From assembly GCA_016931895.1 (NCBI GenBank), contig JAFGDY010000072.1:1-57006 (forward strand): DNA of 57,006 nt. Reading direction: 5' to 3'. A model generated the notes under the pieces. That model was not told the DNA's origin, ran no database searches, and saw only the letters and a program-made list of their open reading frames with translations. The first letter of the stretch is position 1, and each line of letters starts with the position of its first letter. A program made the position numbers and the translations under genes. This document shows, piece after piece, positions 1-57,006 of this stretch. This stretch comes from Anaerolineae bacterium (GTDB lineage: Bacteria > Chloroflexota > Anaerolineae > 4572-78 > J111).

Positions 1-768
1 AGCATTTGAATACCGATTAGCTTGACCTTTATTATCCCATATTTTCTTGTTAATGTTAAATCTTATGTCACTGCAAAAGTCGAGTATATATTTGGCGATG
101 GTTTCTTCAAAGGCCGTGATAAATTGTTCCACCGAGCGCAATTGCTCCCGCCGGAATTCCTGCGCCTCCCGTTGAAACGCTTCGGTGATGGGGGGCACCG
201 CTTTGCCCTTGACCGCATTGCGGGCCTGGCGCAGGAGCGCCGCCAGCGGCCCGGCCCCCGGCACCAGAGCCAGGGCTATTTCCGCCGCGCCTTCTACCGT
301 GCCTTCCAGGGCCTTGGCCCAATCTACGGCCCAGCGGCCCAACTCCGTCCACTCTACCGTGCTGTACACCGATTGCTCCAGCCGGTCTAAATCCTTAAGC
401 AACGCCTTTTGGTAGGGATCGGTCAATTCACCGGCCGGATAGGGCGAGCCGTCTTCTTGGCGGGGGCGCAGGGCGTCGAGCGTGCGCAGAATGAGCACCC
501 GCCACAGGGCAATTTCTTTACGGTCGTATTTCCAGGCGTTGAACCAGGCCGTGTGGTAGCCCTGGGCGTCAACCTGCTGCTTCATCAATTGCATCAGGCT
601 GGTTTTGCCGCTACCCCACCGGCCAAATACGCCAATGGTCAGGGGAGTGCTGGTGGCCGGATCAATAATCAGTTCGGCCAGGGCGTCAATGTAGGGTTGA
701 AAATCCAGGCCGTCTTTGCCGGCGGGCCGGTCGGTGAGGATGGGATATTTGGTTTGGGCTGGGGCCAT
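1..768 (-). CDS. KAP-family P-loop NTPase, N-terminal part (runs off the window)
   Basis: An open frame starts at ATG 768 with GGAGG five bases upstream and continues without a stop to base 1, so about 256 codons are visible. It carries a Walker A motif (GRWGSGKTS) followed by an FNAWKYD segment, which is the usual opening of KAP-family NTPases. These are often membrane-associated ATPases found near defence or membrane genes. The usual Walker B region (VVFIDDLDR type) should follow the EEFI/FEETIAKYI stretch, but the last ~90 bases are AT-rich and encode an unrelated-looking tail. This may be a rearrangement, an insertion or a poor sequence end. The plus-strand frames over the same bases have no recognisable protein. 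Confidence 0.75.
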   Translation of the reverse strand, partial: MAPAQTKYPILTDRPAGKDGLDFQPYIDALAELIIDPATSTPLTIGVFGRWGSGKTSLMQLMKQQVDAQGYHTAWFNAWKYDRKEIALWRVLILRTLDALRPRQEDGSPYPAGELTDPYQKALLKDLDRLEQSVYSTVEWTELGRWAVDWAKALEGTVEGAAEIALALVPGAGPLAALLRQARNAVKGKAVPPITEAFQREAQEFRREQLRSVEQFITAFEETIAKYILDFCSDIRFNINKKIWDNKGQANRYSNA

Positions 769-818
769 TGGTTCCTCCAGGGGTGGCGCAGGTTTGAACC
801 CATTATAACACAAAGCGG

Positions 819-2783
819 TTAAAACAGGTTAATGATGGCAATGACCCCCCCGGCAAGGAACAAAAAGCCCACGATACTGCCAATCACTATGGCCACAATG
901 CCGCCGGCGCCAAACTCGCCGCCTGGGCTGATCTCATCGCCCTCAAGGGCTTGTTTGACATTGCGCACAGCCTGTTGGGCGTAATATTCCCAGGAGCGCT
1001 GTCTGACCCCGGTCCAAACCCAGTTTGGCCTGGGGGTGGGAATGGTCAATTTGAGGGCGGGGCTGGCGGTTACGGCTGAAGCAACTTCTGGATGGGCTAG
1101 GGCTTGCCAGGGGCCAATGATGTAGTGGGCCGATTGAAGCACATCGGCTGAGAAGGGCTGGCCGTTCATTGTTTGAACAGCTTGCGGCGTGAGGCCCACC
1201 GGCTTAAGTTGCAGGTCCGGCAGTTCGTGCCGGAGATGTTCGATAACCGTTTGGCCCAACCGGCCCTCCTCATCGTCCATAACCACCACTACCACGTCGG
1301 CCAGCCGTTTGGCCTGGTCAGCCTGCTCCAGTTGCCCGTCTTTACGGATGGCCTGCCAGTGATACAACCAGACCCCGGCGGCTAACAGGGAAATGACCAG
1401 GGCGTCCAGCACCAGGGTAATGAAAGCGGGAGGGAGGTCCGCCCCCAGCAGGGCGGTGAGCAGATGGTACACAAACCAGCCTACACTGCCAAAAAAAGCC
1501 AGTGCAGCCACCAACATGTAAAAATAGAGGTAGATTTTGCGCGTGGTCGAACGGCGTTCTTCAACGGCGGCAGCGTCCGATTCTTTGGGCGGGGTCAGGG
1601 CCAGGGCCTGCAATTTACGCCAGAGTAACAGCCACACCGGCAAACCGATAATGGTCATGGCGGTAAAGATAGACACTTGCTCGCGGTAGAAAGAGAAGCC
1701 AATCGCCGCCGGGGTGGTCAGCAGGTCAATGAGGATACTGAGCAACCCCACCAGGCCGCTCAACAGCACGGCCAGGCCAATGGCTGCTACCAGGTAAGCG
1801 TAAATCCGGCGCACACTGGCCTGGCGCGGCGCTTCAGGGGCGCGTTCGGCGTCTTGATGGAGAACATACCAGTGATAGGCCCACAAAACGCCACCCACAA
1901 TCACCAGGGGTAGCGGTCCGCTCAATTGGCTCAGCAGCGGTTCTTTGGCCGGCGGCGCGCCCAGGGCCAGTTCAATGAAACGTTTGAAAAGGGTGCTGGC
2001 GCTGGCCACGGCCATCACCGAGAAGACAAAAATATTCAAATAAAGATAGACTTTGCGTAAAACGGAGCGTTCTTCGAGCGGGCTGCCGGTGAAGAAGGCG
2101 CGTTGCAACACAAGCCAATGGCCCACCCACACCCCGCAGCCCACCAGCAATTGGGCGCTGCCGTTGGCTACCGGGGTGCGCCAGTTAAGGCCGGTGGCCA
2201 AAGCTTGCATGAGGGTTCCCAGCAAGCCAATTGCGCCCAGGCTGATCATCACCACTCCGGCCTGGGCAAAGGCCAGCAGATAAAGCCGGCGAATTCCCAG
2301 AAGATCTTCGCGGGGCGGGGTGAGGCGGTTATCGCTTTGTAACTGCCGCCAGAGGTAAAACCAGATCATGCCCCACACCACAATGGCCGCCAGGTGTTCG
2401 GCCGTGGTCAGGTTGTAGGGGTAATAAGTTTGGTGGACCCCGCCGAGCAGGTTGAGCAAGGCGTTGTCAAGCAAACGATAGATATTGCTGATAATGGGCG
2501 TGGCCCCGGTAGCCATTACTACGCCAAAAAATATGCGACGGATGGTTGAGCCGCGTTCGGCCTCATCCCTGGCGGCCAGGCGTTGGGCAATGAGCCAGTG
2601 GAACAGGAAAATGGGCAGGCCCACGATAATGGCGGCCAACAGGGAGGCCAGGGCGATAATTTGGCCCTGGCCAATCTCCTGGCTCACAATCAGCCGGATC
2701 AGGCCAATGATGGCCCAGGCTATGACGGTTAAACTGATGGCCGACACCAGATATAGGTAAATGCGTTGGAGGGTTTGCATCAT
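819..2783 (-). CDS. Six-repeat DUF5671-like integral membrane protein
   Basis: A 654-residue, very hydrophobic protein. A unit of about 80 residues recurs six times, beginning near residues 7, 82, 165, 242, 324 and 414. Each opens with a basic R(R/K)(I/L)YLY-type motif, continues with two or three membrane segments and ends with a W-rich cytoplasmic turn (HWLIAQR, GHWLVLQR, YHWYVLHQD). This matches the DUF5671 type of repeat seen in Chloroflexota proteins. A soluble segment (~490-610) contains a VVVVMDDEEGRLG stretch and is followed by a final membrane helix. AGGAG precedes tandem ATGs. Function is unknown. It is followed on the same strand by the KAP NTPase, which may be co-transcribed. Confidence 0.75.
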   Translation of the reverse strand: MMQTLQRIYLYLVSAISLTVIAWAIIGLIRLIVSQEIGQGQIIALASLLAAIIVGLPIFLFHWLIAQRLAARDEAERGSTIRRIFFGVVMATGATPIISNIYRLLDNALLNLLGGVHQTYYPYNLTTAEHLAAIVVWGMIWFYLWRQLQSDNRLTPPREDLLGIRRLYLLAFAQAGVVMISLGAIGLLGTLMQALATGLNWRTPVANGSAQLLVGCGVWVGHWLVLQRAFFTGSPLEERSVLRKVYLYLNIFVFSVMAVASASTLFKRFIELALGAPPAKEPLLSQLSGPLPLVIVGGVLWAYHWYVLHQDAERAPEAPRQASVRRIYAYLVAAIGLAVLLSGLVGLLSILIDLLTTPAAIGFSFYREQVSIFTAMTIIGLPVWLLLWRKLQALALTPPKESDAAAVEERRSTTRKIYLYFYMLVAALAFFGSVGWFVYHLLTALLGADLPPAFITLVLDALVISLLAAGVWLYHWQAIRKDGQLEQADQAKRLADVVVVVMDDEEGRLGQTVIEHLRHELPDLQLKPVGLTPQAVQTMNGQPFSADVLQSAHYIIGPWQALAHPEVASAVTASPALKLTIPTPRPNWVWTGVRQRSWEYYAQQAVRNVKQALEGDEISPGGEFGAGGIVAIVIGSIVGFLFLAGGVIAIINLF

Positions 2784-2872
2784 TATTCTCCTGAAAAATA
2801 GTAAGGGTTAAAAGGCAGGAGGAGAGGCAGACAGAGGGCACACATTCCTGCGTTCCGAATCTTTTGCCCTAC

Positions 2873-3349
2873 TTAATCCTTATTCTCTTCCTCATTCCAA
2901 TCATAGCCCCAGTAAGGATAGGGGTATTCAATCACCTGCCAGTTGCCGCCGCCGGCGCGGCGTAGATAAACGGTTTCCTCCCTGGTGTAGTGGCCGCGCT
3001 CAAAAGGCCCGCCGCCGCTATAGGTGGTAATGGATACTTCCACCCTGGCCCGTTCGCCGTTGATGCTGCTCCGGCCAATTTGCAGCGAGGCTTCTGAACC
3101 GTTGTCTACCGTGCGGATGAATTCGTCGAGGTCCGGTTTGGATTTGAGTTCATCCGAAAGATAGCCGTAGGCTTTTTCAAACTCCCCGCGTTGGATGGCC
3201 AGAAAGTAGTTATGCACCACGCTGGCCGGGGTATCGTCGGCAATGTAATCTTCTTGTCGGCCGCTGCGGGCCAGCACCATGATCACCGCGATGATCACCA
3301 GGAGCAGGATGCCAATGACAATGCCGATGAGAAATCTGTCGTTTTTCAT
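2873..3349 (-). CDS. Small membrane-anchored NTF2-like (DUF4878-type) protein
   Basis: A 158-residue protein with one N-terminal membrane helix (about residues 7-27) followed by a globular domain. The segment ASVVHNYFLAIQRGEFEKAY and the later strand-rich part ending in W-x-V-I-E resemble the NTF2-like/DUF4878 fold of lipoproteins and small anchored proteins. AAAGGAG lies seven bases before the ATG. The DUF5671 gene follows downstream on the same strand, about 90 bases away. The specific role is unknown. Confidence 0.65.
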   Translation of the reverse strand: MKNDRFLIGIVIGILLLVIIAVIMVLARSGRQEDYIADDTPASVVHNYFLAIQRGEFEKAYGYLSDELKSKPDLDEFIRTVDNGSEASLQIGRSSINGERARVEVSITTYSGGGPFERGHYTREETVYLRRAGGGNWQVIEYPYPYWGYDWNEEENKD

Positions 3350-3453
3350 TGCTTATCTCCTTTGCCAATCTTTTACCAGTATAACATTAAAATGGATGGT
3401 TGTAACCTATCAAAAGTTAGGTTGTGCGGGTAAAGGAATGAGCAAAAGGCGTG

Positions 3454-4884
3454 TTATGCCCCAGGCATTGCCGCTACGGGATACTCAATGCGGGCGCGGG
3501 CCACGGCCAGGCCGTCAACGGCCAAGACGGTAAAGTGGATGTTGTGACAGTAGGTAAATGTGTCGCCAACCTGGGGCACGCGGCCCAAGCCGGTCATGAT
3601 CAGGCCGCCAATGGTCTCAATGTAGGGCAGGTTTTCTGTGCAGCCCAAATTGAGGTGTTCTTGCAAATCCTCAATTAAATAATCCCCCGCTACCTCAAGC
3701 ACCCCGGGCGCAATTTGAACCAGCGGTTCGCTTTCCAGGTCAAACTCATCCCGCACTTCACCCACCACTTCTTCCACCAGGTCTTCCAGGGTGACGATCC
3801 CGGCGGTGCCGCCAAACTCGTCGAGGACAATGGCAAAATGGATGCGCCGGCGTTTGAAGGTGGTCAATAGGTTTTCCACCGGGTAATGTTCGGGCACTAC
3901 CGGCACGGGCCGGAGCACCAGGCGAATATCAAACGCGCCTTTGGAACGAGCCTGGTAACGCACCAAGTCTTTGATGTGCAGGATGCCAATAATCTGATCC
4001 AGGTTTTCTTCGTAAACAGGCAGACGACTGTATGGACTTTCGGCCATTTGTTTAAGCAAATCGGGCCAGGGAGTATCGTGGGCAACCGCTTCCACTTTAG
4101 GCCGGGGGGTCATTACCTGTTGGACCTGCCGTTTGCCAAAATCAAAAATATTCCGAATAATTTCTTCTTCGTTTGGGTTCAACAGACCGCCTTCAACACT
4201 TTCTGAGACCAGCAGCTCCAATTCTTCGGGAGAATGGAGTCGGGCGCCTGTTTCAGCCGGGGGAATACGCAAGAGGTACAGTAAAGCGTTGCCGACGCCG
4301 TTGAGCAAATACACCGGCACGGCAAAAATAAACTCCATCAGGCGCATGGGTTGGGCGGCAAAAAAGGCGGCCCGATTGGGCGCGGCCAGGGCCAAAGACT
4401 TGGGCACCATTTCGCCCAGAACGACGTGCAAATAGGTGAGAAAACTGACGGCCAGCACATAACCAAATGTAGTGATCAGAGCATCATGCGGGTCAATGCC
4501 CAGGAGCCGGCCCAGATAAGGTTCAAGAAAATGAGAGATCTGCGCCTCGCCGTACATGCCCAGGCCAAGCGAAGCCACGGTGATGCCCAACTGGGCCGTG
4601 GCAATGTAGCGATTTTGTTGGGGCAGGGAACGTAAAATGGTCAAAATGTGGCCGGCCGGTTTATGCCCCTGGTTGGCCAGTTGTTCCATCTGGCTGGGCC
4701 TGACGCCTATGAGGGCGAACTCGGCCAGCACAAAAAGGCCGTTGAGCATGACCAGCAGAATAATAGCCAGCGAAGGAATGACCAGGGTATCAAGGCCGGG
4801 CAGGTCTTGGGCAGCGGTGACGGCGGCCGCCAGGAAAAAAACGGGCAGCGGCAGGCTTAAAGCCGGCAGTAAAAGTTTACTCAT
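3454..4884 (-). CDS. CorC/HlyC-type (CNNM-like) membrane protein with CBS pair, second copy
   Basis: The DUF21 membrane domain (about residues 25-200, with the LNGLFVLAEFALIGVRPSQ segment) is followed by two CBS domains (MTPRPKVEAV..., then VVPEHYPVENLL...) and a C-terminal CorC_HlyC domain (DEFGGTAGIVTLEDLVEE, then the EV/AGD fold). The family includes CorC/YtfL and eukaryotic CNNM proteins and is linked to magnesium or other cation efflux. The likely start is ATG 4884, which overlaps the stop of the upstream paralogue by 8 bases (ATGAGTAA). An in-frame ATG at 4905 is possible but has no ribosome binding site. Translational coupling with the paralogue suggests the two act as a heteromer. Confidence 0.88.
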   Translation of the reverse strand: MSKLLLPALSLPLPVFFLAAAVTAAQDLPGLDTLVIPSLAIILLVMLNGLFVLAEFALIGVRPSQMEQLANQGHKPAGHILTILRSLPQQNRYIATAQLGITVASLGLGMYGEAQISHFLEPYLGRLLGIDPHDALITTFGYVLAVSFLTYLHVVLGEMVPKSLALAAPNRAAFFAAQPMRLMEFIFAVPVYLLNGVGNALLYLLRIPPAETGARLHSPEELELLVSESVEGGLLNPNEEEIIRNIFDFGKRQVQQVMTPRPKVEAVAHDTPWPDLLKQMAESPYSRLPVYEENLDQIIGILHIKDLVRYQARSKGAFDIRLVLRPVPVVPEHYPVENLLTTFKRRRIHFAIVLDEFGGTAGIVTLEDLVEEVVGEVRDEFDLESEPLVQIAPGVLEVAGDYLIEDLQEHLNLGCTENLPYIETIGGLIMTGLGRVPQVGDTFTYCHNIHFTVLAVDGLAVARARIEYPVAAMPGA

Positions 4885-6220
4885 CACTCCCCACTTCCCA
4901 TTCATTGATGTGGGGCTGCGCGCCGGGGCGCAGTTGCAGCGAAACCTCGGTGATGCTGCGCGTGTCTATGGCTTCTACCCTAATTTTGATGCCCGACGTG
5001 CCAATGGCGGCTTCGTCGCCAACCACCGGCAGGCGGCCCAGGGCGCTAAAAACAAGCCCGCCCAGGGTGTCGGCTTCGTCATCGGGCAGCGCCAGCCCCA
5101 GATATTCATTAACGTCCGTCACCAGCAGGTCGGCCCGCAGGTGAATCCGGCCTCCCGCCTCGGCCGAGATCAACGGCAGTTCGTCGTCAAATTCATCCTG
5201 AAGCTCGCCAAAAATTTCCTCAATCAGGTCTTCAAAGGTGATCAGGCCCGCCGTGCCGCCGTACTCATCCAGCACAATGGCCATGTACTGGCGCTGCTCA
5301 TTCAGCGTGGCCCAAACATCGGCCACGGGCAGCGTTTCGGGCACATAAACCACTTCCCGCACCACTTCTTGAGGATGCTGCTGGCCGGCCAATCGCAGGC
5401 GAAATAGGTCTTTAACATGCACAAAACCAACAAGGTCGTCTATACGGGTTTGGTAAAGGGGTATCCGGGAAAGACCGGCCTGGCAGGCCCGCTCCAGCAG
5501 GTCGTCAACGGAGCTGTCAACGGGGGCGGCAGTCAACCGGGTGCGAGGAACCATCACCTGGCGGGCCAGCAGTTCGCGCAGGCGAAAGGCGTTGCGCAAC
5601 ATTTGTTGTTCCCCTTCATCAAGCAGCCCACCTTGGTAACTTTCGCCCACCAACAGCTCAATCTCTCCGGGAGAATGAACGTGGTGGTGAGGGCCATGTT
5701 GTTTGATCCCCATTACTTTGAGTATTAAATTTCCGCTGCCGTTCAACAGCCAGATAAAGGGGCGGAGGATAACCAGGGACCACTGCATGGGGATGGTGAC
5801 CATCAGGGCCATCCGTTCGGGGTAAAGCAGGGCTATTGATTTGGGGAACAGCTCGCCCAGAACAACCTGCAAGATTGTCAGACAGATAAGCACGGTGGTA
5901 GCGGCAATAGAATATGCCGCTGCTTCAGCCAGATGGCCCAATTTGCCCAGCAGCGGGGTAATGGCGTTTTGGCCGTAAGCGCCCAGCGCCAGCGAGGATA
6001 CGGTGATGCCTACCTGGCAGGCCGCAATATAATCGTCCAATAACGTGGTGTTTTCAACAATCGGGCGCAATATTCTGGCCAAGCGATGGCCCTCGCCGGC
6101 CATTTGATTGATGCGGGTTTTGCGGGAACTGACGGTGGCAAATTCAGCCGCCACGTACAGGGCGTTGGCTGAAACCAGCAGGGTAATAACGGCTATGACC
6201 AGGATGATTGAGATCAACAT
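4877..6220 (-). CDS. CorC/HlyC-type (CNNM-like) membrane protein with CBS pair, first copy
   Basis: A 447-residue paralogue of the next gene with the same order of domains: DUF21 membrane domain with four helices, a CBS pair (MVPRTRLTAAPVDSSVDDLL..., then VVYVPETLPVADVWATLNE) and a CorC_HlyC domain (DEYGGTAGLITFEDLIEEIFGE). The family is associated with magnesium/cation homeostasis. Tandem pairs of unequal copies are common in bacteria. It overlaps the downstream copy by 8 bases and lies 30 bases after the cation diffusion facilitator, so the three may form a metal-transport operon. The ribosome binding site is weak. Confidence 0.88.
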   Translation of the reverse strand: MLISIILVIAVITLLVSANALYVAAEFATVSSRKTRINQMAGEGHRLARILRPIVENTTLLDDYIAACQVGITVSSLALGAYGQNAITPLLGKLGHLAEAAAYSIAATTVLICLTILQVVLGELFPKSIALLYPERMALMVTIPMQWSLVILRPFIWLLNGSGNLILKVMGIKQHGPHHHVHSPGEIELLVGESYQGGLLDEGEQQMLRNAFRLRELLARQVMVPRTRLTAAPVDSSVDDLLERACQAGLSRIPLYQTRIDDLVGFVHVKDLFRLRLAGQQHPQEVVREVVYVPETLPVADVWATLNEQRQYMAIVLDEYGGTAGLITFEDLIEEIFGELQDEFDDELPLISAEAGGRIHLRADLLVTDVNEYLGLALPDDEADTLGGLVFSALGRLPVVGDEAAIGTSGIKIRVEAIDTRSITEVSLQLRPGAQPHINEWEVGSDE

Positions 6221-6250
6221 TTTAAGCCTAAAAGGATCGGGGTTATTTTA

Positions 6251-7153
6251 TCAAGAGAATTGAGCCGGCTCCACATGGACCACTACATCCTGGATCTCAA
6301 GTTCGGCCTGCAAACGGTCTTGCACCTGGTGCCCCAGATAATGCGCTTGAGTCAGCGACAAACGGCCATCCACCTGAATGTGCAAATCCAAATAGGTAGC
6401 CTGATCGGCGCCCCGGCTGCGGATTTTGTGGCAAGATTCAACCCCTTCAACCGACAGGGCGATTTTTTCTACCAGGGCCGGGTCAACCACAGCGCTATCG
6501 GCCAGCACGCCTGTGGCCCGTTGAATAATTTGCCAGCCAATCCGGCCAATCGCGGCCACAATAAATAACGCCACCGCCGCGTCAACCCAGGCCCAGCCCA
6601 ATTTTACGGCCGCCAGGCCGGCAATGACCGAAACCGAAACAAAAATATCTGAACGGGTATGGGCGGCATCGGCCAGCAACAGGCTGCTTTTCAGTCGCTG
6701 CCCCTGGCGGCTTTCGTAGGATGACACCCACCAGTTCAGGCCAATGGTCACAAACACCACGGCAAAACTTACCACGGTCACTTGGGGGCTGCTGCCTTCA
6801 ACCAGGCGGGTAAAGGCGCTTTTGATCACGTTCCAACTACTGAACAGTAACAACAGGCCGATGCCCAGGGTGGCGAACGTTTCAAATTTTTGATGCCCGT
6901 AGGGATGGGTTTCATCGGGCGGGCGTTCGGCAATGGTCAAACCAACCAGGCCAATAACGTTTGACGAACCATCCAGGGTGGAGTGAAAGCCATCGGCCAT
7001 CATGCTGATTGAGCCGGTAACTGCGCCCACGGCAATTTTGGCCCCGGCCACCAGCAGGTTGAGGCCCAGGATTTTCCAGAGAACTCGTTTGACTTGAGGC
7101 GAAGAGGGGGTGGTTTTTGGCGAGCGAGATGGAGGGATATTGGGGGTGACCAT
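6251..7153 (-). CDS. Cation diffusion facilitator (CDF) family metal transporter
   Basis: A 300-residue inner-membrane metal/proton antiporter of the CDF (ZitB/FieF-like) family. The six-helix membrane domain contains both binding-site signatures: DGFHSTLD in helix 2 and DAAHTRSD in helix 5 (H-x-x-x-D each). The HPYGHQKFE loop typical of the family lies between them. The soluble C-terminal domain (from about residue 210) carries the ferredoxin-like dimerisation fold with HIQVDGRLSL. It starts six bases after the SsnA gene, and the stop of that gene lies inside the spacer with a GGGAG. The substrate metal cannot be read from sequence; Fe, Zn or Mn are typical. Confidence 0.9.
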   Translation of the reverse strand: MVTPNIPPSRSPKTTPSSPQVKRVLWKILGLNLLVAGAKIAVGAVTGSISMMADGFHSTLDGSSNVIGLVGLTIAERPPDETHPYGHQKFETFATLGIGLLLLFSSWNVIKSAFTRLVEGSSPQVTVVSFAVVFVTIGLNWWVSSYESRQGQRLKSSLLLADAAHTRSDIFVSVSVIAGLAAVKLGWAWVDAAVALFIVAAIGRIGWQIIQRATGVLADSAVVDPALVEKIALSVEGVESCHKIRSRGADQATYLDLHIQVDGRLSLTQAHYLGHQVQDRLQAELEIQDVVVHVEPAQFS

Positions 7154-7159
7154 ATCCGG

Positions 7160-8497
7160 TTACATCTCCCTCACCCGTTGCCAAACTGTTGTAGCCAACT
7201 GAGTAGCTTTTTCCGCGATAGCAACCTCATCCAGGGTCAAAACCTCACGATTTTTCATTAGCATTTGTCCCCCGGCAATGGTGTGGGTCACGTGGCTGCC
7301 GTCCATGCCAAAAACCAGGTGCCAGGGATAGTTGGCGTCGGTGAGGGGGGTATAGGGCACGTAGTCCAGCAGAATGATGTCGGCAAATGCGCCGGGAGTT
7401 AGAGCGCCAACCGGCTTGGGGAAGAACAAGGCGGCAATGGCGGCGTTATTGTTAAAGGCTATTTCCATCAGGCGGTCGCCGGGCATCACCCGGGGGTCGC
7501 CTTTGTTGATCCGGTGCAGCAAGTAGGCGGTGTGGATTTCGGTGAACATGTTGTTAGTAAACCCATCGTTGCCCAGGCCCACGGTAATGCCTTTATTGAG
7601 CATTTTCTCCACCTCGGCCACGCCTACGGCGTTATTCATATTGCTGCGGGGCTGGTGACTGACTTTGGTTTGGGTGGCCCGGAAAGCGTCCATTTCATAG
7701 GCGTCTACGTGAATGGCGTGCGCGACCAGTGTTTTTGGGCCCAAAATGCCGCGTTTCTCCAGCCGTTCGGCCACGCGCAGGTTGTACTTTTTAAGGCTGT
7801 CGGCTTCATCGGCCTTGTCTTCGGCCACGTGGATGTGAAAGCCGGTGTTCAAGCCCTGGGCGGCCTCTACGCAAGCGGCCAGCGTGCCGTCGCTCACGGT
7901 AAAAGACGCGTGCAAGCCAAATGAGCCTCCCAACTTGGGGTTGGGCTGGGCCTGTAATTTTTTGAGAAACCGCGCATTTTCCACAATGCCGGCCGCAGCT
8001 CCGCCTAATCCATTCCGGTCGGTCACCTCATAACAGAGGCCAGCCCGCAGCCCAGACTCAACCACCGCTTCGGCCAGCGCGTCAAGCGAACCGTCAATGT
8101 GGTTAGGGCTGGCATGGTGATCAATCAGCGTGGTGGCGCCGTGGCGAATGGCGTCAACCAGGGCCACCAGGGCGCTGTATTTGCTGTCTTCCAGGGTCAG
8201 GGCGCGGTCAATTTTCCACCACAACCTTTCCAAGATTTGCATAAAGTTTTTGGGCGGTTCGCCGGGAATAGCCATACCGCGGGCAAACGCGCCGTAAAAA
8301 TGGGTATGGGCGCAGATCAAACCGGGCATAACAATTTTGCCGCCCGCGTCCAATTTTTTGGCATGGGGGTATTTGCCGGCCAGGTCGGCTGTGCGGCCTA
8401 CTTCAATAATTGTATCGTCTTCATAGTAAACAGCCCCGTAAGGCAAAACCTTTTTGTCATCGCCAAAGGTGAGAACCGTGCCATTTGTAATTAACAT
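7160..8497 (-). CDS. ssnA: SsnA-family putative aminohydrolase
   Basis: A 445-residue amidohydrolase-superfamily enzyme of the SsnA/chlorohydrolase branch. Metal-binding signatures are visible in order: HTHFYG after the PGLICA segment, HIHVAED in the middle, HAIHVD, and GLGNDGF with the catalytic Asp. SsnA proteins are related to guanine/chloro-triazine deaminases, and in several bacteria their genes lie near selenium-dependent molybdenum hydroxylase genes. No such gene is visible here, but a selenoprotein is encoded elsewhere in the window. GAGG lies five bases before the ATG. It is probably cytoplasmic. The substrate is unknown. Confidence 0.85.
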   Translation of the reverse strand: MLITNGTVLTFGDDKKVLPYGAVYYEDDTIIEVGRTADLAGKYPHAKKLDAGGKIVMPGLICAHTHFYGAFARGMAIPGEPPKNFMQILERLWWKIDRALTLEDSKYSALVALVDAIRHGATTLIDHHASPNHIDGSLDALAEAVVESGLRAGLCYEVTDRNGLGGAAAGIVENARFLKKLQAQPNPKLGGSFGLHASFTVSDGTLAACVEAAQGLNTGFHIHVAEDKADEADSLKKYNLRVAERLEKRGILGPKTLVAHAIHVDAYEMDAFRATQTKVSHQPRSNMNNAVGVAEVEKMLNKGITVGLGNDGFTNNMFTEIHTAYLLHRINKGDPRVMPGDRLMEIAFNNNAAIAALFFPKPVGALTPGAFADIILLDYVPYTPLTDANYPWHLVFGMDGSHVTHTIAGGQMLMKNREVLTLDEVAIAEKATQLATTVWQRVREM

Positions 8498-8855
8498 GTT
8501 AACCTCTTTGTTATGGTGATGATGTCATTTTAATCCGGTGAGGGGATAAGGTCAATTCATAGGGTTGGGGAGGGGACGTTTATATTTGCTACACGCCCCG
8601 CTTGGGTTATAATGCGCTGTCCCCTTAAAAATTGTGAATTGTGAATTGTGAATGATTAATTATTAATTTTTTGTTTTTGGCCGCGCCCTAACCTGGGCAA
8701 GCCGGAACCAAAAAAGGGTTTTTACCACAAAAGGCACAAAGAATCTTGGTGATTTCGTGCTCTTGGTGGCTTTGTGGTTAATATTCTTGTCCAAAAAGCA
8801 CGGATGCAACGGCTAAGGTACAACGCCGGGGACCACTTTTTAGTTGAGGTAAAGG
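8498..8855. repeat. Gene-free spacer with two dispersed-repeat relics
   Basis: This spacer of about 360 bases lies between divergent genes. At 8631-8662 an 8-base unit (ATTGTGAA type) is repeated three times and runs into ATGATTAATT. The same block occurs in reverse complement at 56850-56890. At 8722-8780 the arms TTACCACAAAAGGCACAAAG and CTTGGTGGCTTTGTGGTTA form an imperfect inverted repeat around a short centre, a type of palindromic repeat frequent in environmental Chloroflexota and cyanobacterial genomes. No coding region is supported. The glycosyltransferase promoter must lie here, but I cannot place it. Confidence 0.55.
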
Positions 8856-9557
8856 ATGAACAAAATCTCTATTGTGATACCCTGTTTTAACGAGATCAAT
8901 ACGATTGAAGATATTGTCCAGACCGTGCTCCGGGTTGAATTGCCGCTTGAGCGAGAACTGGTGATTGTTGATGACTTTTCCACGGACGGCACCCGTGATT
9001 TTTTACAAACGTTTGCCGGCCGTAATGAGATCAAGGTTGTTTTTCATGCCGTTAACCGGGGCAAAGGAGCGGCGTTGCGCACCGGCTTTGCGCACGCCCA
9101 GGGAGACATTATCATTATTCAAGACGCCGACCTGGAGTATGACCCGGATGAATATCCTAGATTGCTCAAACCTATTCTTGATGGCAAGGCCGATGTGGTT
9201 TATGGCTCCAGATTCGCCGGCGGCGAGTCGCACCGGGTATTATATTTTTGGCACGCGTTGGGTAATCGGTTTTTGACCTTCCTGTCCAACATGTTCACCA
9301 ATTTGAACCTGACCGATATGGAGGTTTGTTACAAGGTTTTTAAGCGCAGTATTTTGGACCGGATTGAATTGGCCGAAGACCGCTTCGGCTTTGAACCGGA
9401 ATTCACCGCCAAAATCGCCCGGCTCAATTGTGTTATCTACGAGGTGGGCATCTCTTATTATGGGCGCACCTACGAAGAAGGGAAAAAGATTGGCTGGAAA
9501 GATGGCATGCGGGCCATTTACGTTATTTTGAAGTACGGTTTGTTCAAAAAATCGTAA
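8856..9557 (+). CDS. Family 2 glycosyltransferase (dolichol-phosphate mannosyltransferase-like)
   Basis: A 233-residue GT-A enzyme. It opens with [10 protein letters not shown] and continues with [11 protein letters not shown] (nucleotide binding) and [12 protein letters not shown] (the metal-binding D-x-D type motif). It ends with the [17 protein letters not shown] tail seen in DPM1-like bacterial transferases. There is no C-terminal membrane domain, so it is probably a peripheral membrane enzyme that moves a sugar to a lipid carrier. GAGG stands six bases before the ATG. It is convergent with the SH3/PD40 lipoprotein gene, the stop codons being adjacent. Confidence 0.9.
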
Positions 9558-11072
9558 CTATTCCAGCCAATTCAGCATCCGTTCGTTCATGCCGCGATAC
9601 TCCAGGCTAAATTGGTTTTGCGCCTCCGGCGGGAAAAAGGGCTGCTGGTTGCTGCCGTCAGCGTTCATTACCCAAATTTCCCACTGTTCGGTGCGATTGG
9701 TAACAAAGGCAAGCTGTTGGCCGTCGGGCGACCAGGCCGGGGAGGCGCTGCTGTATTGGGGAGTCGCCAAAATTGGCGGTTTGGTCAGCCGCTGCCGGTC
9801 GCCGGTCGCCAGGTCAAGCGTGTAAACTTCCCAGTGATCGTGTTGTTTATAAGTGAGGGCCAGCTTTTGCCCATTGGGCGAGAATACCGGCCCGGTGTCG
9901 CGCAAGTCGGCGGTAAGGGGCAATTGGGTGTTGTTGGTCAGGTCAAGTTGCATCAAGCCTTGTTCCCCATCGTAGATAACGCGCCAGGGATTTTGCGGGT
10001 CCCAGGCAGGGTTATAGCTGTACAAATCGGTGGGCAGGTCTGCAAAGTGTCCCGTAGCCAGGTTGACCCGGCGCAACTTCCATTGCAAATCCTCCAGCCG
10101 GATAAAACATATCGTCAGCACGCCGGTGGCCGAACTTAGATGGGTTTTGATAATCCGGATTCTGTTGGGTAAACGCACGCCGTCATCGTAGTCAAAACTT
10201 CTACATTCGGGTTGTGGATCGCGTAGCCCGCCGTGTTGGAAGGAAACGATGATCTCTTGTCCATCCGGCGACCATGTGGGTGATTTGGCCTGAAGGGTTT
10301 CCTCCAAAATCACCCGCTCCTCACCGCCATCTAAATTGATGGTGTAAAGCGTGCCCATCTCCGCCCCGTCCCAGCGGGTAAAAGCAACCCGGCTTCCATC
10401 AGGCGAAACCACCGGATCAATGGCCCCGCCGGCCAGCCGGCGCAGGCCGGTTCCATTGGCGTTGATAACGTAAAGATCGCCGCCGCTGCCGGTCATAAAA
10501 ACCAACTTGCCGCCAAGTCCGCCGCCAATGTTTGACCCGCCGGCCGGGGTGTTTGCGGGCGATGCCGGCGGCGGCGAGACCTGCGCTGTGGGCACGTAAT
10601 TCAGCGAGCCGGTAATTTTAATATAGGTTGGCTTGCCCGAAATCCAGCCGCGCCGGCCGTTGGCCGTGACCACCTGCACCCAATGGCTGCCGGCAGCAGC
10701 GCCAACAATGTTGAAGGTATCCCCCTTATAAGCAACCCCAACAGCGGGATATTCTGTGCCTGGCCCCTGGCGGATGTTGATTGAATGGACAATAACTTGA
10801 GCCTGGGCGACGAACGGCGTCGCTGTTGGCGGCGGGGTGGGCGTGGCCGACAACAGCGCCAGGTCAGAAGCCAGCAGCGGAGTGCGGGTAGGGGTAGGGC
10901 TGGGATAAGGCAGGCGTGTGGCCGTTGGAGGAACGTCCTGGGCTTGGCTCTGCTCCGTGGCAGAACGCTCAAACGGGACGATGGTGGGGGTAGGCGTGCC
11001 GTTGCCAACAGCGCAGGCGTTTAAAGCAAATAGGATTGGCAGGATGACGGGCATCCAGGACTTTATTTTCAT
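9558..11072 (-). CDS. Lipoprotein with SH3 domain and PD40 (TolB-like) beta-propeller
   Basis: The preferred start is ATG 11072, which gives a signal peptide ending in a lipobox (FALNAC) and a 504-residue product. The frame is open further upstream to 11174, but that region lacks a signal sequence. A Thr/Pro/Ser-rich linker (TPTPT, PSPTPTRTP) is followed by a bacterial SH3 domain (about VVHSINIRQGPGTEYP to GWISGKP). Then come several PD40/WD40-like repeats with the SPDG(S/Q)xxAF and DPVVSPDG motifs. It is likely anchored at the outer face of the membrane. The propeller may bind protein or peptidoglycan; no enzymatic motif is seen. Confidence 0.8.
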   Translation of the reverse strand: MKIKSWMPVILPILFALNACAVGNGTPTPTIVPFERSATEQSQAQDVPPTATRLPYPSPTPTRTPLLASDLALLSATPTPPPTATPFVAQAQVIVHSINIRQGPGTEYPAVGVAYKGDTFNIVGAAAGSHWVQVVTANGRRGWISGKPTYIKITGSLNYVPTAQVSPPPASPANTPAGGSNIGGGLGGKLVFMTGSGGDLYVINANGTGLRRLAGGAIDPVVSPDGSRVAFTRWDGAEMGTLYTINLDGGEERVILEETLQAKSPTWSPDGQEIIVSFQHGGLRDPQPECRSFDYDDGVRLPNRIRIIKTHLSSATGVLTICFIRLEDLQWKLRRVNLATGHFADLPTDLYSYNPAWDPQNPWRVIYDGEQGLMQLDLTNNTQLPLTADLRDTGPVFSPNGQKLALTYKQHDHWEVYTLDLATGDRQRLTKPPILATPQYSSASPAWSPDGQQLAFVTNRTEQWEIWVMNADGSNQQPFFPPEAQNQFSLEYRGMNERMLNWLE

Positions 11073-11201
11073 TTTGGCAATATCGCTTTCGCTTGAAAGG
11101 TCATTGGTTTGACTCGCGCCGCGCGCGTGGCCGAGTATAATCATATTCAATTGGCGCAGACAGGCAAGAAACAACCCGGAAGCCGGTCTGCTGTTTGGCT
11201 G

Positions 11202-11230
11202 TTGCCAGTTTGGTTGATTTATGGTAAGAT
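11202..11230 (+). promoter_or_regulatory. Candidate sigma-70 promoter for rex
   Basis: TTGCCA at 11202-11207 and TAAGAT at 11225-11230 are separated by 17 bases and lie 50 bases before the rex start codon. This is a reading of consensus similarity only. No clear Rex operator (TTGTGAA-N6-TTCACAA) was found around it. Confidence 0.4.
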
Positions 11231-11280
11231 AGTTACAGATTTCACTTATATTATTGTAAAATAAGAGGAGGGGCTGAATT

Positions 11281-11901
11281 ATGCCAGTAAATGATGTGCC
11301 TGATATTGTGATTGGACGGTTGCCGATTTATTTACGGGCCTTAACTTTAATGCAGGAGGCAGGCCAGGAGATTACTTCGTCTCACGAATTGGGGGAGAAG
11401 TTGGGTATTGGCTCGGCGCAAATTCGTAAGGACCTGTCCCATTTTGGCGAGTTTGGCAAGCAGGGCACCGGCTACGAAGTGGGGTATTTGCGGGAGCAAG
11501 TGGCCAAAATTTTGCACGTTGATCGAGATTGGATAGTGGCCCTGGTAGGTTTTGGCGACCTGGGGCAGGCCATTTTGCATTATGGAGGGTTTGACCGGAA
11601 AGGATTTCATATTGAGGCTATTTTTGATAACGATCTGGATAAAGTGGGGCAGGTTGTTGAAGAAAGAACGATCCGTTCGTTGGAAGATTTGGAAGGGGTG
11701 ATTTCGGGCCAACATATCCAAATTGCCATTTTGGCCGTGCCGGCCGGGGCTGCCCAGGAGGTAGCCAATAAATTGATTGAGGTAGGCATCAAGGCTATTC
11801 TCAATTACGCTCCCATTACCTTGAGCGTGCCAAATAATATTCAGGTGCAGTATATTGACCCAGTGATGCATTTGCAGCGGATGGCCTATTATCTGGCGTA
11901 A
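11281..11901 (+). CDS. rex: Redox-sensing transcriptional repressor Rex
   Basis: A 206-residue Rex homologue. The N-terminal winged helix (about residues 5-75, with [25 protein letters not shown] and GYEVGYL) binds DNA. The following Rossmann domain has [10 protein letters not shown] as its NAD(H)-binding glycine loop and ends with the domain-swapped C-terminal helix. Rex senses the NADH/NAD+ ratio and represses respiratory and fermentative genes when NADH is low. AGAGGAGG precedes the ATG at good spacing. The length matches the family. Its targets here are unknown; the ATP synthase and Hdr/Met genes in the window would be sensible ones, but I see no convincing operator. Confidence 0.95.
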
Positions 11902-11932
11902 GGCAAAAGGTATTTTTTTGCAAAGAAAAAAC

Positions 11933-11968
11933 TCCCGCCGCAGGTGATTCTCGGCGGGAATTTTTTTT
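11933..11968. terminator. Bidirectional intrinsic terminator between rex and mreB
   Basis: TCCCGCCG at 11933-11940 pairs perfectly with CGGCGGGA at 11952-11959. Eight T residues follow on the plus strand, and an A-rich run on the other side gives U residues for the minus strand. It can serve the convergent rex and mreB transcripts. Confidence 0.85.
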
Positions 11969-11988
11969 AGACTTATCCAAACAGTTTT

Positions 11989-12996
11989 TTAATATACAGG
12001 CGAAGCTGCCCGTTCCAGCATCTCGCGGATTTCCAGGCCCCGGCCGGCCCCCAGGGCCACACAGGCCACAGGATTATCGGCGACGTAACAGGGCACGTCA
12101 ACTTGTTGGGTGAGCAATACGTCCAGGTTGCGCAGTTGCGCTGTGCCGCCGGTCATAATAATGCCCCGGTCAATAATGTCGGAGGCCAGTTCCGGCGGTG
12201 TTTTTTCCAGCACGCTTTTGACCACCCCGCAGATGGCGGCCAGCGGCTCGCTCATGGCCTCGGCTACTTCGTTGGAATTAAGGGTGATGTTTCGGGGCAG
12301 CCCGGCCACCTGGTCGCGCCCTTTAACTTCCATTTCCATCGGTTCGTCCATAGGGACGGCGCTGCCGATTTGAATTTTGATTTCTTCAGCGGTTTGTTCG
12401 CCAATGGCCAGGTTGTGTTTGCGACGCACGTAGTTGATAATGGCGTCATCCAAACTCATCCCCGCCACCCGAATTGAATTGCTGGCCACAATACCGTTCA
12501 TGGCTACCACCGCGGCTTCGCTGGTGCCGCCGCCCATGTCAACCACCATGTTGCCGGTGGGGGTGTCAATAGGCAGGCCCGCGCCAATGGCGGCGGCCAG
12601 CGGTTCGGGAATGGTATAAGCATCACGATGGGCTGCTTTTTTGGTGGCGTCTTCCACCGCCCGGCGCTCAACGCTGGTAATGCCAACCGGGGTACTGATC
12701 ATCACTTCTGGCTGAAATAGTCGGAAGCGCCCCACCAGCCGTTCCAGGTAAAAAGTCAACATGCGTTCAGTCACGTAATAGTCGGCAATAACCCCGTTAC
12801 GCAGGGGACGGCTAATCTCAATGGCTTCGGGCACGCGGCCTAACATGGCCAGGGCTTCTTGGCCGATGGCCACAATGCGCTCATCGTTTTGCGAGATAGC
12901 CACCACCGACGGCTCTTGCAAAACAATGCCGCGCCCTTTGATATAAATAAGAATGCTGCTGGTGCCTAAATCAATACCTATTCTCTTGGTGAACAT
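11989..12996 (-). CDS. mreB: Rod shape-determining protein MreB
   Basis: A 335-residue actin-like protein of normal MreB length. Phosphate 1 ([18 protein letters not shown]), the connect/phosphate 2 loop ([15 protein letters not shown]) and the adenosine loop ([14 protein letters not shown]) are all present. It forms membrane-associated filaments that direct lateral wall synthesis in rod-shaped or filamentous cells. mreC and mreD do not follow, and the gene stands alone between the terminators of rex and atpC, which suggests that this is one of several mreB/mbl copies. Confidence 0.93.
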
Positions 12997-13072
12997 ACCT
13001 TACTCCAAATCCGATTAAGCCTGAATTGTAATCTAAATTCAAGATTGAGCAAGAGACAGGCCCTAATACCGC

Positions 13073-13102
13073 AAAAAAACCAGGAGCTGTTCTTCCTGGT
13101 TT
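13073..13102 (-). terminator. Intrinsic terminator of the atp operon
   Basis: On the minus strand AACCAGGA (complement of 13094-13101) pairs with TCCTGGTT (complement of 13078-13085) and a run of seven T follows. It is about 50 bases after the atpC stop and marks the end of the ATP synthase operon. Confidence 0.85.
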
Positions 13103-13152
13103 CAAAGAACACCGGATTTGTTGGGGGGCAGGCGTCAAGGTGCGGCTCGGGC

Positions 13153-13605
13153 CTAATCAGGCGGCCTTTCCCCGGTGGGTCTATCTCTGGTTTTGCGACG
13201 GCGTTGGGCCACTTGGATACGAGTGGCCGAACGCCGCAGCGCAGCTTCGGCCTGGGCAAAATCCATTGCGCCACCGGGTTTGGCTTGGGCTAAAGAGGTT
13301 TCAGCCCGTTGGCGGGCCATTTTGGCCCGGTCAAGGTCAATCTCGTCGACCCGTTCGGCCGAATCGGCCATAACAACCACGTGAACGGGCTGCACTTCCA
13401 TAAAACCGCCGCCAATGGCAAAAAATTGGTCCGGCTCGCCTGTTTTTTTTACTTGCAACTCACCGTAAGTGAGCGTGGTGATTAAAGGGGTGTGATGCGG
13501 CAAGATGCCCAGCATCCCTTCGGAGCCGGGAGCAACCACCATACTCACGTCGTCATCAAATAGAGTGCGTTCGATGGTTAGGATTTCAAGATGGAGCGTT
13601 GGCAT
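13153..13605 (-). CDS. atpC: ATP synthase F1 subunit epsilon
   Basis: A 150-residue epsilon subunit, last gene of the operon. The N-terminal beta-sandwich (LHLEILTIERTLFDDDV..., GSEGMLGILPHHTPLIT) and the C-terminal helical hairpin (ERVDEIDLDRAKMARQRAE onward) are both present. The hairpin regulates ATP hydrolysis. The tail is rich in Arg and longer than in the shortest homologues. AAGGA lies seven bases before the ATG, and the gene starts 29 bases after atpD. Confidence 0.95.
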   Translation of the reverse strand: MPTLHLEILTIERTLFDDDVSMVVAPGSEGMLGILPHHTPLITTLTYGELQVKKTGEPDQFFAIGGGFMEVQPVHVVVMADSAERVDEIDLDRAKMARQRAETSLAQAKPGGAMDFAQAEAALRRSATRIQVAQRRRKTRDRPTGERPPD

Positions 13606-13634
13606 TAGCCAATCCTTTTTGAGAACTGAGAATT

Positions 13635-15050
<1,416 letters not shown>

Positions 15051-15106
15051 TTAGAGATGAGAAATTAGAAGCCAATCGGCCAGTTCTATTTTCTCATTTA
15101 CAACGC

Positions 15107-16000
15107 CTAGGCCAAAGCCTCGGCGCCGCCGGCAATGTCTAACATCTCCTTGGTGATAACGTCTTGACGGATTTTGTTATAGGTTAAGGTGAGTTCATCA
15201 ATCAAATCATTGGCGTTATTGGTGGCGTTACGCATGGCCACCATTCGCGCCGAGTGTTCGCTGGCCAGGGCTTCCAGGATGGCTTGATAAATCTGCAATT
15301 CAGTAAAGTGAGGCAAGATAGTGTTAAGCAAGGTGGCCGGGTCAGGCTCATACAGATACTCGGTGGCGGCCATGGTGGTTTCTTCGGTCAAGTGTCGACT
15401 CATTACCTTGCCGGCAAGTTGGCCAGAAATTGGCAGCAGCAGCCGGATGGTAGGGTCTTGCTGTAGGGTGTTGACAAACCGGGTATAAGCCAGATAAACC
15501 TCGTCGTAATCCCTGCGCAAAAAACCATCAATTGCCACCCGGGCGATGGGGGCAATATCCAAAGAAGTGGGGCGGGGGGGCAAATCGCTAAAATCGGCCT
15601 CTATGGTTCGCCCGTAACGCGCCATCAGATCACGCCCTTTGCGGCCAATGGTGATCAGTTTGGCCTCTTCCCGCTTGTTCTCGGTCATAAATTGTACGGC
15701 AGCCCGAATAACGTTGGTATTATAAGCTCCGGCCAGTCCTCTGTCGGCAGTAATCAAAATAATGGCCACATTTTGCACGGAGTCTCGATGGGTCAGTAAG
15801 GGGTGCAGTTGTTCGTTCCCCGGCTGCGCGGCCAAATACATTAAGATTTGCCAGGCTTTGTTAGCATAAGGTCGGGAAGCCAGCGCCTGTTCCTGGGCGC
15901 GGCGCATCCGCGAGGCAGCCACCATTTGCATAGCCCGCGTAACCTGGGCAATATTTTTGATACTTTTGATTCGTCGGCGAATTTCACGAATAGAGGCCAC
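15107..16000 (-). CDS. atpG: ATP synthase F1 subunit gamma
   Basis: A 297-residue central-stalk subunit. The N-terminal helix (IREIRRRIKSIKNIAQVTRAMQMVAASRMRRA) and the C-terminal helix (SARMVAMRNATNNANDLIDELTLTYNKIRQ) form the coiled coil that rotates in the alpha3beta3 ring. The start codon is GTG at 16000, with AGGA six bases upstream. It starts 12 bases after atpA, so the two are co-translated in the operon. Confidence 0.96.
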   Translation of the reverse strand: MASIREIRRRIKSIKNIAQVTRAMQMVAASRMRRAQEQALASRPYANKAWQILMYLAAQPGNEQLHPLLTHRDSVQNVAIILITADRGLAGAYNTNVIRAAVQFMTENKREEAKLITIGRKGRDLMARYGRTIEADFSDLPPRPTSLDIAPIARVAIDGFLRRDYDEVYLAYTRFVNTLQQDPTIRLLLPISGQLAGKVMSRHLTEETTMAATEYLYEPDPATLLNTILPHFTELQIYQAILEALASEHSARMVAMRNATNNANDLIDELTLTYNKIRQDVITKEMLDIAGGAEALA

Positions 16001-16012
16001 AACTGATCCTGC

Positions 16013-17539
16013 TTAACTTCTCTTCGAGATTTCGTAACCAAAAGAGTGGTTGTATTCGGCCAGAGCTGTTTTGAGCGAGCGTTCTATTTCATCGGTTAAT
16101 ACACCCTGGTTGGCTATAGCCTGGCCAATCTCTGGATGGTTGGCCTGCATAAAATCCACCAGATTGGCCGCATAGGTTTGAATCTGCTCCACCGGCACGT
16201 CTTGACCAAAGCCATGGGTGATGGCGTAAATGGAAATAACCTGGTCTGCCAACTCCATTGGTGCGTATTGCGGTTGTTTGAGGACTTCGGTCAAGCGCCG
16301 CCCGCGTTCAAGCTGTTCGCGGGTGGCTCTATCCAGATCGGAGCCAAATTGGGCAAAAGCGGCCAACTCGCGGTACTGGGCCAGTTCCAGGCGCAATTGG
16401 CCGGCTACTTGGCGCATGGCTTTAACCTGGGCGGCGCCACCCACACGCGATACGGATAAGCCAACATTTATGGCTGGCCGTTGGCCGGCATAAAATAGGT
16501 CGCTCTCCAGGTAGATTTGGCCGTCGGTAATGGAAATAACGTTGGTAGGGATGTAGGCGCTCATATCGCCGGCCAGGGTTTCAATAATGGGCAGCGCGGT
16601 TAACGACCCGCCTCCCTTTTCCGGCGACAGCCTGGCCGCGCGTTCCAGCAGGCGCGAGTGTAGGTAGAACACGTCACCCGGATAGGCTTCACGGCCGGGG
16701 GGACGGCGCAGCAGCAACGAAATCTCACGGTAAGCCCAGGCATGTTTGCTGAGATCATCGTACACTACCAGCGCGTCTTGGCCTTTGTCCATAAAATATT
16801 CGCCAATGGCGCAGCCGGCGTAGGGGGCAATGTATTGCATCGGGGCCGGTTCGGAGGCCCCGGCCACCACCACCACGGTGTGCGCCATTGCGCCGTACCG
16901 TTCTAACGTGGCTACCACTTGCGCCACCTGGCCCTGCCGCTGACCAACGGCCACATAAATGCAGATCAGGTTTTTGCCTTTTTGGTTGATGATGGTATCA
17001 ATGGCCAGGGCGGATTTGCCGGTTTGCCGGTCGCCAATGATCAACTCTCGTTGGCCCCGGCCAATGGGGATCATCGAGTCGATGGCTTTGATGCCGGTTT
17101 GCACCGGCGTGTCCACATTTTGCCGTTCAATCACTCCGGGCGCGATTTTTTCGATGGGATAGTAACCCTTGTTGGCAATAGGGCCTTTGCCATCAACGGG
17201 TTCACCAATGGCATTCACCACCCGGCCAATCAGGGCCTCGCCCACCGGCACCGAGGCAATGCGGCCGGTGCTTTTTACCGTGGCCCCTTCTTCGATGTGC
17301 TCGTAGTCGCCCATAATCACCACGCCAACCTGTGCGGCTTCAAGGTTGAGGGCGATACCCAGAACGCCGCCGGGAAATTCCAGCAACTCGGTAGCCATCG
17401 CTTGGGTCAGGCCACTGACCTGCGCAATCCCATCGCCCACGCTCAACACAGTGCCCACATCGGTATATTCTACGGGGGCTTCAAAGGCTTCTATTTGTTG
17501 GCGTATTTGGGCCGTAATCTCGTCTAACTTTAGAACCAT
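16013..17539 (-). CDS. atpA: ATP synthase F1 subunit alpha
   Basis: A 508-residue alpha subunit of normal length. The regulatory nucleotide site contains the P-loop [37 protein letters not shown] and the [13 protein letters not shown] motif (with the Arg finger) are present. The N-terminal crown domain and C-terminal helical domain are complete. GGAG precedes the ATG. Confidence 0.98.
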
Positions 17540-17592
17540 CTTTTCTCCACAAATATTGGTTGAACGTTAGCCACGTTAGCCTGTTAAAACGT

Positions 17593-18120
17593 TCAACGTT
17601 TAATGCCTAAGGCGTTGCTCATTGCCTCAAGCCGGGTAGCGACGCTGCCGTCAATCACTTTGTCGCCAATTTGTACCACTACCCCTCCGACAATGGTCGG
17701 GTCAACGGCAAAAACAAATTCCAGGTTTGCCCCGTATTTGGCGCGTAGTTTTTGGCGGAATTGTTCTTTATCGTGGTCGGACAGGGTAATGGCCGTGTTC
17801 ACCCGGGCCACCTGAACCTGGGGGCCGCCCCGGGACATCTGTTGGATGTCGGTCAGAACGTCAGCCAGCAGGTCTATATCGTCATTTTTGAGCAGGGTGT
17901 ACAGGAAATTACGCACGGTTTGCTCGGCGTTAAGGGGGATGATGTCGTTCAATTTTTGCTGCCGTTCGGCAAACGGATGGTTGGCATCTTGCAAAAAGCC
18001 AGCCAGTTGTGAGTTGCCGGCTAACTGTTCTTGCACGGTCTTGAGCGGCAAGAGCCATTGTTCCAGGGCCAGGCCAAAAACAGCCAGGGCATATTTGCGC
18101 GATAACTCCTGCGCTTTCAC
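17593..18120 (-). CDS. atpH: ATP synthase F1 subunit delta
   Basis: A 175-residue OSCP/delta subunit that joins the F1 head to the peripheral stalk. The N-terminal six-helix domain (AQELSRKYALAVFGLAL...) and the C-terminal conserved strand (FVFAVDPTIVGGVVVQIGDKVIDGSV) are visible. The start is GTG at 18120; its G is shared with the TAG stop of atpF. AGGAG stands seven bases upstream, so the two genes are tightly coupled. Confidence 0.93.
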   Translation of the reverse strand: MKAQELSRKYALAVFGLALEQWLLPLKTVQEQLAGNSQLAGFLQDANHPFAERQQKLNDIIPLNAEQTVRNFLYTLLKNDDIDLLADVLTDIQQMSRGGPQVQVARVNTAITLSDHDKEQFRQKLRAKYGANLEFVFAVDPTIVGGVVVQIGDKVIDGSVATRLEAMSNALGIKR

Positions 18121-18611
18121 TACGCTTCTCCTAAATCAGTTAAAAACTGGTTTACCAATTGGCGTTGGGTGTGGGCGTCAATGCCCTCGCCGATGATTTT
18201 GCGCGTCATCTGGAGGGCCAGTTCGGCCGCTTGTTTTTGCAGGTCGGCGGCAATTTGCTGCTTTTCCTGCTCGGCTGCGGCCCGGGCTTGGGCCTTGATT
18301 GTTTCGGCTTCCTGGCGGGCGGAGTCCAAGATATCCAGCCGCATTTTTTCGGTAACTTCTGCCGCTTTGCGGGCTTCGGCCTGAGAAGCTTCGCGGGCCA
18401 TAGCCAACTCTTTTTCAAATTGGGCCCGTTGTTGGGCGGCTTCTTGCGCGGCAATATCGGCGGCCTCAAGGCTTTTGGCGATTCGCTGTTGGCGTTCGGT
18501 CAGCATAGTTTTGACCGGCTTGTACAAAAACAGGCGGAGCAGGATAACCAACAGGGCAAAGTTAATGATATAAGCAATAATCCCGTTCAGGGAAATACCT
18601 AACGCTTCCAA
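18120..18611 (-). CDS. atpF: ATP synthase Fo subunit b (TTG start)
   Basis: The peripheral-stalk b subunit. The family normally begins with M-EALG(I) followed by one membrane helix (here IIAYIINFALLVILLRLFLYKP) and a long Ala/Gln/Glu-rich coiled coil. Here the residue before EALGIS is encoded by TTG at 18611-18609, with a strong AAGGAGG nine bases upstream, so the start is TTG and the product has 163 residues. The in-frame ATG at 18674 would add 21 polar residues, overlap atpE and lack a ribosome binding site. Confidence 0.93.
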   Translation of the reverse strand: MEALGISLNGIIAYIINFALLVILLRLFLYKPVKTMLTERQQRIAKSLEAADIAAQEAAQQRAQFEKELAMAREASQAEARKAAEVTEKMRLDILDSARQEAETIKAQARAAAEQEKQQIAADLQKQAAELALQMTRKIIGEGIDAHTQRQLVNQFLTDLGEA

Positions 18612-18663
18612 TTGTCTGTGCCTCCTTTTCCCCAATAACAGGGGGGAAAATTGCTTGGCGCGT

Positions 18664-18903
18664 TCAAGCCACAAATACCAGGATCAGGGCCACAACTAGG
18701 TTGTAAATGGCCACGGCTTCGGTAAAGGCCATTCCAATGAACATGTTAATGCGGATTTGCGGCTCGGCCTCGGGATTTCGGCCTATTGCCTGCAGGGCGC
18801 CCATAAACAAAATACCCAGGCCAATGCCAGGGCCAAGCGCCCCCAGCCCCACGGCCAGGGCTGCGCCTAATAATTTGAAGGTTTCGGGCGTAAGTTGTTC
18901 CAT
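18664..18903 (-). CDS. atpE: ATP synthase Fo subunit c
   Basis: A 79-residue hairpin proteolipid starting at ATG 18903 (GGAGG seven bases upstream); an upstream in-frame ATG at 18942 is less likely. Helix 1 holds the glycine-rich GLGALGPGIGLGI run, the loop is GRNPEAEPQ (R-N-P), and helix 2 has the ion-carrying Glu in FTEAVAIY. The position equivalent to the sodium-type Gln is Leu and the residue after Glu is Ala, which suggests proton rather than sodium coupling. This is an inference from motifs. Confidence 0.93.
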   Translation of the reverse strand: MEQLTPETFKLLGAALAVGLGALGPGIGLGILFMGALQAIGRNPEAEPQIRINMFIGMAFTEAVAIYNLVVALILVFVA

Positions 18904-18969
18904 AACTAAGCCTCCACGGTGATTAAAATTTGGATATTTCAAATAGCGAATTACAAACAGTTTTTTTGG

Positions 18970-19953
18970 TCAATGTTCTTCGTGGGCTTGGGTGGCAATG
19001 GAGAAGAACACCAACGATAGGATGAAAAAAACAAAGGCTTGGATCAAGCCCACAAAAATTTCCAGGCCAAAAAACACCAGCACCAACAAGAGCGATACCA
19101 GGGACGTAATGACAATAAGCACCACTTCCCCGGCAAAGATGTTGCCAAACAACCGGAAGGAGAAGGAGATGATTTTGAAAACTTCGCTGACCAGTTCAAT
19201 CAGGCCAACAAGGAAATCGAGCAGGCCCATCCAAACGCCTTGGGTGACAAAACTTTTTAAGCGAATGAAATGGCCTATATAGTTGAAACCATGCTCCCGC
19301 AGGCCAAACACCTGCACCAGCACCATTGTAACCAGGGCCAGGCCCAGGGTTAAATTTAAGTCGCTGCTGGGAGCGCGAAAAATAGGCACAATCGTTACGT
19401 TGAGGCCGCTCTCTGCTGCGGGCGTAATCTCCTCTTTTGGAGGCGTTTCATCTTCACCGGCATGATCTTGTTGGTGGGGCAAGGCCTCCGGGTTGAGGAT
19501 AATAATATTTTCTACCGGCACACCGCCGTGGGCAGTAGGGTGCACAAAACCAAAGCTGCCCAGCAGGGGGGTCAACAGGCTGAACCAATTGGCAAAGAGG
19601 AGATAGATGAAAATGGTGGCCAGGATGGGGAAGAACGTTGCCCCCCATTTTTTGGGCGCAAGCGAGGTTACAAGGCCATCCAGGCTCTCAATCAAAAATT
19701 CAACAATATTCTGCATGCCCCCCGGTTTTTCTTTAAGGTTGCGGCCGATGAAGAACGCGACCACGAGGATGATGATTGACAGAATGAGGGAAGTAAAAAA
19801 GGCATTGGTCACAATAAACGGCCCAACGGCGAAAATAGGCTCGGCTGCTATTTCGATGGCGGCCCGGTCAACGGGAAACAGGATGTTCCCGATGATCATG
19901 ATGGCGATAATAACAAGGGCAATGCCTGAGCCTATAGCAATTTTTCTGATCAT
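18970..19953 (-). CDS. atpB: ATP synthase Fo subunit a
   Basis: A 327-residue stator subunit. The essential Arg is in the SFSFRLFGNIFAGEVVL segment, and the C-terminal GLIQAFVFFILSLVFFSIA helix is typical. Compared with short homologues there is an N-terminal extension and a charged extramembrane insertion rich in H, E, D and P (about residues 165-185) before the LNLTLGLALVTM segment. The ribosome binding site is weak. It forms the ion half-channels against the c ring. Confidence 0.95.
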   Translation of the reverse strand: MIRKIAIGSGIALVIIAIMIIGNILFPVDRAAIEIAAEPIFAVGPFIVTNAFFTSLILSIIILVVAFFIGRNLKEKPGGMQNIVEFLIESLDGLVTSLAPKKWGATFFPILATIFIYLLFANWFSLLTPLLGSFGFVHPTAHGGVPVENIIILNPEALPHQQDHAGEDETPPKEEITPAAESGLNVTIVPIFRAPSSDLNLTLGLALVTMVLVQVFGLREHGFNYIGHFIRLKSFVTQGVWMGLLDFLVGLIELVSEVFKIISFSFRLFGNIFAGEVVLIVITSLVSLLLVLVFFGLEIFVGLIQAFVFFILSLVFFSIATQAHEEH

Positions 19954-19999
19954 AGCCGGAATTACCTTTAGCTGTGGTCAAACAATGGGGACTGATACT

Positions 20000-20209
20000 C
20001 TATTTGGTTTCATTTACCGTGCGATAAATGGTATACATGGCAAATGCCAAACCCACAATCATCAAAACAAGCAAAAGCCATGGCGCGGTGCCCAGTTTAT
20101 TATCCAGCCAAATACCCAACCCCAGGCAGCCAAAAACTGAGCATAATAAAATGCTACTGATTTGGGCAAATAAATAATAGCCTTTAAGGGGCCCCAGTTT
20201 CTTTTTCAT
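20000..20209 (-). CDS. AtpZ/AtpI-like ATP synthase accessory protein
   Basis: A small protein of about 69 residues at the head of the atp operon, starting at ATG 20209 (MKKKLGPLKGYY). It has two membrane helices: one around FAQISSILLCSVFGCLGLGIWLD and a second around WLLLVLMIVGLAFAMYTIY. The LGIWLDNKLGTAPW link is typical of the AtpZ (putative F0F1-ATPase subunit) family, proposed to help c-ring assembly or Mg/Ca transport. No other a-type accessory gene lies between it and atpB. Confidence 0.8.
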   Translation of the reverse strand: MKKKLGPLKGYYLFAQISSILLCSVFGCLGLGIWLDNKLGTAPWLLLVLMIVGLAFAMYTIYRTVNETK

Positions 20210-20239
20210 TGTGCAAAAACCCCCGGGCAACAGAAAGCG

Positions 20240-20267
20240 ATTATACCACGCCGCAAAAATTTAGCAA
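20240..20267 (-). promoter_or_regulatory. Candidate promoter of the atp operon
   Basis: On the minus strand TTGCTA (complement of 20262-20267) and a perfect TATAAT (complement of 20240-20245) are spaced by 16 bases, about 30 bases before the atpZ-like start. An imperfect inverted repeat, GCCCAG...CTGGGC (about 20295-20321), lies just upstream and could be an operator. Confidence 0.65.
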
Positions 20268-20420
20268 AATGATTATAAAATTGTCTATTTTCTGGCCCAG
20301 CATAGGCCGACCATACTGGGCTAAAGTGTCTTGGAATCAATACTCTTTGTAATAAGTTGACATGAACAGCAAAAACAGATACAGTTCTCTATGACAACTT
20401 GATGGTTTGAGTTTGTAATT

Positions 20421-21464
20421 ATGAAAAGAATTTTGGTAGCTTGCGACCATCCTCAAATGGATAATCCTCTGCGCCGCAGCCTGGCGCACCTGGTAACTTC
20501 TTGTGAGATTGACGTGGCCTATGATGGTTACACCGCTTTTGAACAAATCAGTAGGCAACCGTATGATTTGATTGTGGTTGATTTTTTGCTGCCCGGCCTG
20601 GACAGTTTAGAATTGGTGGAGAGCATCCAGTATATTGATCCCGGCGTGCCCGTTATCCTGCTGTTGCAAAAAGAGCATAAATCCATCAAACAGCCGGCGC
20701 ATACGGTCAAAGCTCAGCCTATTTTATGCCCCTTTAAGCCGCTCAAATTTTTACGGCTGGTAGACAAACTGCTGCACCAACAGTTAAATCGTTATCGGCA
20801 ATTGGCCGGCACTTTGCAAACCATTCTGGAAACGCTGCGCCAACAAACGTGTACCCCCTGCGTTTTTTTGGCGGAGGAGAATGGGCAGGTTCTTCTCTCT
20901 CACGGCGAGCTTGATGAAGAACAATTGGCCGCGCTGGGTAATCTGGCGGTTGGTGTTTCGATGTTGGAGGAGGAACTTAAACGATTGTTTGCCGGCGACA
21001 AAACATTGCATGCGCATTATCAACGAGCGCAAAAAAACCACGGCCTATACGTGGTGCCCGCTACAGAAAACCTCAACCTGGCCCTGCTTTCGTCACAGCT
21101 TCCTTCGGTTCAGGATGTCGAAATTTGGCGACAATTGGATCAAACCGCTCTCCAAATCCAGCAGGCTTTTGACTGTTACCATCAGGGGGCAACACCCTCG
21201 GTTGGCGATGAACATGAGTTTGATCAGCCTGAAATCCTGGCCCAGGATCACGTGTTCATTCCGCTCTCGTTTGAAATTGAGTTTGACGTAGATGAAGCCC
21301 CCGTTGAGACAATTTCCCCCCCTGAGCAGGTTGAGCGTGAGGCTGAGCATGAGGCCGAGGCTGACCTTGAGGCTGAAGAAGATGAAGTGGCGGTCAATTG
21401 GGCCATTCTCTCCAGCAATGCCAATCTGCTGAACCGCCTGCACAATCTCACCCGGACCGACTGA
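20421..21464 (+). CDS. Response-regulator receiver protein with roadblock-like domain
   Basis: A 347-residue protein. The N-terminal receiver domain (residues 1-120) has the phosphoacceptor in LIVVDFLLPG and the conserved Lys in PFKPLKF, but the first acidic pair is reduced to C-D. Residues about 145-235 (CVFLAEENGQVLLSHGELDE to LYVVPATENLNLALLS) resemble a roadblock/LC7 domain, the family of MglB-like regulators of small GTPases. A very acidic tail rich in E-A-E (about 295-330) follows. There is no DNA-binding domain. It is divergent from the atp operon. Its kinase partner is not adjacent. Confidence 0.7.
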   Translation: MKRILVACDHPQMDNPLRRSLAHLVTSCEIDVAYDGYTAFEQISRQPYDLIVVDFLLPGLDSLELVESIQYIDPGVPVILLLQKEHKSIKQPAHTVKAQPILCPFKPLKFLRLVDKLLHQQLNRYRQLAGTLQTILETLRQQTCTPCVFLAEENGQVLLSHGELDEEQLAALGNLAVGVSMLEEELKRLFAGDKTLHAHYQRAQKNHGLYVVPATENLNLALLSSQLPSVQDVEIWRQLDQTALQIQQAFDCYHQGATPSVGDEHEFDQPEILAQDHVFIPLSFEIEFDVDEAPVETISPPEQVEREAEHEAEADLEAEEDEVAVNWAILSSNANLLNRLHNLTRTD

Positions 21465-21673
21465 GGAGAATATTTGTTTTGGCAAGAATCGTTGTAAATG
21501 GGCGGTTTATGGGCCTGCTCAGTAGCGTATCCCCCTTTGCTTTGACGCGCTGACTATAAAAAAATTGGGCAAGATTAGGTGAATTTTTCATCCTGTAAAT
21601 CCGGTAAATCCTGTCGAAAAGTCTATTTAAGAGTCAGAGTGGTTACCCCAAGTTCCCCAAGGAGTTGATGTTA

Positions 21674-22828
21674 ATGACACGGTTACAATTTTTTAGCCAA
21701 CAGGTTATTGTTCTTTTTGTTGTGTTAATTCTGAGTACGGCCTGTACCCTACCCCGTTTGGGAAAGGGTAACGATTCCGTAGGGGGCGGCCAGATGCCCC
21801 AGGTTACGCTCACCAATCCCATTGCCGGTCAGAAATTGGAAACGGGCCAGGAACTCAAGGTGGTCTCTACCGCCATAGACTCCACTTCCGGCATTGTCCG
21901 GGTTGAGTTGTTGGTTGATAACCAGGTAACTTGGGTTGACGCCAATCCCCAACCCCAACCCAACGAACCTTACATTGTGGCCCAACCGTGGACTCCCCTC
22001 ATCCCCGGCAGCCATGTGCTTCAGGCGCGGGCTTACAATACGGATAATGTAGCCGGCCAATCGGAGCCGCTGGTGGTTGACGTAGTTGTCCCGGCTCAAG
22101 CGGCAGTTGCGGAGCCGCCAACCCCTACCGGCGAAATAATTGCGGAAAACACGCCTACCAATACTCCCGCCCCTCTGGTTGATGCTCGCGCTCCTGCGAC
22201 AACCCTTTTGCCGGCGACGAACACACCCTCACCGCAGACCTCTACGCCAACAGATACCCCGCCTCCAACCATCACTCTCACCCCTACCGCCACCCCTACC
22301 CCCGGCTCTTTTCAAGCAACCGGGCTTGAACCGGATGGCCGTTTTAAGGACATCTGGCAAAAAATAGGCGCGGGTGAGAGCCGCCTGGGCTATCCCATCG
22401 GCCCGGAACTGACCGACCGCAACTTTGCCCGCCAATATTTTGAAAGAGGGCTGATGTACTGGTGGGATAATCCTGATGGGTCTGACGATATTTGGGTGAT
22501 TGACTCCCCCGCCGCCGATTTAAAAAGCGGCGCAACCTGGAATCGTTATCCTGACGAGTGGGCCGGGGATGAGGCTTATGCCTGTGATGAGGCCCGGCGT
22601 AATGGCGAGATGGGGCCAATCCGCGGGTTTGGCTGGCTGTGGTGCGCGCGGCCCGAATTACGCGCGCGCCTGGGTAATCCCCGCACTGGAGAAGCCGGAT
22701 CCGGCGGCAACCCTCCTTTTGCCCACGTGCAATTTTTCCAGGGAGGGGTCATGCTTTTGAATCCACTCAACAATGAAGTGTTTGTTTTGTTTGACCAGGG
22801 AGATTGGCTGAGGTTTGGGTGGAATTGA
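21674..22828 (+). CDS. Lipoprotein with Ig-like domain and LGFP-like C-terminal domain
   Basis: A signal peptide ends in a lipobox (LSTAC). AAGGAG stands nine bases before ATG 21674; an ATG at 21668 and a TTG at 21665 are in frame but too near. An Ig-like/cadherin-like beta domain (VTLTNPIAGQKLETGQELKV..., SHVLQARAYNTDNVAGQSE) is followed by a long Thr/Pro-rich linker of about 85 residues (TPTNTPAP, PTDTPPPTITLTPTATPTP). The last ~150 residues contain the pattern SRLGYPIGPELTDRNFARQYFERGLMYWW, resembling LGFP repeats that bind cell-wall polymers. It is a predicted surface lipoprotein of unknown function. Confidence 0.72.
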   Translation: MTRLQFFSQQVIVLFVVLILSTACTLPRLGKGNDSVGGGQMPQVTLTNPIAGQKLETGQELKVVSTAIDSTSGIVRVELLVDNQVTWVDANPQPQPNEPYIVAQPWTPLIPGSHVLQARAYNTDNVAGQSEPLVVDVVVPAQAAVAEPPTPTGEIIAENTPTNTPAPLVDARAPATTLLPATNTPSPQTSTPTDTPPPTITLTPTATPTPGSFQATGLEPDGRFKDIWQKIGAGESRLGYPIGPELTDRNFARQYFERGLMYWWDNPDGSDDIWVIDSPAADLKSGATWNRYPDEWAGDEAYACDEARRNGEMGPIRGFGWLWCARPELRARLGNPRTGEAGSGGNPPFAHVQFFQGGVMLLNPLNNEVFVLFDQGDWLRFGWN

Positions 22829-22835
22829 GGGGAGT

Positions 22836-22862
22836 GCGTCCCAAGATTTTGGCGGTAGGGAT
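22836..22862. repeat. Dispersed repeat copy (partner at about 31896-31920)
   Basis: The bases around GTCCCAAGATTTTGGCGGTA match, in reverse complement, a block at about 31896-31920 with one or two differences. The core CCAAGATTTTGG is itself nearly palindromic. It lies between convergent genes. Confidence 0.6.
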
Positions 22863-24026
22863 TTAATATTTTGTTGGGGCCATGCTGCGGCCGGCATCAA
22901 TATCCTTGGTGGATAGCCCTTCGACCATAAAACTGATCACCCCGGCAATAACTTCTGGGATGAATTGGGATAGGTGCAGGATAATGGTTGCGGCCGCTAC
23001 TGTTTCGGCAAAATTGGGGGCCACGGGCAGGCCGGCAAATGTCGAATCTAGGGTGAGTTTGGCCGCAAATTGCACCAGCCCTACCCCGGCCGGCGCGCCG
23101 GGAATGGTCAGGGCCAGGGCCATAGCCGGGAGCATCAACACCGACGTTTGCCAGGGCAGCGGCGCCCCAAAATCAAAGGCTTTGAGGGCAAACCAGAAAG
23201 CCAGGGGGATGGGTATCCAGGTAAAAACATTCCACAACAAAACCATGGCCAGGTGGGGAGGGTTTTTGAGAATGGCCAGGCCGCCGGTAAAACCGTCCAA
23301 TATTTTTAGAGCCAATTGCGCCAGGTTTTGGGGCAAAAGTTTGGCAATCAAAGTGTCGGCCCAGTGGCGTTTGAGCAAAAAAACAACCAGGGCCGCCAAA
23401 GCGCCTACGTAAAGCACCGCCCCGGCCATGCCTGCTTGTTGTAAAACCTCATTGCGGACCCCCAAAGCAATGACCCCCACCAAAACCAACAAGACGGTCA
23501 GGCCATCAAGAATTCGCTCCACCACCAGCGCGGCAAACGCGCCTGTTTTGGATAGACCACAGGAGCGGCCCTGCACATAGGCCCGTAAAAACTCACCGGC
23601 CCGGGCCGGTAACACCACATTGGCCGTAATGCCAATCACCAACGCCCGAAAGGTAGGCCAAAAGGGAGCATGGCCCATAGGCTTGAGTAGCCATTGCGCC
23701 CGCAGGGTGCGGAAATAAAGATGCACGTATACAAAAATGGTTGAGGGCACCAGCATCCAGTAATTGGCCTGGGCCAGGGCCTGGCCCACTTCAACCAGGT
23801 TGATGTCGGCAAAAACAAAATCCAGAAAAAAGAAGCTGATGGCCAGATTGAGCATCATGTTTTGCCAGCGGGGGGGCAGGCGGTCAACCAGACTCAAGAG
23901 GCCGATTCCAGCAAAGACAATAATGTAGACGGGATAAATCACACTGCCCAGTTGCCCATAACGATAACCAAAAAAGGCGGCAATGGCCAGGATGATGAGG
24001 CCGCGAATTAAGTTAGCTCGTTTCAT
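22863..24026 (-). CDS. Flippase-like (lysylphosphatidylglycerol synthase TM region) membrane protein
   Basis: A 387-residue polytopic membrane protein of the UPF0104/YbhN type, i.e. the membrane half of lysylphosphatidylglycerol synthases without the transferase domain. Segments such as RALVIGITANVVLPARAGEFLRAY, VVERILDGLTVLLVLVGV and TIPGAPAGVGLVQFA are characteristic. These proteins are thought to flip lipids or lipid-linked sugars. It overlaps the methyltransferase gene upstream by 14 bases, and the DegT aminotransferase precedes that, so the three form a surface-glycan or lipid group. Confidence 0.85.
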   Translation of the reverse strand: MKRANLIRGLIILAIAAFFGYRYGQLGSVIYPVYIIVFAGIGLLSLVDRLPPRWQNMMLNLAISFFFLDFVFADINLVEVGQALAQANYWMLVPSTIFVYVHLYFRTLRAQWLLKPMGHAPFWPTFRALVIGITANVVLPARAGEFLRAYVQGRSCGLSKTGAFAALVVERILDGLTVLLVLVGVIALGVRNEVLQQAGMAGAVLYVGALAALVVFLLKRHWADTLIAKLLPQNLAQLALKILDGFTGGLAILKNPPHLAMVLLWNVFTWIPIPLAFWFALKAFDFGAPLPWQTSVLMLPAMALALTIPGAPAGVGLVQFAAKLTLDSTFAGLPVAPNFAETVAAATIILHLSQFIPEVIAGVISFMVEGLSTKDIDAGRSMAPTKY

Positions 24027-24807
24027 GATGGTATGACCGTTTTACCGTTTCCTTGTTTTTTTGCGCTAATGGCTTTTGCGTCAAACAGATGAGACTGCTG
24101 CCCAGGGGCAGCGTGCGGCCCTGGCGTAGCCATTTTGCTTCCAGGGTTTGCACCCCAATCAACCACCGGTTCAACCAGGCCGGCAGGGGCCGGGAGTCAA
24201 GCCGGCCCAGCGACGGCAGCCGGCGCGCCGCCAGGCGCACCATAGTGACAACGGGTAACAGGATTGAATTGGTGTATGAACATGTTTGCAACTGAAAACC
24301 GGCCTTAGCCAATTTTTTGCGGATATCGGCCAGCGTGTATCGCTGCCGGGCGCAGTAAATCTCGTCGTGAACGCTGTGCAGGCCGGGCAGGGCGGAGTCG
24401 GTGAGCAAAAGCCAACCGCCCGGTTGCAGAATGCGGTAACATTCGGCCAGCGCCTGATGGTCGTCCGTGATCCAGCGATGATACAACACATCAAAGGCCG
24501 TAACCAGGGTAAACGTATGATTGGGATAGGGCAACGTTAAGCCGGAGCCTTGCACCAGGCAAGATGACGGGCGGCGGCGACGGGCCAAGTTCAGAGCCAG
24601 GGAACTCAGGTCCAGGCCGATAACGCTGCCCCACCGGGCCAAAAGTTCCAGGTTGCCGCCGGTGCCGCAACCAATGTCAAGAATAAGTTGCGTTGAGGCG
24701 GCGGGAATGTGGCGTTCAAACAGGGCTTGCGCCATCCGCCGCCGGCCGGTAAACCACCAGTGCCAATCTTCATAGTGATACATCCACTCATATTCTGGCT
24801 GTTGCAT
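24013..24807 (-). CDS. SAM-dependent class I methyltransferase
   Basis: A methyltransferase of about 264 residues. Motif I is LDIGCGTGGNLELLARWG, followed by GLDLSSLAL, TAFDVLYH (motif IV position) and LQPGGWLLLTDSA, which is standard for class I enzymes. The start is ATG 24807 with GGAG eight bases upstream; the frame is open one codon further to a TTG. A C-terminal region with basic, partly hydrophobic helices (about 180-240) suggests membrane association. The neighbours point to methylation of a lipid, sugar or quinone-like substrate, but the substrate is not identified. Confidence 0.82.
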   Translation of the reverse strand: MQQPEYEWMYHYEDWHWWFTGRRRMAQALFERHIPAASTQLILDIGCGTGGNLELLARWGSVIGLDLSSLALNLARRRRPSSCLVQGSGLTLPYPNHTFTLVTAFDVLYHRWITDDHQALAECYRILQPGGWLLLTDSALPGLHSVHDEIYCARQRYTLADIRKKLAKAGFQLQTCSYTNSILLPVVTMVRLAARRLPSLGRLDSRPLPAWLNRWLIGVQTLEAKWLRQGRTLPLGSSLICLTQKPLAQKNKETVKRSYHHETS

Positions 24808-24883
24808 CAATCATTCTCCGGCGGGGTTAAAAAATGGGGATTGCGGTAAAGCGGCCCGGCGCCGGCCCTTCCGGGAACAACAA

Positions 24884-26164
24884 TCAACCGGCGACCTCTT
24901 GATAGGCTCGACCGATCACGGCGGCAATATACTCGATTTGCGGCGCGGTCAACGATGAGGCCGAGGGCAGATAAAAGCCGCGCTCACACAGCCTCTCGGC
25001 CACCGGAAAACGTTGGCCCTTATAATTTTGATAATAGATAGGCTGCAAATGCATGGGAATAAAAAAGGTACGCGTTTCAATGCCATGCCGGGCCAAATAA
25101 GCCCGGAGTTGATTGCGATCCATGCCAAACTCGTCTTCCACCAGGATGGAGTACATCCAGAAAACATTTTTGGCCCACTCTGCTTCGGGCGGCGTGACAA
25201 TCCCGGGGATTTTTTTGAGGAGTTTGGTATATAACGCTGCATGGCTGCGGCGACTTTCCACAAAGTGATTTAAGCGTTCGGTTTGGGCCACGCCAACTGC
25301 CGCCTGCATATTGGTCATCCGGTAATTAAAGCCCACGTATTTGTGCCAGAAATGACGTTCTTTAGAAAAAGCATGGTCGCGTAGATTGCGGGTCAGGTCG
25401 GCCAGGTGAGCGTTGTTGGTGGTAATCATGCCGCCTTCGCCGGTGGTGATGATTTTGTTGGCGTAAAAGCTGAAACCGGCGGCGTGTCCCAAGCCCCCGG
25501 CCCGCCGGCCTTTATACTCTGCGCCGTGGGCTTCGGCGGCATCTTCCAACACAAAAAGGCCATGTTTGTCGGCCAGGGCCATCAGGGGGTCCATGTCAAC
25601 CGGATGGCCGTAGGTATGAACCGGCATAATGGCTTTAGTTTTGGGTGTGATTTTGGCGGCCACCTGGTCAACGTCCATGTTCCAGGTCTGGAGTTCGGAG
25701 TCGATCAGCACCGGGGTGGCCCCGGTATAAGTGACAGCATTGATGGTGGCAATCATAGTGAAGGCGGGAATGATCACTTCATCGCCGGGCGCCAGTCCCA
25801 GGGCGGCCAGCCCCAAATGCAAAGCGACCGTGCCGTTGGCGCAAGCGATGCCGTATTGGCAGCCACATTCGGCCGCAAACATTTCTTCAAAGCGGGGGAT
25901 AAAGCCCCCAATTGAGGAAATCCAATTGGTGTCCAGACATTCCGCAACATATTTTTTTTCATTGCCGCCCAGCGTCGGTTCGCACACCGGAATGATGCCG
26001 CTCAATTCTTCCGCCGCCAGCACAAAAGCCCGGTTGCCTAAAGCATCCACCCGGTCAATCAATTCAGAGCGATCCGGGGCTTGCAATTTGGGGTCCTGGC
26101 CGGGAATAATTGCGGCTAACTCTTCGCCAAAATCTTGCGGGGTAATGGTTGATGGTTCTAACAT
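24884..26164 (-). CDS. DegT/DnrJ/EryC1/StrS-family PLP aminotransferase
   Basis: A sugar aminotransferase of about 426 residues. The GNEKKYVAECLDTNWISSIG opening, the HTYGHPVDMD segment, EDAAEAHGAEYKG, and SFYANKIITTGEGGM with the PLP-binding Lys are all present, as is the GFNYRMTNMQAAVGVAQTERL motif. The family makes amino sugars for surface polysaccharides. The N-terminus is longer than usual (about 60 residues before the fold). The start is ATG 26164, although a TTG two codons upstream is better placed (six bases) behind AAGGAG. A further ATG at 26194 lies in frame without a ribosome binding site. Confidence 0.88.
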   Translation of the reverse strand: MLEPSTITPQDFGEELAAIIPGQDPKLQAPDRSELIDRVDALGNRAFVLAAEELSGIIPVCEPTLGGNEKKYVAECLDTNWISSIGGFIPRFEEMFAAECGCQYGIACANGTVALHLGLAALGLAPGDEVIIPAFTMIATINAVTYTGATPVLIDSELQTWNMDVDQVAAKITPKTKAIMPVHTYGHPVDMDPLMALADKHGLFVLEDAAEAHGAEYKGRRAGGLGHAAGFSFYANKIITTGEGGMITTNNAHLADLTRNLRDHAFSKERHFWHKYVGFNYRMTNMQAAVGVAQTERLNHFVESRRSHAALYTKLLKKIPGIVTPPEAEWAKNVFWMYSILVEDEFGMDRNQLRAYLARHGIETRTFFIPMHLQPIYYQNYKGQRFPVAERLCERGFYLPSASSLTAPQIEYIAAVIGRAYQEVAG

Positions 26165-26530
26165 GGTCAAAAGTGGCTCCTTTTTATGCAACATAAAACG
26201 TGAAACGTAAACCCATTCTTACGTTTCACGTTTTGACATTATGTTGATGAGGCTATTATTTTGCCGAGTCAACTGCGGCTATGGAATTATAGTCACTTCA
26301 GCCGGTTGCGCAACCTATACTTTGCCCGCTGGCTACCAACCGCTAGCTTTTCTTGTTCTCATCTAAACTTGTTTGGCCCAAGCCTGATTTGGGAACAAGA
26401 AACCCCGGAACAACTTTGAATGTAGAAACCTTCTTTTTCAGGTTGTGTTAACCAATGAATCGTAAGATAATAAAGATCAAGCCCGTTTTTGCGGCAAGGA
26501 TTGTGATAGTTTTTAACGGAGTAATAAGTT
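26165..26530. other. Gene-free spacer between divergent genes
   Basis: Besides the palindrome at 26188-26246, a 10-base inverted repeat TTTCTTGTTC/GAACAAGAAA (26349-26358 and 26393-26402) encloses a nested CCCAA/TTGGG hairpin upstream of the S41 gene. It may be a structured leader. No coding region is supported. Confidence 0.45.
26188..26246. repeat. Long palindromic hairpin upstream of the aminotransferase gene
   Basis: The 16-base arms AAAACGTGAAACGTAA (26195-26210) and their exact complement (26219-26234) enclose an 8-base loop. Beyond four unpaired bases, CAACATAA and TTATGTTG (26190-26197 and 26239-26246) also match, although the inner arm and the outer one share bases. It is probably a dispersed repeat element rather than a terminator, because no long T-run follows. 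Confidence 0.6.
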
Positions 26531-27862
26531 ATGGGTATGATGAAACGATTGTTGACTATGGTCGTTATGGCTTGGGTTCTTTTTTTTGTTATCTCGGGCG
26601 CTTTTGGCGCAGGGGTTGTTTTGGGCCGGTCGGACTTCTTCTTTAATCCGGCCGTGGTTCACGCCGAAGATCAACCGGCTGAGTTCGGCGTATTCTGGCA
26701 GGTTTGGGACCTGGCGCATCAATTTTTTATTGACCGGGAAGCCCTGGATAATACTCGCCTTACTTATGGCGCAATCAACGGCCTGATCGCGGCCCTGGGC
26801 GACGAAGGCCACACCCGTTTTTTAACGCCTGAAGAAGTGGAGCGCCAGCAAACCGAAATTTCGGGTAAATTCTACGGCATTGGGGCCCAGGTGGGCATAG
26901 AAGACGGCCTGCCCGTGATTGTTGCTCCCCTGGATGGCTCCCCGGCGGACCGGGCCGGCGTAAAGGTGGGTGACATTATCCTGGAAGTAGATGGGCAAGA
27001 CGTGACCACCATGCCCCTCAACGAGATCATAGATCTCATCCGGGGTGAGGAAGGGACAGAGGTGGTCATCACCTTCTTCCGGCCTGATACCAATGAAAGC
27101 CTGGAAATTGCCATTATCCGGGCCGAGATTGAACTGGACGCGGCCACGTGGACAATGATCCCCGGCACTGAGGTGGCTTTGATCCGTTTGGCCCAGTTCA
27201 GCGCAAATTTGAATGACGACGTGTTGGCTGCCATAAAAGGGGCCAGAGCCGCCGGGGCGACGGCCCTGGTGCTGGATGTTCGTAATAATCCTGGGGGGCT
27301 ATTGGAACAGGCTGTTATCGTAACCAGTCAATTTTTAAAGGGTGGCAACGTGCTGTTACAGGAAGATGCCGAGGGCAATCGCGTGCCTTATCCCGTTGAG
27401 CCGGGCGGCATTGCCCCGGACATACCCATTGTGGTGCTGATCAATCGGGGTTCGGCCAGTTCCGCCGAAATTTTTGCCGGGGCTATTCAGGATCATGAGC
27501 GCGGAACGGTGGTGGGCGAAACCACCTTTGGCACCGGCACGGTCTTGCGTCCCTTCAAATTGGATGACGGGTCGGCTTTATTGCTGGGCACCAGCCAATG
27601 GTTGACTCCCAACGGGCGATTGATCCGCAAGCAGGGCATCGAGCCGGATATTGTGGTTGAGTTACCTGTAGGCAGTGACCTGCTCTCCACTTATGAGCTT
27701 AAAGAAATGAGTGTGTCTGAGTTATTGGATAGTGAAGATAAGCAGTTGCTTAAAGCCTTGGAAGTGTTGGAAGCCCTGCCTCAAACCGGTATCGCTCCCG
27801 GCACTGTGCTGGATCATTACCTGCCCGACTACTTACGACCCGCGCGAGTAGGGGTTGAGTGA
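26531..27862 (+). CDS. S41-family (C-terminal processing) peptidase homologue, catalytic Lys and Gln replaced
   Basis: A 443-residue protein with an N-terminal signal anchor (LLTMVVMAWVLFFVISGAFG), a PDZ domain (about 115-215, with the GIGAQVGIEDGLPVIVAPLD carboxylate loop) and an S41 core. The nucleophile region RGSASSAEIFAGAIQDHERG is present, but the segment that should read GEKTFGKG-x-VQ reads GETTFGTGTVL. The Lys and Gln of the Ser-Lys-Gln triad are therefore Thr and Leu. It may be inactive or use another dyad. GGAG precedes the ATG by nine bases. It is probably exported or periplasm-facing. Confidence 0.87.
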   Translation: MGMMKRLLTMVVMAWVLFFVISGAFGAGVVLGRSDFFFNPAVVHAEDQPAEFGVFWQVWDLAHQFFIDREALDNTRLTYGAINGLIAALGDEGHTRFLTPEEVERQQTEISGKFYGIGAQVGIEDGLPVIVAPLDGSPADRAGVKVGDIILEVDGQDVTTMPLNEIIDLIRGEEGTEVVITFFRPDTNESLEIAIIRAEIELDAATWTMIPGTEVALIRLAQFSANLNDDVLAAIKGARAAGATALVLDVRNNPGGLLEQAVIVTSQFLKGGNVLLQEDAEGNRVPYPVEPGGIAPDIPIVVLINRGSASSAEIFAGAIQDHERGTVVGETTFGTGTVLRPFKLDDGSALLLGTSQWLTPNGRLIRKQGIEPDIVVELPVGSDLLSTYELKEMSVSELLDSEDKQLLKALEVLEALPQTGIAPGTVLDHYLPDYLRPARVGVE

Positions 27863-27891
27863 ACTCTATATTGATTGAATTGTATCCCAAG

Positions 27892-27921
27892 AGAGCCTGG
27901 ATAATGGTCCAGGCTCTTTTT
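27892..27921 (+). terminator. Intrinsic terminator after the S41 gene
   Basis: AGAGCCTGG (27892-27900) pairs with CCAGGCTCT (27909-27917) around an eight-base loop, and a T-run follows. It lies 30 bases after the stop codon. Confidence 0.85.
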
Positions 27922-27952
27922 GTGCTTAGGGATGAGCATAATGGGTTGTGAG

Positions 27953-28687
27953 TTAACGGGTGGTTGCTTTTTTTAGCCGTTCCACTTCTCTGGGATTCAA
28001 ATGCCGCCATTGGCCCGGCTTGAGGTGGCCCAATTTGAGCGGCCCCAGACGCACCCGGATCAATTTTTTGACCGGGTGGCCCAACGCTTGGGCCACTGCC
28101 CGGATTTCCCGTTTACGCCCTTCGGTGAGGATGACTTTGAGCCAGGTGTCTTCACCTTCCAGGTTCAATATTTCCACAATGGCTGCGCCTACCGGCTTGC
28201 CTTCTACCTCAAGGCCGCCCTGTCGCCAGCGCAGGAGCGTTTGAGTGGCGGGATGGCCGCCGACCAGGACGTGATACTCTTTTTCAATTTGATAGCGGGG
28301 ATGGGTTAGTTTTTGGGTCAGGTCGCCGTCGTTGGTGAGTAAAATCAAGCCTTCGCTGAGCAGGTCAAGCCGGCCGACCGGGTAGATTCGTTCCGGCGAG
28401 TCAACCAGGTCAAGCACTGTTTTGCGCCCTCGCTGTTCATCGCTGGCGGCGCTCAAAACGTGGCGGGGTTTATTAAGGATAATGTAGACCTGTTTCCCCA
28501 CCCGTTTGCCCAGCGGCTGGCCGTCCACGGCGATAACGTCGCGCTGCGGGTCGGCTTTTACCCCCACTTCGGTCACGGTCTGGCCGTTGACCGAAATCCG
28601 GCCCTGTCTGATTAACTCCTCACAGGCTCGCCGTGAAGCTACGCCCGCATGAGCCAAAATTTTTTGTAAGCGTTCTTGGGTGCTCAC
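27953..28687 (-). CDS. Ribosomal RNA pseudouridine synthase (RsuA/RluB family)
   Basis: A 244-residue enzyme that converts uridine to pseudouridine in rRNA. An S4 RNA-binding domain opens the protein (RLQKILAHAGVASRRACEELI). The catalytic domain carries GRLDLLSEGLILLTNDG with the active Asp. The protein ends soon after the typical RQIRRM-like region (KREIRAVAQALGHPVKKLIRVRLGPL). The start codon is GTG at 28687, overlapping the TGA of the upstream pentapeptide gene by four bases (GTGA), so it is probably translationally coupled. It is convergent with the S41 gene. Confidence 0.9.
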   Translation of the reverse strand: MSTQERLQKILAHAGVASRRACEELIRQGRISVNGQTVTEVGVKADPQRDVIAVDGQPLGKRVGKQVYIILNKPRHVLSAASDEQRGRKTVLDLVDSPERIYPVGRLDLLSEGLILLTNDGDLTQKLTHPRYQIEKEYHVLVGGHPATQTLLRWRQGGLEVEGKPVGAAIVEILNLEGEDTWLKVILTEGRKREIRAVAQALGHPVKKLIRVRLGPLKLGHLKPGQWRHLNPREVERLKKATTR

Positions 28688-29397
28688 CGGATATATTTTT
28701 CGGCCCGGTTGAATAGGCCGTACTTTTTACCATCAGGCATAATGGCCCCGCTCAAATTGGTTGCCTTTAGCTTAACGCCAAACAGTTTGGCTTCGTTCAA
28801 ATTGACCCCCCTCAGGTTGGCCCCGCTCAAGTTGGCCCCAAACAGGTTGGTGTGGCTCAAATCGGCCCCAAACAGCATGGCCTGGCTCAAATCGGCTTCG
28901 GACAGGTCGGCCCCTCTGAGATTGGCCCCGCTAAAATTAACCTGGCTGAGATTGGCCAGGCTCAGGTTGCTCTGGCCCAGGTCGGCCCCGGCCAGGTTGG
29001 CCCGTCTCATTTTGGCCCGGCTTAAGTTGGCGTTAAGTAGAACCGCCTGGTATAGATTGGCTTCCGTCAAATCGGCTTCGGACAGGTCGGCTTGCCATAG
29101 GCTGGCTTCGCTCAAGTCGGCATTGTTGAGCCTGGCCCAACTGAGGACAGTTTCCTTCAAACTGGCTCCCCTCAAGTCAGCGTCCCTTAAGTCGGCCTCA
29201 TGTAGAATGGCCCGGCTCAAGTCTATTCCCCTCAGGTTGGCTTCACTCAAATCGGCTCCGCTCAGGTCGGCCTGGCTCAAAACTATACCCCTCAAATCGG
29301 CCCCCCTTAAGGACGCTCCGCTTAAATACGGCTTTTCACTTCTCTGGCGAGCAGATTTTACCATCTGCGCCATCTGCGCCTGGGTCAATTTGTTCAT
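28684..29397 (-). CDS. Pentapeptide-repeat protein
   Basis: A 237-residue protein made of about 40 pentapeptides of the A(D/N)LxX type from about residue 26 to 225, after a short leader that lacks repeats. Such sequences fold into a right-handed quadrilateral beta-helix. Functions known in the family include gyrase protection, but many members have no known role. GGAAGGA precedes the ATG. The stop overlaps the start of the pseudouridine synthase gene by four bases. The uninterrupted repeat leaves an open frame on the opposite strand (28676-29455) with no evidence of being a gene. Confidence 0.85.
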   Translation of the reverse strand: MNKLTQAQMAQMVKSARQRSEKPYLSGASLRGADLRGIVLSQADLSGADLSEANLRGIDLSRAILHEADLRDADLRGASLKETVLSWARLNNADLSEASLWQADLSEADLTEANLYQAVLLNANLSRAKMRRANLAGADLGQSNLSLANLSQVNFSGANLRGADLSEADLSQAMLFGADLSHTNLFGANLSGANLRGVNLNEAKLFGVKLKATNLSGAIMPDGKKYGLFNRAEKYIR

Positions 29398-29499
29398 AGT
29401 ACGGTTCCTTCCCCGCTTTCATTGCGGAAACGTCCTGTTGATAAGATTACTATAGCATAGAATTTGGGGCTAAACAATTTGCCCTTGAAATAAAATGAT

Positions 29500-29534
29500 C
29501 CCCTGCCGTTATTTTGCTTGTAGCACGGCAGGGG
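29500..29534. terminator. Stem-loop between glmS and pentapeptide gene
   Basis: CCCCTGCCGT (29500-29509) and ACGGCAGGGG (29525-29534) form a perfect 10-base stem with a 15-base loop. It lies 50 bases beyond the glmS stop. No strong T-run follows on the minus strand, so termination is probable but unproven. Confidence 0.55.
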
Positions 29535-29585
29535 AAGGAATGGTTGCAGTTTTTTTATTGAGGTGAAACTTTTTGGGCTGAACCT

Positions 29586-31427
29586 CTATTCCACAGTTAC
29601 ACTTTTAGCCAAATTGCGCGGCTGGTCCACGTCGGCGCCGCGCCAGACGGCGGTGTGGTAGGCCAGCAATTGCAGCGGGATCACCGAAATGATAGGCGTG
29701 ATCAGCGGATGCGCCTGGGGAATGGTCAGCACATGATTCGATTTGCTGGCTACCTCTTCATCCCCCTCATTGATCAGGGAGATCACAATGCCGTTGCGAG
29801 CGCGAACCTGCTCGATCTGGCTGATCATTTTATCGTACACATGATCCTGGGTGGCAATGCAGACAACGGGCATGTTGTCGTCAATCAGGGCAATGGGGCC
29901 ATGTTTCATCTCGCCGGCCGGGTAACCTTCGGCGTGAATATAGCTGATTTCTTTGAGTTTGAGCGCGCCTTCTAAAGCAATAGGGAAGTTAAAACCACGC
30001 CCCAGAAAAAGATAATTGGCGTGTTTGTGATACAGGTTGGCCAGTTTTTCGTAATCATTGTAGCCTTCGGCCAAAACCTGACCGGCCAGTTCCGGGAGGT
30101 GGGCCAGTTCTGAAGCCAGGCGATAACTGGCTTCATGGGAAAGCAGGCCGCGCAATTGGCCCAAATATATGCCCAGCATAAACAGGTCGGTCAGGGTAGT
30201 GGTGAAAGCTTTGGTGCTGGCTACCCCAATCTCCGGCCCGGCTTTCATCAAAATGGCCCCGTCGCTGATGCGGTGGGCCATGCTGCCCATCACGTTGACA
30301 ATGCTCCAAAGTTTGGCCCCTTTCTCCCGGCCTTCCTCCATTGCGGCCAGCGTATCCACGGTTTCGCCGGATTGGGTAATGGAGAGGATCACGGTTTTAT
30401 CGTCAATCAACGGGTCTCGATACCGGAACTCGGAGGCGTAATCCACAGAAACATTGATCCGGGCCAGTTGTTCGATGATAAATTTGCCCACCAGCCCGGC
30501 GTGATAAGAGGTGCCGCAGGCCACAATGATGATCCGCTTGATCTCGGCGGCTTCAGCCGGGGTCAACTTCAATTCCTCAAAATTGATTTGGCCGGTGGTA
30601 AAATCAACCCGCCCGCGAATGGTGCTTTGGATAGACTGCGGCTGCTCGTAGATCTCTTTTTGCATAAAGTGGCGATATTGCCCTTTGGCCGCGCTGACCG
30701 GGTCCCAGGAAATGAAGCGTGGTCTTTTGAGCACCGGGTCGCCGGCCAGGGTTTGATAGGTGACTTCGGCGGCGGTGATAACGGCCATTTCGCCGTCTTC
30801 TAAAAAAACAACCTGTTGCGTGTGCTCCAAAATGGCCGGGATGTCGGAGGCCAGGTAATTTTTGCCCTGGCCCAAACCCACAATCACCCCCCCGGCGTTG
30901 CCTAAGCGGGCGGTGACAATTTTATCCGGTTCACCTTTGCTGATAACGGCAATGGCGTGCGCTCCCTCAAGCTTAAGAAAGGCCTGCCGGCAGGCTTCCA
31001 CCAGGCTATGGCCTGCGGCCATGAATTTGTCAACCAGGTGAGTGATCACTTCGGTATCGGTGTCGGATTTGAATTCATGGCCCTCGGCAATCAATTTGGC
31101 CCGCAATTCAATAAAATTTTCCACAATGCCGTTTTGTACCACGGCTATGGCCCGGGCCTCGTCAACGTGAGGATGAGCATTGCGCTCAACAGGGGGGCCG
31201 TGCGTGGCCCAGCGGGTATGGCCAATGCCTACATGGCCGGTCAGCGGGGCAGCTTGTAATTTTTGCTCCAGATTAATCAGCTTGCCTTCAGCCCGGCGAA
31301 TATCCAGGTCGCCATCCACCGCGGCAATGCCGGCGGAGTCGTAACCGCGATATTCCAATTTTTTTAAACCTTCAAGGATGATTGTTGCGGCTTCGGGTGT
31401 GCCTACACAGCCAACAATGCCACACAT
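29586..31427 (-). CDS. glmS: Glutamine-fructose-6-phosphate aminotransferase (isomerizing)
   Basis: A 613-residue enzyme making glucosamine-6-phosphate for peptidoglycan and glycan synthesis. The N-terminal glutaminase begins MCGIVGCVG with the catalytic Cys2 and has the RWATHG motif. Two SIS domains follow (ACGTSYHAGLVGKF; ITQSGETVDTLAAM; FLGRGFNFPIALEGALKLKEISYIHAEGYPAGEMKHGP), ending in the characteristic PRNLAKSVTVE. GGAG lies nine bases before the ATG. No glmS ribozyme structure is evident upstream. Confidence 0.97.
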   Translation of the reverse strand: MCGIVGCVGTPEAATIILEGLKKLEYRGYDSAGIAAVDGDLDIRRAEGKLINLEQKLQAAPLTGHVGIGHTRWATHGPPVERNAHPHVDEARAIAVVQNGIVENFIELRAKLIAEGHEFKSDTDTEVITHLVDKFMAAGHSLVEACRQAFLKLEGAHAIAVISKGEPDKIVTARLGNAGGVIVGLGQGKNYLASDIPAILEHTQQVVFLEDGEMAVITAAEVTYQTLAGDPVLKRPRFISWDPVSAAKGQYRHFMQKEIYEQPQSIQSTIRGRVDFTTGQINFEELKLTPAEAAEIKRIIIVACGTSYHAGLVGKFIIEQLARINVSVDYASEFRYRDPLIDDKTVILSITQSGETVDTLAAMEEGREKGAKLWSIVNVMGSMAHRISDGAILMKAGPEIGVASTKAFTTTLTDLFMLGIYLGQLRGLLSHEASYRLASELAHLPELAGQVLAEGYNDYEKLANLYHKHANYLFLGRGFNFPIALEGALKLKEISYIHAEGYPAGEMKHGPIALIDDNMPVVCIATQDHVYDKMISQIEQVRARNGIVISLINEGDEEVASKSNHVLTIPQAHPLITPIISVIPLQLLAYHTAVWRGADVDQPRNLAKSVTVE

Positions 31428-31865
31428 AGTTATTTACTCCTTTCCACGCTGTGGGTACTTGTGTTGAAAAATGATAATAGGATAGGTTCCTTGTTTGTGC
31501 TTTTGGAAGGGCCACTGCCCTTCTACTGAAGGGCCACTGCCTTTCTTTTGTCCCAGCAATTGCTTGCCGGTTTTGCGGAAAGGTTTGTGATTTTTCTCAG
31601 CAAGAGAAAAGAGGGGATAAATCGGGGTGTGGCTACCCGGCAGGTACCCGCCGATAATTTCGATCAACCTGCACCTCGTCACCCGGCTCCAGAAAAGATG
31701 AGGGCTATCTCTGAACTTTGTTCAGAAACGAACTTTGCCTTCATCCTGTTTAAAGTTGGGTCTGGCGCTGATTATCCCCGGTTCAATTATTTAACTTTTT
31801 TTCATATAGTCTGCCTCCTGACGGTTGGATGTGGGCGGGGGTCTGTCCCAATTTTTTAGTCATGG

Positions 31866-31920
31866 GGTAAGGACAGGATATTGTCCTGTCCTTACCGCCA
31901 AAATCTTGGGATGCACCCAT
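31866..31920. repeat. Dispersed palindromic repeat (partner at 22836-22862)
   Basis: The perfect hairpin of 13 base pairs (31866-31878 with 31884-31896) continues into GCCAAAATCTTGGGATGCAC, which is the reverse complement of the copy at 22836. The copy at 22836 carries the right part only. It is probably a mobile or REP-like element. Confidence 0.6.
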
Positions 31921-31929
31921 GGTGCCTCG

Positions 31930-31958
31930 TTGCTTTTTGTATTATTTGTAAGTATAAT
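31930..31958 (+). promoter_or_regulatory. Candidate promoter of the XRE-SorC regulator gene
   Basis: TTGCTT (31930-31935) and TATAAT (31953-31958) are separated by exactly 17 bases, giving a leader of about 165 bases. The surrounding sequence is strongly AT-rich. Confidence 0.65.
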
Positions 31959-32130
31959 ATCTCAAAAATACACATCAGTCAATAGATTTTGATGACTCTT
32001 TGTTGTAAAAATAAATACTAAAAGAAAACAAATTTACCCTGAATAACTTTTTTGGATTAATAATTGTGTATTTAGTATACTTGCTTACTTATTGTTGAAC
32101 TTTATGGGTATATATGGAGGAACGAGACGG

Positions 32131-33396
32131 ATGCATACCAATGAGTTTGGCCTGCGCCTCAAACAACTGCGCGCGGCTAAAGCGCAAAAACTGGAACGGC
32201 GCAAGATTCCCCAGCGAGAAGTGGCCGAAAAATTGAACGTTACGCCCGGCGCTTACGCCAGTTGGGAGTCGGGGCGCACCCGGCCCGATATTAACTTACT
32301 GCCTCAAATTGCCGGTTATTTTGAGGTGAGCATTGATTTTTTGTTGGGCTATACGACCAATACCCCAACCGGCGCGGAATTCATCCCGGTCCAGGCCGAT
32401 GAAATATGGTCGTTGCGCCGGAAAGTGCAGAGCGAGGGCGAGCGTTTGGGCATAGAGATTTGGCAGCGTCTTCTGGCCAGGGCCAGTTTGCAAACCATTG
32501 GCGCATCGCTCAAAATTCACGCCCGCGCCGAACTGGAACGTTACCTGCGTGACGTTTTTTATACGGACCTGATCAGTATTGACCGTTTACCCCAAGAGAG
32601 TGACCTGGCTCAACAACTGCAACGCGCTTTCCGGCTGCGCGAGGTGATTGTGGTGCCGGTGCTGGAGGAAGCGCCGTACTTTATCAGAAATGTGCTGTTG
32701 GGCGAAGCGGCGCGAGCTTATTTTAATACTCACGTTTTTGAAGGAATGAAAGTGGGCCTGGCCGGCGGTTACTCTGTTAGCCGCATGGTCTACTCCCTCC
32801 GGCGCGGCGAGTGTCGCTCTATTGAGGTCTATCCGCTGGCCATTAGCCCGGTGATTGAAGCCGTTGGTATTGACGCAAACAGCCTGGTAGGGGCGCTGGC
32901 GTATCGCCACGAGGGGTACAATGTGCAGGGATACACTTTGCAGTACGCCAGCCCGCTGGATTGGCAGGACGCCGAAAATATCCGGCAGTTTGCGCCTACC
33001 TTGCGCATCCTGGCCAAAGCCAAAAGTGTAGACATTGCTTTTATGGGCCTGGGTATTGTGGGCCGCCGGCGCTCGCCCATTGACCTGCTCGGCGACCTGG
33101 TGGACACGCTGACGCCGGGCCTGGAGCTTATGCGCGACAGGGGCGCTGTGGGCGACATTCTCTATCACCTGGTTGACCAAACCGGCCGGCCGGTGGTTCC
33201 CGAAATCAGTAATCTTATTTGTTCTATTGAATTACAAGACTTACACGATATGGTGCAGTTGGGCATACCCGTTATCGCCATTGCCTCGCGCCGGGAGAAA
33301 TTGGCCATTGCCCTGGCCGCCATAAAAGCCGGGTATGCCAACGTGTTGATTATTGACGACAAACTGGCCCAGGCCCTGTTGGCGGCCAAAGCCTAA
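32131..33396 (+). CDS. Fusion regulator: XRE-type HTH with SorC sugar-binding domain
   Basis: The start is ATG 32131, with GGAGG ten bases upstream; the frame is open to TTG 32092. Residues about 5-70 form an XRE helix-turn-helix (GLRLKQLRAAKAQ, QREVAEKLNVTPGAYASWESGRTRPDI). The rest is a SorC/DeoR-type sugar-phosphate binding domain (VGLAGGYSVSRMVYSL, GLGIVGRRRSP, VVPEISNLICSIELQDL, GIPVIAIASRREKLAIALAAIKAGYANVLIID). SorC proteins usually carry a different N-terminal HTH, so this pairing is unusual. The family usually binds a phosphorylated sugar. No sugar operon is adjacent; glmS lies nearby but divergent. Confidence 0.85.
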   Translation: MHTNEFGLRLKQLRAAKAQKLERRKIPQREVAEKLNVTPGAYASWESGRTRPDINLLPQIAGYFEVSIDFLLGYTTNTPTGAEFIPVQADEIWSLRRKVQSEGERLGIEIWQRLLARASLQTIGASLKIHARAELERYLRDVFYTDLISIDRLPQESDLAQQLQRAFRLREVIVVPVLEEAPYFIRNVLLGEAARAYFNTHVFEGMKVGLAGGYSVSRMVYSLRRGECRSIEVYPLAISPVIEAVGIDANSLVGALAYRHEGYNVQGYTLQYASPLDWQDAENIRQFAPTLRILAKAKSVDIAFMGLGIVGRRRSPIDLLGDLVDTLTPGLELMRDRGAVGDILYHLVDQTGRPVVPEISNLICSIELQDLHDMVQLGIPVIAIASRREKLAIALAAIKAGYANVLIIDDKLAQALLAAKA

Positions 33397-33403
33397 CCGG
33401 CCC

Positions 33404-34081
33404 CTAATTTTTGGCGGTTTGCCGGGCCAAGTGTTTTAATTGCTCCACCACTTCCTGGATGCTCAAATTATCGGTATCCACAATAATCGCATCGTCAGCC
33501 GGCGCCAGGGGCGAGACCGGATTTTCCCGGTCCTGCCGGTCCCGTTTTTTGATAGCGGCCAGAATTTCGTCAAAATTGGGATTTTGGCCCTGGGCCAAAC
33601 TGTCTTTATAACGGCGGCGCGCGCGCTCCTCGACAGAGGCGCGCAAAAATATTTTCAGGTCGGCCTTGGGCAAAACAACCGTGCCAATGTCTCGCCCCAC
33701 CATCACTATAGCGCCGCCTGCGGCAATACGGCGTTGTTGGTCTGTTAAGGCCCGGCGCACGCGCGGGTAGGAGGAGACGCGGGAAACAAATTTTTCTACT
33801 TCCGGGCTGCGGATGGCCCAGGTTACATCCTGGCCGTCGGCCAAAACAGTGTATTGGCGACCGTCGTCCGGGCCGTCTGGTTTTACGTCAATAATTAGCG
33901 TTTCGGCCAGTTGTGAAACCTGTTTCACGTTTTCCACGGCCAGGTTACGGTGCAGGGTGGCCCACGTTACCGCGCGATACATCACGCCGGTGTCAAAATA
34001 TAAATAGCCCAACGCCTGGGCCAGGCGGGCGGCGACGGTACTTTTACCGGAGGCGGCGGCGCCATCTATGGCAATGATCAC
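33404..34081 (-). CDS. cmk: Cytidylate kinase
   Basis: A 225-residue (d)CMP kinase. The P-loop GAAASGKST is near the N-terminus. The YFDTGVMYRAVTW segment, the NMP-binding part, GRDIGTVVLP and the RRRYKD LID region are typical. It phosphorylates CMP/dCMP to the diphosphate. The start codon is GTG at 34081 with a weak ribosome binding site. It is convergent with the XRE-SorC gene (stops eight bases apart). Confidence 0.93.
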   Translation of the reverse strand: MIIAIDGAAASGKSTVAARLAQALGYLYFDTGVMYRAVTWATLHRNLAVENVKQVSQLAETLIIDVKPDGPDDGRQYTVLADGQDVTWAIRSPEVEKFVSRVSSYPRVRRALTDQQRRIAAGGAIVMVGRDIGTVVLPKADLKIFLRASVEERARRRYKDSLAQGQNPNFDEILAAIKKRDRQDRENPVSPLAPADDAIIVDTDNLSIQEVVEQLKHLARQTAKN

Positions 34082-34357
34082 TATACATCACACTTTCTAC
34101 ACCTTAATTTTGCCCAATTCTACTCGCCGCCGAGTCAAATAGCAAACTGAATGGGAAATGATCATAGCGGCAACTATTTGTGACTAAAGGCGTTAGATTA
34201 TAAAATATCTGCCCCGCCGGTGGTAGTGGGGCCGAAAAGGGCCAGATTATACAAGTTCCGGCCATGCTGACCATTTCTTTTAACAGATTATTTTGTATAC
34301 TTAATAATAAGGGGAAATTTTCTTCCGCTGTTTGGAATAAGTTGGAGACAGATAAGT

Positions 34358-37300
34358 ATGACCAATAACGGCCGCGAAAAAAACAAAACCGTGGTTGGCG
34401 CGGTGATGGTGGTGGGAGGGGGCATTGCCGGTATGCAGGCCTCGCTGGATTTGGCCGAGGCCGGCTACCGGGTTAACCTGGTAGAAAACAAAAGCGCCAT
34501 TGGCGGGCACATGGCCCAACTGGATAAAACCTTTCCCACCAACGATTGTTCCATATGTACCATCTCGCCCAAGTTGGTTGAGGTGGGCGGCCATCGCAAC
34601 ATCAAGCTGATGACCAATACCGAGGTGTTGGATATTAAAGGGCAGGCCGGAGATTTTACGGTCACGGTCCGCCACAATCCCCGTTACATTGATCCCGTCA
34701 AGTGCACCGGTTGCGGCGATTGCGCCAAGGTATGCCCCATTATCCTGCCCGACCATTTTAATGAAGGACTCTCCGAGCGGCGGGCCGCCTATAAACTTTA
34801 TCCGCAGGCCATGCCCAATGCCTATGCCATTGAAAAGCGGGGCGTTGCGCCCTGCCGTAACGCCTGCCCCGCCGGCCAGCGCGCCCAGGGTTACATTGCC
34901 CTGATCAACGCGGGGCGTTACGCCGACGCCATGCGGGTCATTAAAGAAGATAATCCCTTTCCCGGCATTTGCGGCCGCATTTGTAACCACCGTTGTGAGG
35001 ATGCTTGCAACCGGGGCCAAGTGGAAGAACCGCTCAACATCCGCGCCCTCAAACGGTTTGTGACCGATTGGGTTTACGAGCAGCCCCGGGTGTTGCCCGA
35101 TCCGGTTGAACAAAAATATGCGGAACGGGTGGCCGTGATTGGGGCCGGGCCTTGCGGCCTGACCGCCGCCCAGGACCTGCGCCGGCTGGGGTACGGGGTT
35201 ACTGTGTTTGAGTCGTTGCCGGTGGCCGGGGGCATGCTGCGGGTGGGCGTGCCGGAATTTCGCCTGCCCGCTGAAATTGTGGAGCGCGAAGTGCGGGACA
35301 TTGTTGACCTGGGCGTGGATTTGCGCCTAAATACCCGCGTGGATAATTTGGACGACATTTTTGCCGAAGGTTTTCAGGCCGTGCTGGTGGCCGTGGGCGC
35401 GCATAAAGGGGTAAAACTGTCCATCAAAGGGCGCGACCTGGCCGGGGTGCTGGTCAATATGGACTTTTTGCGCAACGTGCGGCTGGGCGCCCCGCCTAAT
35501 TTCTCCGGCAAACGGGTGATGGTGCTGGGCGGCGGCAACGTGGCCCTTGACGTGGCCCGCACGTCGGTGCGGTTGGGCGCGGCTGAAGTGCGCCTGGCCT
35601 GTTTGGAAGAAAAAGAAAAAATGCCGGCCCATGCCTGGGAAGTTGAAGACGCCGAGGCCGAAGGCGTTATCATTCAACCGGCCCGCTCTTTTAAACAAAT
35701 TCTGGACAACGGCCGGGGAGAGGTAGGCGGCCTGGAATGTTTGCGCGTTAACTTTATGGAATTTGATGAAGAAGGTCGCCTGACCCTGGAAACAGAACCC
35801 GGCTCCGAACATGTCATTCCTTGCGACATTGTTATTTTTTCCGTGGGCCAGCGGGCGGAACTGGCCTTTATCCCGAAACGGGCCGGGGTGGAAGTTACCA
35901 AACGCTCCACCGTGGCTGTTGATCCCCACACCCTGGCTGCCGGCCGGCCCGGCGTGTTTGCCGCCGGCGACGCCGTGACGGGCACCACGTTTGTTATTGA
36001 GGCGGTGGCCGGCGGCCATAATGTGGCGCAGTCCATTCACCGCTATTTGCGCGGCCAAAAATTGGAACCGCCGGCTAAACCGGACCTGCCGGTGGTGGAA
36101 ATGTCCCGGGCCGAAATTCAAGAACGCCTCCACCAGGGCGAAATCAAAATTGAACCGCGAGTGGCCATGCCCGTGGCGCCGGTGGCAGAACGCCGCCAAA
36201 ACTTTGAAGAGGTAGAACAGGGCTACACCGAAGAACAGGCCCGCGCCGAAGCGGCCCGCTGCCTGGCCTGCGGCATCTGCTCCGAGTGCCTGAGCTGCTC
36301 GTATGAGTGCAAGGCCGGGGCCATTAACCACGATGAACCACCCCGGATTGAGCAAGTTCAAGTTGGCGCGGTAGTTTTAGCGCCCGGCTACCAGATTTAT
36401 CAGGCCGAATTGTCCGAGGAGTATGGTTTGGGTCGCTACCCCAATGTGGTCACGGCGCTCCAATTTGAACGGCTGTTGAGCGCGTCCGGGCCAACTCACG
36501 GTCACGTGACCCGCCCCTCCGACGGCAAACCGGCCCGCAAAATTGCTTTTCTGCAATGCGTTGGCTCGCGGGACCAATCGCACGATTATTGCAGCGCGGT
36601 GTGTTGTATGTACGCGGCCAAAGAAGCGGTAATGGCCCGCGAGCACGACCCCGAGGCAGAGGTGACCATCTTTTTTATGGACATGCGGGCCTATAGCAAG
36701 GGTTACGAGGCTTACTATCGCCGGGCCGAAGAGCGGTACGGCATTCGTTATGTGCGCTGCCGCATCTCGGCCGCCAAAGAAGACCCGCAGACCGGCAACC
36801 TGCTGGTGCGCTACCTGGCCGCCGCCGAGGGCAACGGCCACGAGCGCGGCCCGGAACAGGTGGTTGAAGAATCTTTTGATATGGCGGTTTTGTCGGTGGG
36901 CATGGAAATCTCGCCGCAGGTGCGGGCGTTAGGCCGGAAACTGGGCATCCAACTGGACGACTACGGCTTCTGCCACACCACTCAGTTTAATCCCCTGGAA
37001 ACCAGCCGGCGCGGCGTTTACGCCGTTGGCCCCTTCCGCGAGCCAAAGGACATTCCGGAATCGGTGATGGAGGCCAGCGGGGCCGCGGCCCTGGCCGGGG
37101 GGCTGCTGGCGCCGGCGCGGGGCACGCTCATTTCCCCGGCTGAATATCCGCCCGAACGAGATGTGGGCCGGGAAGAGCCGCGCATTGGCGTGTTTGTGTG
37201 TCACTGCGGTTCTAACATTGGCGGTTTTTTGGATGTGCCGGGCGTGGCCGCGTATGCCCAAACTCTGCCCCACGTGGTTCACGCCGAAGACAATCTTTAC

Positions 37301-38929
37301 ACCTGCTCTCAGGATTCCATCAAACGCATCACCGAAAAAACTATAGAATTCAAGCTGAATCGGGTGGTGGTGGCCTCCTGCACTCCCCTCACCCACGAGC
37401 CGCTTTTTCAAGACAGTATTCGCCAGGCCGGGTTGAACCCCTACCTGTTTGACATGGCCAACATTCGCAACCAGTGCTCCTGGGTTCACGGGGATGATTT
37501 TGCCGGAGCCACCTTAAAGGCCAAAGAGTTGGTGCGCATGACGGTGGCCCGCGCCGCCGAGCTAAAACCGTTGCATCGCCTTGAGGTGCCGGTCACCAAA
37601 CGGGCGCTGGTTATTGGGGGCGGGCTGGCCGGGATGCAGGCCGCGCTGGCCCTGGCCCAACAGGAAGTAGCCGTGGACCTGGTTGAGCGAGAAGCGGCCC
37701 TGGGCGGTAATTTGCGCCACGTCCGCTTTTTGCCGGAGTTGTCGGGTTCAAAAGACCAAACCCGGCTCCAATGGCGCGACGCCCAAGCTTATCTGCAAGA
37801 CCTGATCGCGCAGGTCAACGCCGCGCCGGGCATTACGGTCAGGCTGCAAACCCAACATCTTAAAACCGACGGTTACAAGGGTAACTTCACTTCCACGTTG
37901 CGTGCGCCGGAGGGAGAAGTAACCGTTCAGCACGGCGCAACCATTGTGGCGGTGGGGGCGCAAGAGTATCGGGGGCCGGATTACGGCTACGGCAGTAACC
38001 CGCACATTCTTACCCAGCAGGAATTTGAGGCGCAATTGGCCGGCGAAGATTTGGCGGGCGGGGATTTAGCCGACGTGAACTCGGTGGTGATGATCCAGTG
38101 CGTGGGTCCCGCCGAGCAGCATTGCAGCCGCACCTGCTGTACCATCGCTTTGAAAAACGCCCTCAAGTTGAAGGAACTCAATCCCGCGGCCCAGGTTACA
38201 ATTCTTTACCGCGACGTGCGCACCTATGGTTTTAAGGAGCGACTTTATACCGAAGCGCGCCGGGCCGGGGTTCTTTTTGTGCGGTATGAGGCGGCGCGCA
38301 AACCGCAAGTCAACCAGCCCGCCGCCGGGCCATTAGAGGTGCAAGTTTGGGAACCCATGTTAGGCCGGGAGATGGTGTTGCGGCCCGACCGTTTGGTATT
38401 GAGCATGCCGATGGTGCCGGCGCAGGGGGTCAAAACATTGGCCAACCGGCTCAAAGTGGGCGTTGACCTGGACGGCTGGCTGATGGAGGCCCACGTTAAA
38501 CTGCGCCCGGTTGATTTTTCCACCGAAGGCTTTTACATGGCCGGGGCCGCCCACTATCCCAAATTGTTAGACGAAACCATTACCCAAGCTCAAGCCGCCG
38601 CCGCCCGCGCGGCCACCATCTTGAGCCGGGATTCGCTGGAGGTGGGGGGGATCGTGGCCCAGGTGAGAACGGACGATTGTGTGGGCTGTCTCACCTGCGT
38701 TCGCACCTGCCCCTTTGGCGTGCCCCAAATTAAATTTGACCTCACCGGCGTGGGCAACATTGCCGGGGCGGCTTTTATTGAACCGGCCATTTGCCAGGGC
38801 TGCGGCACGTGCGCCGCGGCCTGCCCGGCCAAAGCCATTGATCTAAGGCACTACACCGACGCCCAGGTATTACCCAAAGTTGACGCCTTGTTTGCGCCGG
38901 CGTGTCTGATAAAGGAGTCTGTTCAATGA
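34358..38929 (+). CDS. HdrA with inserted NfnB/GltD-like NAD(P)H oxidoreductase module (1523 aa)
   Basis: A giant flavoprotein of the heterodisulfide reductase A family. In order: a first FAD domain (GGGIAG at 20-25, then ISPKL-type Cys motif NDCSIC), a 4Fe-4S ferredoxin motif (first Cys ~116), an inserted NfnB/GltD-like NAD(P)H module (~166-610) with its own N-terminal Fe-S cysteines (PCRNACPAG), GAGPCG (~262) and GGGNVA (~391), a second Fe-S motif (CLACGICSECLSC ~635), the end of the first HdrA unit, then a complete second HdrA unit with the CHCGSN Cys domain (~948) and a second FAD site (~1085), and two C-terminal 4Fe-4S motifs (first Cys 1441). Such inserts can feed NAD(P)H electrons to the HdrA flavin, allowing electron bifurcation to ferredoxin. 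GGAG precedes the ATG. It overlaps mvhD by four bases. Confidence 0.88.
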   Translation: MTNNGREKNKTVVGAVMVVGGGIAGMQASLDLAEAGYRVNLVENKSAIGGHMAQLDKTFPTNDCSICTISPKLVEVGGHRNIKLMTNTEVLDIKGQAGDFTVTVRHNPRYIDPVKCTGCGDCAKVCPIILPDHFNEGLSERRAAYKLYPQAMPNAYAIEKRGVAPCRNACPAGQRAQGYIALINAGRYADAMRVIKEDNPFPGICGRICNHRCEDACNRGQVEEPLNIRALKRFVTDWVYEQPRVLPDPVEQKYAERVAVIGAGPCGLTAAQDLRRLGYGVTVFESLPVAGGMLRVGVPEFRLPAEIVEREVRDIVDLGVDLRLNTRVDNLDDIFAEGFQAVLVAVGAHKGVKLSIKGRDLAGVLVNMDFLRNVRLGAPPNFSGKRVMVLGGGNVALDVARTSVRLGAAEVRLACLEEKEKMPAHAWEVEDAEAEGVIIQPARSFKQILDNGRGEVGGLECLRVNFMEFDEEGRLTLETEPGSEHVIPCDIVIFSVGQRAELAFIPKRAGVEVTKRSTVAVDPHTLAAGRPGVFAAGDAVTGTTFVIEAVAGGHNVAQSIHRYLRGQKLEPPAKPDLPVVEMSRAEIQERLHQGEIKIEPRVAMPVAPVAERRQNFEEVEQGYTEEQARAEAARCLACGICSECLSCSYECKAGAINHDEPPRIEQVQVGAVVLAPGYQIYQAELSEEYGLGRYPNVVTALQFERLLSASGPTHGHVTRPSDGKPARKIAFLQCVGSRDQSHDYCSAVCCMYAAKEAVMAREHDPEAEVTIFFMDMRAYSKGYEAYYRRAEERYGIRYVRCRISAAKEDPQTGNLLVRYLAAAEGNGHERGPEQVVEESFDMAVLSVGMEISPQVRALGRKLGIQLDDYGFCHTTQFNPLETSRRGVYAVGPFREPKDIPESVMEASGAAALAGGLLAPARGTLISPAEYPPERDVGREEPRIGVFVCHCGSNIGGFLDVPGVAAYAQTLPHVVHAEDNLYTCSQDSIKRITEKTIEFKLNRVVVASCTPLTHEPLFQDSIRQAGLNPYLFDMANIRNQCSWVHGDDFAGATLKAKELVRMTVARAAELKPLHRLEVPVTKRALVIGGGLAGMQAALALAQQEVAVDLVEREAALGGNLRHVRFLPELSGSKDQTRLQWRDAQAYLQDLIAQVNAAPGITVRLQTQHLKTDGYKGNFTSTLRAPEGEVTVQHGATIVAVGAQEYRGPDYGYGSNPHILTQQEFEAQLAGEDLAGGDLADVNSVVMIQCVGPAEQHCSRTCCTIALKNALKLKELNPAAQVTILYRDVRTYGFKERLYTEARRAGVLFVRYEAARKPQVNQPAAGPLEVQVWEPMLGREMVLRPDRLVLSMPMVPAQGVKTLANRLKVGVDLDGWLMEAHVKLRPVDFSTEGFYMAGAAHYPKLLDETITQAQAAAARAATILSRDSLEVGGIVAQVRTDDCVGCLTCVRTCPFGVPQIKFDLTGVGNIAGAAFIEPAICQGCGTCAAACPAKAIDLRHYTDAQVLPKVDALFAPACLIKESVQ

Positions 38930-39360
38930 CCACCGAAAACAATTTTGAGCCTACCATTTTGGCCTTTTGCTGCCGTCACTGCGCCTATGCCGCGGCCGAT
39001 TTGGCCGGCGGCCTGCGCCTCAAGTATCCGGCCTCGATCAAGATCATCGAGTTGCCCTGCACGGGTAAGTTTGACGTGTTGTACGCCCTGCGCGCTTTTG
39101 AAGACGGCGCCGACGGCCTGCTGGTGGCCGGTTGACTGGAAGGCGACTGTCATTACCTGGAAGGTAATCTTAACGCCAAAAAAAGAGTGGCCTACGTCAG
39201 CAAACTGCTGGCCGAAATTGGCCTGGAGGGCGAACGCGTTCAAATGACCAACCTGTCGGCGGCAATGGGGGCGCAGTTTGCCCAGGCCGCCACCGACATG
39301 GCCCAAAAAATCAGCCGGTTGGGGCCTAATCCCCTGCGGGCCGGCGGAGGTAAAAAATGA
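38926..39360 (+). CDS. mvhD: MvhD-family iron-sulfur protein, selenocysteine-containing (in-frame TGA)
   Basis: A 144-residue protein of the MvhD/FrhD delta-subunit family, which links HdrA to its electron donor. The frame starts with ATG after AAGGAG and reads through TGA at 39133-39135 (residue 70); it stays in frame to the TGA at 39358-39360 that overlaps the next start. The TGA sits exactly where homologues have Cys in an AG(C/U)-x-EGDCHYLEGN motif. Other Cys residues (FCCRHC at 15-19) are conserved. Sequence on both sides is typical of the family, so this is a selenoprotein and not a broken gene. In standard gene calling it appears as two fragments. It overlaps HdrA (four bases) and MetV (ATGA). 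Confidence 0.92.
39133..39177 (+). promoter_or_regulatory. bSECIS-like hairpin after the in-frame TGA
   Basis: The TGA at 39133-39135 is followed, 16 bases later, by a perfect six-base stem ATTACC (39152-39157)/GGTAAT (39163-39168) with loop TGGAA, giving G in the second loop position as in bacterial SECIS elements. A lower stem GGCG (39142-39145)/CGCC (39174-39177) supports it across an internal loop. Within coding sequence such a stem must also be compatible with the protein, which it is. Confidence 0.85.
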
Positions 39361-40043
39361 TCATTGCCGAACAAAAACCCCTGGTCAAGATAAAAGAAAT
39401 GCTGGCCGGCCAACAAAAAGTGCTGGTGCTTGGCTGCGGCACCTGCGTGACGGTATGTTTTGCCGGCGGCAGCAAAGAAGTGGGCATCCTGGCGTCCAGC
39501 CTGCGCATGGCGGCCAAACTGGAGGGCCAACCCAAAATAGTGGATGAAATGACCGTCCAGCGCCAATGCGAGTGGGAATATATTGACCCGCTGCTGGAAA
39601 AACTGGACGATTACGACGCCGTTCTCTCGTTGGGCTGTGGGGTGGGGGTGCAGGCCCTGGCCGAGCGATTTCCCGATAAACCAATTTTGCCTGGACTGAA
39701 CACCTCGTTTATGGGCCTGCCCACCGAACAGGGCGTTTGGGAAGAACGCTGCCAGGCTTGCGGCGATTGCATTTTGGATTTGACCGGGGGGATTTGCCCC
39801 ATTGCCCGCTGCGCCAAACAATTGCTCAACGGGCCGTGCGGCGGTTCGCAAAACGGCCGGTGTGAAATTGACCCGGCAGTGCCCTGCGCCTGGCACCTCA
39901 TCTGGGAGCGGGCCGAAAAACTGGGTTTACGGGACAGGCTGCTGGCCGTGCAGCCGCCCAAAACTTGGACCACCAGCCGCGACGGCGGCCCGCGCCGCAT
40001 TATCCGCGACGATCTACGTTTGCCCGAAGAATACCGGGAATGA
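39357..40043 (+). CDS. metV: MetV: methylenetetrahydrofolate reductase C-terminal/zinc and Fe-S subunit
   Basis: A 228-residue protein of the MetV family (methylenetetrahydrofolate reductase C-terminal domain). Cysteine motifs CGTC-VTVC and CQACGDCILDLTGGICPIARC, then the PCGG tail (NGPCGGSQNGRCEI), bind iron-sulfur clusters. In Moorella it pairs with MetF as MetVF. GGAGG lies six bases before the ATG, which overlaps the mvhD stop (ATGA). It precedes MetF directly, so the two will be translated together. Confidence 0.88.
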   Translation: MIIAEQKPLVKIKEMLAGQQKVLVLGCGTCVTVCFAGGSKEVGILASSLRMAAKLEGQPKIVDEMTVQRQCEWEYIDPLLEKLDDYDAVLSLGCGVGVQALAERFPDKPILPGLNTSFMGLPTEQGVWEERCQACGDCILDLTGGICPIARCAKQLLNGPCGGSQNGRCEIDPAVPCAWHLIWERAEKLGLRDRLLAVQPPKTWTTSRDGGPRRIIRDDLRLPEEYRE

Positions 40044-40055
40044 GGAGTGGGTTAA

Positions 40056-41048
40056 ATGACCGACATTTCAGCGAACGGCTATAAATCCGGCAGTAACCTG
40101 GAGCGCGTTATCCGGGCCGGCCATTTTGTGGTTACCGGAGAGCTTGGCCCGCCGCAAGGCTGGTGCCGCGAAGAAATTGAGCGCAAGGCGGCCTTGCTCA
40201 AAGGCGTGGTGGATGCCGTCAACCTGACCGACAACCAGACGGCCATTGTGCGGATGTCGAGCATTGCCGCCGGGCGAATTTTGGTTGAGCTGGGTTTGGA
40301 GCCGGTGGTCCAGATGACGTGCCGCGACCGCAACCGGCTGGGCATCCAGAGCGACCTGCTGGGCGCGGCGGCGTTGGGCATGCGTAACTTGCTCTGCCTT
40401 TCGGGCGACCACCAGAGTTTTGGCAACCATCCCACCGCCAAAAATGTCCACGATGTGGACAGCATTCAGTTGGTGCAGATGGCGGCCAATATGCGTGATC
40501 AGGCCGTATTCCAGTGCGGCGACGAAATTGAAGGCGGCGGCCTGCCCGTTTTTGTGGGCGCGGCGGCCAACCCTTTTGGCGACCCCTTTGAGCTGCGGCC
40601 CTATCGCCTGGCCAAAAAAGTGGCGGCCGGGGCCGATTTTATCCAAACCCAGCTTATTTACGATATTCCCCGTTTTAAAGAATACATGCGGCGGGTGGTT
40701 GACCTGGGCCTGCACAAAAAAACGGCCATCCTGGCCGGGGTAGGGCCGTTAAAGAGCAGCGGCATGGCCAAATACATGCGCGACAAAGTGCCCGGCATGA
40801 TCGTTGCCAACTATTACGTGGACGAGATGAGCAAAGCCATTGAGGGTATTGCCAAAGAAGAAAAAGCCGCCCGCACGCAAGCCTGGCGAAAACGAGGCAT
40901 TGAACTGTGCATTGAGCAGATCCAACAAATCCGCGAGATTGAGGGCGTGGCGGGTATTCACATTATGGCTATTGAGTGGGAAGAGGCTGTTAAACCAATT
41001 GTTGAGGGAGCCGGATTATTGCCCCGGCCCACCTTTAATCAGAGTTAA
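40056..41048 (+). CDS. metF: 5,10-methylenetetrahydrofolate reductase
   Basis: A 330-residue TIM-barrel flavoprotein that reduces methylene-THF to methyl-THF, the committed methyl-branch step. Visible landmarks are the N-terminal TGELGPPQGWC with the catalytic Glu, the flavin-binding MRNLLCLSGDHQSFGNHPTAKN, the GAAANPFG segment and QTQLIYDIPRF. The ribosome binding site GAGGAG precedes it 12 bases after the metV stop. Lacking an obvious NADH site, it probably receives electrons from the Hdr part of the complex. Confidence 0.92.
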   Translation: MTDISANGYKSGSNLERVIRAGHFVVTGELGPPQGWCREEIERKAALLKGVVDAVNLTDNQTAIVRMSSIAAGRILVELGLEPVVQMTCRDRNRLGIQSDLLGAAALGMRNLLCLSGDHQSFGNHPTAKNVHDVDSIQLVQMAANMRDQAVFQCGDEIEGGGLPVFVGAAANPFGDPFELRPYRLAKKVAAGADFIQTQLIYDIPRFKEYMRRVVDLGLHKKTAILAGVGPLKSSGMAKYMRDKVPGMIVANYYVDEMSKAIEGIAKEEKAARTQAWRKRGIELCIEQIQQIREIEGVAGIHIMAIEWEEAVKPIVEGAGLLPRPTFNQS

Positions 41049-41071
41049 GGCCTTTATTTAAGAGGTGCAAA

Positions 41072-42460
41072 ATGACCCTGGCCCAACCAACAACCCAAAC
41101 CCTGGCCCAAAAAATTGAACACGAGGTTGGCTCAAACGTATTTTTATGTTACCAATGCGTCAAGTGCAGTAGCGGCTGCCCCCTGGCCAAACACATGGAC
41201 TTGCTGCCCAACCAGGTGATGCGGGCCGTGCAACTGGACGACGAAAGCGTTTTGGAAAGCAAAACCATTTGGCTCTGCGCGGCTTGCCAAACCTGCACCA
41301 CCCGCTGCCCGCAAGAACTGGACATTGCCGGGGTGATGGACGCCTTACGCATTGAGGCCAAAAAGCAGGGCTTGCCGCCCGCCCTGCCCGACGTAGATAA
41401 ATTCAACACCCTTTTCTTGGGCGACATCGGCCTGTTGGGGCGATTGTACGAAGTGGGGTTGATGGGGGGCTTAAATTTGTGGACAGGCCAATTGTTCAAA
41501 AATATGGATATGGGCCTGGAAATGATGAAGCGGCGCAAACTCAAGCTCCTGCCCAGTCTGACCCGCCCCCCCAAACAAGTGGAGCCGGTTGACCCAACCG
41601 GCGGCAAAGTGGCCTATTATCCCGGCTGTTCGCTCCACTCCTCCGCGCCCGAATACGGCCGCACCGTGCAGGCTGTGGCCGGTGTGCTTGATTTGGACCT
41701 GGTGGAGCCGCCCGGCTGGACGTGTTGCGGCTCCACGCCCGCCCACTCTACGGATCAGACCCTGGCTACGGTGCTGCCCATGCGCACCCTGACCACAGTG
41801 GAACAGATGGGGCTGGACACCGTGACCGCTCCGTGCAGTTCGTGTTTTGCCCGGCTCAAAACAGCCGCGCACACCGTCGCTCACAATGAAACAATGGCCC
41901 GGGCCGTTGAGGATCAGCTTGGGTATGCCTATCAGGGTACGGTAACGGTGCAGCATTTGCTCGATACCCTGGTTGACCGGGTGGGCCTGGCTAAAATTGA
42001 GTCAAAGGTGCGGCAACCCTTAAAGGGGCTTAAAGTGGCCTGTTATTATGGCTGCCTGGTTACCCGGCCCAGCAAAATCACCGCCGCCGAACACCCGGAA
42101 TATCCCCTAAAAATGGATCAACTGATGCAGGCCCTGGGCGCCGAGCCGGTAGATTGGTCGTACAAAACCGATTGCTGCGGCGGCGCGCTCGGCCTGACCC
42201 AAACCCCCCTGGCCCTGGAATTGACCCGGAAAATCTTGCAAAACGCCCGCGATTGTGGGGCCGAGGTGATTGCGGCCGTTTGCCCGTTGTGCCACGTCAA
42301 CCTCGACGCCCGCCAGCGCCAGATTGGGTTTGAGCCGCCCCTGCCGGTGCTGTACGGCACGCAACTGATGGCCCTGGCCTTTGGCCTGGGCCAGAAACAG
42401 GCGGCCTTAAATAAAAATTTGGTAGACCCTAAACCGGCGTTATCGGATTATATTCGGTAG
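41072..42460 (+). CDS. HdrC-HdrB fusion protein
   Basis: A 462-residue single protein joining HdrC (residues 1-130, with CYQCVKCSSGCPL and CAACQTCTTRCP, two 4Fe-4S motifs) to HdrB (about 190-450) with two CCG domains: C-x-CCG...CSSC and C..CCGG...CPLC. HdrB binds noncubane 4Fe-4S clusters in the family and reduces disulfides or other acceptors. The two are separate genes in methanogens. GAGG precedes the ATG, 23 bases after metF. The fusion with HdrA, MvhD, MetV and MetF suggests one Hdr-MetVF complex. Confidence 0.88.
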   Translation: MTLAQPTTQTLAQKIEHEVGSNVFLCYQCVKCSSGCPLAKHMDLLPNQVMRAVQLDDESVLESKTIWLCAACQTCTTRCPQELDIAGVMDALRIEAKKQGLPPALPDVDKFNTLFLGDIGLLGRLYEVGLMGGLNLWTGQLFKNMDMGLEMMKRRKLKLLPSLTRPPKQVEPVDPTGGKVAYYPGCSLHSSAPEYGRTVQAVAGVLDLDLVEPPGWTCCGSTPAHSTDQTLATVLPMRTLTTVEQMGLDTVTAPCSSCFARLKTAAHTVAHNETMARAVEDQLGYAYQGTVTVQHLLDTLVDRVGLAKIESKVRQPLKGLKVACYYGCLVTRPSKITAAEHPEYPLKMDQLMQALGAEPVDWSYKTDCCGGALGLTQTPLALELTRKILQNARDCGAEVIAAVCPLCHVNLDARQRQIGFEPPLPVLYGTQLMALAFGLGQKQAALNKNLVDPKPALSDYIR

Positions 42461-42712
42461 CCGGCGCAAATCCTCCTCTTAGCTCTCCCCCAACAAGGTT
42501 TACGCTACCAAGGCGGAACCCGGATAAAGTGGAAATTACCCGCCTTCCGGGGTTATCAGCCGTTTTCCCCATGGACCCGTCAAAAGAGGGTCAAATTTTG
42601 CATGCATTTACCATTATAACCATTTCCTTAAAAAAATTCTCTAATATACTGTAAGAGACTGGCCTCAAGGAGTCGCTAAAACGCGTTTCCTTAAGGAGAG
42701 GCATGCCCCGTT
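42461..42712. other. Spacer with a likely promoter for the cofE-like/fhs genes
   Basis: About 250 bases without a gene. AT-rich DNA before the CofE-like gene contains TATACT at 42646-42651 and possible -35 sequences of low quality upstream. No clear terminator for the Hdr/Met operon is seen. Confidence 0.35.
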
Positions 42713-43552
42713 ATGGAAATCAGACCCATTCAAACGCCCGTTATTCAAAAAGATCAAAACCTGGTGGCTGTTTTTCTGGACACTTTTCAGGAACCGTTGG
42801 CAGAAGGCGACCTTGTTTGTGTCACCTCAAAAGTGGTTTCCCTGGAACAGGGCAGAGTGGTCAGGTTGGCGGACGTCCGGCCTTCGGCCAGGGCGCGCCG
42901 GATGGAAAAGCTGAAATACTCCAAAGATTTTGCGGCCCAACCAGAACTGGCCGAATTGATCTTACAAGAAGCGGAACGTGTGTTTGAAGACGGGTTTGTT
43001 TACCTGACCCTCAAAGACCATGTTTTCATTGCCAATGCCGGCATTGACCTGTCCAACGCGCCCGCCGGCTATGCCATTCTCTGGCCAAGCCGGTCCTGGG
43101 CGTGGGCCGAAAATTTTAGACAAAGCCTAAAAAAGCGTTATCAAATTGAGCGCTTGGGCGTGATTGTAACCGACTCTCACCTCACGCCCCTGCGCCGGGG
43201 CGTCACCGGCCTGGCCGTAGCCTACAGCGGCTTTGAGGGGATCCAAAGTGAAATAGGCCGGCCCGACCTGTTTGGCCGGCCTTTGGAAATTACCGAAAAG
43301 GCCGTGGCCGACGACCTGGCGTCGGCGGCGGTATTGGTGATGGGCGAGGCCGGGGAAAGCACTCCCTTTGCCCTGATCCGGGCCGCGCCGGTCGTCTTTA
43401 CCGATCGCTCCATAGACCCCCAGGAAACGTTCATTAATCCCAAAATGGATTTGTACGCCGGAATTTATCAGGACAGTTTTAAAGCCCTGCTTGATATTCC
43501 AATGAAGCCCTTTCCGGCAATCGGTCCTCAAGGGCAAGAGACCGAGGCTTGA
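42713..43552 (+). CDS. CofE-like (coenzyme F420-0:L-glutamate ligase family) gamma-glutamyl ligase
   Basis: A 279-residue protein of the CofE/COG1478 family (VCVTSKVVSLEQGRVV, the FVYLTLKDHVFIANAGIDLSNAP region, VIVTDSHLTPLRRGVTGLAVAYSGFEGI and DLFGRPLEITEKAVADDLASAAVLVMGE). The archetype adds glutamate to coenzyme F420-0. No other F420 gene is in the window, and members of this family have been proposed to act as folate polyglutamyl ligases where FolC is absent. The adjacent formate-THF ligase makes that alternative attractive. The start ATG is placed 14 bases after AAGGAG, rather far; a better-spaced ATG at 42703 is out of frame. Confidence 0.82.
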   Translation: MEIRPIQTPVIQKDQNLVAVFLDTFQEPLAEGDLVCVTSKVVSLEQGRVVRLADVRPSARARRMEKLKYSKDFAAQPELAELILQEAERVFEDGFVYLTLKDHVFIANAGIDLSNAPAGYAILWPSRSWAWAENFRQSLKKRYQIERLGVIVTDSHLTPLRRGVTGLAVAYSGFEGIQSEIGRPDLFGRPLEITEKAVADDLASAAVLVMGEAGESTPFALIRAAPVVFTDRSIDPQETFINPKMDLYAGIYQDSFKALLDIPMKPFPAIGPQGQETEA

Positions 43553-43591
43553 ATGAGGCTTTATTTAGTAACAACCAAGGAAGGTTAGACC

Positions 43592-45349
43592 ATGTTTAAG
43601 GTTCGCCACCCTGTACCCAGTGATATTGAAATTGCCCAAGAGGCGGTTCTCAAACCCATTAAAGAAGTGGCCGAGGCGGTAGGTTTGGGTGAGGACGATC
43701 TGGACTATTACGGCAAGTATAAGGCCAAAGTTCACCTGGACGTTCTGGAAAAATTCAAGGATCACGCGCAAGGAAAATACATTGACGTGACGGCAATCAC
43801 GCCTACCCCCCTGGGAGAAGGTAAAACAACCACCACCGTTGGTTTAAGCCAGGCGTTGGGCGCTCATTTGAACAAAAACGTGTTCACCTGCATTCGCCAG
43901 CCCTCGCAGGGGCCAACCTTTGGCATTAAAGGCGGCGCCGCCGGCGGCGGTTACAGCCAGATAGTGCCCATGGAGGATTTTAACCTCCATCTGACCGGGG
44001 ACATTCACGCGGTCACTGCCGCCAACAACCTGCTGGCGGCGGCCATTGACGCGCGGATGCTGCACGAGCGCAACTATGGCGAGCGCTTCACCAAAGTTAC
44101 CGGGTTGGACCCGTTGAACCTTAATCCCTATACCATCACCTGGAATCGCGTGCTGGATGTAAATGACCGCGAATTGCGTAAAGTGGTGGCCGGCCTGGGG
44201 GATAAGGGCGACGGCGTTCCGCGCGAAACAGGGTTTGACATTTCTGTGGCCAGCGAGGTAATGGCCATCCTGGCCTTGACCACCGGGCTTGGTGATATGC
44301 GCGAGCGGTTGGGCCGCATTGTTATTGGCCAAACTTGGGCCGGAGAGCCGGTTACGGCCGAACAGTTAGGCGCGGCCGGGGCGATGACGGTGTTAATGAA
44401 AGAGGCCGTTATGCCCAACCTGATGCAAACCCTGGAAGGCACCCCGGCCTTTGTGCACGCCGGGCCTTTTGCCAACATTGCCCACGGCAACAGCAGCATT
44501 ATTGCGGACCAGATTGCGCTGAAATTGGCCGACTACGTGGTCACCGAATCGGGCTTTGGCGCGGATATTGGCATGGAAAAATTCTTTAACATTAAGTGTC
44601 GTTATTCGGGCCTTATCCCCAACGCGGTGGTGCTGGTAGCCACCATTCGCGCTCTAAAAATGCACGGCGGCGGTCCCAGGGTGGTTGCCGGCCGTGACCT
44701 GGATAAAGCCTACACCGAGGAAAACCTGGCTTTGTTGGAGAAAGGCTGCGCCAACCTGGTCAAAAACATTCAAATTGCCGGGCTGTTTGGCATTCCGGTG
44801 GTGGTGGCGATCAATCGCTTCAAATACGATACCGAGGCTGAGGTGGCCCTGGTTAAACGGATGGCCGAAGAAGGGGGCGCTTATGCCGCGGCGGCGTCTA
44901 GCCACTGGGCCGAAGGGGGCGCCGGTTCGGTGGAACTGGCCGAGGCGGTGATGGACGCCTGCGAGCAGCCCTGCAATTTTGATTTTCTCTATCCGCTCGA
45001 TATGTCCATCAAGGAGAAAATTGAAACCATTGCTACCAAAGTTTACGGCGCAGACGGGGTGGATTATTCTTCGGCGGCTAACCAACAAATTGCCGCCTAC
45101 GAAAAAGCGGGCTTTGGCAATTTGCCCGTGTGTATGGCCAAAACTCACCTGAGCATCAGCCACGACCCCGCCTTAAAAGGCGTGCCTACAGGCTTTGGGC
45201 TGCCCATCCGCGAGGTACGGGCCAGCGTAGGGGCCGGTTTTATCTACCCCCTGTGCGGCGAGATGCGCACCATGCCAGGGCTGCCCTCCAAGCCGGTTTT
45301 TATGCAAGTAGACCTAGATGACGAGGGTAAAGTGGTTGGCCTTTTTTAA
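43592..45349 (+). CDS. fhs: Formate--tetrahydrofolate ligase
   Basis: A 585-residue enzyme that activates formate with ATP to 10-formyl-THF, the entry step of the methyl branch. The P-loop-like [16 protein letters not shown] motif is intact, as are [37 protein letters not shown], the [13 protein letters not shown] and [17 protein letters not shown] segments. AGGAAG precedes the ATG. It lies 40 bases after the CofE-like gene, so probably in the same transcript, and is convergent with the membrane protein gene. Confidence 0.97.
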
Positions 45350-45390
45350 GGTGTTCCCCAAGGGAAGTGTCCCGTTGGCCTCAAAAACAA

Positions 45391-46290
45391 TTAAATCCTT
45401 TCAACCGGGTCAAGCAGGGCAATCAGGCCCAACGCGCCCACGTTGGCAAATAACAGGGGCGCCATCAGCGGCGCGCCCCGGATGAAGCGTTCAAGCACAA
45501 TTTCGCTTTCTCTCACCAGATTGCTGTCAATGTGCAGTATTGCCCCAATAATCCCCACTACAATGAGCAGAAGCATCGCCGCAATGTAGGTGGTCAGGTC
45601 GGCGCGGGACGGTTTATTAATCGCCCCCAGGGTTACGGCCACCGCTGTCCCAAATATGCCAAGCGCCGTGGGCGCCCACAGCCAGGGATTGGCAAAATTC
45701 ACACGGGCATGGTCCAAAACGCTGCTGAGAACGGTGGCCAGGGCCGCCATGCCCACAATGTAAAAGTAGGCCCGCGTTTTGGCGTAAGGAAGCTGCACCC
45801 GGCGGCGGCCAAGCAGGATCAGGCTGCCGCTATCGGGCGGGTCTTCTATCCAAACGGCGCTGAGGCCCAACAGCCCCACCATTGAGAACATCAACGGCCC
45901 CAAAATAGGCGGCGCCCAGACCAGCAGGTCAATAGAAACGCGCTGACCCACCGGCGCGGTGGGCATAATTCCCCGCACCACGTGAAAATACGCGCCTAAC
46001 AAACCCACAACCGTACTGACCAGAAAGGTTAAAGTGGCTATAATGGTGGCCAGAGGGCGGTTTTTAAGGGCAATAAGCCCGGCCAGCAGCAGCAATATCC
46101 CGCCAACAGGGCCAAAGACAATGGGAATCCATTCGTTGGGCACAATGGTGCCGCTGATGCTATGGGCCAGGTAAATGTCAATGCCTAAAAATATCAGGTT
46201 GGCCGCCATCATTAGCAACATCAACTGATCGCGTGAAAAAGGCAAACGCGCGCGCCGCACAACCGGAACAACTTTGGCCAGGTGATACAT
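45391..46290 (-). CDS. Eight-helix membrane protein with four His-bearing repeats
   Basis: A 299-residue integral membrane protein of unknown function. The true start is ATG 46290 with AGGGGA upstream; the frame is open further but overlaps the cytochrome gene. Eight predicted helices form four related hairpins. Each contains a His at a helix end (residues 43, 103, 194, 253), a short hydrophilic loop and then (W)xP...G (NEWIPIVFGP, WAPPILGP, WAPTALGI, GAPLMAPL). Histidine arrays in such repeats may ligate haem or contact quinone. The gene starts just after the stop of an octaheme cytochrome gene, so the two proteins probably form a membrane complex. Confidence 0.72.
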   Translation of the reverse strand: MYHLAKVVPVVRRARLPFSRDQLMLLMMAANLIFLGIDIYLAHSISGTIVPNEWIPIVFGPVGGILLLLAGLIALKNRPLATIIATLTFLVSTVVGLLGAYFHVVRGIMPTAPVGQRVSIDLLVWAPPILGPLMFSMVGLLGLSAVWIEDPPDSGSLILLGRRRVQLPYAKTRAYFYIVGMAALATVLSSVLDHARVNFANPWLWAPTALGIFGTAVAVTLGAINKPSRADLTTYIAAMLLLIVVGIIGAILHIDSNLVRESEIVLERFIRGAPLMAPLLFANVGALGLIALLDPVERI

Positions 46291-46292
46291 GG

Positions 46293-47609
46293 CTATTCCC
46301 CTGCCTTTTCCAATTTCTCGGCGACCATTTCCCGCAATTCGGCCAGTTCGTGCAAAATTTCGTAGGCACCGTGCCATTGCACATAATCCGGCCCCTGCAT
46401 CCAGGCCCCAAACTTGGCGGTGCGCCCCCAGTGATGCCACAGGTTGAAGTAAGTAAAATCAATCGGTTCGTCAAATGGCTCCGGCGTAACCAAACCTTTC
46501 TCCTTTAGCGGGGCCATGATTTGATCGCTTTCAACCACCCAGGCGTTGATGGCTTCGGTCAGTTTGTCGGCGTCGGTGTAAAAGTCGTCAATAAATTCCC
46601 GGTTATGACATTCCTGGCACACGGTTTGCATGCGCGCCCGGTTATCTGACCAACCGGGGCGGCGCTGGCTGATGGGCGCAAACAGGTACCAGGTCAGGCG
46701 GTCGCCCACGTCGTGGGTGGTGCCGGCGCCCCCAAAACCGCTTATGTGGCAAACGGCGCAGGTGGCTGCGGGAAAGTCTTGCACGGTCAGCGTGCCGGCT
46801 TCGGCCTCCCAATGCCAGTTGTGGCCGCCGGTGGCGTAGGCAATGCCGTGCGGCGACTCGTGGTAAATTTCCCACTGGGGATGGTCCGGCCCAATGTGGC
46901 AGTAGTTACAGGTTTCCGGTTTGCGCGCCTGCTCCAGGCTGAATTCGTGCCGCAGGTGACATTTTTGGCATTGACCCACCGAGCCGTCCAGGTTGGGTTT
47001 GCCGACGTTATGGCAGCCTTCGCAGGCAAAACGGGTCACGTCTGGCCCTTCCAACCGGTATAGGGCGTTGCGCATTGTTTCGGGCTGGTAGCCTCCCTCG
47101 GGGATGGCCTCATAAATGGCCATTAGATGGTCAAATTGGTCCGGGTATTTTTCGGCCAAACCGTCGGCGCCCACCATGGCCATGTAGGCCGGCAGGCTAT
47201 GGCGGCTTTGATTAAATTGAGCCACTTCGGTGGCATGGCATTTTTGGCACATAGCCGGGGTGGGCAATTGCAGCACGTAGGTGTCTTCGTGTTCTTTGGC
47301 CCCGGGATAATCACTTTTTACTTCGTGACAATCCCGGCACGCCACCTCGGCGGCGGCCATAGTACTATGACCATATTGTTCAACAATGCCAGGTGTGGTA
47401 CGCTGGTGACAGACCACACATGCATCATCACTGCTGGCCAGGGCATTTGCCCGCTTAGGCCCGGCAGCAGACGGGGCTACCGCTTGACCAACAACCAACG
47501 CCAGTAAAGCCAGGCCCAATACCAGAATCACCGCTACCAAACCAATAACCAGCACTCGCATTGAGCGCAGTAAATTGGGTTTTTTGTTGGGGTTGGGTTG
47601 GATTGTCAT
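46293..47609 (-). CDS. Octaheme c-type cytochrome of the hydroxylamine oxidoreductase (HAO) family, membrane-anchored
   Basis: A 438-residue protein with an N-terminal membrane anchor (residues ~18-41) and eight CxxCH haem-binding motifs (CVVCH at 64, CRDCH, CQKCH, CEGCH, CQKCH, CNYCH, CAVCH and CQECH at 331-335). The segment CNYCHIGPDHPQWEIYHESPHG and the THDVG-type stretch before haem 8 are typical of the HAO family. A Tyr lies nine residues after the last haem His; whether it aligns to the cross-linked Tyr of HAO needs an alignment. It may act in hydroxylamine, nitrite or hydrazine metabolism, or another multi-electron reaction. It is translated with the eight-helix membrane protein. Confidence 0.85.
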   Translation of the reverse strand: MTIQPNPNKKPNLLRSMRVLVIGLVAVILVLGLALLALVVGQAVAPSAAGPKRANALASSDDACVVCHQRTTPGIVEQYGHSTMAAAEVACRDCHEVKSDYPGAKEHEDTYVLQLPTPAMCQKCHATEVAQFNQSRHSLPAYMAMVGADGLAEKYPDQFDHLMAIYEAIPEGGYQPETMRNALYRLEGPDVTRFACEGCHNVGKPNLDGSVGQCQKCHLRHEFSLEQARKPETCNYCHIGPDHPQWEIYHESPHGIAYATGGHNWHWEAEAGTLTVQDFPAATCAVCHISGFGGAGTTHDVGDRLTWYLFAPISQRRPGWSDNRARMQTVCQECHNREFIDDFYTDADKLTEAINAWVVESDQIMAPLKEKGLVTPEPFDEPIDFTYFNLWHHWGRTAKFGAWMQGPDYVQWHGAYEILHELAELREMVAEKLEKAGE

Positions 47610-47944
47610 TAAACTTCCCTCCTCAAAAGCAATTTAAAAAGGGATGAGCATAAAGGTTAATCACCTTAACACTAAAAGTAAATCGTGTCAACTTTTAGAA
47701 ACGCGGGGTCTGATTCCCAAAAAAAGGTTTGAGGCTGTACTTTTTTAAGGATTTGTTTTATGCTCAAGCCGCAAAGTTTAAGAGCCTGTCTGAAAAGCCG
47801 AACAGTTGCTTCGAGCGACGAAGGGAGTGAGAAATCCCTACGCGGTAACGTTTTCGAGCCAGATTCCAGGGATTTCTCGGCCTGTGGCCTCGAAATGACA
47901 TGCTTTTCAGACAGCTTCTAACAACAAGTAGGAAAAAGTGGCCT
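47610..47944. other. Spacer with MITE-like element
   Basis: Apart from the element at 47781-47919, this spacer of about 330 bases shows no gene. It must contain the cytochrome promoter (minus) and the kinase promoter (plus). Confidence 0.45.
47781..47919. mobile_element. MITE-like element with terminal inverted repeats
   Basis: The 18-base ends AGAGCCTGTCTGAAAAGC (47781-47798) and the reverse complement of AGAAGCTGTCTGAAAAGC (47902-47919) match at 16 of 18 positions. The 139-base element carries no open frame and has internal ATTTC-rich palindromic pieces (GAAATCCC/GGGATTTC). No certain target-site duplication is seen. It ends 25 bases before the kinase start codon. Confidence 0.72.
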
Positions 47945-49867
47945 ATGAAAACAGAACCAACCAGATTCATAGTGGCCTTTATGGGTTTGCTGGTATTTTG
48001 GCTGCCACCCCTCAAACCGGCCATAACTCAGGCAGAACCCTGGCGGATTCTCATTTTTAACTCCCACCATCTCAACCAGCCTTATCCATATTATGATGAT
48101 TACCGGGCTATTTTGGGGGCCGCCATTATCTTTGTGGCCTTTGAGACCTTTGTCATCCTTTACCTCCTGCTCAATACCTTTCGCCGGCGGCAGGCCGAGC
48201 AGGCGTTACAGCAGCGAGTCAACCAATTGGCCCTGCTCAGTGAAATCGGCGGGCAAATTGTGGCCGTGCTTGAGCTGGACAACGTGCTGATTAGAGCGGT
48301 TCAATTAGTGCAAGAAAACTTTGGTTATCATCACGTGGCTATTTTTACCCTGGATTATGGGCAGGGGCGGCTGGGCATGCGGGCCAAAGCCGGCACCTAT
48401 ACGGCCCTCTTCCCCCCCGATTATACGCTGAAATTGAACGAAGGCATGGTTGGCTGGGCGGCCCATCATAATCAAACTCTGTTGGCCAATGATGTGGCCA
48501 AGGAGACTCATTATGAAAACTCGTTTCCCGGTGAAGGGGAAATAATCACCCGGTCCGAGTTGAGCGTGCCCATTCAGATTCGCGGCGGGGTGATTGGCGT
48601 GCTTGACGTGCAAAGTCCCCAGCGGAATGCCTTTGATCAAAACGATTTGTTGGTGTTAAAAACCCTGGCCGATCAAATTGCCGTAGCCATGGAGAATGCC
48701 CGGCTCTACGAAGCGATAAAACAGGAGCTGAACGAACGCCGGCAGGCCGAGGAGGCGTTGCGGGCGAGTGAAGCAAAATACCGGCAACTGGTTGAATACG
48801 CCCCGGCCGGTATTTGTGAAATTGACTTTGTCCAAAACCGGTTTATCAGCGTTAATGACGTGATGTGTGAATATAGCGGTTACACCAGAGAAGAATTTTT
48901 GGCGCTGAATCCCTTTGCGCTCCTGGTTGGGGAAAGCCGGAAACATTTTATAGAAAGACAACAGAAACTATTTAGCGGCCAGCCTGTGCCCGACATTGTT
49001 GAATGTAAAATCAGGGGCAAAAACAGCCGTGAGTTTTGGGTGCTGCTTAATATGAGTCATCGGTACAAGGAAGGTGAGCCGGTTAGCGCCACCGTGGTAG
49101 CCCACGATATTACCGAGCGCAGGCAGATTGAGGCAGAAATCCGTAAACTCAACGTGGAACTTGAGCAGCGCGTGCTTCAACGCACGGCCCAACTTGAAGC
49201 GGCCAACAAAGAATTGGAAACCTTTGCCTACTCGGTTTCGCACGACCTGCGCGCGCCGCTGCGCAGCATTAACGGCTTTAGCCAGGCCCTATTGGATGAA
49301 TACGCGGGCGTGTTGGGTGAAATGGGCCAAGATTACCTGCACCGGGTATTGGCCGCCAGCCGCCGGATGGGTCAGCTCATTGATGATTTGCTAAAATTAT
49401 CGCGTTTGACGCGGGGGGAGTTGCATCGCCTGCCCGTTCAGCTCAGCGTTTTGGCTCAAGAAATTGTGGCGGATTTGCAACAGACGCAGCCCAAACGGGC
49501 GGTAGACTTTATTATCACCCCTGACATAGTGGTTAAGGGGGATGAGCAGCTGCTGCGGGCGGCGTTGGAGAATTTGCTGGGCAATGCCTGGAAGTTTTCC
49601 CGGCAGCGTTCTCGCGCCAAAATTGAATTTGGCCGAACAGAGATCAACGACGAGCCGGTTTATTTTATCCGCGACAACGGGGCCGGGTTTGATATGGCTT
49701 ATGCCGATAAGTTATTTGGCGCTTTTCAACGCTTGCACCGGGACACAGAGTTTGAGGGGGTTGGCATTGGCCTGGCCACCGTGCAACGGATCATCCACCG
49801 CCACGGAGGGCGCATTTGGGCTGAAGCCGGGGTGGATAAAGGGGCGACGTTTTACTTTACGCTTTGA
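47945..49867 (+). CDS. Sensor histidine kinase with a truncated periplasmic sensor, GAF and PAS domains
   Basis: A 640-residue kinase. The start is ATG 47945; an upstream ATG at 47900 falls in the MITE-like end. The signal peptide (to ~30) is followed by EPWRILIFNSHHLNQPYPYYDDY, which looks like the beginning of an ABC substrate-binding-like sensor domain, but then directly by a membrane helix (RAILGAAIIFVAFETFVILYLLL). Cytoplasmic GAF (~95-255) and PAS (~275-400) domains follow, then HisKA (YSVSHDLRAPLRSING, phosphorylated His) and HATPase (N box NAWKFSRQ, DNGAGF). The gene may be fed by the adjacent hybrid kinase downstream. Confidence 0.85.
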   Translation: MKTEPTRFIVAFMGLLVFWLPPLKPAITQAEPWRILIFNSHHLNQPYPYYDDYRAILGAAIIFVAFETFVILYLLLNTFRRRQAEQALQQRVNQLALLSEIGGQIVAVLELDNVLIRAVQLVQENFGYHHVAIFTLDYGQGRLGMRAKAGTYTALFPPDYTLKLNEGMVGWAAHHNQTLLANDVAKETHYENSFPGEGEIITRSELSVPIQIRGGVIGVLDVQSPQRNAFDQNDLLVLKTLADQIAVAMENARLYEAIKQELNERRQAEEALRASEAKYRQLVEYAPAGICEIDFVQNRFISVNDVMCEYSGYTREEFLALNPFALLVGESRKHFIERQQKLFSGQPVPDIVECKIRGKNSREFWVLLNMSHRYKEGEPVSATVVAHDITERRQIEAEIRKLNVELEQRVLQRTAQLEAANKELETFAYSVSHDLRAPLRSINGFSQALLDEYAGVLGEMGQDYLHRVLAASRRMGQLIDDLLKLSRLTRGELHRLPVQLSVLAQEIVADLQQTQPKRAVDFIITPDIVVKGDEQLLRAALENLLGNAWKFSRQRSRAKIEFGRTEINDEPVYFIRDNGAGFDMAYADKLFGAFQRLHRDTEFEGVGIGLATVQRIIHRHGGRIWAEAGVDKGATFYFTL

Positions 49868-49922
49868 TGGAATGATGATAAACTATACCGGTTTTAGAAA
49901 CCCGCCCAACTTGGAGTAATTC

Positions 49923-52900
49923 ATGAGGATACCCCTACGTGTCTTGATTGTTGAAGATTCAGAAGATGACGCCCTGCTGCTGGTACGCGAACTGCGTCAT
50001 GGCGGCTATGATCCCACTTTTGAGCGGGTTGAGACAGCCCCGGATATGAACATGGCCCTGGCGCAACAGGCGTGGGACGTGGTTCTGGCGGATTTCAAAA
50101 TACCCGGTTTTGGCGGCCTGGCCGCTTTGGCGTTATTGCAAAAGCGCGGGCTTGATTTACCCTTTATTATTGTTTCAGGCGCCATTGGCGAAGAAACGGC
50201 GGTAGAAGCGATGAAGGCCGGGGCGCACGACTACGTGATGAAGGACAACCTGGCCCGTCTGCTGCCTGCCGTGGAACGCGAATTGCGCGAGGCCATGGTC
50301 CGGCAGGAGCGCAGGCAGGCGCGGATAGCCCTGGAAACCCATGCCCGCCAACAAGCCGCCCTGTTCCACCTCAGTTCTGAGTTGGTGGCCACCCTGGACG
50401 AAACGGATATTTGTGATAAAGTGGTTGTTGGTTTGCATAAGACGTTGGGTTATGATCACGTGGGCATTTTGCTGGTAGACGAATCTACCGGCGAGCGCGT
50501 ATTGCGGGCTTGCACGCCTGCTGCCAATATGTCGCTTGATTTACGCCTGCCGTCCGGCCAGGGCTTGAGCGAACGTCCCCTGTTGGATGGCCGGCCCCAC
50601 TATACCCCTGATGTAACCAAAGAGCCGGATTATGTGCCGGCCTTCAACGGTTTGTCTGAGTTGGACCTACCCCTTAAGGTCGGCCCGAAGGTTTTGGGAG
50701 TGCTGGTTATTGAGAGTAGCCGGGTTGATGCTTTTAGTGAAGATGATTTTGCCGTGCTTACCGCCGCCGCCAATCAGGTGGCTGTGGCCCTGGCCCGGGC
50801 CAGGGAACACCAGGCAGTTAAAGCGGCTGAAATTCGTTACCAGAGTCTGTTTAGCCGGATGCCGGTGGGCCTTTATCGGACGGCCCCGGGGGGGCAATTT
50901 TTGGAGGTGAATCCGGCTCTGGTGGAGATGTTGGGCTATCCAAACCGGGAGGCTCTTCTAGCCATCAACGCTATTGATCTGTACGTTGATGTGACAGAAC
51001 GCCATCGCTGGCAGTCCTTGTTGGAACAAGAAGGGGTGGTGCGAGATTTTGAGGTCCAGATGTACCGGCATGATGACGCCATCATCTGGGCGCGGAATAC
51101 AGCCCGGGCCGGGCGAGACCAGGAAGGGAGCCAGATACTTTATTACGAAGGTAGCCTGGAAGACATCACCGCCCACAAACAGGCCCAAGAAGCGTTGCGC
51201 AAAAGCGAAGAACGGTATCGTCGTTTGATTGAAACTTCTCCTGATGCCATTACCCTGACCGACTTACAGGGTAATTTGCTGATGACGAATCAACAAAACG
51301 CCAGCATGCTTGGTTACGCAAATGTGGAAGAACTCCTGGCCAGTCAAAAGGATGCCTTTGATTTTATCGCTCCTCTAGACCGGCAGCGCGCAAAGCAAAA
51401 CCTGGAAAAAACATTGGAGAGCGGGAGCGTGAGAAATGTTGAATACACCATGCTCAGAAAAGACAATTCCACTGCCCTGGTAGAACTGAGCGCATCGTTG
51501 ATTAAAAATGCCACCGGAGCGCCGGAAGCCTTTATTGGCATTGTCAGAGACATTGCCGAACGCAAGCGGGCCGAGGAAGAACGTCGCCGCTTGAGCGCGG
51601 CCATTGAGCAGACGGCCGAGAGCGTGATTATCACCGATACCGAGGGGGTGATTGTTTACGTTAATCCCGCCTTTGAGCGCGTCGGCGGCCATAACCGGGC
51701 CGAAGTGATGGGGCAGCATAGCCGTATTCTCAAAAGCGGCCAACACGATGACGCCTTTTACCGGGAGATGTGGGCCGTAATTAGCGGGGGGGCAGTGTGG
51801 CAAGGGCGGATTGTCAACAAGAGAAAGGATGGCAGTTTTTACACCGACGAGGTGACCATCACCCCGGTGCGCAACGAAAGCGGCGAGATTGTCAACTACG
51901 TTTCCGTGCAGCGCGATGTGAGCCGCGAGTTAGAACTGGAAGAACAGGTCCGGCGGTCGCAACGAATGGAAGCGGTGGGCCAGCTAACGGCAGGGATTGC
52001 CCACGATTTCAATAATTTGCTGACCGCCATCAATGGTTTTGCCGAGTTGCTGCAATATCGCCTGCCGGTGGATAGTCCAAGCTATGATATGGCCGGAAAA
52101 ATTCTACATTCGGGCCAACACGCGGCAGACCTGGTGAGCCAACTGCTGGCCTTTAGCCGCAAGCAGTTAATCCAGCCAAAGGTATTGAGCCTCAACGAGG
52201 TGGTTATGGATATTGTGGACAAGATGCTCAAGCGGGTCATTGGTGAAACCATAGAGCTGGCCTTGTTCCTGGAACCGGCATTATGGCCGGTGAAGATTGA
52301 CCCGGCCCAGATGGAGCAGGTTATTGTTAACTTGGCGGTCAACGCCCGCGATGCCATGCCTGGCGGCGGCAAATTGACCATTGAAACAGCCAATGTGGTT
52401 TTGGACGATGCGTATGTGGCCGGCCACCTGGGTGCCGAGCCGGGCGAACACGTGCGGTTGTGCGTGAGTGATACGGGTTGCGGTATGAGCAAAGAGGTGC
52501 AGGCCCATATTTTTGAGCCGTTTTTTACCACCAAAGAGGTTAATGAGGGCACAGGGTTGGGCTTGGCCACTGTTTTTGGCATTGTCAAACAAAGCCAGGG
52601 CAATATTTGGGCCTACAGCGAAGAAGGGGTAGGCAGTACCTTTAAAATCTATTTACCGCGGGCAACTCAGGCCACCGACACCGCGCTCCGGCTGGCGGAA
52701 ACGGATGATTTGCCCCGCGGCGCAGAAACAATCCTGGTGGTGGAAGATGAGGCAATGGTGCGTGAGTTGGCCGTGCGGGTGCTGGGCTGGCAGGGTTACA
52801 CCATTCTACAGGCGGCCAATGGCCGGGAAGCTTTGAGTTTGGCCCAGAAATACAACGGAGAAATCCACCTTTTGTTGACGGACATGGTCATGCCCCAATT

Positions 52901-53114
52901 GGGAGGCCAACTATTAGCCAACCAGATAAAAACTATCTGCCCTGATATTAAAATTCTTTTCACTTCAGGTTACACCAGCCAGGCTATGGTAACACATGAG
53001 ATGTTGTTTGCGGGCGCAGAGTTTATCCAAAAGCCCTTTTCGCCAAGAGAATTGGCCCATAAGGTGAGGGAGGTGTTGGACGGAGCGGATTGGGAAATAG
53101 GAAGCAGGAAATAG
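49923..53114 (+). CDS. Hybrid sensor histidine kinase with two receiver domains
   Basis: A 1063-residue cytoplasmic kinase with order receiver (1-125, LADFKIPG with phosphoacceptor Asp), GAF (~150-290), three PAS domains (~295-420, ~425-545, ~555-680), HisKA (AGIAHDFNNLLTAINGFAELL), HATPase (NARDAMPGGGKL, DTGCGM, EGTGLGLATVFGI) and a second receiver (ILVVEDEAMV..., LLTDMVMPQ). It starts 56 bases after the preceding kinase, so a two-gene signalling unit is likely. There is no membrane segment. Confidence 0.9.
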   Translation: MRIPLRVLIVEDSEDDALLLVRELRHGGYDPTFERVETAPDMNMALAQQAWDVVLADFKIPGFGGLAALALLQKRGLDLPFIIVSGAIGEETAVEAMKAGAHDYVMKDNLARLLPAVERELREAMVRQERRQARIALETHARQQAALFHLSSELVATLDETDICDKVVVGLHKTLGYDHVGILLVDESTGERVLRACTPAANMSLDLRLPSGQGLSERPLLDGRPHYTPDVTKEPDYVPAFNGLSELDLPLKVGPKVLGVLVIESSRVDAFSEDDFAVLTAAANQVAVALARAREHQAVKAAEIRYQSLFSRMPVGLYRTAPGGQFLEVNPALVEMLGYPNREALLAINAIDLYVDVTERHRWQSLLEQEGVVRDFEVQMYRHDDAIIWARNTARAGRDQEGSQILYYEGSLEDITAHKQAQEALRKSEERYRRLIETSPDAITLTDLQGNLLMTNQQNASMLGYANVEELLASQKDAFDFIAPLDRQRAKQNLEKTLESGSVRNVEYTMLRKDNSTALVELSASLIKNATGAPEAFIGIVRDIAERKRAEEERRRLSAAIEQTAESVIITDTEGVIVYVNPAFERVGGHNRAEVMGQHSRILKSGQHDDAFYREMWAVISGGAVWQGRIVNKRKDGSFYTDEVTITPVRNESGEIVNYVSVQRDVSRELELEEQVRRSQRMEAVGQLTAGIAHDFNNLLTAINGFAELLQYRLPVDSPSYDMAGKILHSGQHAADLVSQLLAFSRKQLIQPKVLSLNEVVMDIVDKMLKRVIGETIELALFLEPALWPVKIDPAQMEQVIVNLAVNARDAMPGGGKLTIETANVVLDDAYVAGHLGAEPGEHVRLCVSDTGCGMSKEVQAHIFEPFFTTKEVNEGTGLGLATVFGIVKQSQGNIWAYSEEGVGSTFKIYLPRATQATDTALRLAETDDLPRGAETILVVEDEAMVRELAVRVLGWQGYTILQAANGREALSLAQKYNGEIHLLLTDMVMPQLGGQLLANQIKTICPDIKILFTSGYTSQAMVTHEMLFAGAEFIQKPFSPRELAHKVREVLDGADWEIGSRK

Positions 53115-53187
53115 AAATTAGATAGGGCCGGTTTATCAACATTCGGCTAAGGTTTCTAATTTCGCGATTGTTCACCTTGTGGACGAG

Positions 53188-53267
53188 CGTTCCGGTTATT
53201 CAACCGGAACGGGTAAATATCGGGTTAACCCGGTCAAATATCCGGTTACGGTTTCAAAACTGTAACC
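53188..53267. repeat. Three tandem palindromes after the hybrid kinase
   Basis: CGTTCCGGTT-ATTC-AACCGGAACG (53188-53211) is followed by CGGGTTAACCCG (53221-53232) and by GGTTACGGTTT/AAACTGTAACC (53244-53267). All three centre on GGTT/AACC arms. They lie between convergent genes and may be a terminator, a REP-like element or a recombination site. Confidence 0.6.
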
Positions 53268-53343
53268 ATCAGGTGGAACAGCGAATGGTTACCTAATTTC
53301 TAAATTCTAAATTCTTATTTCCAACTCCGGTTCATCCGGGGGG

Positions 53344-55116
53344 TTAGGGTTGTTCAACCAAGGCCCACCAGGGTTTGGCTTCTAGGGGCAGGGGCACTCC
53401 TTTGAGGGCAATCAGGTGCGAGTCTTCGCCGAGGGCGCGCATTTTGGGCCAGGTAAAAAAGCGTTCTAAGGTGTTTGGGGGATAAACATCGAGCATGGCC
53501 TGGTACCAGTTGGCGGCGCTGCTATTTGTCTCGGCCTGGTCGTCGGCCAAACGTTTTTGGTAATGCCAATATTCAAAGGCCAAAAAGTGCCAGGTCCAAC
53601 TGTATTCCTCGTCGTCGTGCGAGGAAATGCGTTGCCAGCCGTACTCGCGGGCCAGGGCGGTCATGTCCACGTAGTAACCGGCCAAGTTGGCCTTTTCTAG
53701 GCCGCCCTGTTCGGGGGCAATCTGGGTGCGGGCGCGGCTGCTATAATTCCACGGGTTGGCCGTGACCGGACGGCCACACCGGCCGCTCTGGTCGGCGCAG
53801 CGTAGAAAAATGCGCCAGTAGGTTTCGCCGCTGTAATCTTCGCGCCCAATCTCGTGGGCCAATTCGCCGTTTAGATGATAATCAAACAGGGTGTCAATGG
53901 CCCGCCCGCTTTTATGCCAACTGGCATATTGCGACGTTTCGCTGTAAGCAGCCACATCCCGCGTGGCATCCGACAATACCCCCAAAAAGTCATACCCCAC
54001 CTCGTCCCGCAACCGAAACCGCCAGGCTTGAAATGAGTCATCCACCGTATCGGCCAGCCAGGGCGTGCCTACTTCCAGATCATCCAAACGAACCAGGTTA
54101 AAAGGCTCAGCCTCGTGCGCCTCGTTGGCGGTCAATTGTTCCCGGTACAATGGCGAACCGCCATTGTCGCTCAAGGTTGCGACCCTTTGGCCGGCCTCAA
54201 CTGCCTGCTGATGCCAGGTCAAACGCCCCTGGATGCTAATGATGCCGGTCAATAGGTGGGGGAGTTGATGGATTGCGCCGGACGTTTGTAGAGCCACCAC
54301 TTCTCCATCCCAACGATGAAAGATGGCCGCCAGGGTATCACCGGTGGGACTCCAGGCCGGGCCATCGGTGCGGCCCAGCCAAGTGACCGGCTCCATCGGC
54401 CCGTTTTGAGTGGGGGGCTGAGCTGTGTCTAAAACAAATACCTCCCGGTCGCCCAAATCGTCAATCACAAAGGCCAATTGCTTGCCGTTAGGATGCCAGA
54501 CGGGCCATTCTTCGGCGGTCGGGGTATCGGTCAGGCGGGTGACATTGCCGCTGGCTATCTCAAGTAAGAATAAATCCTTGTTGCCCTCGCGCCAACTGGT
54601 AAAGGCCAGGGTGCGGCCGGCAGGACTCCAGGCCGGGGCAAAGTCGCCCGCCGGCGAGTTGGCGGTCAGATTTATGGCCGGGCCGATCCCGGCGGCGTCA
54701 ACGCGCCAGATGTCCAGGTTGCCGGCCTGGTAGGATTCGTAGGCCAGGCTCTGGCCGTCGGGACTCCAGGTTGGCGCGCCTTCGTAATGGGGCGAGTTGG
54801 TCAGGCGGGTTTCCTGGCCGGTGGGCAGGTCAAGCACGTACACGTCCCAATTATTATTGCGGCGAGAGGCAAAGGCCAGCTTGTCGCCCTGGGGCGAGTA
54901 GGCGGGGTCGGCATCTTCAAAGACGTCGTTGGTGAGTTGGCGGGGGGTAGAGCCATCCGGGGCCAGGCTGTAAATATCCCACTGGCCGTGCCGGTAAGCG
55001 GCAAAGGCGATACGTTCTGCCGTAGAGGTAGGTTGACCTTTAGCCGGGTCGGCGGCAAAAGTCAGCAAAAATAAAATGGTCAAGCCCAAAGCGGGAAGAT
55101 TAGTTTTTGACAACAA
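53344..55116 (-). CDS. PD40 (TolB-like) propeller fused to an M15-type peptidase domain
   Basis: A 590-residue exported protein. It starts at tandem TTG codons (55116) with AGGA seven bases upstream, followed by a signal peptide (LGLTILFLLTFAADPAKGQ). The first ~300 residues contain PD40 repeats (SPQGDKLAFASRR, SPDGQSLAYES). The C-terminal half (~400-520) has the SxHxxGxAxD zinc motif (SWHKSGRAID, His401 and Asp408) and E-x-W-H (EYWH, His518), the signature of M15/LAS D-Ala-D-Ala peptidases. It may cleave cell-wall peptides, with the propeller binding another partner. Confidence 0.82.
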   Translation of the reverse strand: MLSKTNLPALGLTILFLLTFAADPAKGQPTSTAERIAFAAYRHGQWDIYSLAPDGSTPRQLTNDVFEDADPAYSPQGDKLAFASRRNNNWDVYVLDLPTGQETRLTNSPHYEGAPTWSPDGQSLAYESYQAGNLDIWRVDAAGIGPAINLTANSPAGDFAPAWSPAGRTLAFTSWREGNKDLFLLEIASGNVTRLTDTPTAEEWPVWHPNGKQLAFVIDDLGDREVFVLDTAQPPTQNGPMEPVTWLGRTDGPAWSPTGDTLAAIFHRWDGEVVALQTSGAIHQLPHLLTGIISIQGRLTWHQQAVEAGQRVATLSDNGGSPLYREQLTANEAHEAEPFNLVRLDDLEVGTPWLADTVDDSFQAWRFRLRDEVGYDFLGVLSDATRDVAAYSETSQYASWHKSGRAIDTLFDYHLNGELAHEIGREDYSGETYWRIFLRCADQSGRCGRPVTANPWNYSSRARTQIAPEQGGLEKANLAGYYVDMTALAREYGWQRISSHDDEEYSWTWHFLAFEYWHYQKRLADDQAETNSSAANWYQAMLDVYPPNTLERFFTWPKMRALGEDSHLIALKGVPLPLEAKPWWALVEQP

Positions 55117-55132
55117 TTAGCGTTCCTGATTT

Positions 55133-55717
55133 CTATTTTGTAACTTCCAAGAGCGCCTGCTCCACAATTCCCTCTAGTGAAGTCAGACTCTCCTGCAACC
55201 GGCCAATGTATCCGGCCAGTTCGGTATCGCCGAGGTTGAGGGCAATGGGTACGTCAAGGTTGAGCGGCACGGTGGTGGAAATGGGAATGGTGCGGTCAAT
55301 GGAAACCGGGATGCTGGTGTCAATGGGAATTTCAATGTCCACCGGCACGGTCACGTCCACCGGAAAGCCCTGGCCTGTCCCCAGCGGGTCGAGCAAAATG
55401 GTGGTATTGATCTCCTGTTTGATGGGCACAGACAACTGAACGGGGATTTCGATGGTTTCGTTAAAGGGGATGTCGGCCTCAACAGGGAAATCCTCGTTCA
55501 CGGCTACGTTGAACTCAATGGTTGCTTCCTGAAAGGTTTGCAGATCGGTAATGGTTTGGGCCAGAGTCTCTTGCACCACCGGCCCCCACGCCCGGGCTGC
55601 ATTTTTGGCCTGTTGCTCAAGGCGTTGTAACTGCCAGATCAGGTAGAGGTTCAAACTCAATGACACCAGCACCAAAATGAAGAGAATGATCATTAAAAAC
55701 TTTGTACTTTTTGACAC
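55133..55717 (-). CDS. Membrane-anchored protein with beta-repeat domain
   Basis: A 194-residue protein starting at GTG 55717 with a strong AAGGAG seven bases upstream. One N-terminal membrane helix (about residues 5-29) is followed by a coiled-coil-like part and then strand repeats such as PVDVTVPVDIEIPIDTSIPV. The pattern V/I-P-(V/I/L)-x repeats about every eight residues. The frame is open to 55936, but that stretch lies in the upstream gene. Function is unknown; the upstream gene, ending at 55729, is separated by 11 bases. Confidence 0.75.
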   Translation of the reverse strand: MSKSTKFLMIILFILVLVSLSLNLYLIWQLQRLEQQAKNAARAWGPVVQETLAQTITDLQTFQEATIEFNVAVNEDFPVEADIPFNETIEIPVQLSVPIKQEINTTILLDPLGTGQGFPVDVTVPVDIEIPIDTSIPVSIDRTIPISTTVPLNLDVPIALNLGDTELAGYIGRLQESLTSLEGIVEQALLEVTK

Positions 55718-55728
55718 AATTTGTCTCC

Positions 55729-56700
55729 TTATGTTTGACGTCGTTCGGCGCCGCAGGCGTGGCAAAAATTGGCGTCTTCGCGTAGAGCCGCGCCGCAGCG
55801 ATAACAGAAGCCCACCGTGACCGAGGGTTTTGATGGGGTACGGCCAGGTTTTACCCTTTTCTTGCGCCAGCCCGGTTGCGCGGATTTGGCCGGCCAGGGA
55901 ACCACTTCTGCCTGTTTCCGGCTTAACCACCACCAATAACCACCACCTGCCAGCAGCAGCAGGATACCGCCGCCAATCAACAGATAGCCCCGGTTGAGTT
56001 CCTGCCCGGTGACTGCTCCCGTTGCGGGAGACGTTTGGGAGGGCAGAGACGTATTGCCTGCCGGTTGCTGCGCCGCTAAATCATCGGTATCGCGCCGGTA
56101 AGTGGCCGCCAACTCAAAAGTGTCCCCGGCGGCCAGACCGGCCACCTGAATGGTGTGATATTTTAGTCCGTCTCTACCGGCAAAGGTGTTGTTAGGGGCA
56201 GGGGTTAGCTCAAAATCTTCAGCCCCAAATGGCTCCTGCACTTCAAAAATGGCTGTTTCAAGATCATAAGCGGCCAGGAATTGAAAGGCCAGGCGGCGGG
56301 TTTGATTTTCGCGGTTTAGAAGCAGAGGGTCGTAATATTCCAACTGGATTTTGGGAGCAGGCGTGGAAAAGGTGAGTAATGTCTGGTTATCTTCGTGTAG
56401 AAATGTTATTCTATCCAAACTAACCTCCAGCAAGTTGCCATTCTGTTCCACCGCCACCGCATGCATGGAGTCAATATGCCCCGGCAGGCGGAAGGTTAGG
56501 GTGGCAGGCAAGAGCGTATCCGCGCTTAGCTCGGCTCGATAGATGATCAGAACCTCGGGCCGGTCATATTCCGGCCAGAGTTCAACCAACAAGCTTTTAA
56601 GTTTGGGCGGGGAGGATTGCGCTTTAACTTGGCCGTAGGGCCACAGGATTGCCAGCAGCGCCAGCATGACCAAGCTTCCCCCCAGAAATTTTTGTTTCAT
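55729..56700 (-). CDS. Exported/membrane protein with C-terminal zinc ribbon
   Basis: A 323-residue protein with a signal peptide, a long extracytoplasmic beta-rich domain (residues ~30-220), a membrane helix (GYLLIGGGILLLLAGGGYWWW) and a C-terminal zinc ribbon CYRCGAALREDANFCHACG, a typical CxxC-x-CxxC ribbon. The ribbon lies on the cytoplasmic side. It forms an operon with the 194-residue membrane protein downstream and perhaps with the PD40/M15 gene. No specific function is known. Confidence 0.75.
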   Translation of the reverse strand: MKQKFLGGSLVMLALLAILWPYGQVKAQSSPPKLKSLLVELWPEYDRPEVLIIYRAELSADTLLPATLTFRLPGHIDSMHAVAVEQNGNLLEVSLDRITFLHEDNQTLLTFSTPAPKIQLEYYDPLLLNRENQTRRLAFQFLAAYDLETAIFEVQEPFGAEDFELTPAPNNTFAGRDGLKYHTIQVAGLAAGDTFELAATYRRDTDDLAAQQPAGNTSLPSQTSPATGAVTGQELNRGYLLIGGGILLLLAGGGYWWWLSRKQAEVVPWPAKSAQPGWRKKRVKPGRTPSKPSVTVGFCYRCGAALREDANFCHACGAERRQT

Positions 56701-57006
56701 CGGCTTTTCTGGAAAGATTAATTCCTTGAGATTGTAAACGAAACGGTTGAAGTGTCAAGAAATTCAATAGCCTTGCCCAGATTATGAGGCTGCCCATTGT
56801 TTCTGTTTCCCTTAACCCTATTGTATAATTGCCCCATCAGCGAACGGTAAATTAATCATTCACAATTCACAACTCACAATTCACAATTTTCAAGGAGTTT
56901 ATGGCTCATTGACTAACACTTTTAACTTGACATTGTCACATTGCACAACTGTTCTGCTTAATAGTTGTCATAATTAACAAAGTAGAGTAACTTTTTCTAT
57001 CTTTCC
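56701..57006. other. AT-rich right end with dispersed repeat
   Basis: About 300 bases without a gene. A block at 56850-56890 (AATTAATCATTCACAATTCA type) is the reverse complement of the block at 8631-8662. An ATG at 56901 with GGAG-like upstream bases meets TGA after three codons, so no gene is called. Confidence 0.55.

Follow-up and report, generated by a model that had tools for sequence, protein, structure and literature searches.

A probable variant HURM in an Anaerolineae genome: an HAO-type octahaem cytochrome encoded with a proposed quinone-linked membrane protein bearing four invariant histidines

Introduction

How might an HAO-type octahaem cytochrome reach the respiratory quinone pool when the gene beside it encodes a membrane protein without a single c-haem motif? 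This question is raised by a pair of genes in a 57,006-nucleotide stretch of an Anaerolineae genome (contig JAFGDY010000072.1, assembly GCA_016931895.1), referred to here as the window. In the hydroxylamine:quinone redox module (HURM) and reverse-HURM of Nautilia an HAO-type octahaem cytochrome, HaoA, is likewise combined with a membrane partner expected to reach quinone, a member of the cM552/NapC/NrfH superfamily (PMC2628731, PMC3701875). The Nautilia partner is a tetrahaem NapC/NrfH cytochrome, whereas the one in the window is an eight-helix (8-TM) protein free of haem c. A preliminary description, made from the sequence alone, had suggested that the pair could be a new quinone-linked electron-transfer module. 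Here we examine the two proteins, their relatives and the gene contexts in which these occur, and weigh the explanations that they allow.

Results

The cytochrome gene occupies positions 46293..47609 on the minus strand (start codon ATG at 47609, last base of the stop codon at 46293) and encodes 438 amino acids with eight CxxCH motifs and one N-terminal TM anchor. Its stop is separated by 2 bp from the ATG of the membrane-protein gene at 46290 (...tag cc atg...), which covers 45391..46290 on the same strand and encodes 299 amino acids, the proposed quinone-linked subunit and NrfH/NapC replacement. The two-base gap had been described previously and is confirmed on the sequence; the eight haem motifs, the HAO-like sequence and the membrane anchor are likewise confirmed by ORF reading, Pfam and matches to solved structures. 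A folate C1 cluster of the acetogenesis-type methyl branch (39357-45349, plus strand) adjoins the pair on the other strand and holds MetF-associated DUF5981, MTHFR, an Fe-S/CCG heterodisulfide-reductase-like protein, an F420_ligase-family protein and formate-THF ligase. Two large PAS/GAF histidine kinases (47900-53114, plus strand), one with two receiver domains, are encoded divergently from the cytochrome; they are possible regulators and are not conserved at other loci of the pair.

The cytochrome matched Pfam PF13447 (Multi-haem_cyto) with an E-value of 2.5e-27 and 96.3 bits (curated cut-off 21.9), and the Pfam search gave no match to NrfA (PF02335). With the hydrazine dehydrogenase profile NF052343 it scored 81.5 bits, far below the curated cut-off of 900. 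The nearest solved structures were IhOCC (4qo5), HAO (1fgj) and HDH (6hif); the comparison with HAO and hydrazine dehydrogenase that had been recommended earlier produced matches to both, and IhOCC scored best. IhOCC, from Ignicoccus hospitalis, is a membrane-associated octahaem protein according to the title of its paper; it differs from the window cytochrome in being archaeal and in aligning a D-V where the latter has the active-site D-H. An AlphaFold2 model of the cytochrome was set aside (pLDDT 48, haem absent from the model).

The D-H pair, Asp242-His243 (codons 46881..46886, minus strand), aligns with Asp267-His268 of the HAO active site in 1fgj and is invariant in all 19 aligned cytochromes. 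The preliminary description had drawn attention to a tyrosine nine residues after the haem-8 histidine. This residue, Tyr344, is conserved within the 8-TM-linked clade, but its place is not that of the HAO tyrosine that cross-links to haem 4. The latter is Tyr467 in literature numbering, and since the haem-8 motif starts with C360 in 1fgj, it follows haem 8 at a distance of about 100 residues and not of nine. Tyr409 (codon 46383..46385, minus strand) could be the equivalent instead. It is invariant across the 8-TM-linked clade and stands in a C-terminal motif, WMQGxDYxQWHG, that is almost invariant there; NrfH-linked cytochromes have either Trp or Tyr in this column, and IhOCC has Trp.

These residues bear on whether the module might run in the oxidative direction, with hydroxylamine, hydrazine or NO oxidised by the cytochrome and quinone reduced by the 8-TM protein. 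HAO passes its electrons through c554/cM552 to quinone. Both the invariant D-H pair and the constancy of Tyr409 in the 8-TM clade, where the NrfH-linked clade varies between Trp and Tyr, are in keeping with such a reading. However, IhOCC, the best solved relative, has Trp in this column, and neither profiles against PDB chains nor an approximate C-terminal piece of HAO gave a reliable alignment of the C-terminal part of the cytochrome that would place Tyr409 at the HAO cross-linking tyrosine.

The membrane protein was modelled by AlphaFold2 with eight membrane helices and a mean pLDDT of 80. Four histidines, His43 (codon 46162..46164, computed from the start at 46290), His103 (45982..45984), His194 (45709..45711) and His253 (45532..45534), all on the minus strand, lie a few residues from the ends of helices 1, 3, 5 and 7, respectively, and model confidence is lowest in the loops around them. 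Averaged over 20 homologues, the loops on the N-terminal side contain 8.0 Lys and Arg residues against 4.1 on the histidine side, which places the histidines at the periplasmic ends of their helices, on the same side as the haem domain. The histidines and the xxP motifs that follow them are at the positions first described. Conservation of the histidines had been set beforehand as a test, and none of the four varied in any of the 20 pair-linked proteins, where the Pro positions are nearly as constant, or in distant relatives from other phyla. Across these phyla, the columns without variation are those of the four His, of the Pro that follows each of them and of some Gly; the GxxGxxxH that contains the second and the fourth His is among them.

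The earlier view of four hairpins, each with a histidine, stands, but not as four equal repeats. The two halves of the protein are homologous (hhalign E-value 6.6e-48 on the superfamily alignment), with hairpin 1 matching hairpin 3 and hairpin 2 matching hairpin 4, and with no clear similarity between hairpins 1 and 2. Moreover, Deinococcus and Frondihabitans have forms of 156-157 amino acids with two histidines. Consequently, the basic unit is a 4-TM protein with two His on same-facing helices, and it is duplicated in the window protein. Half-length versions (150-180 amino acids; loci L026, L027, L028, L175 and L176) occur in Deinococcus and Frondihabitans as 4-TM genes standing alone and in some Chloroflexota as tandem frames, the latter in draft assemblies where frameshifts are possible.

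That the membrane protein is no recognisable NrfH or NapC type was borne out: NrfH, NapC and cM552 have four CxxCH motifs and one TM helix, and this protein has no CxxCH, eight TM helices and no Pfam or NCBIfam match above cut-off. No named quinone subunit (NrfD, b561 or others) scored above cut-off in Pfam or NCBIfam for the window protein, its aligned members or its distant homologues, and no known quinone-binding family matched it by sequence or fold. It does possess paired invariant histidines in membrane helices, two per homologous half, as in a di-haem b membrane cytochrome. Foldseek and VIA-align searches with the model returned nothing significant, the rhodopsin-like and helical-bundle matches (Z about 8-13) being in the range expected of helical bundles. 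Weak, below-cut-off Pfam matches to the phage holin Hol44 (best E-value 2.5e-4 in one relative, 0.04 in the window protein) were rejected.

A scan of GTDB species genomes recovered 17 relatives of the cytochrome, one of them a C-terminal fragment. The survey of the pair in other genomes that had been called for earlier gave a uniform answer, as all 17 have the membrane gene directly downstream; no further gene is common to these neighbourhoods, and the pair is all that is conserved. In a profile search, HAO-type octahaem cytochromes were present in 54 of 298 genomes of the same class. At 24 loci the 8-TM gene lay downstream of the cytochrome gene (in one case after a gap of 450 bases), and at 16 a gene for a tetrahaem NrfH/NapC protein lay upstream of it; one such upstream member, when tested, matched the NrfH profile with an E-value of 7.5e-21. 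Among the neighbourhoods read in the 298 genomes, none had both partners. The remaining loci contained more distant cytochromes with neither partner or lay at contig ends. The NrfH-linked cytochromes of this class and of Thermodesulfobacteriota (L082-L085, L120-L125, L180, L181) are about 35% identical to the window protein and share its haem and C-terminal motifs; they differ in having the partner gene upstream, where window-type loci have the 8-TM gene downstream.

In a maximum-likelihood tree, which is unrooted, one branch (SH-aLRT 98) sets the 8-TM-linked cytochromes apart as one clade, and a single change of partner explains every row labelled NrfH or 8-TM. Since NapC/NirT also accompanies the relatives on Thermodesulfobacteriota plasmids, the NrfH type appears to be broadly distributed and the 8-TM type to have replaced it, as far as an unrooted tree can indicate.

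The same surveys brought up other features of the cytochromes. A third HAO-like octahaem type, about 550-570 amino acids where complete, has neither NrfH nor 8-TM partner (L145, L146, L156, L157); a Rieske-like gene (L088) or a large Tat-like oxidoreductase gene (L156, L157) is found beside this type. One family of the class has HAO-type cytochromes of ~740-760 amino acids with nine CxxCH motifs (L158, L160, L161, L162). Two NrfH-linked cytochromes (L083, L084) seem to start with a lipobox (LVAC) and not with a TM anchor, in which the 8-TM-linked ones differ. On a Desulfosarcina ovata plasmid (L181), the NapC-linked octahaem cytochrome adjoins norR and the large subunit of a nitric-oxide reductase, hinting at a role of the cytochrome family in NO or nitrite stress.

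Neither NrfA nor any member of the NapC/NrfH family was found in the window's own genome, which is 97% complete, so that the rest of the genome offers no apparent conventional partner. Hcp gave no match either, and NarG none above cut-off; a complete path from nitrate to ammonium is therefore not apparent.

A second gene context came to light in other classes of Chloroflexota, which have distant homologues of the 8-TM protein (blastp E-values down to 2e-18). In 24 Chloroflexota genomes the gene directly precedes those of a Gluconate_2-dh3 protein (PF13618) and a GMC oxidoreductase, identified by Pfam at three loci and through tblastn with those proteins at the remainder. The same order is found on plasmids of Granulicella, Deinococcus, Frondihabitans, Caballeronia, Nitrobacter and Komagataeibacter, in four other phyla, where the 8-TM relative is annotated as a hypothetical or putative membrane protein and has no Pfam or NCBIfam name. 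On a tree, membrane proteins linked to octahaem cytochromes and those linked to GMC dehydrogenases split cleanly (support 100). One further match to the window protein (G179/L030) was discarded as spurious, the context of the family being missing. The two genes that follow the distant 8-TM relatives correspond to the first two subunits of three-subunit FAD gluconate/fructose dehydrogenases, which consist of a GMC protein, Gluconate_2-dh3 and a trihaem cytochrome c. In those complexes it is the trihaem cytochrome c that reaches quinone, and the 8-TM relative stands at the place expected of it; the window pair differs in having no GMC subunit. We found no description of the 8-TM protein beside either partner in the open-access literature.

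Discussion

In a HURM, an octahaem HAO-type cytochrome comes with a membrane partner of its own and electrons are exchanged with the quinone pool; in its gene composition, the pair in the window agrees with this. In our judgement it is probably a membrane-bound respiratory module of the HURM kind, in which a quinone-linked 8-TM protein, probably with two b haems, replaces NrfH and the cytochrome is most likely an N-oxide reductase. We infer quinone binding, b haem, direction and substrate for the module as follows. The cytochrome, anchored by its single N-terminal helix, would supply an HAO-type wire of eight haems and the active site, both on the periplasmic side, and the 8-TM protein would take the place that NrfH/NapC (cM552) has in other HURMs. 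Electrons would be drawn from quinol in the periplasmic half of the membrane and passed to the octahaem cytochrome, which would most likely reduce nitrite, NO or hydroxylamine. Against this account stand the negative searches for a known quinone-binding family and, in the genome, for Hcp and for a NarG above cut-off.

Electron exchange between quinone and a partner enzyme would be the simplest account of the 8-TM protein, given its co-encoding with the cytochrome, its mutual exclusivity with a quinol dehydrogenase family, its occurrence with a second periplasmic oxidoreductase and its four invariant histidines at the membrane edge. A role outside redox chemistry, as an anchor, an assembly factor or a channel for a small molecule such as nitrite or ammonium, would fit a protein in which no cofactor-binding family is recognised. 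Yet we consider it improbable, because the cytochrome already has a membrane helix of its own, because an electron carrier has been replaced one for one in a genome without NapC/NrfH, and because an anchor or channel leaves unexplained why four invariant histidines are common to a family that also serves the unrelated GMC dehydrogenases.

Within a quinone-linked role, the part of the histidines can be read in two ways. Each four-helix unit, with its two His, may hold a single bis-His b haem: the four invariant residues, on same-facing helices and at the periplasmic end, would most likely hold two b haems in all, which would bridge quinone and the partner enzyme. Alternatively, the protein may be free of haem, with the His and Pro motifs forming a quinol site that directly reduces the nearest c haem, or the FAD or Fe-S of a GMC enzyme. 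The gene contexts agree with this equally well, and the low-confidence loops around the histidines would fit any missing ligand. We nevertheless regard it as somewhat unlikely, since the arrangement of two same-facing histidines per four-helix unit, together with GxxGxxxH, appears to resemble the bis-His b-haem sites of known b cytochromes.

As to direction, the NrfH-linked HURMs of Nautilia have been proposed as quinol oxidases feeding nitrite reduction (PMC2628731, PMC3701875), and on this basis we favor the reductive direction with moderate confidence. The oxidative alternative introduced with the tyrosines draws further support from the GMC-linked relatives, which would feed electrons into quinone, but the partner that was replaced is NrfH/NapC-like and in known cases a quinol oxidase, and overall we hold oxidation of hydroxylamine, hydrazine or NO to be unlikely. 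Because the GMC-linked relatives would run oxidatively, the family as such does not fix the direction for the window pair. They do serve another class of periplasmic enzyme that needs a quinone link, and in this respect they support a quinone-linked module with the 8-TM protein in the place of NrfH.

Thus, the suggestion of a new quinone-linked module has gained from the conservation of the pair in its clade, the invariant histidines, the one-for-one replacement of NrfH/NapC and the GMC context, while its tyrosine argument concerns the wrong residue. We propose that the pair is a variant HURM whose putative quinone partner comes from a family of four-His membrane proteins that has no name and spans several phyla, which strengthens and extends the earlier interpretation. 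More tentatively, and as a possibility rather than an expectation, this duplicated 4-TM family may be a new kind of haem-b quinone oxidoreductase subunit, connecting two unrelated sorts of periplasmic enzyme, HAO-type cytochromes and GMC dehydrogenases, with the quinone pool in at least five phyla.

In conclusion, the 8-TM protein appears to be an overlooked connector by which periplasmic enzymes plug into the respiratory quinone pool. The b-haem reading predicts two b haems, quinol/quinone activity and four essential histidines. If it holds true, the NrfH/NapC step of octahaem nitrogen-cycle enzymes would be replaceable by a protein free of c haem, and a widespread "hypothetical protein" beside GMC dehydrogenases would acquire a function. 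Where nitrite or hydroxylamine metabolism in Chloroflexota is annotated by way of NrfA or NrfH, such modules would be overlooked.
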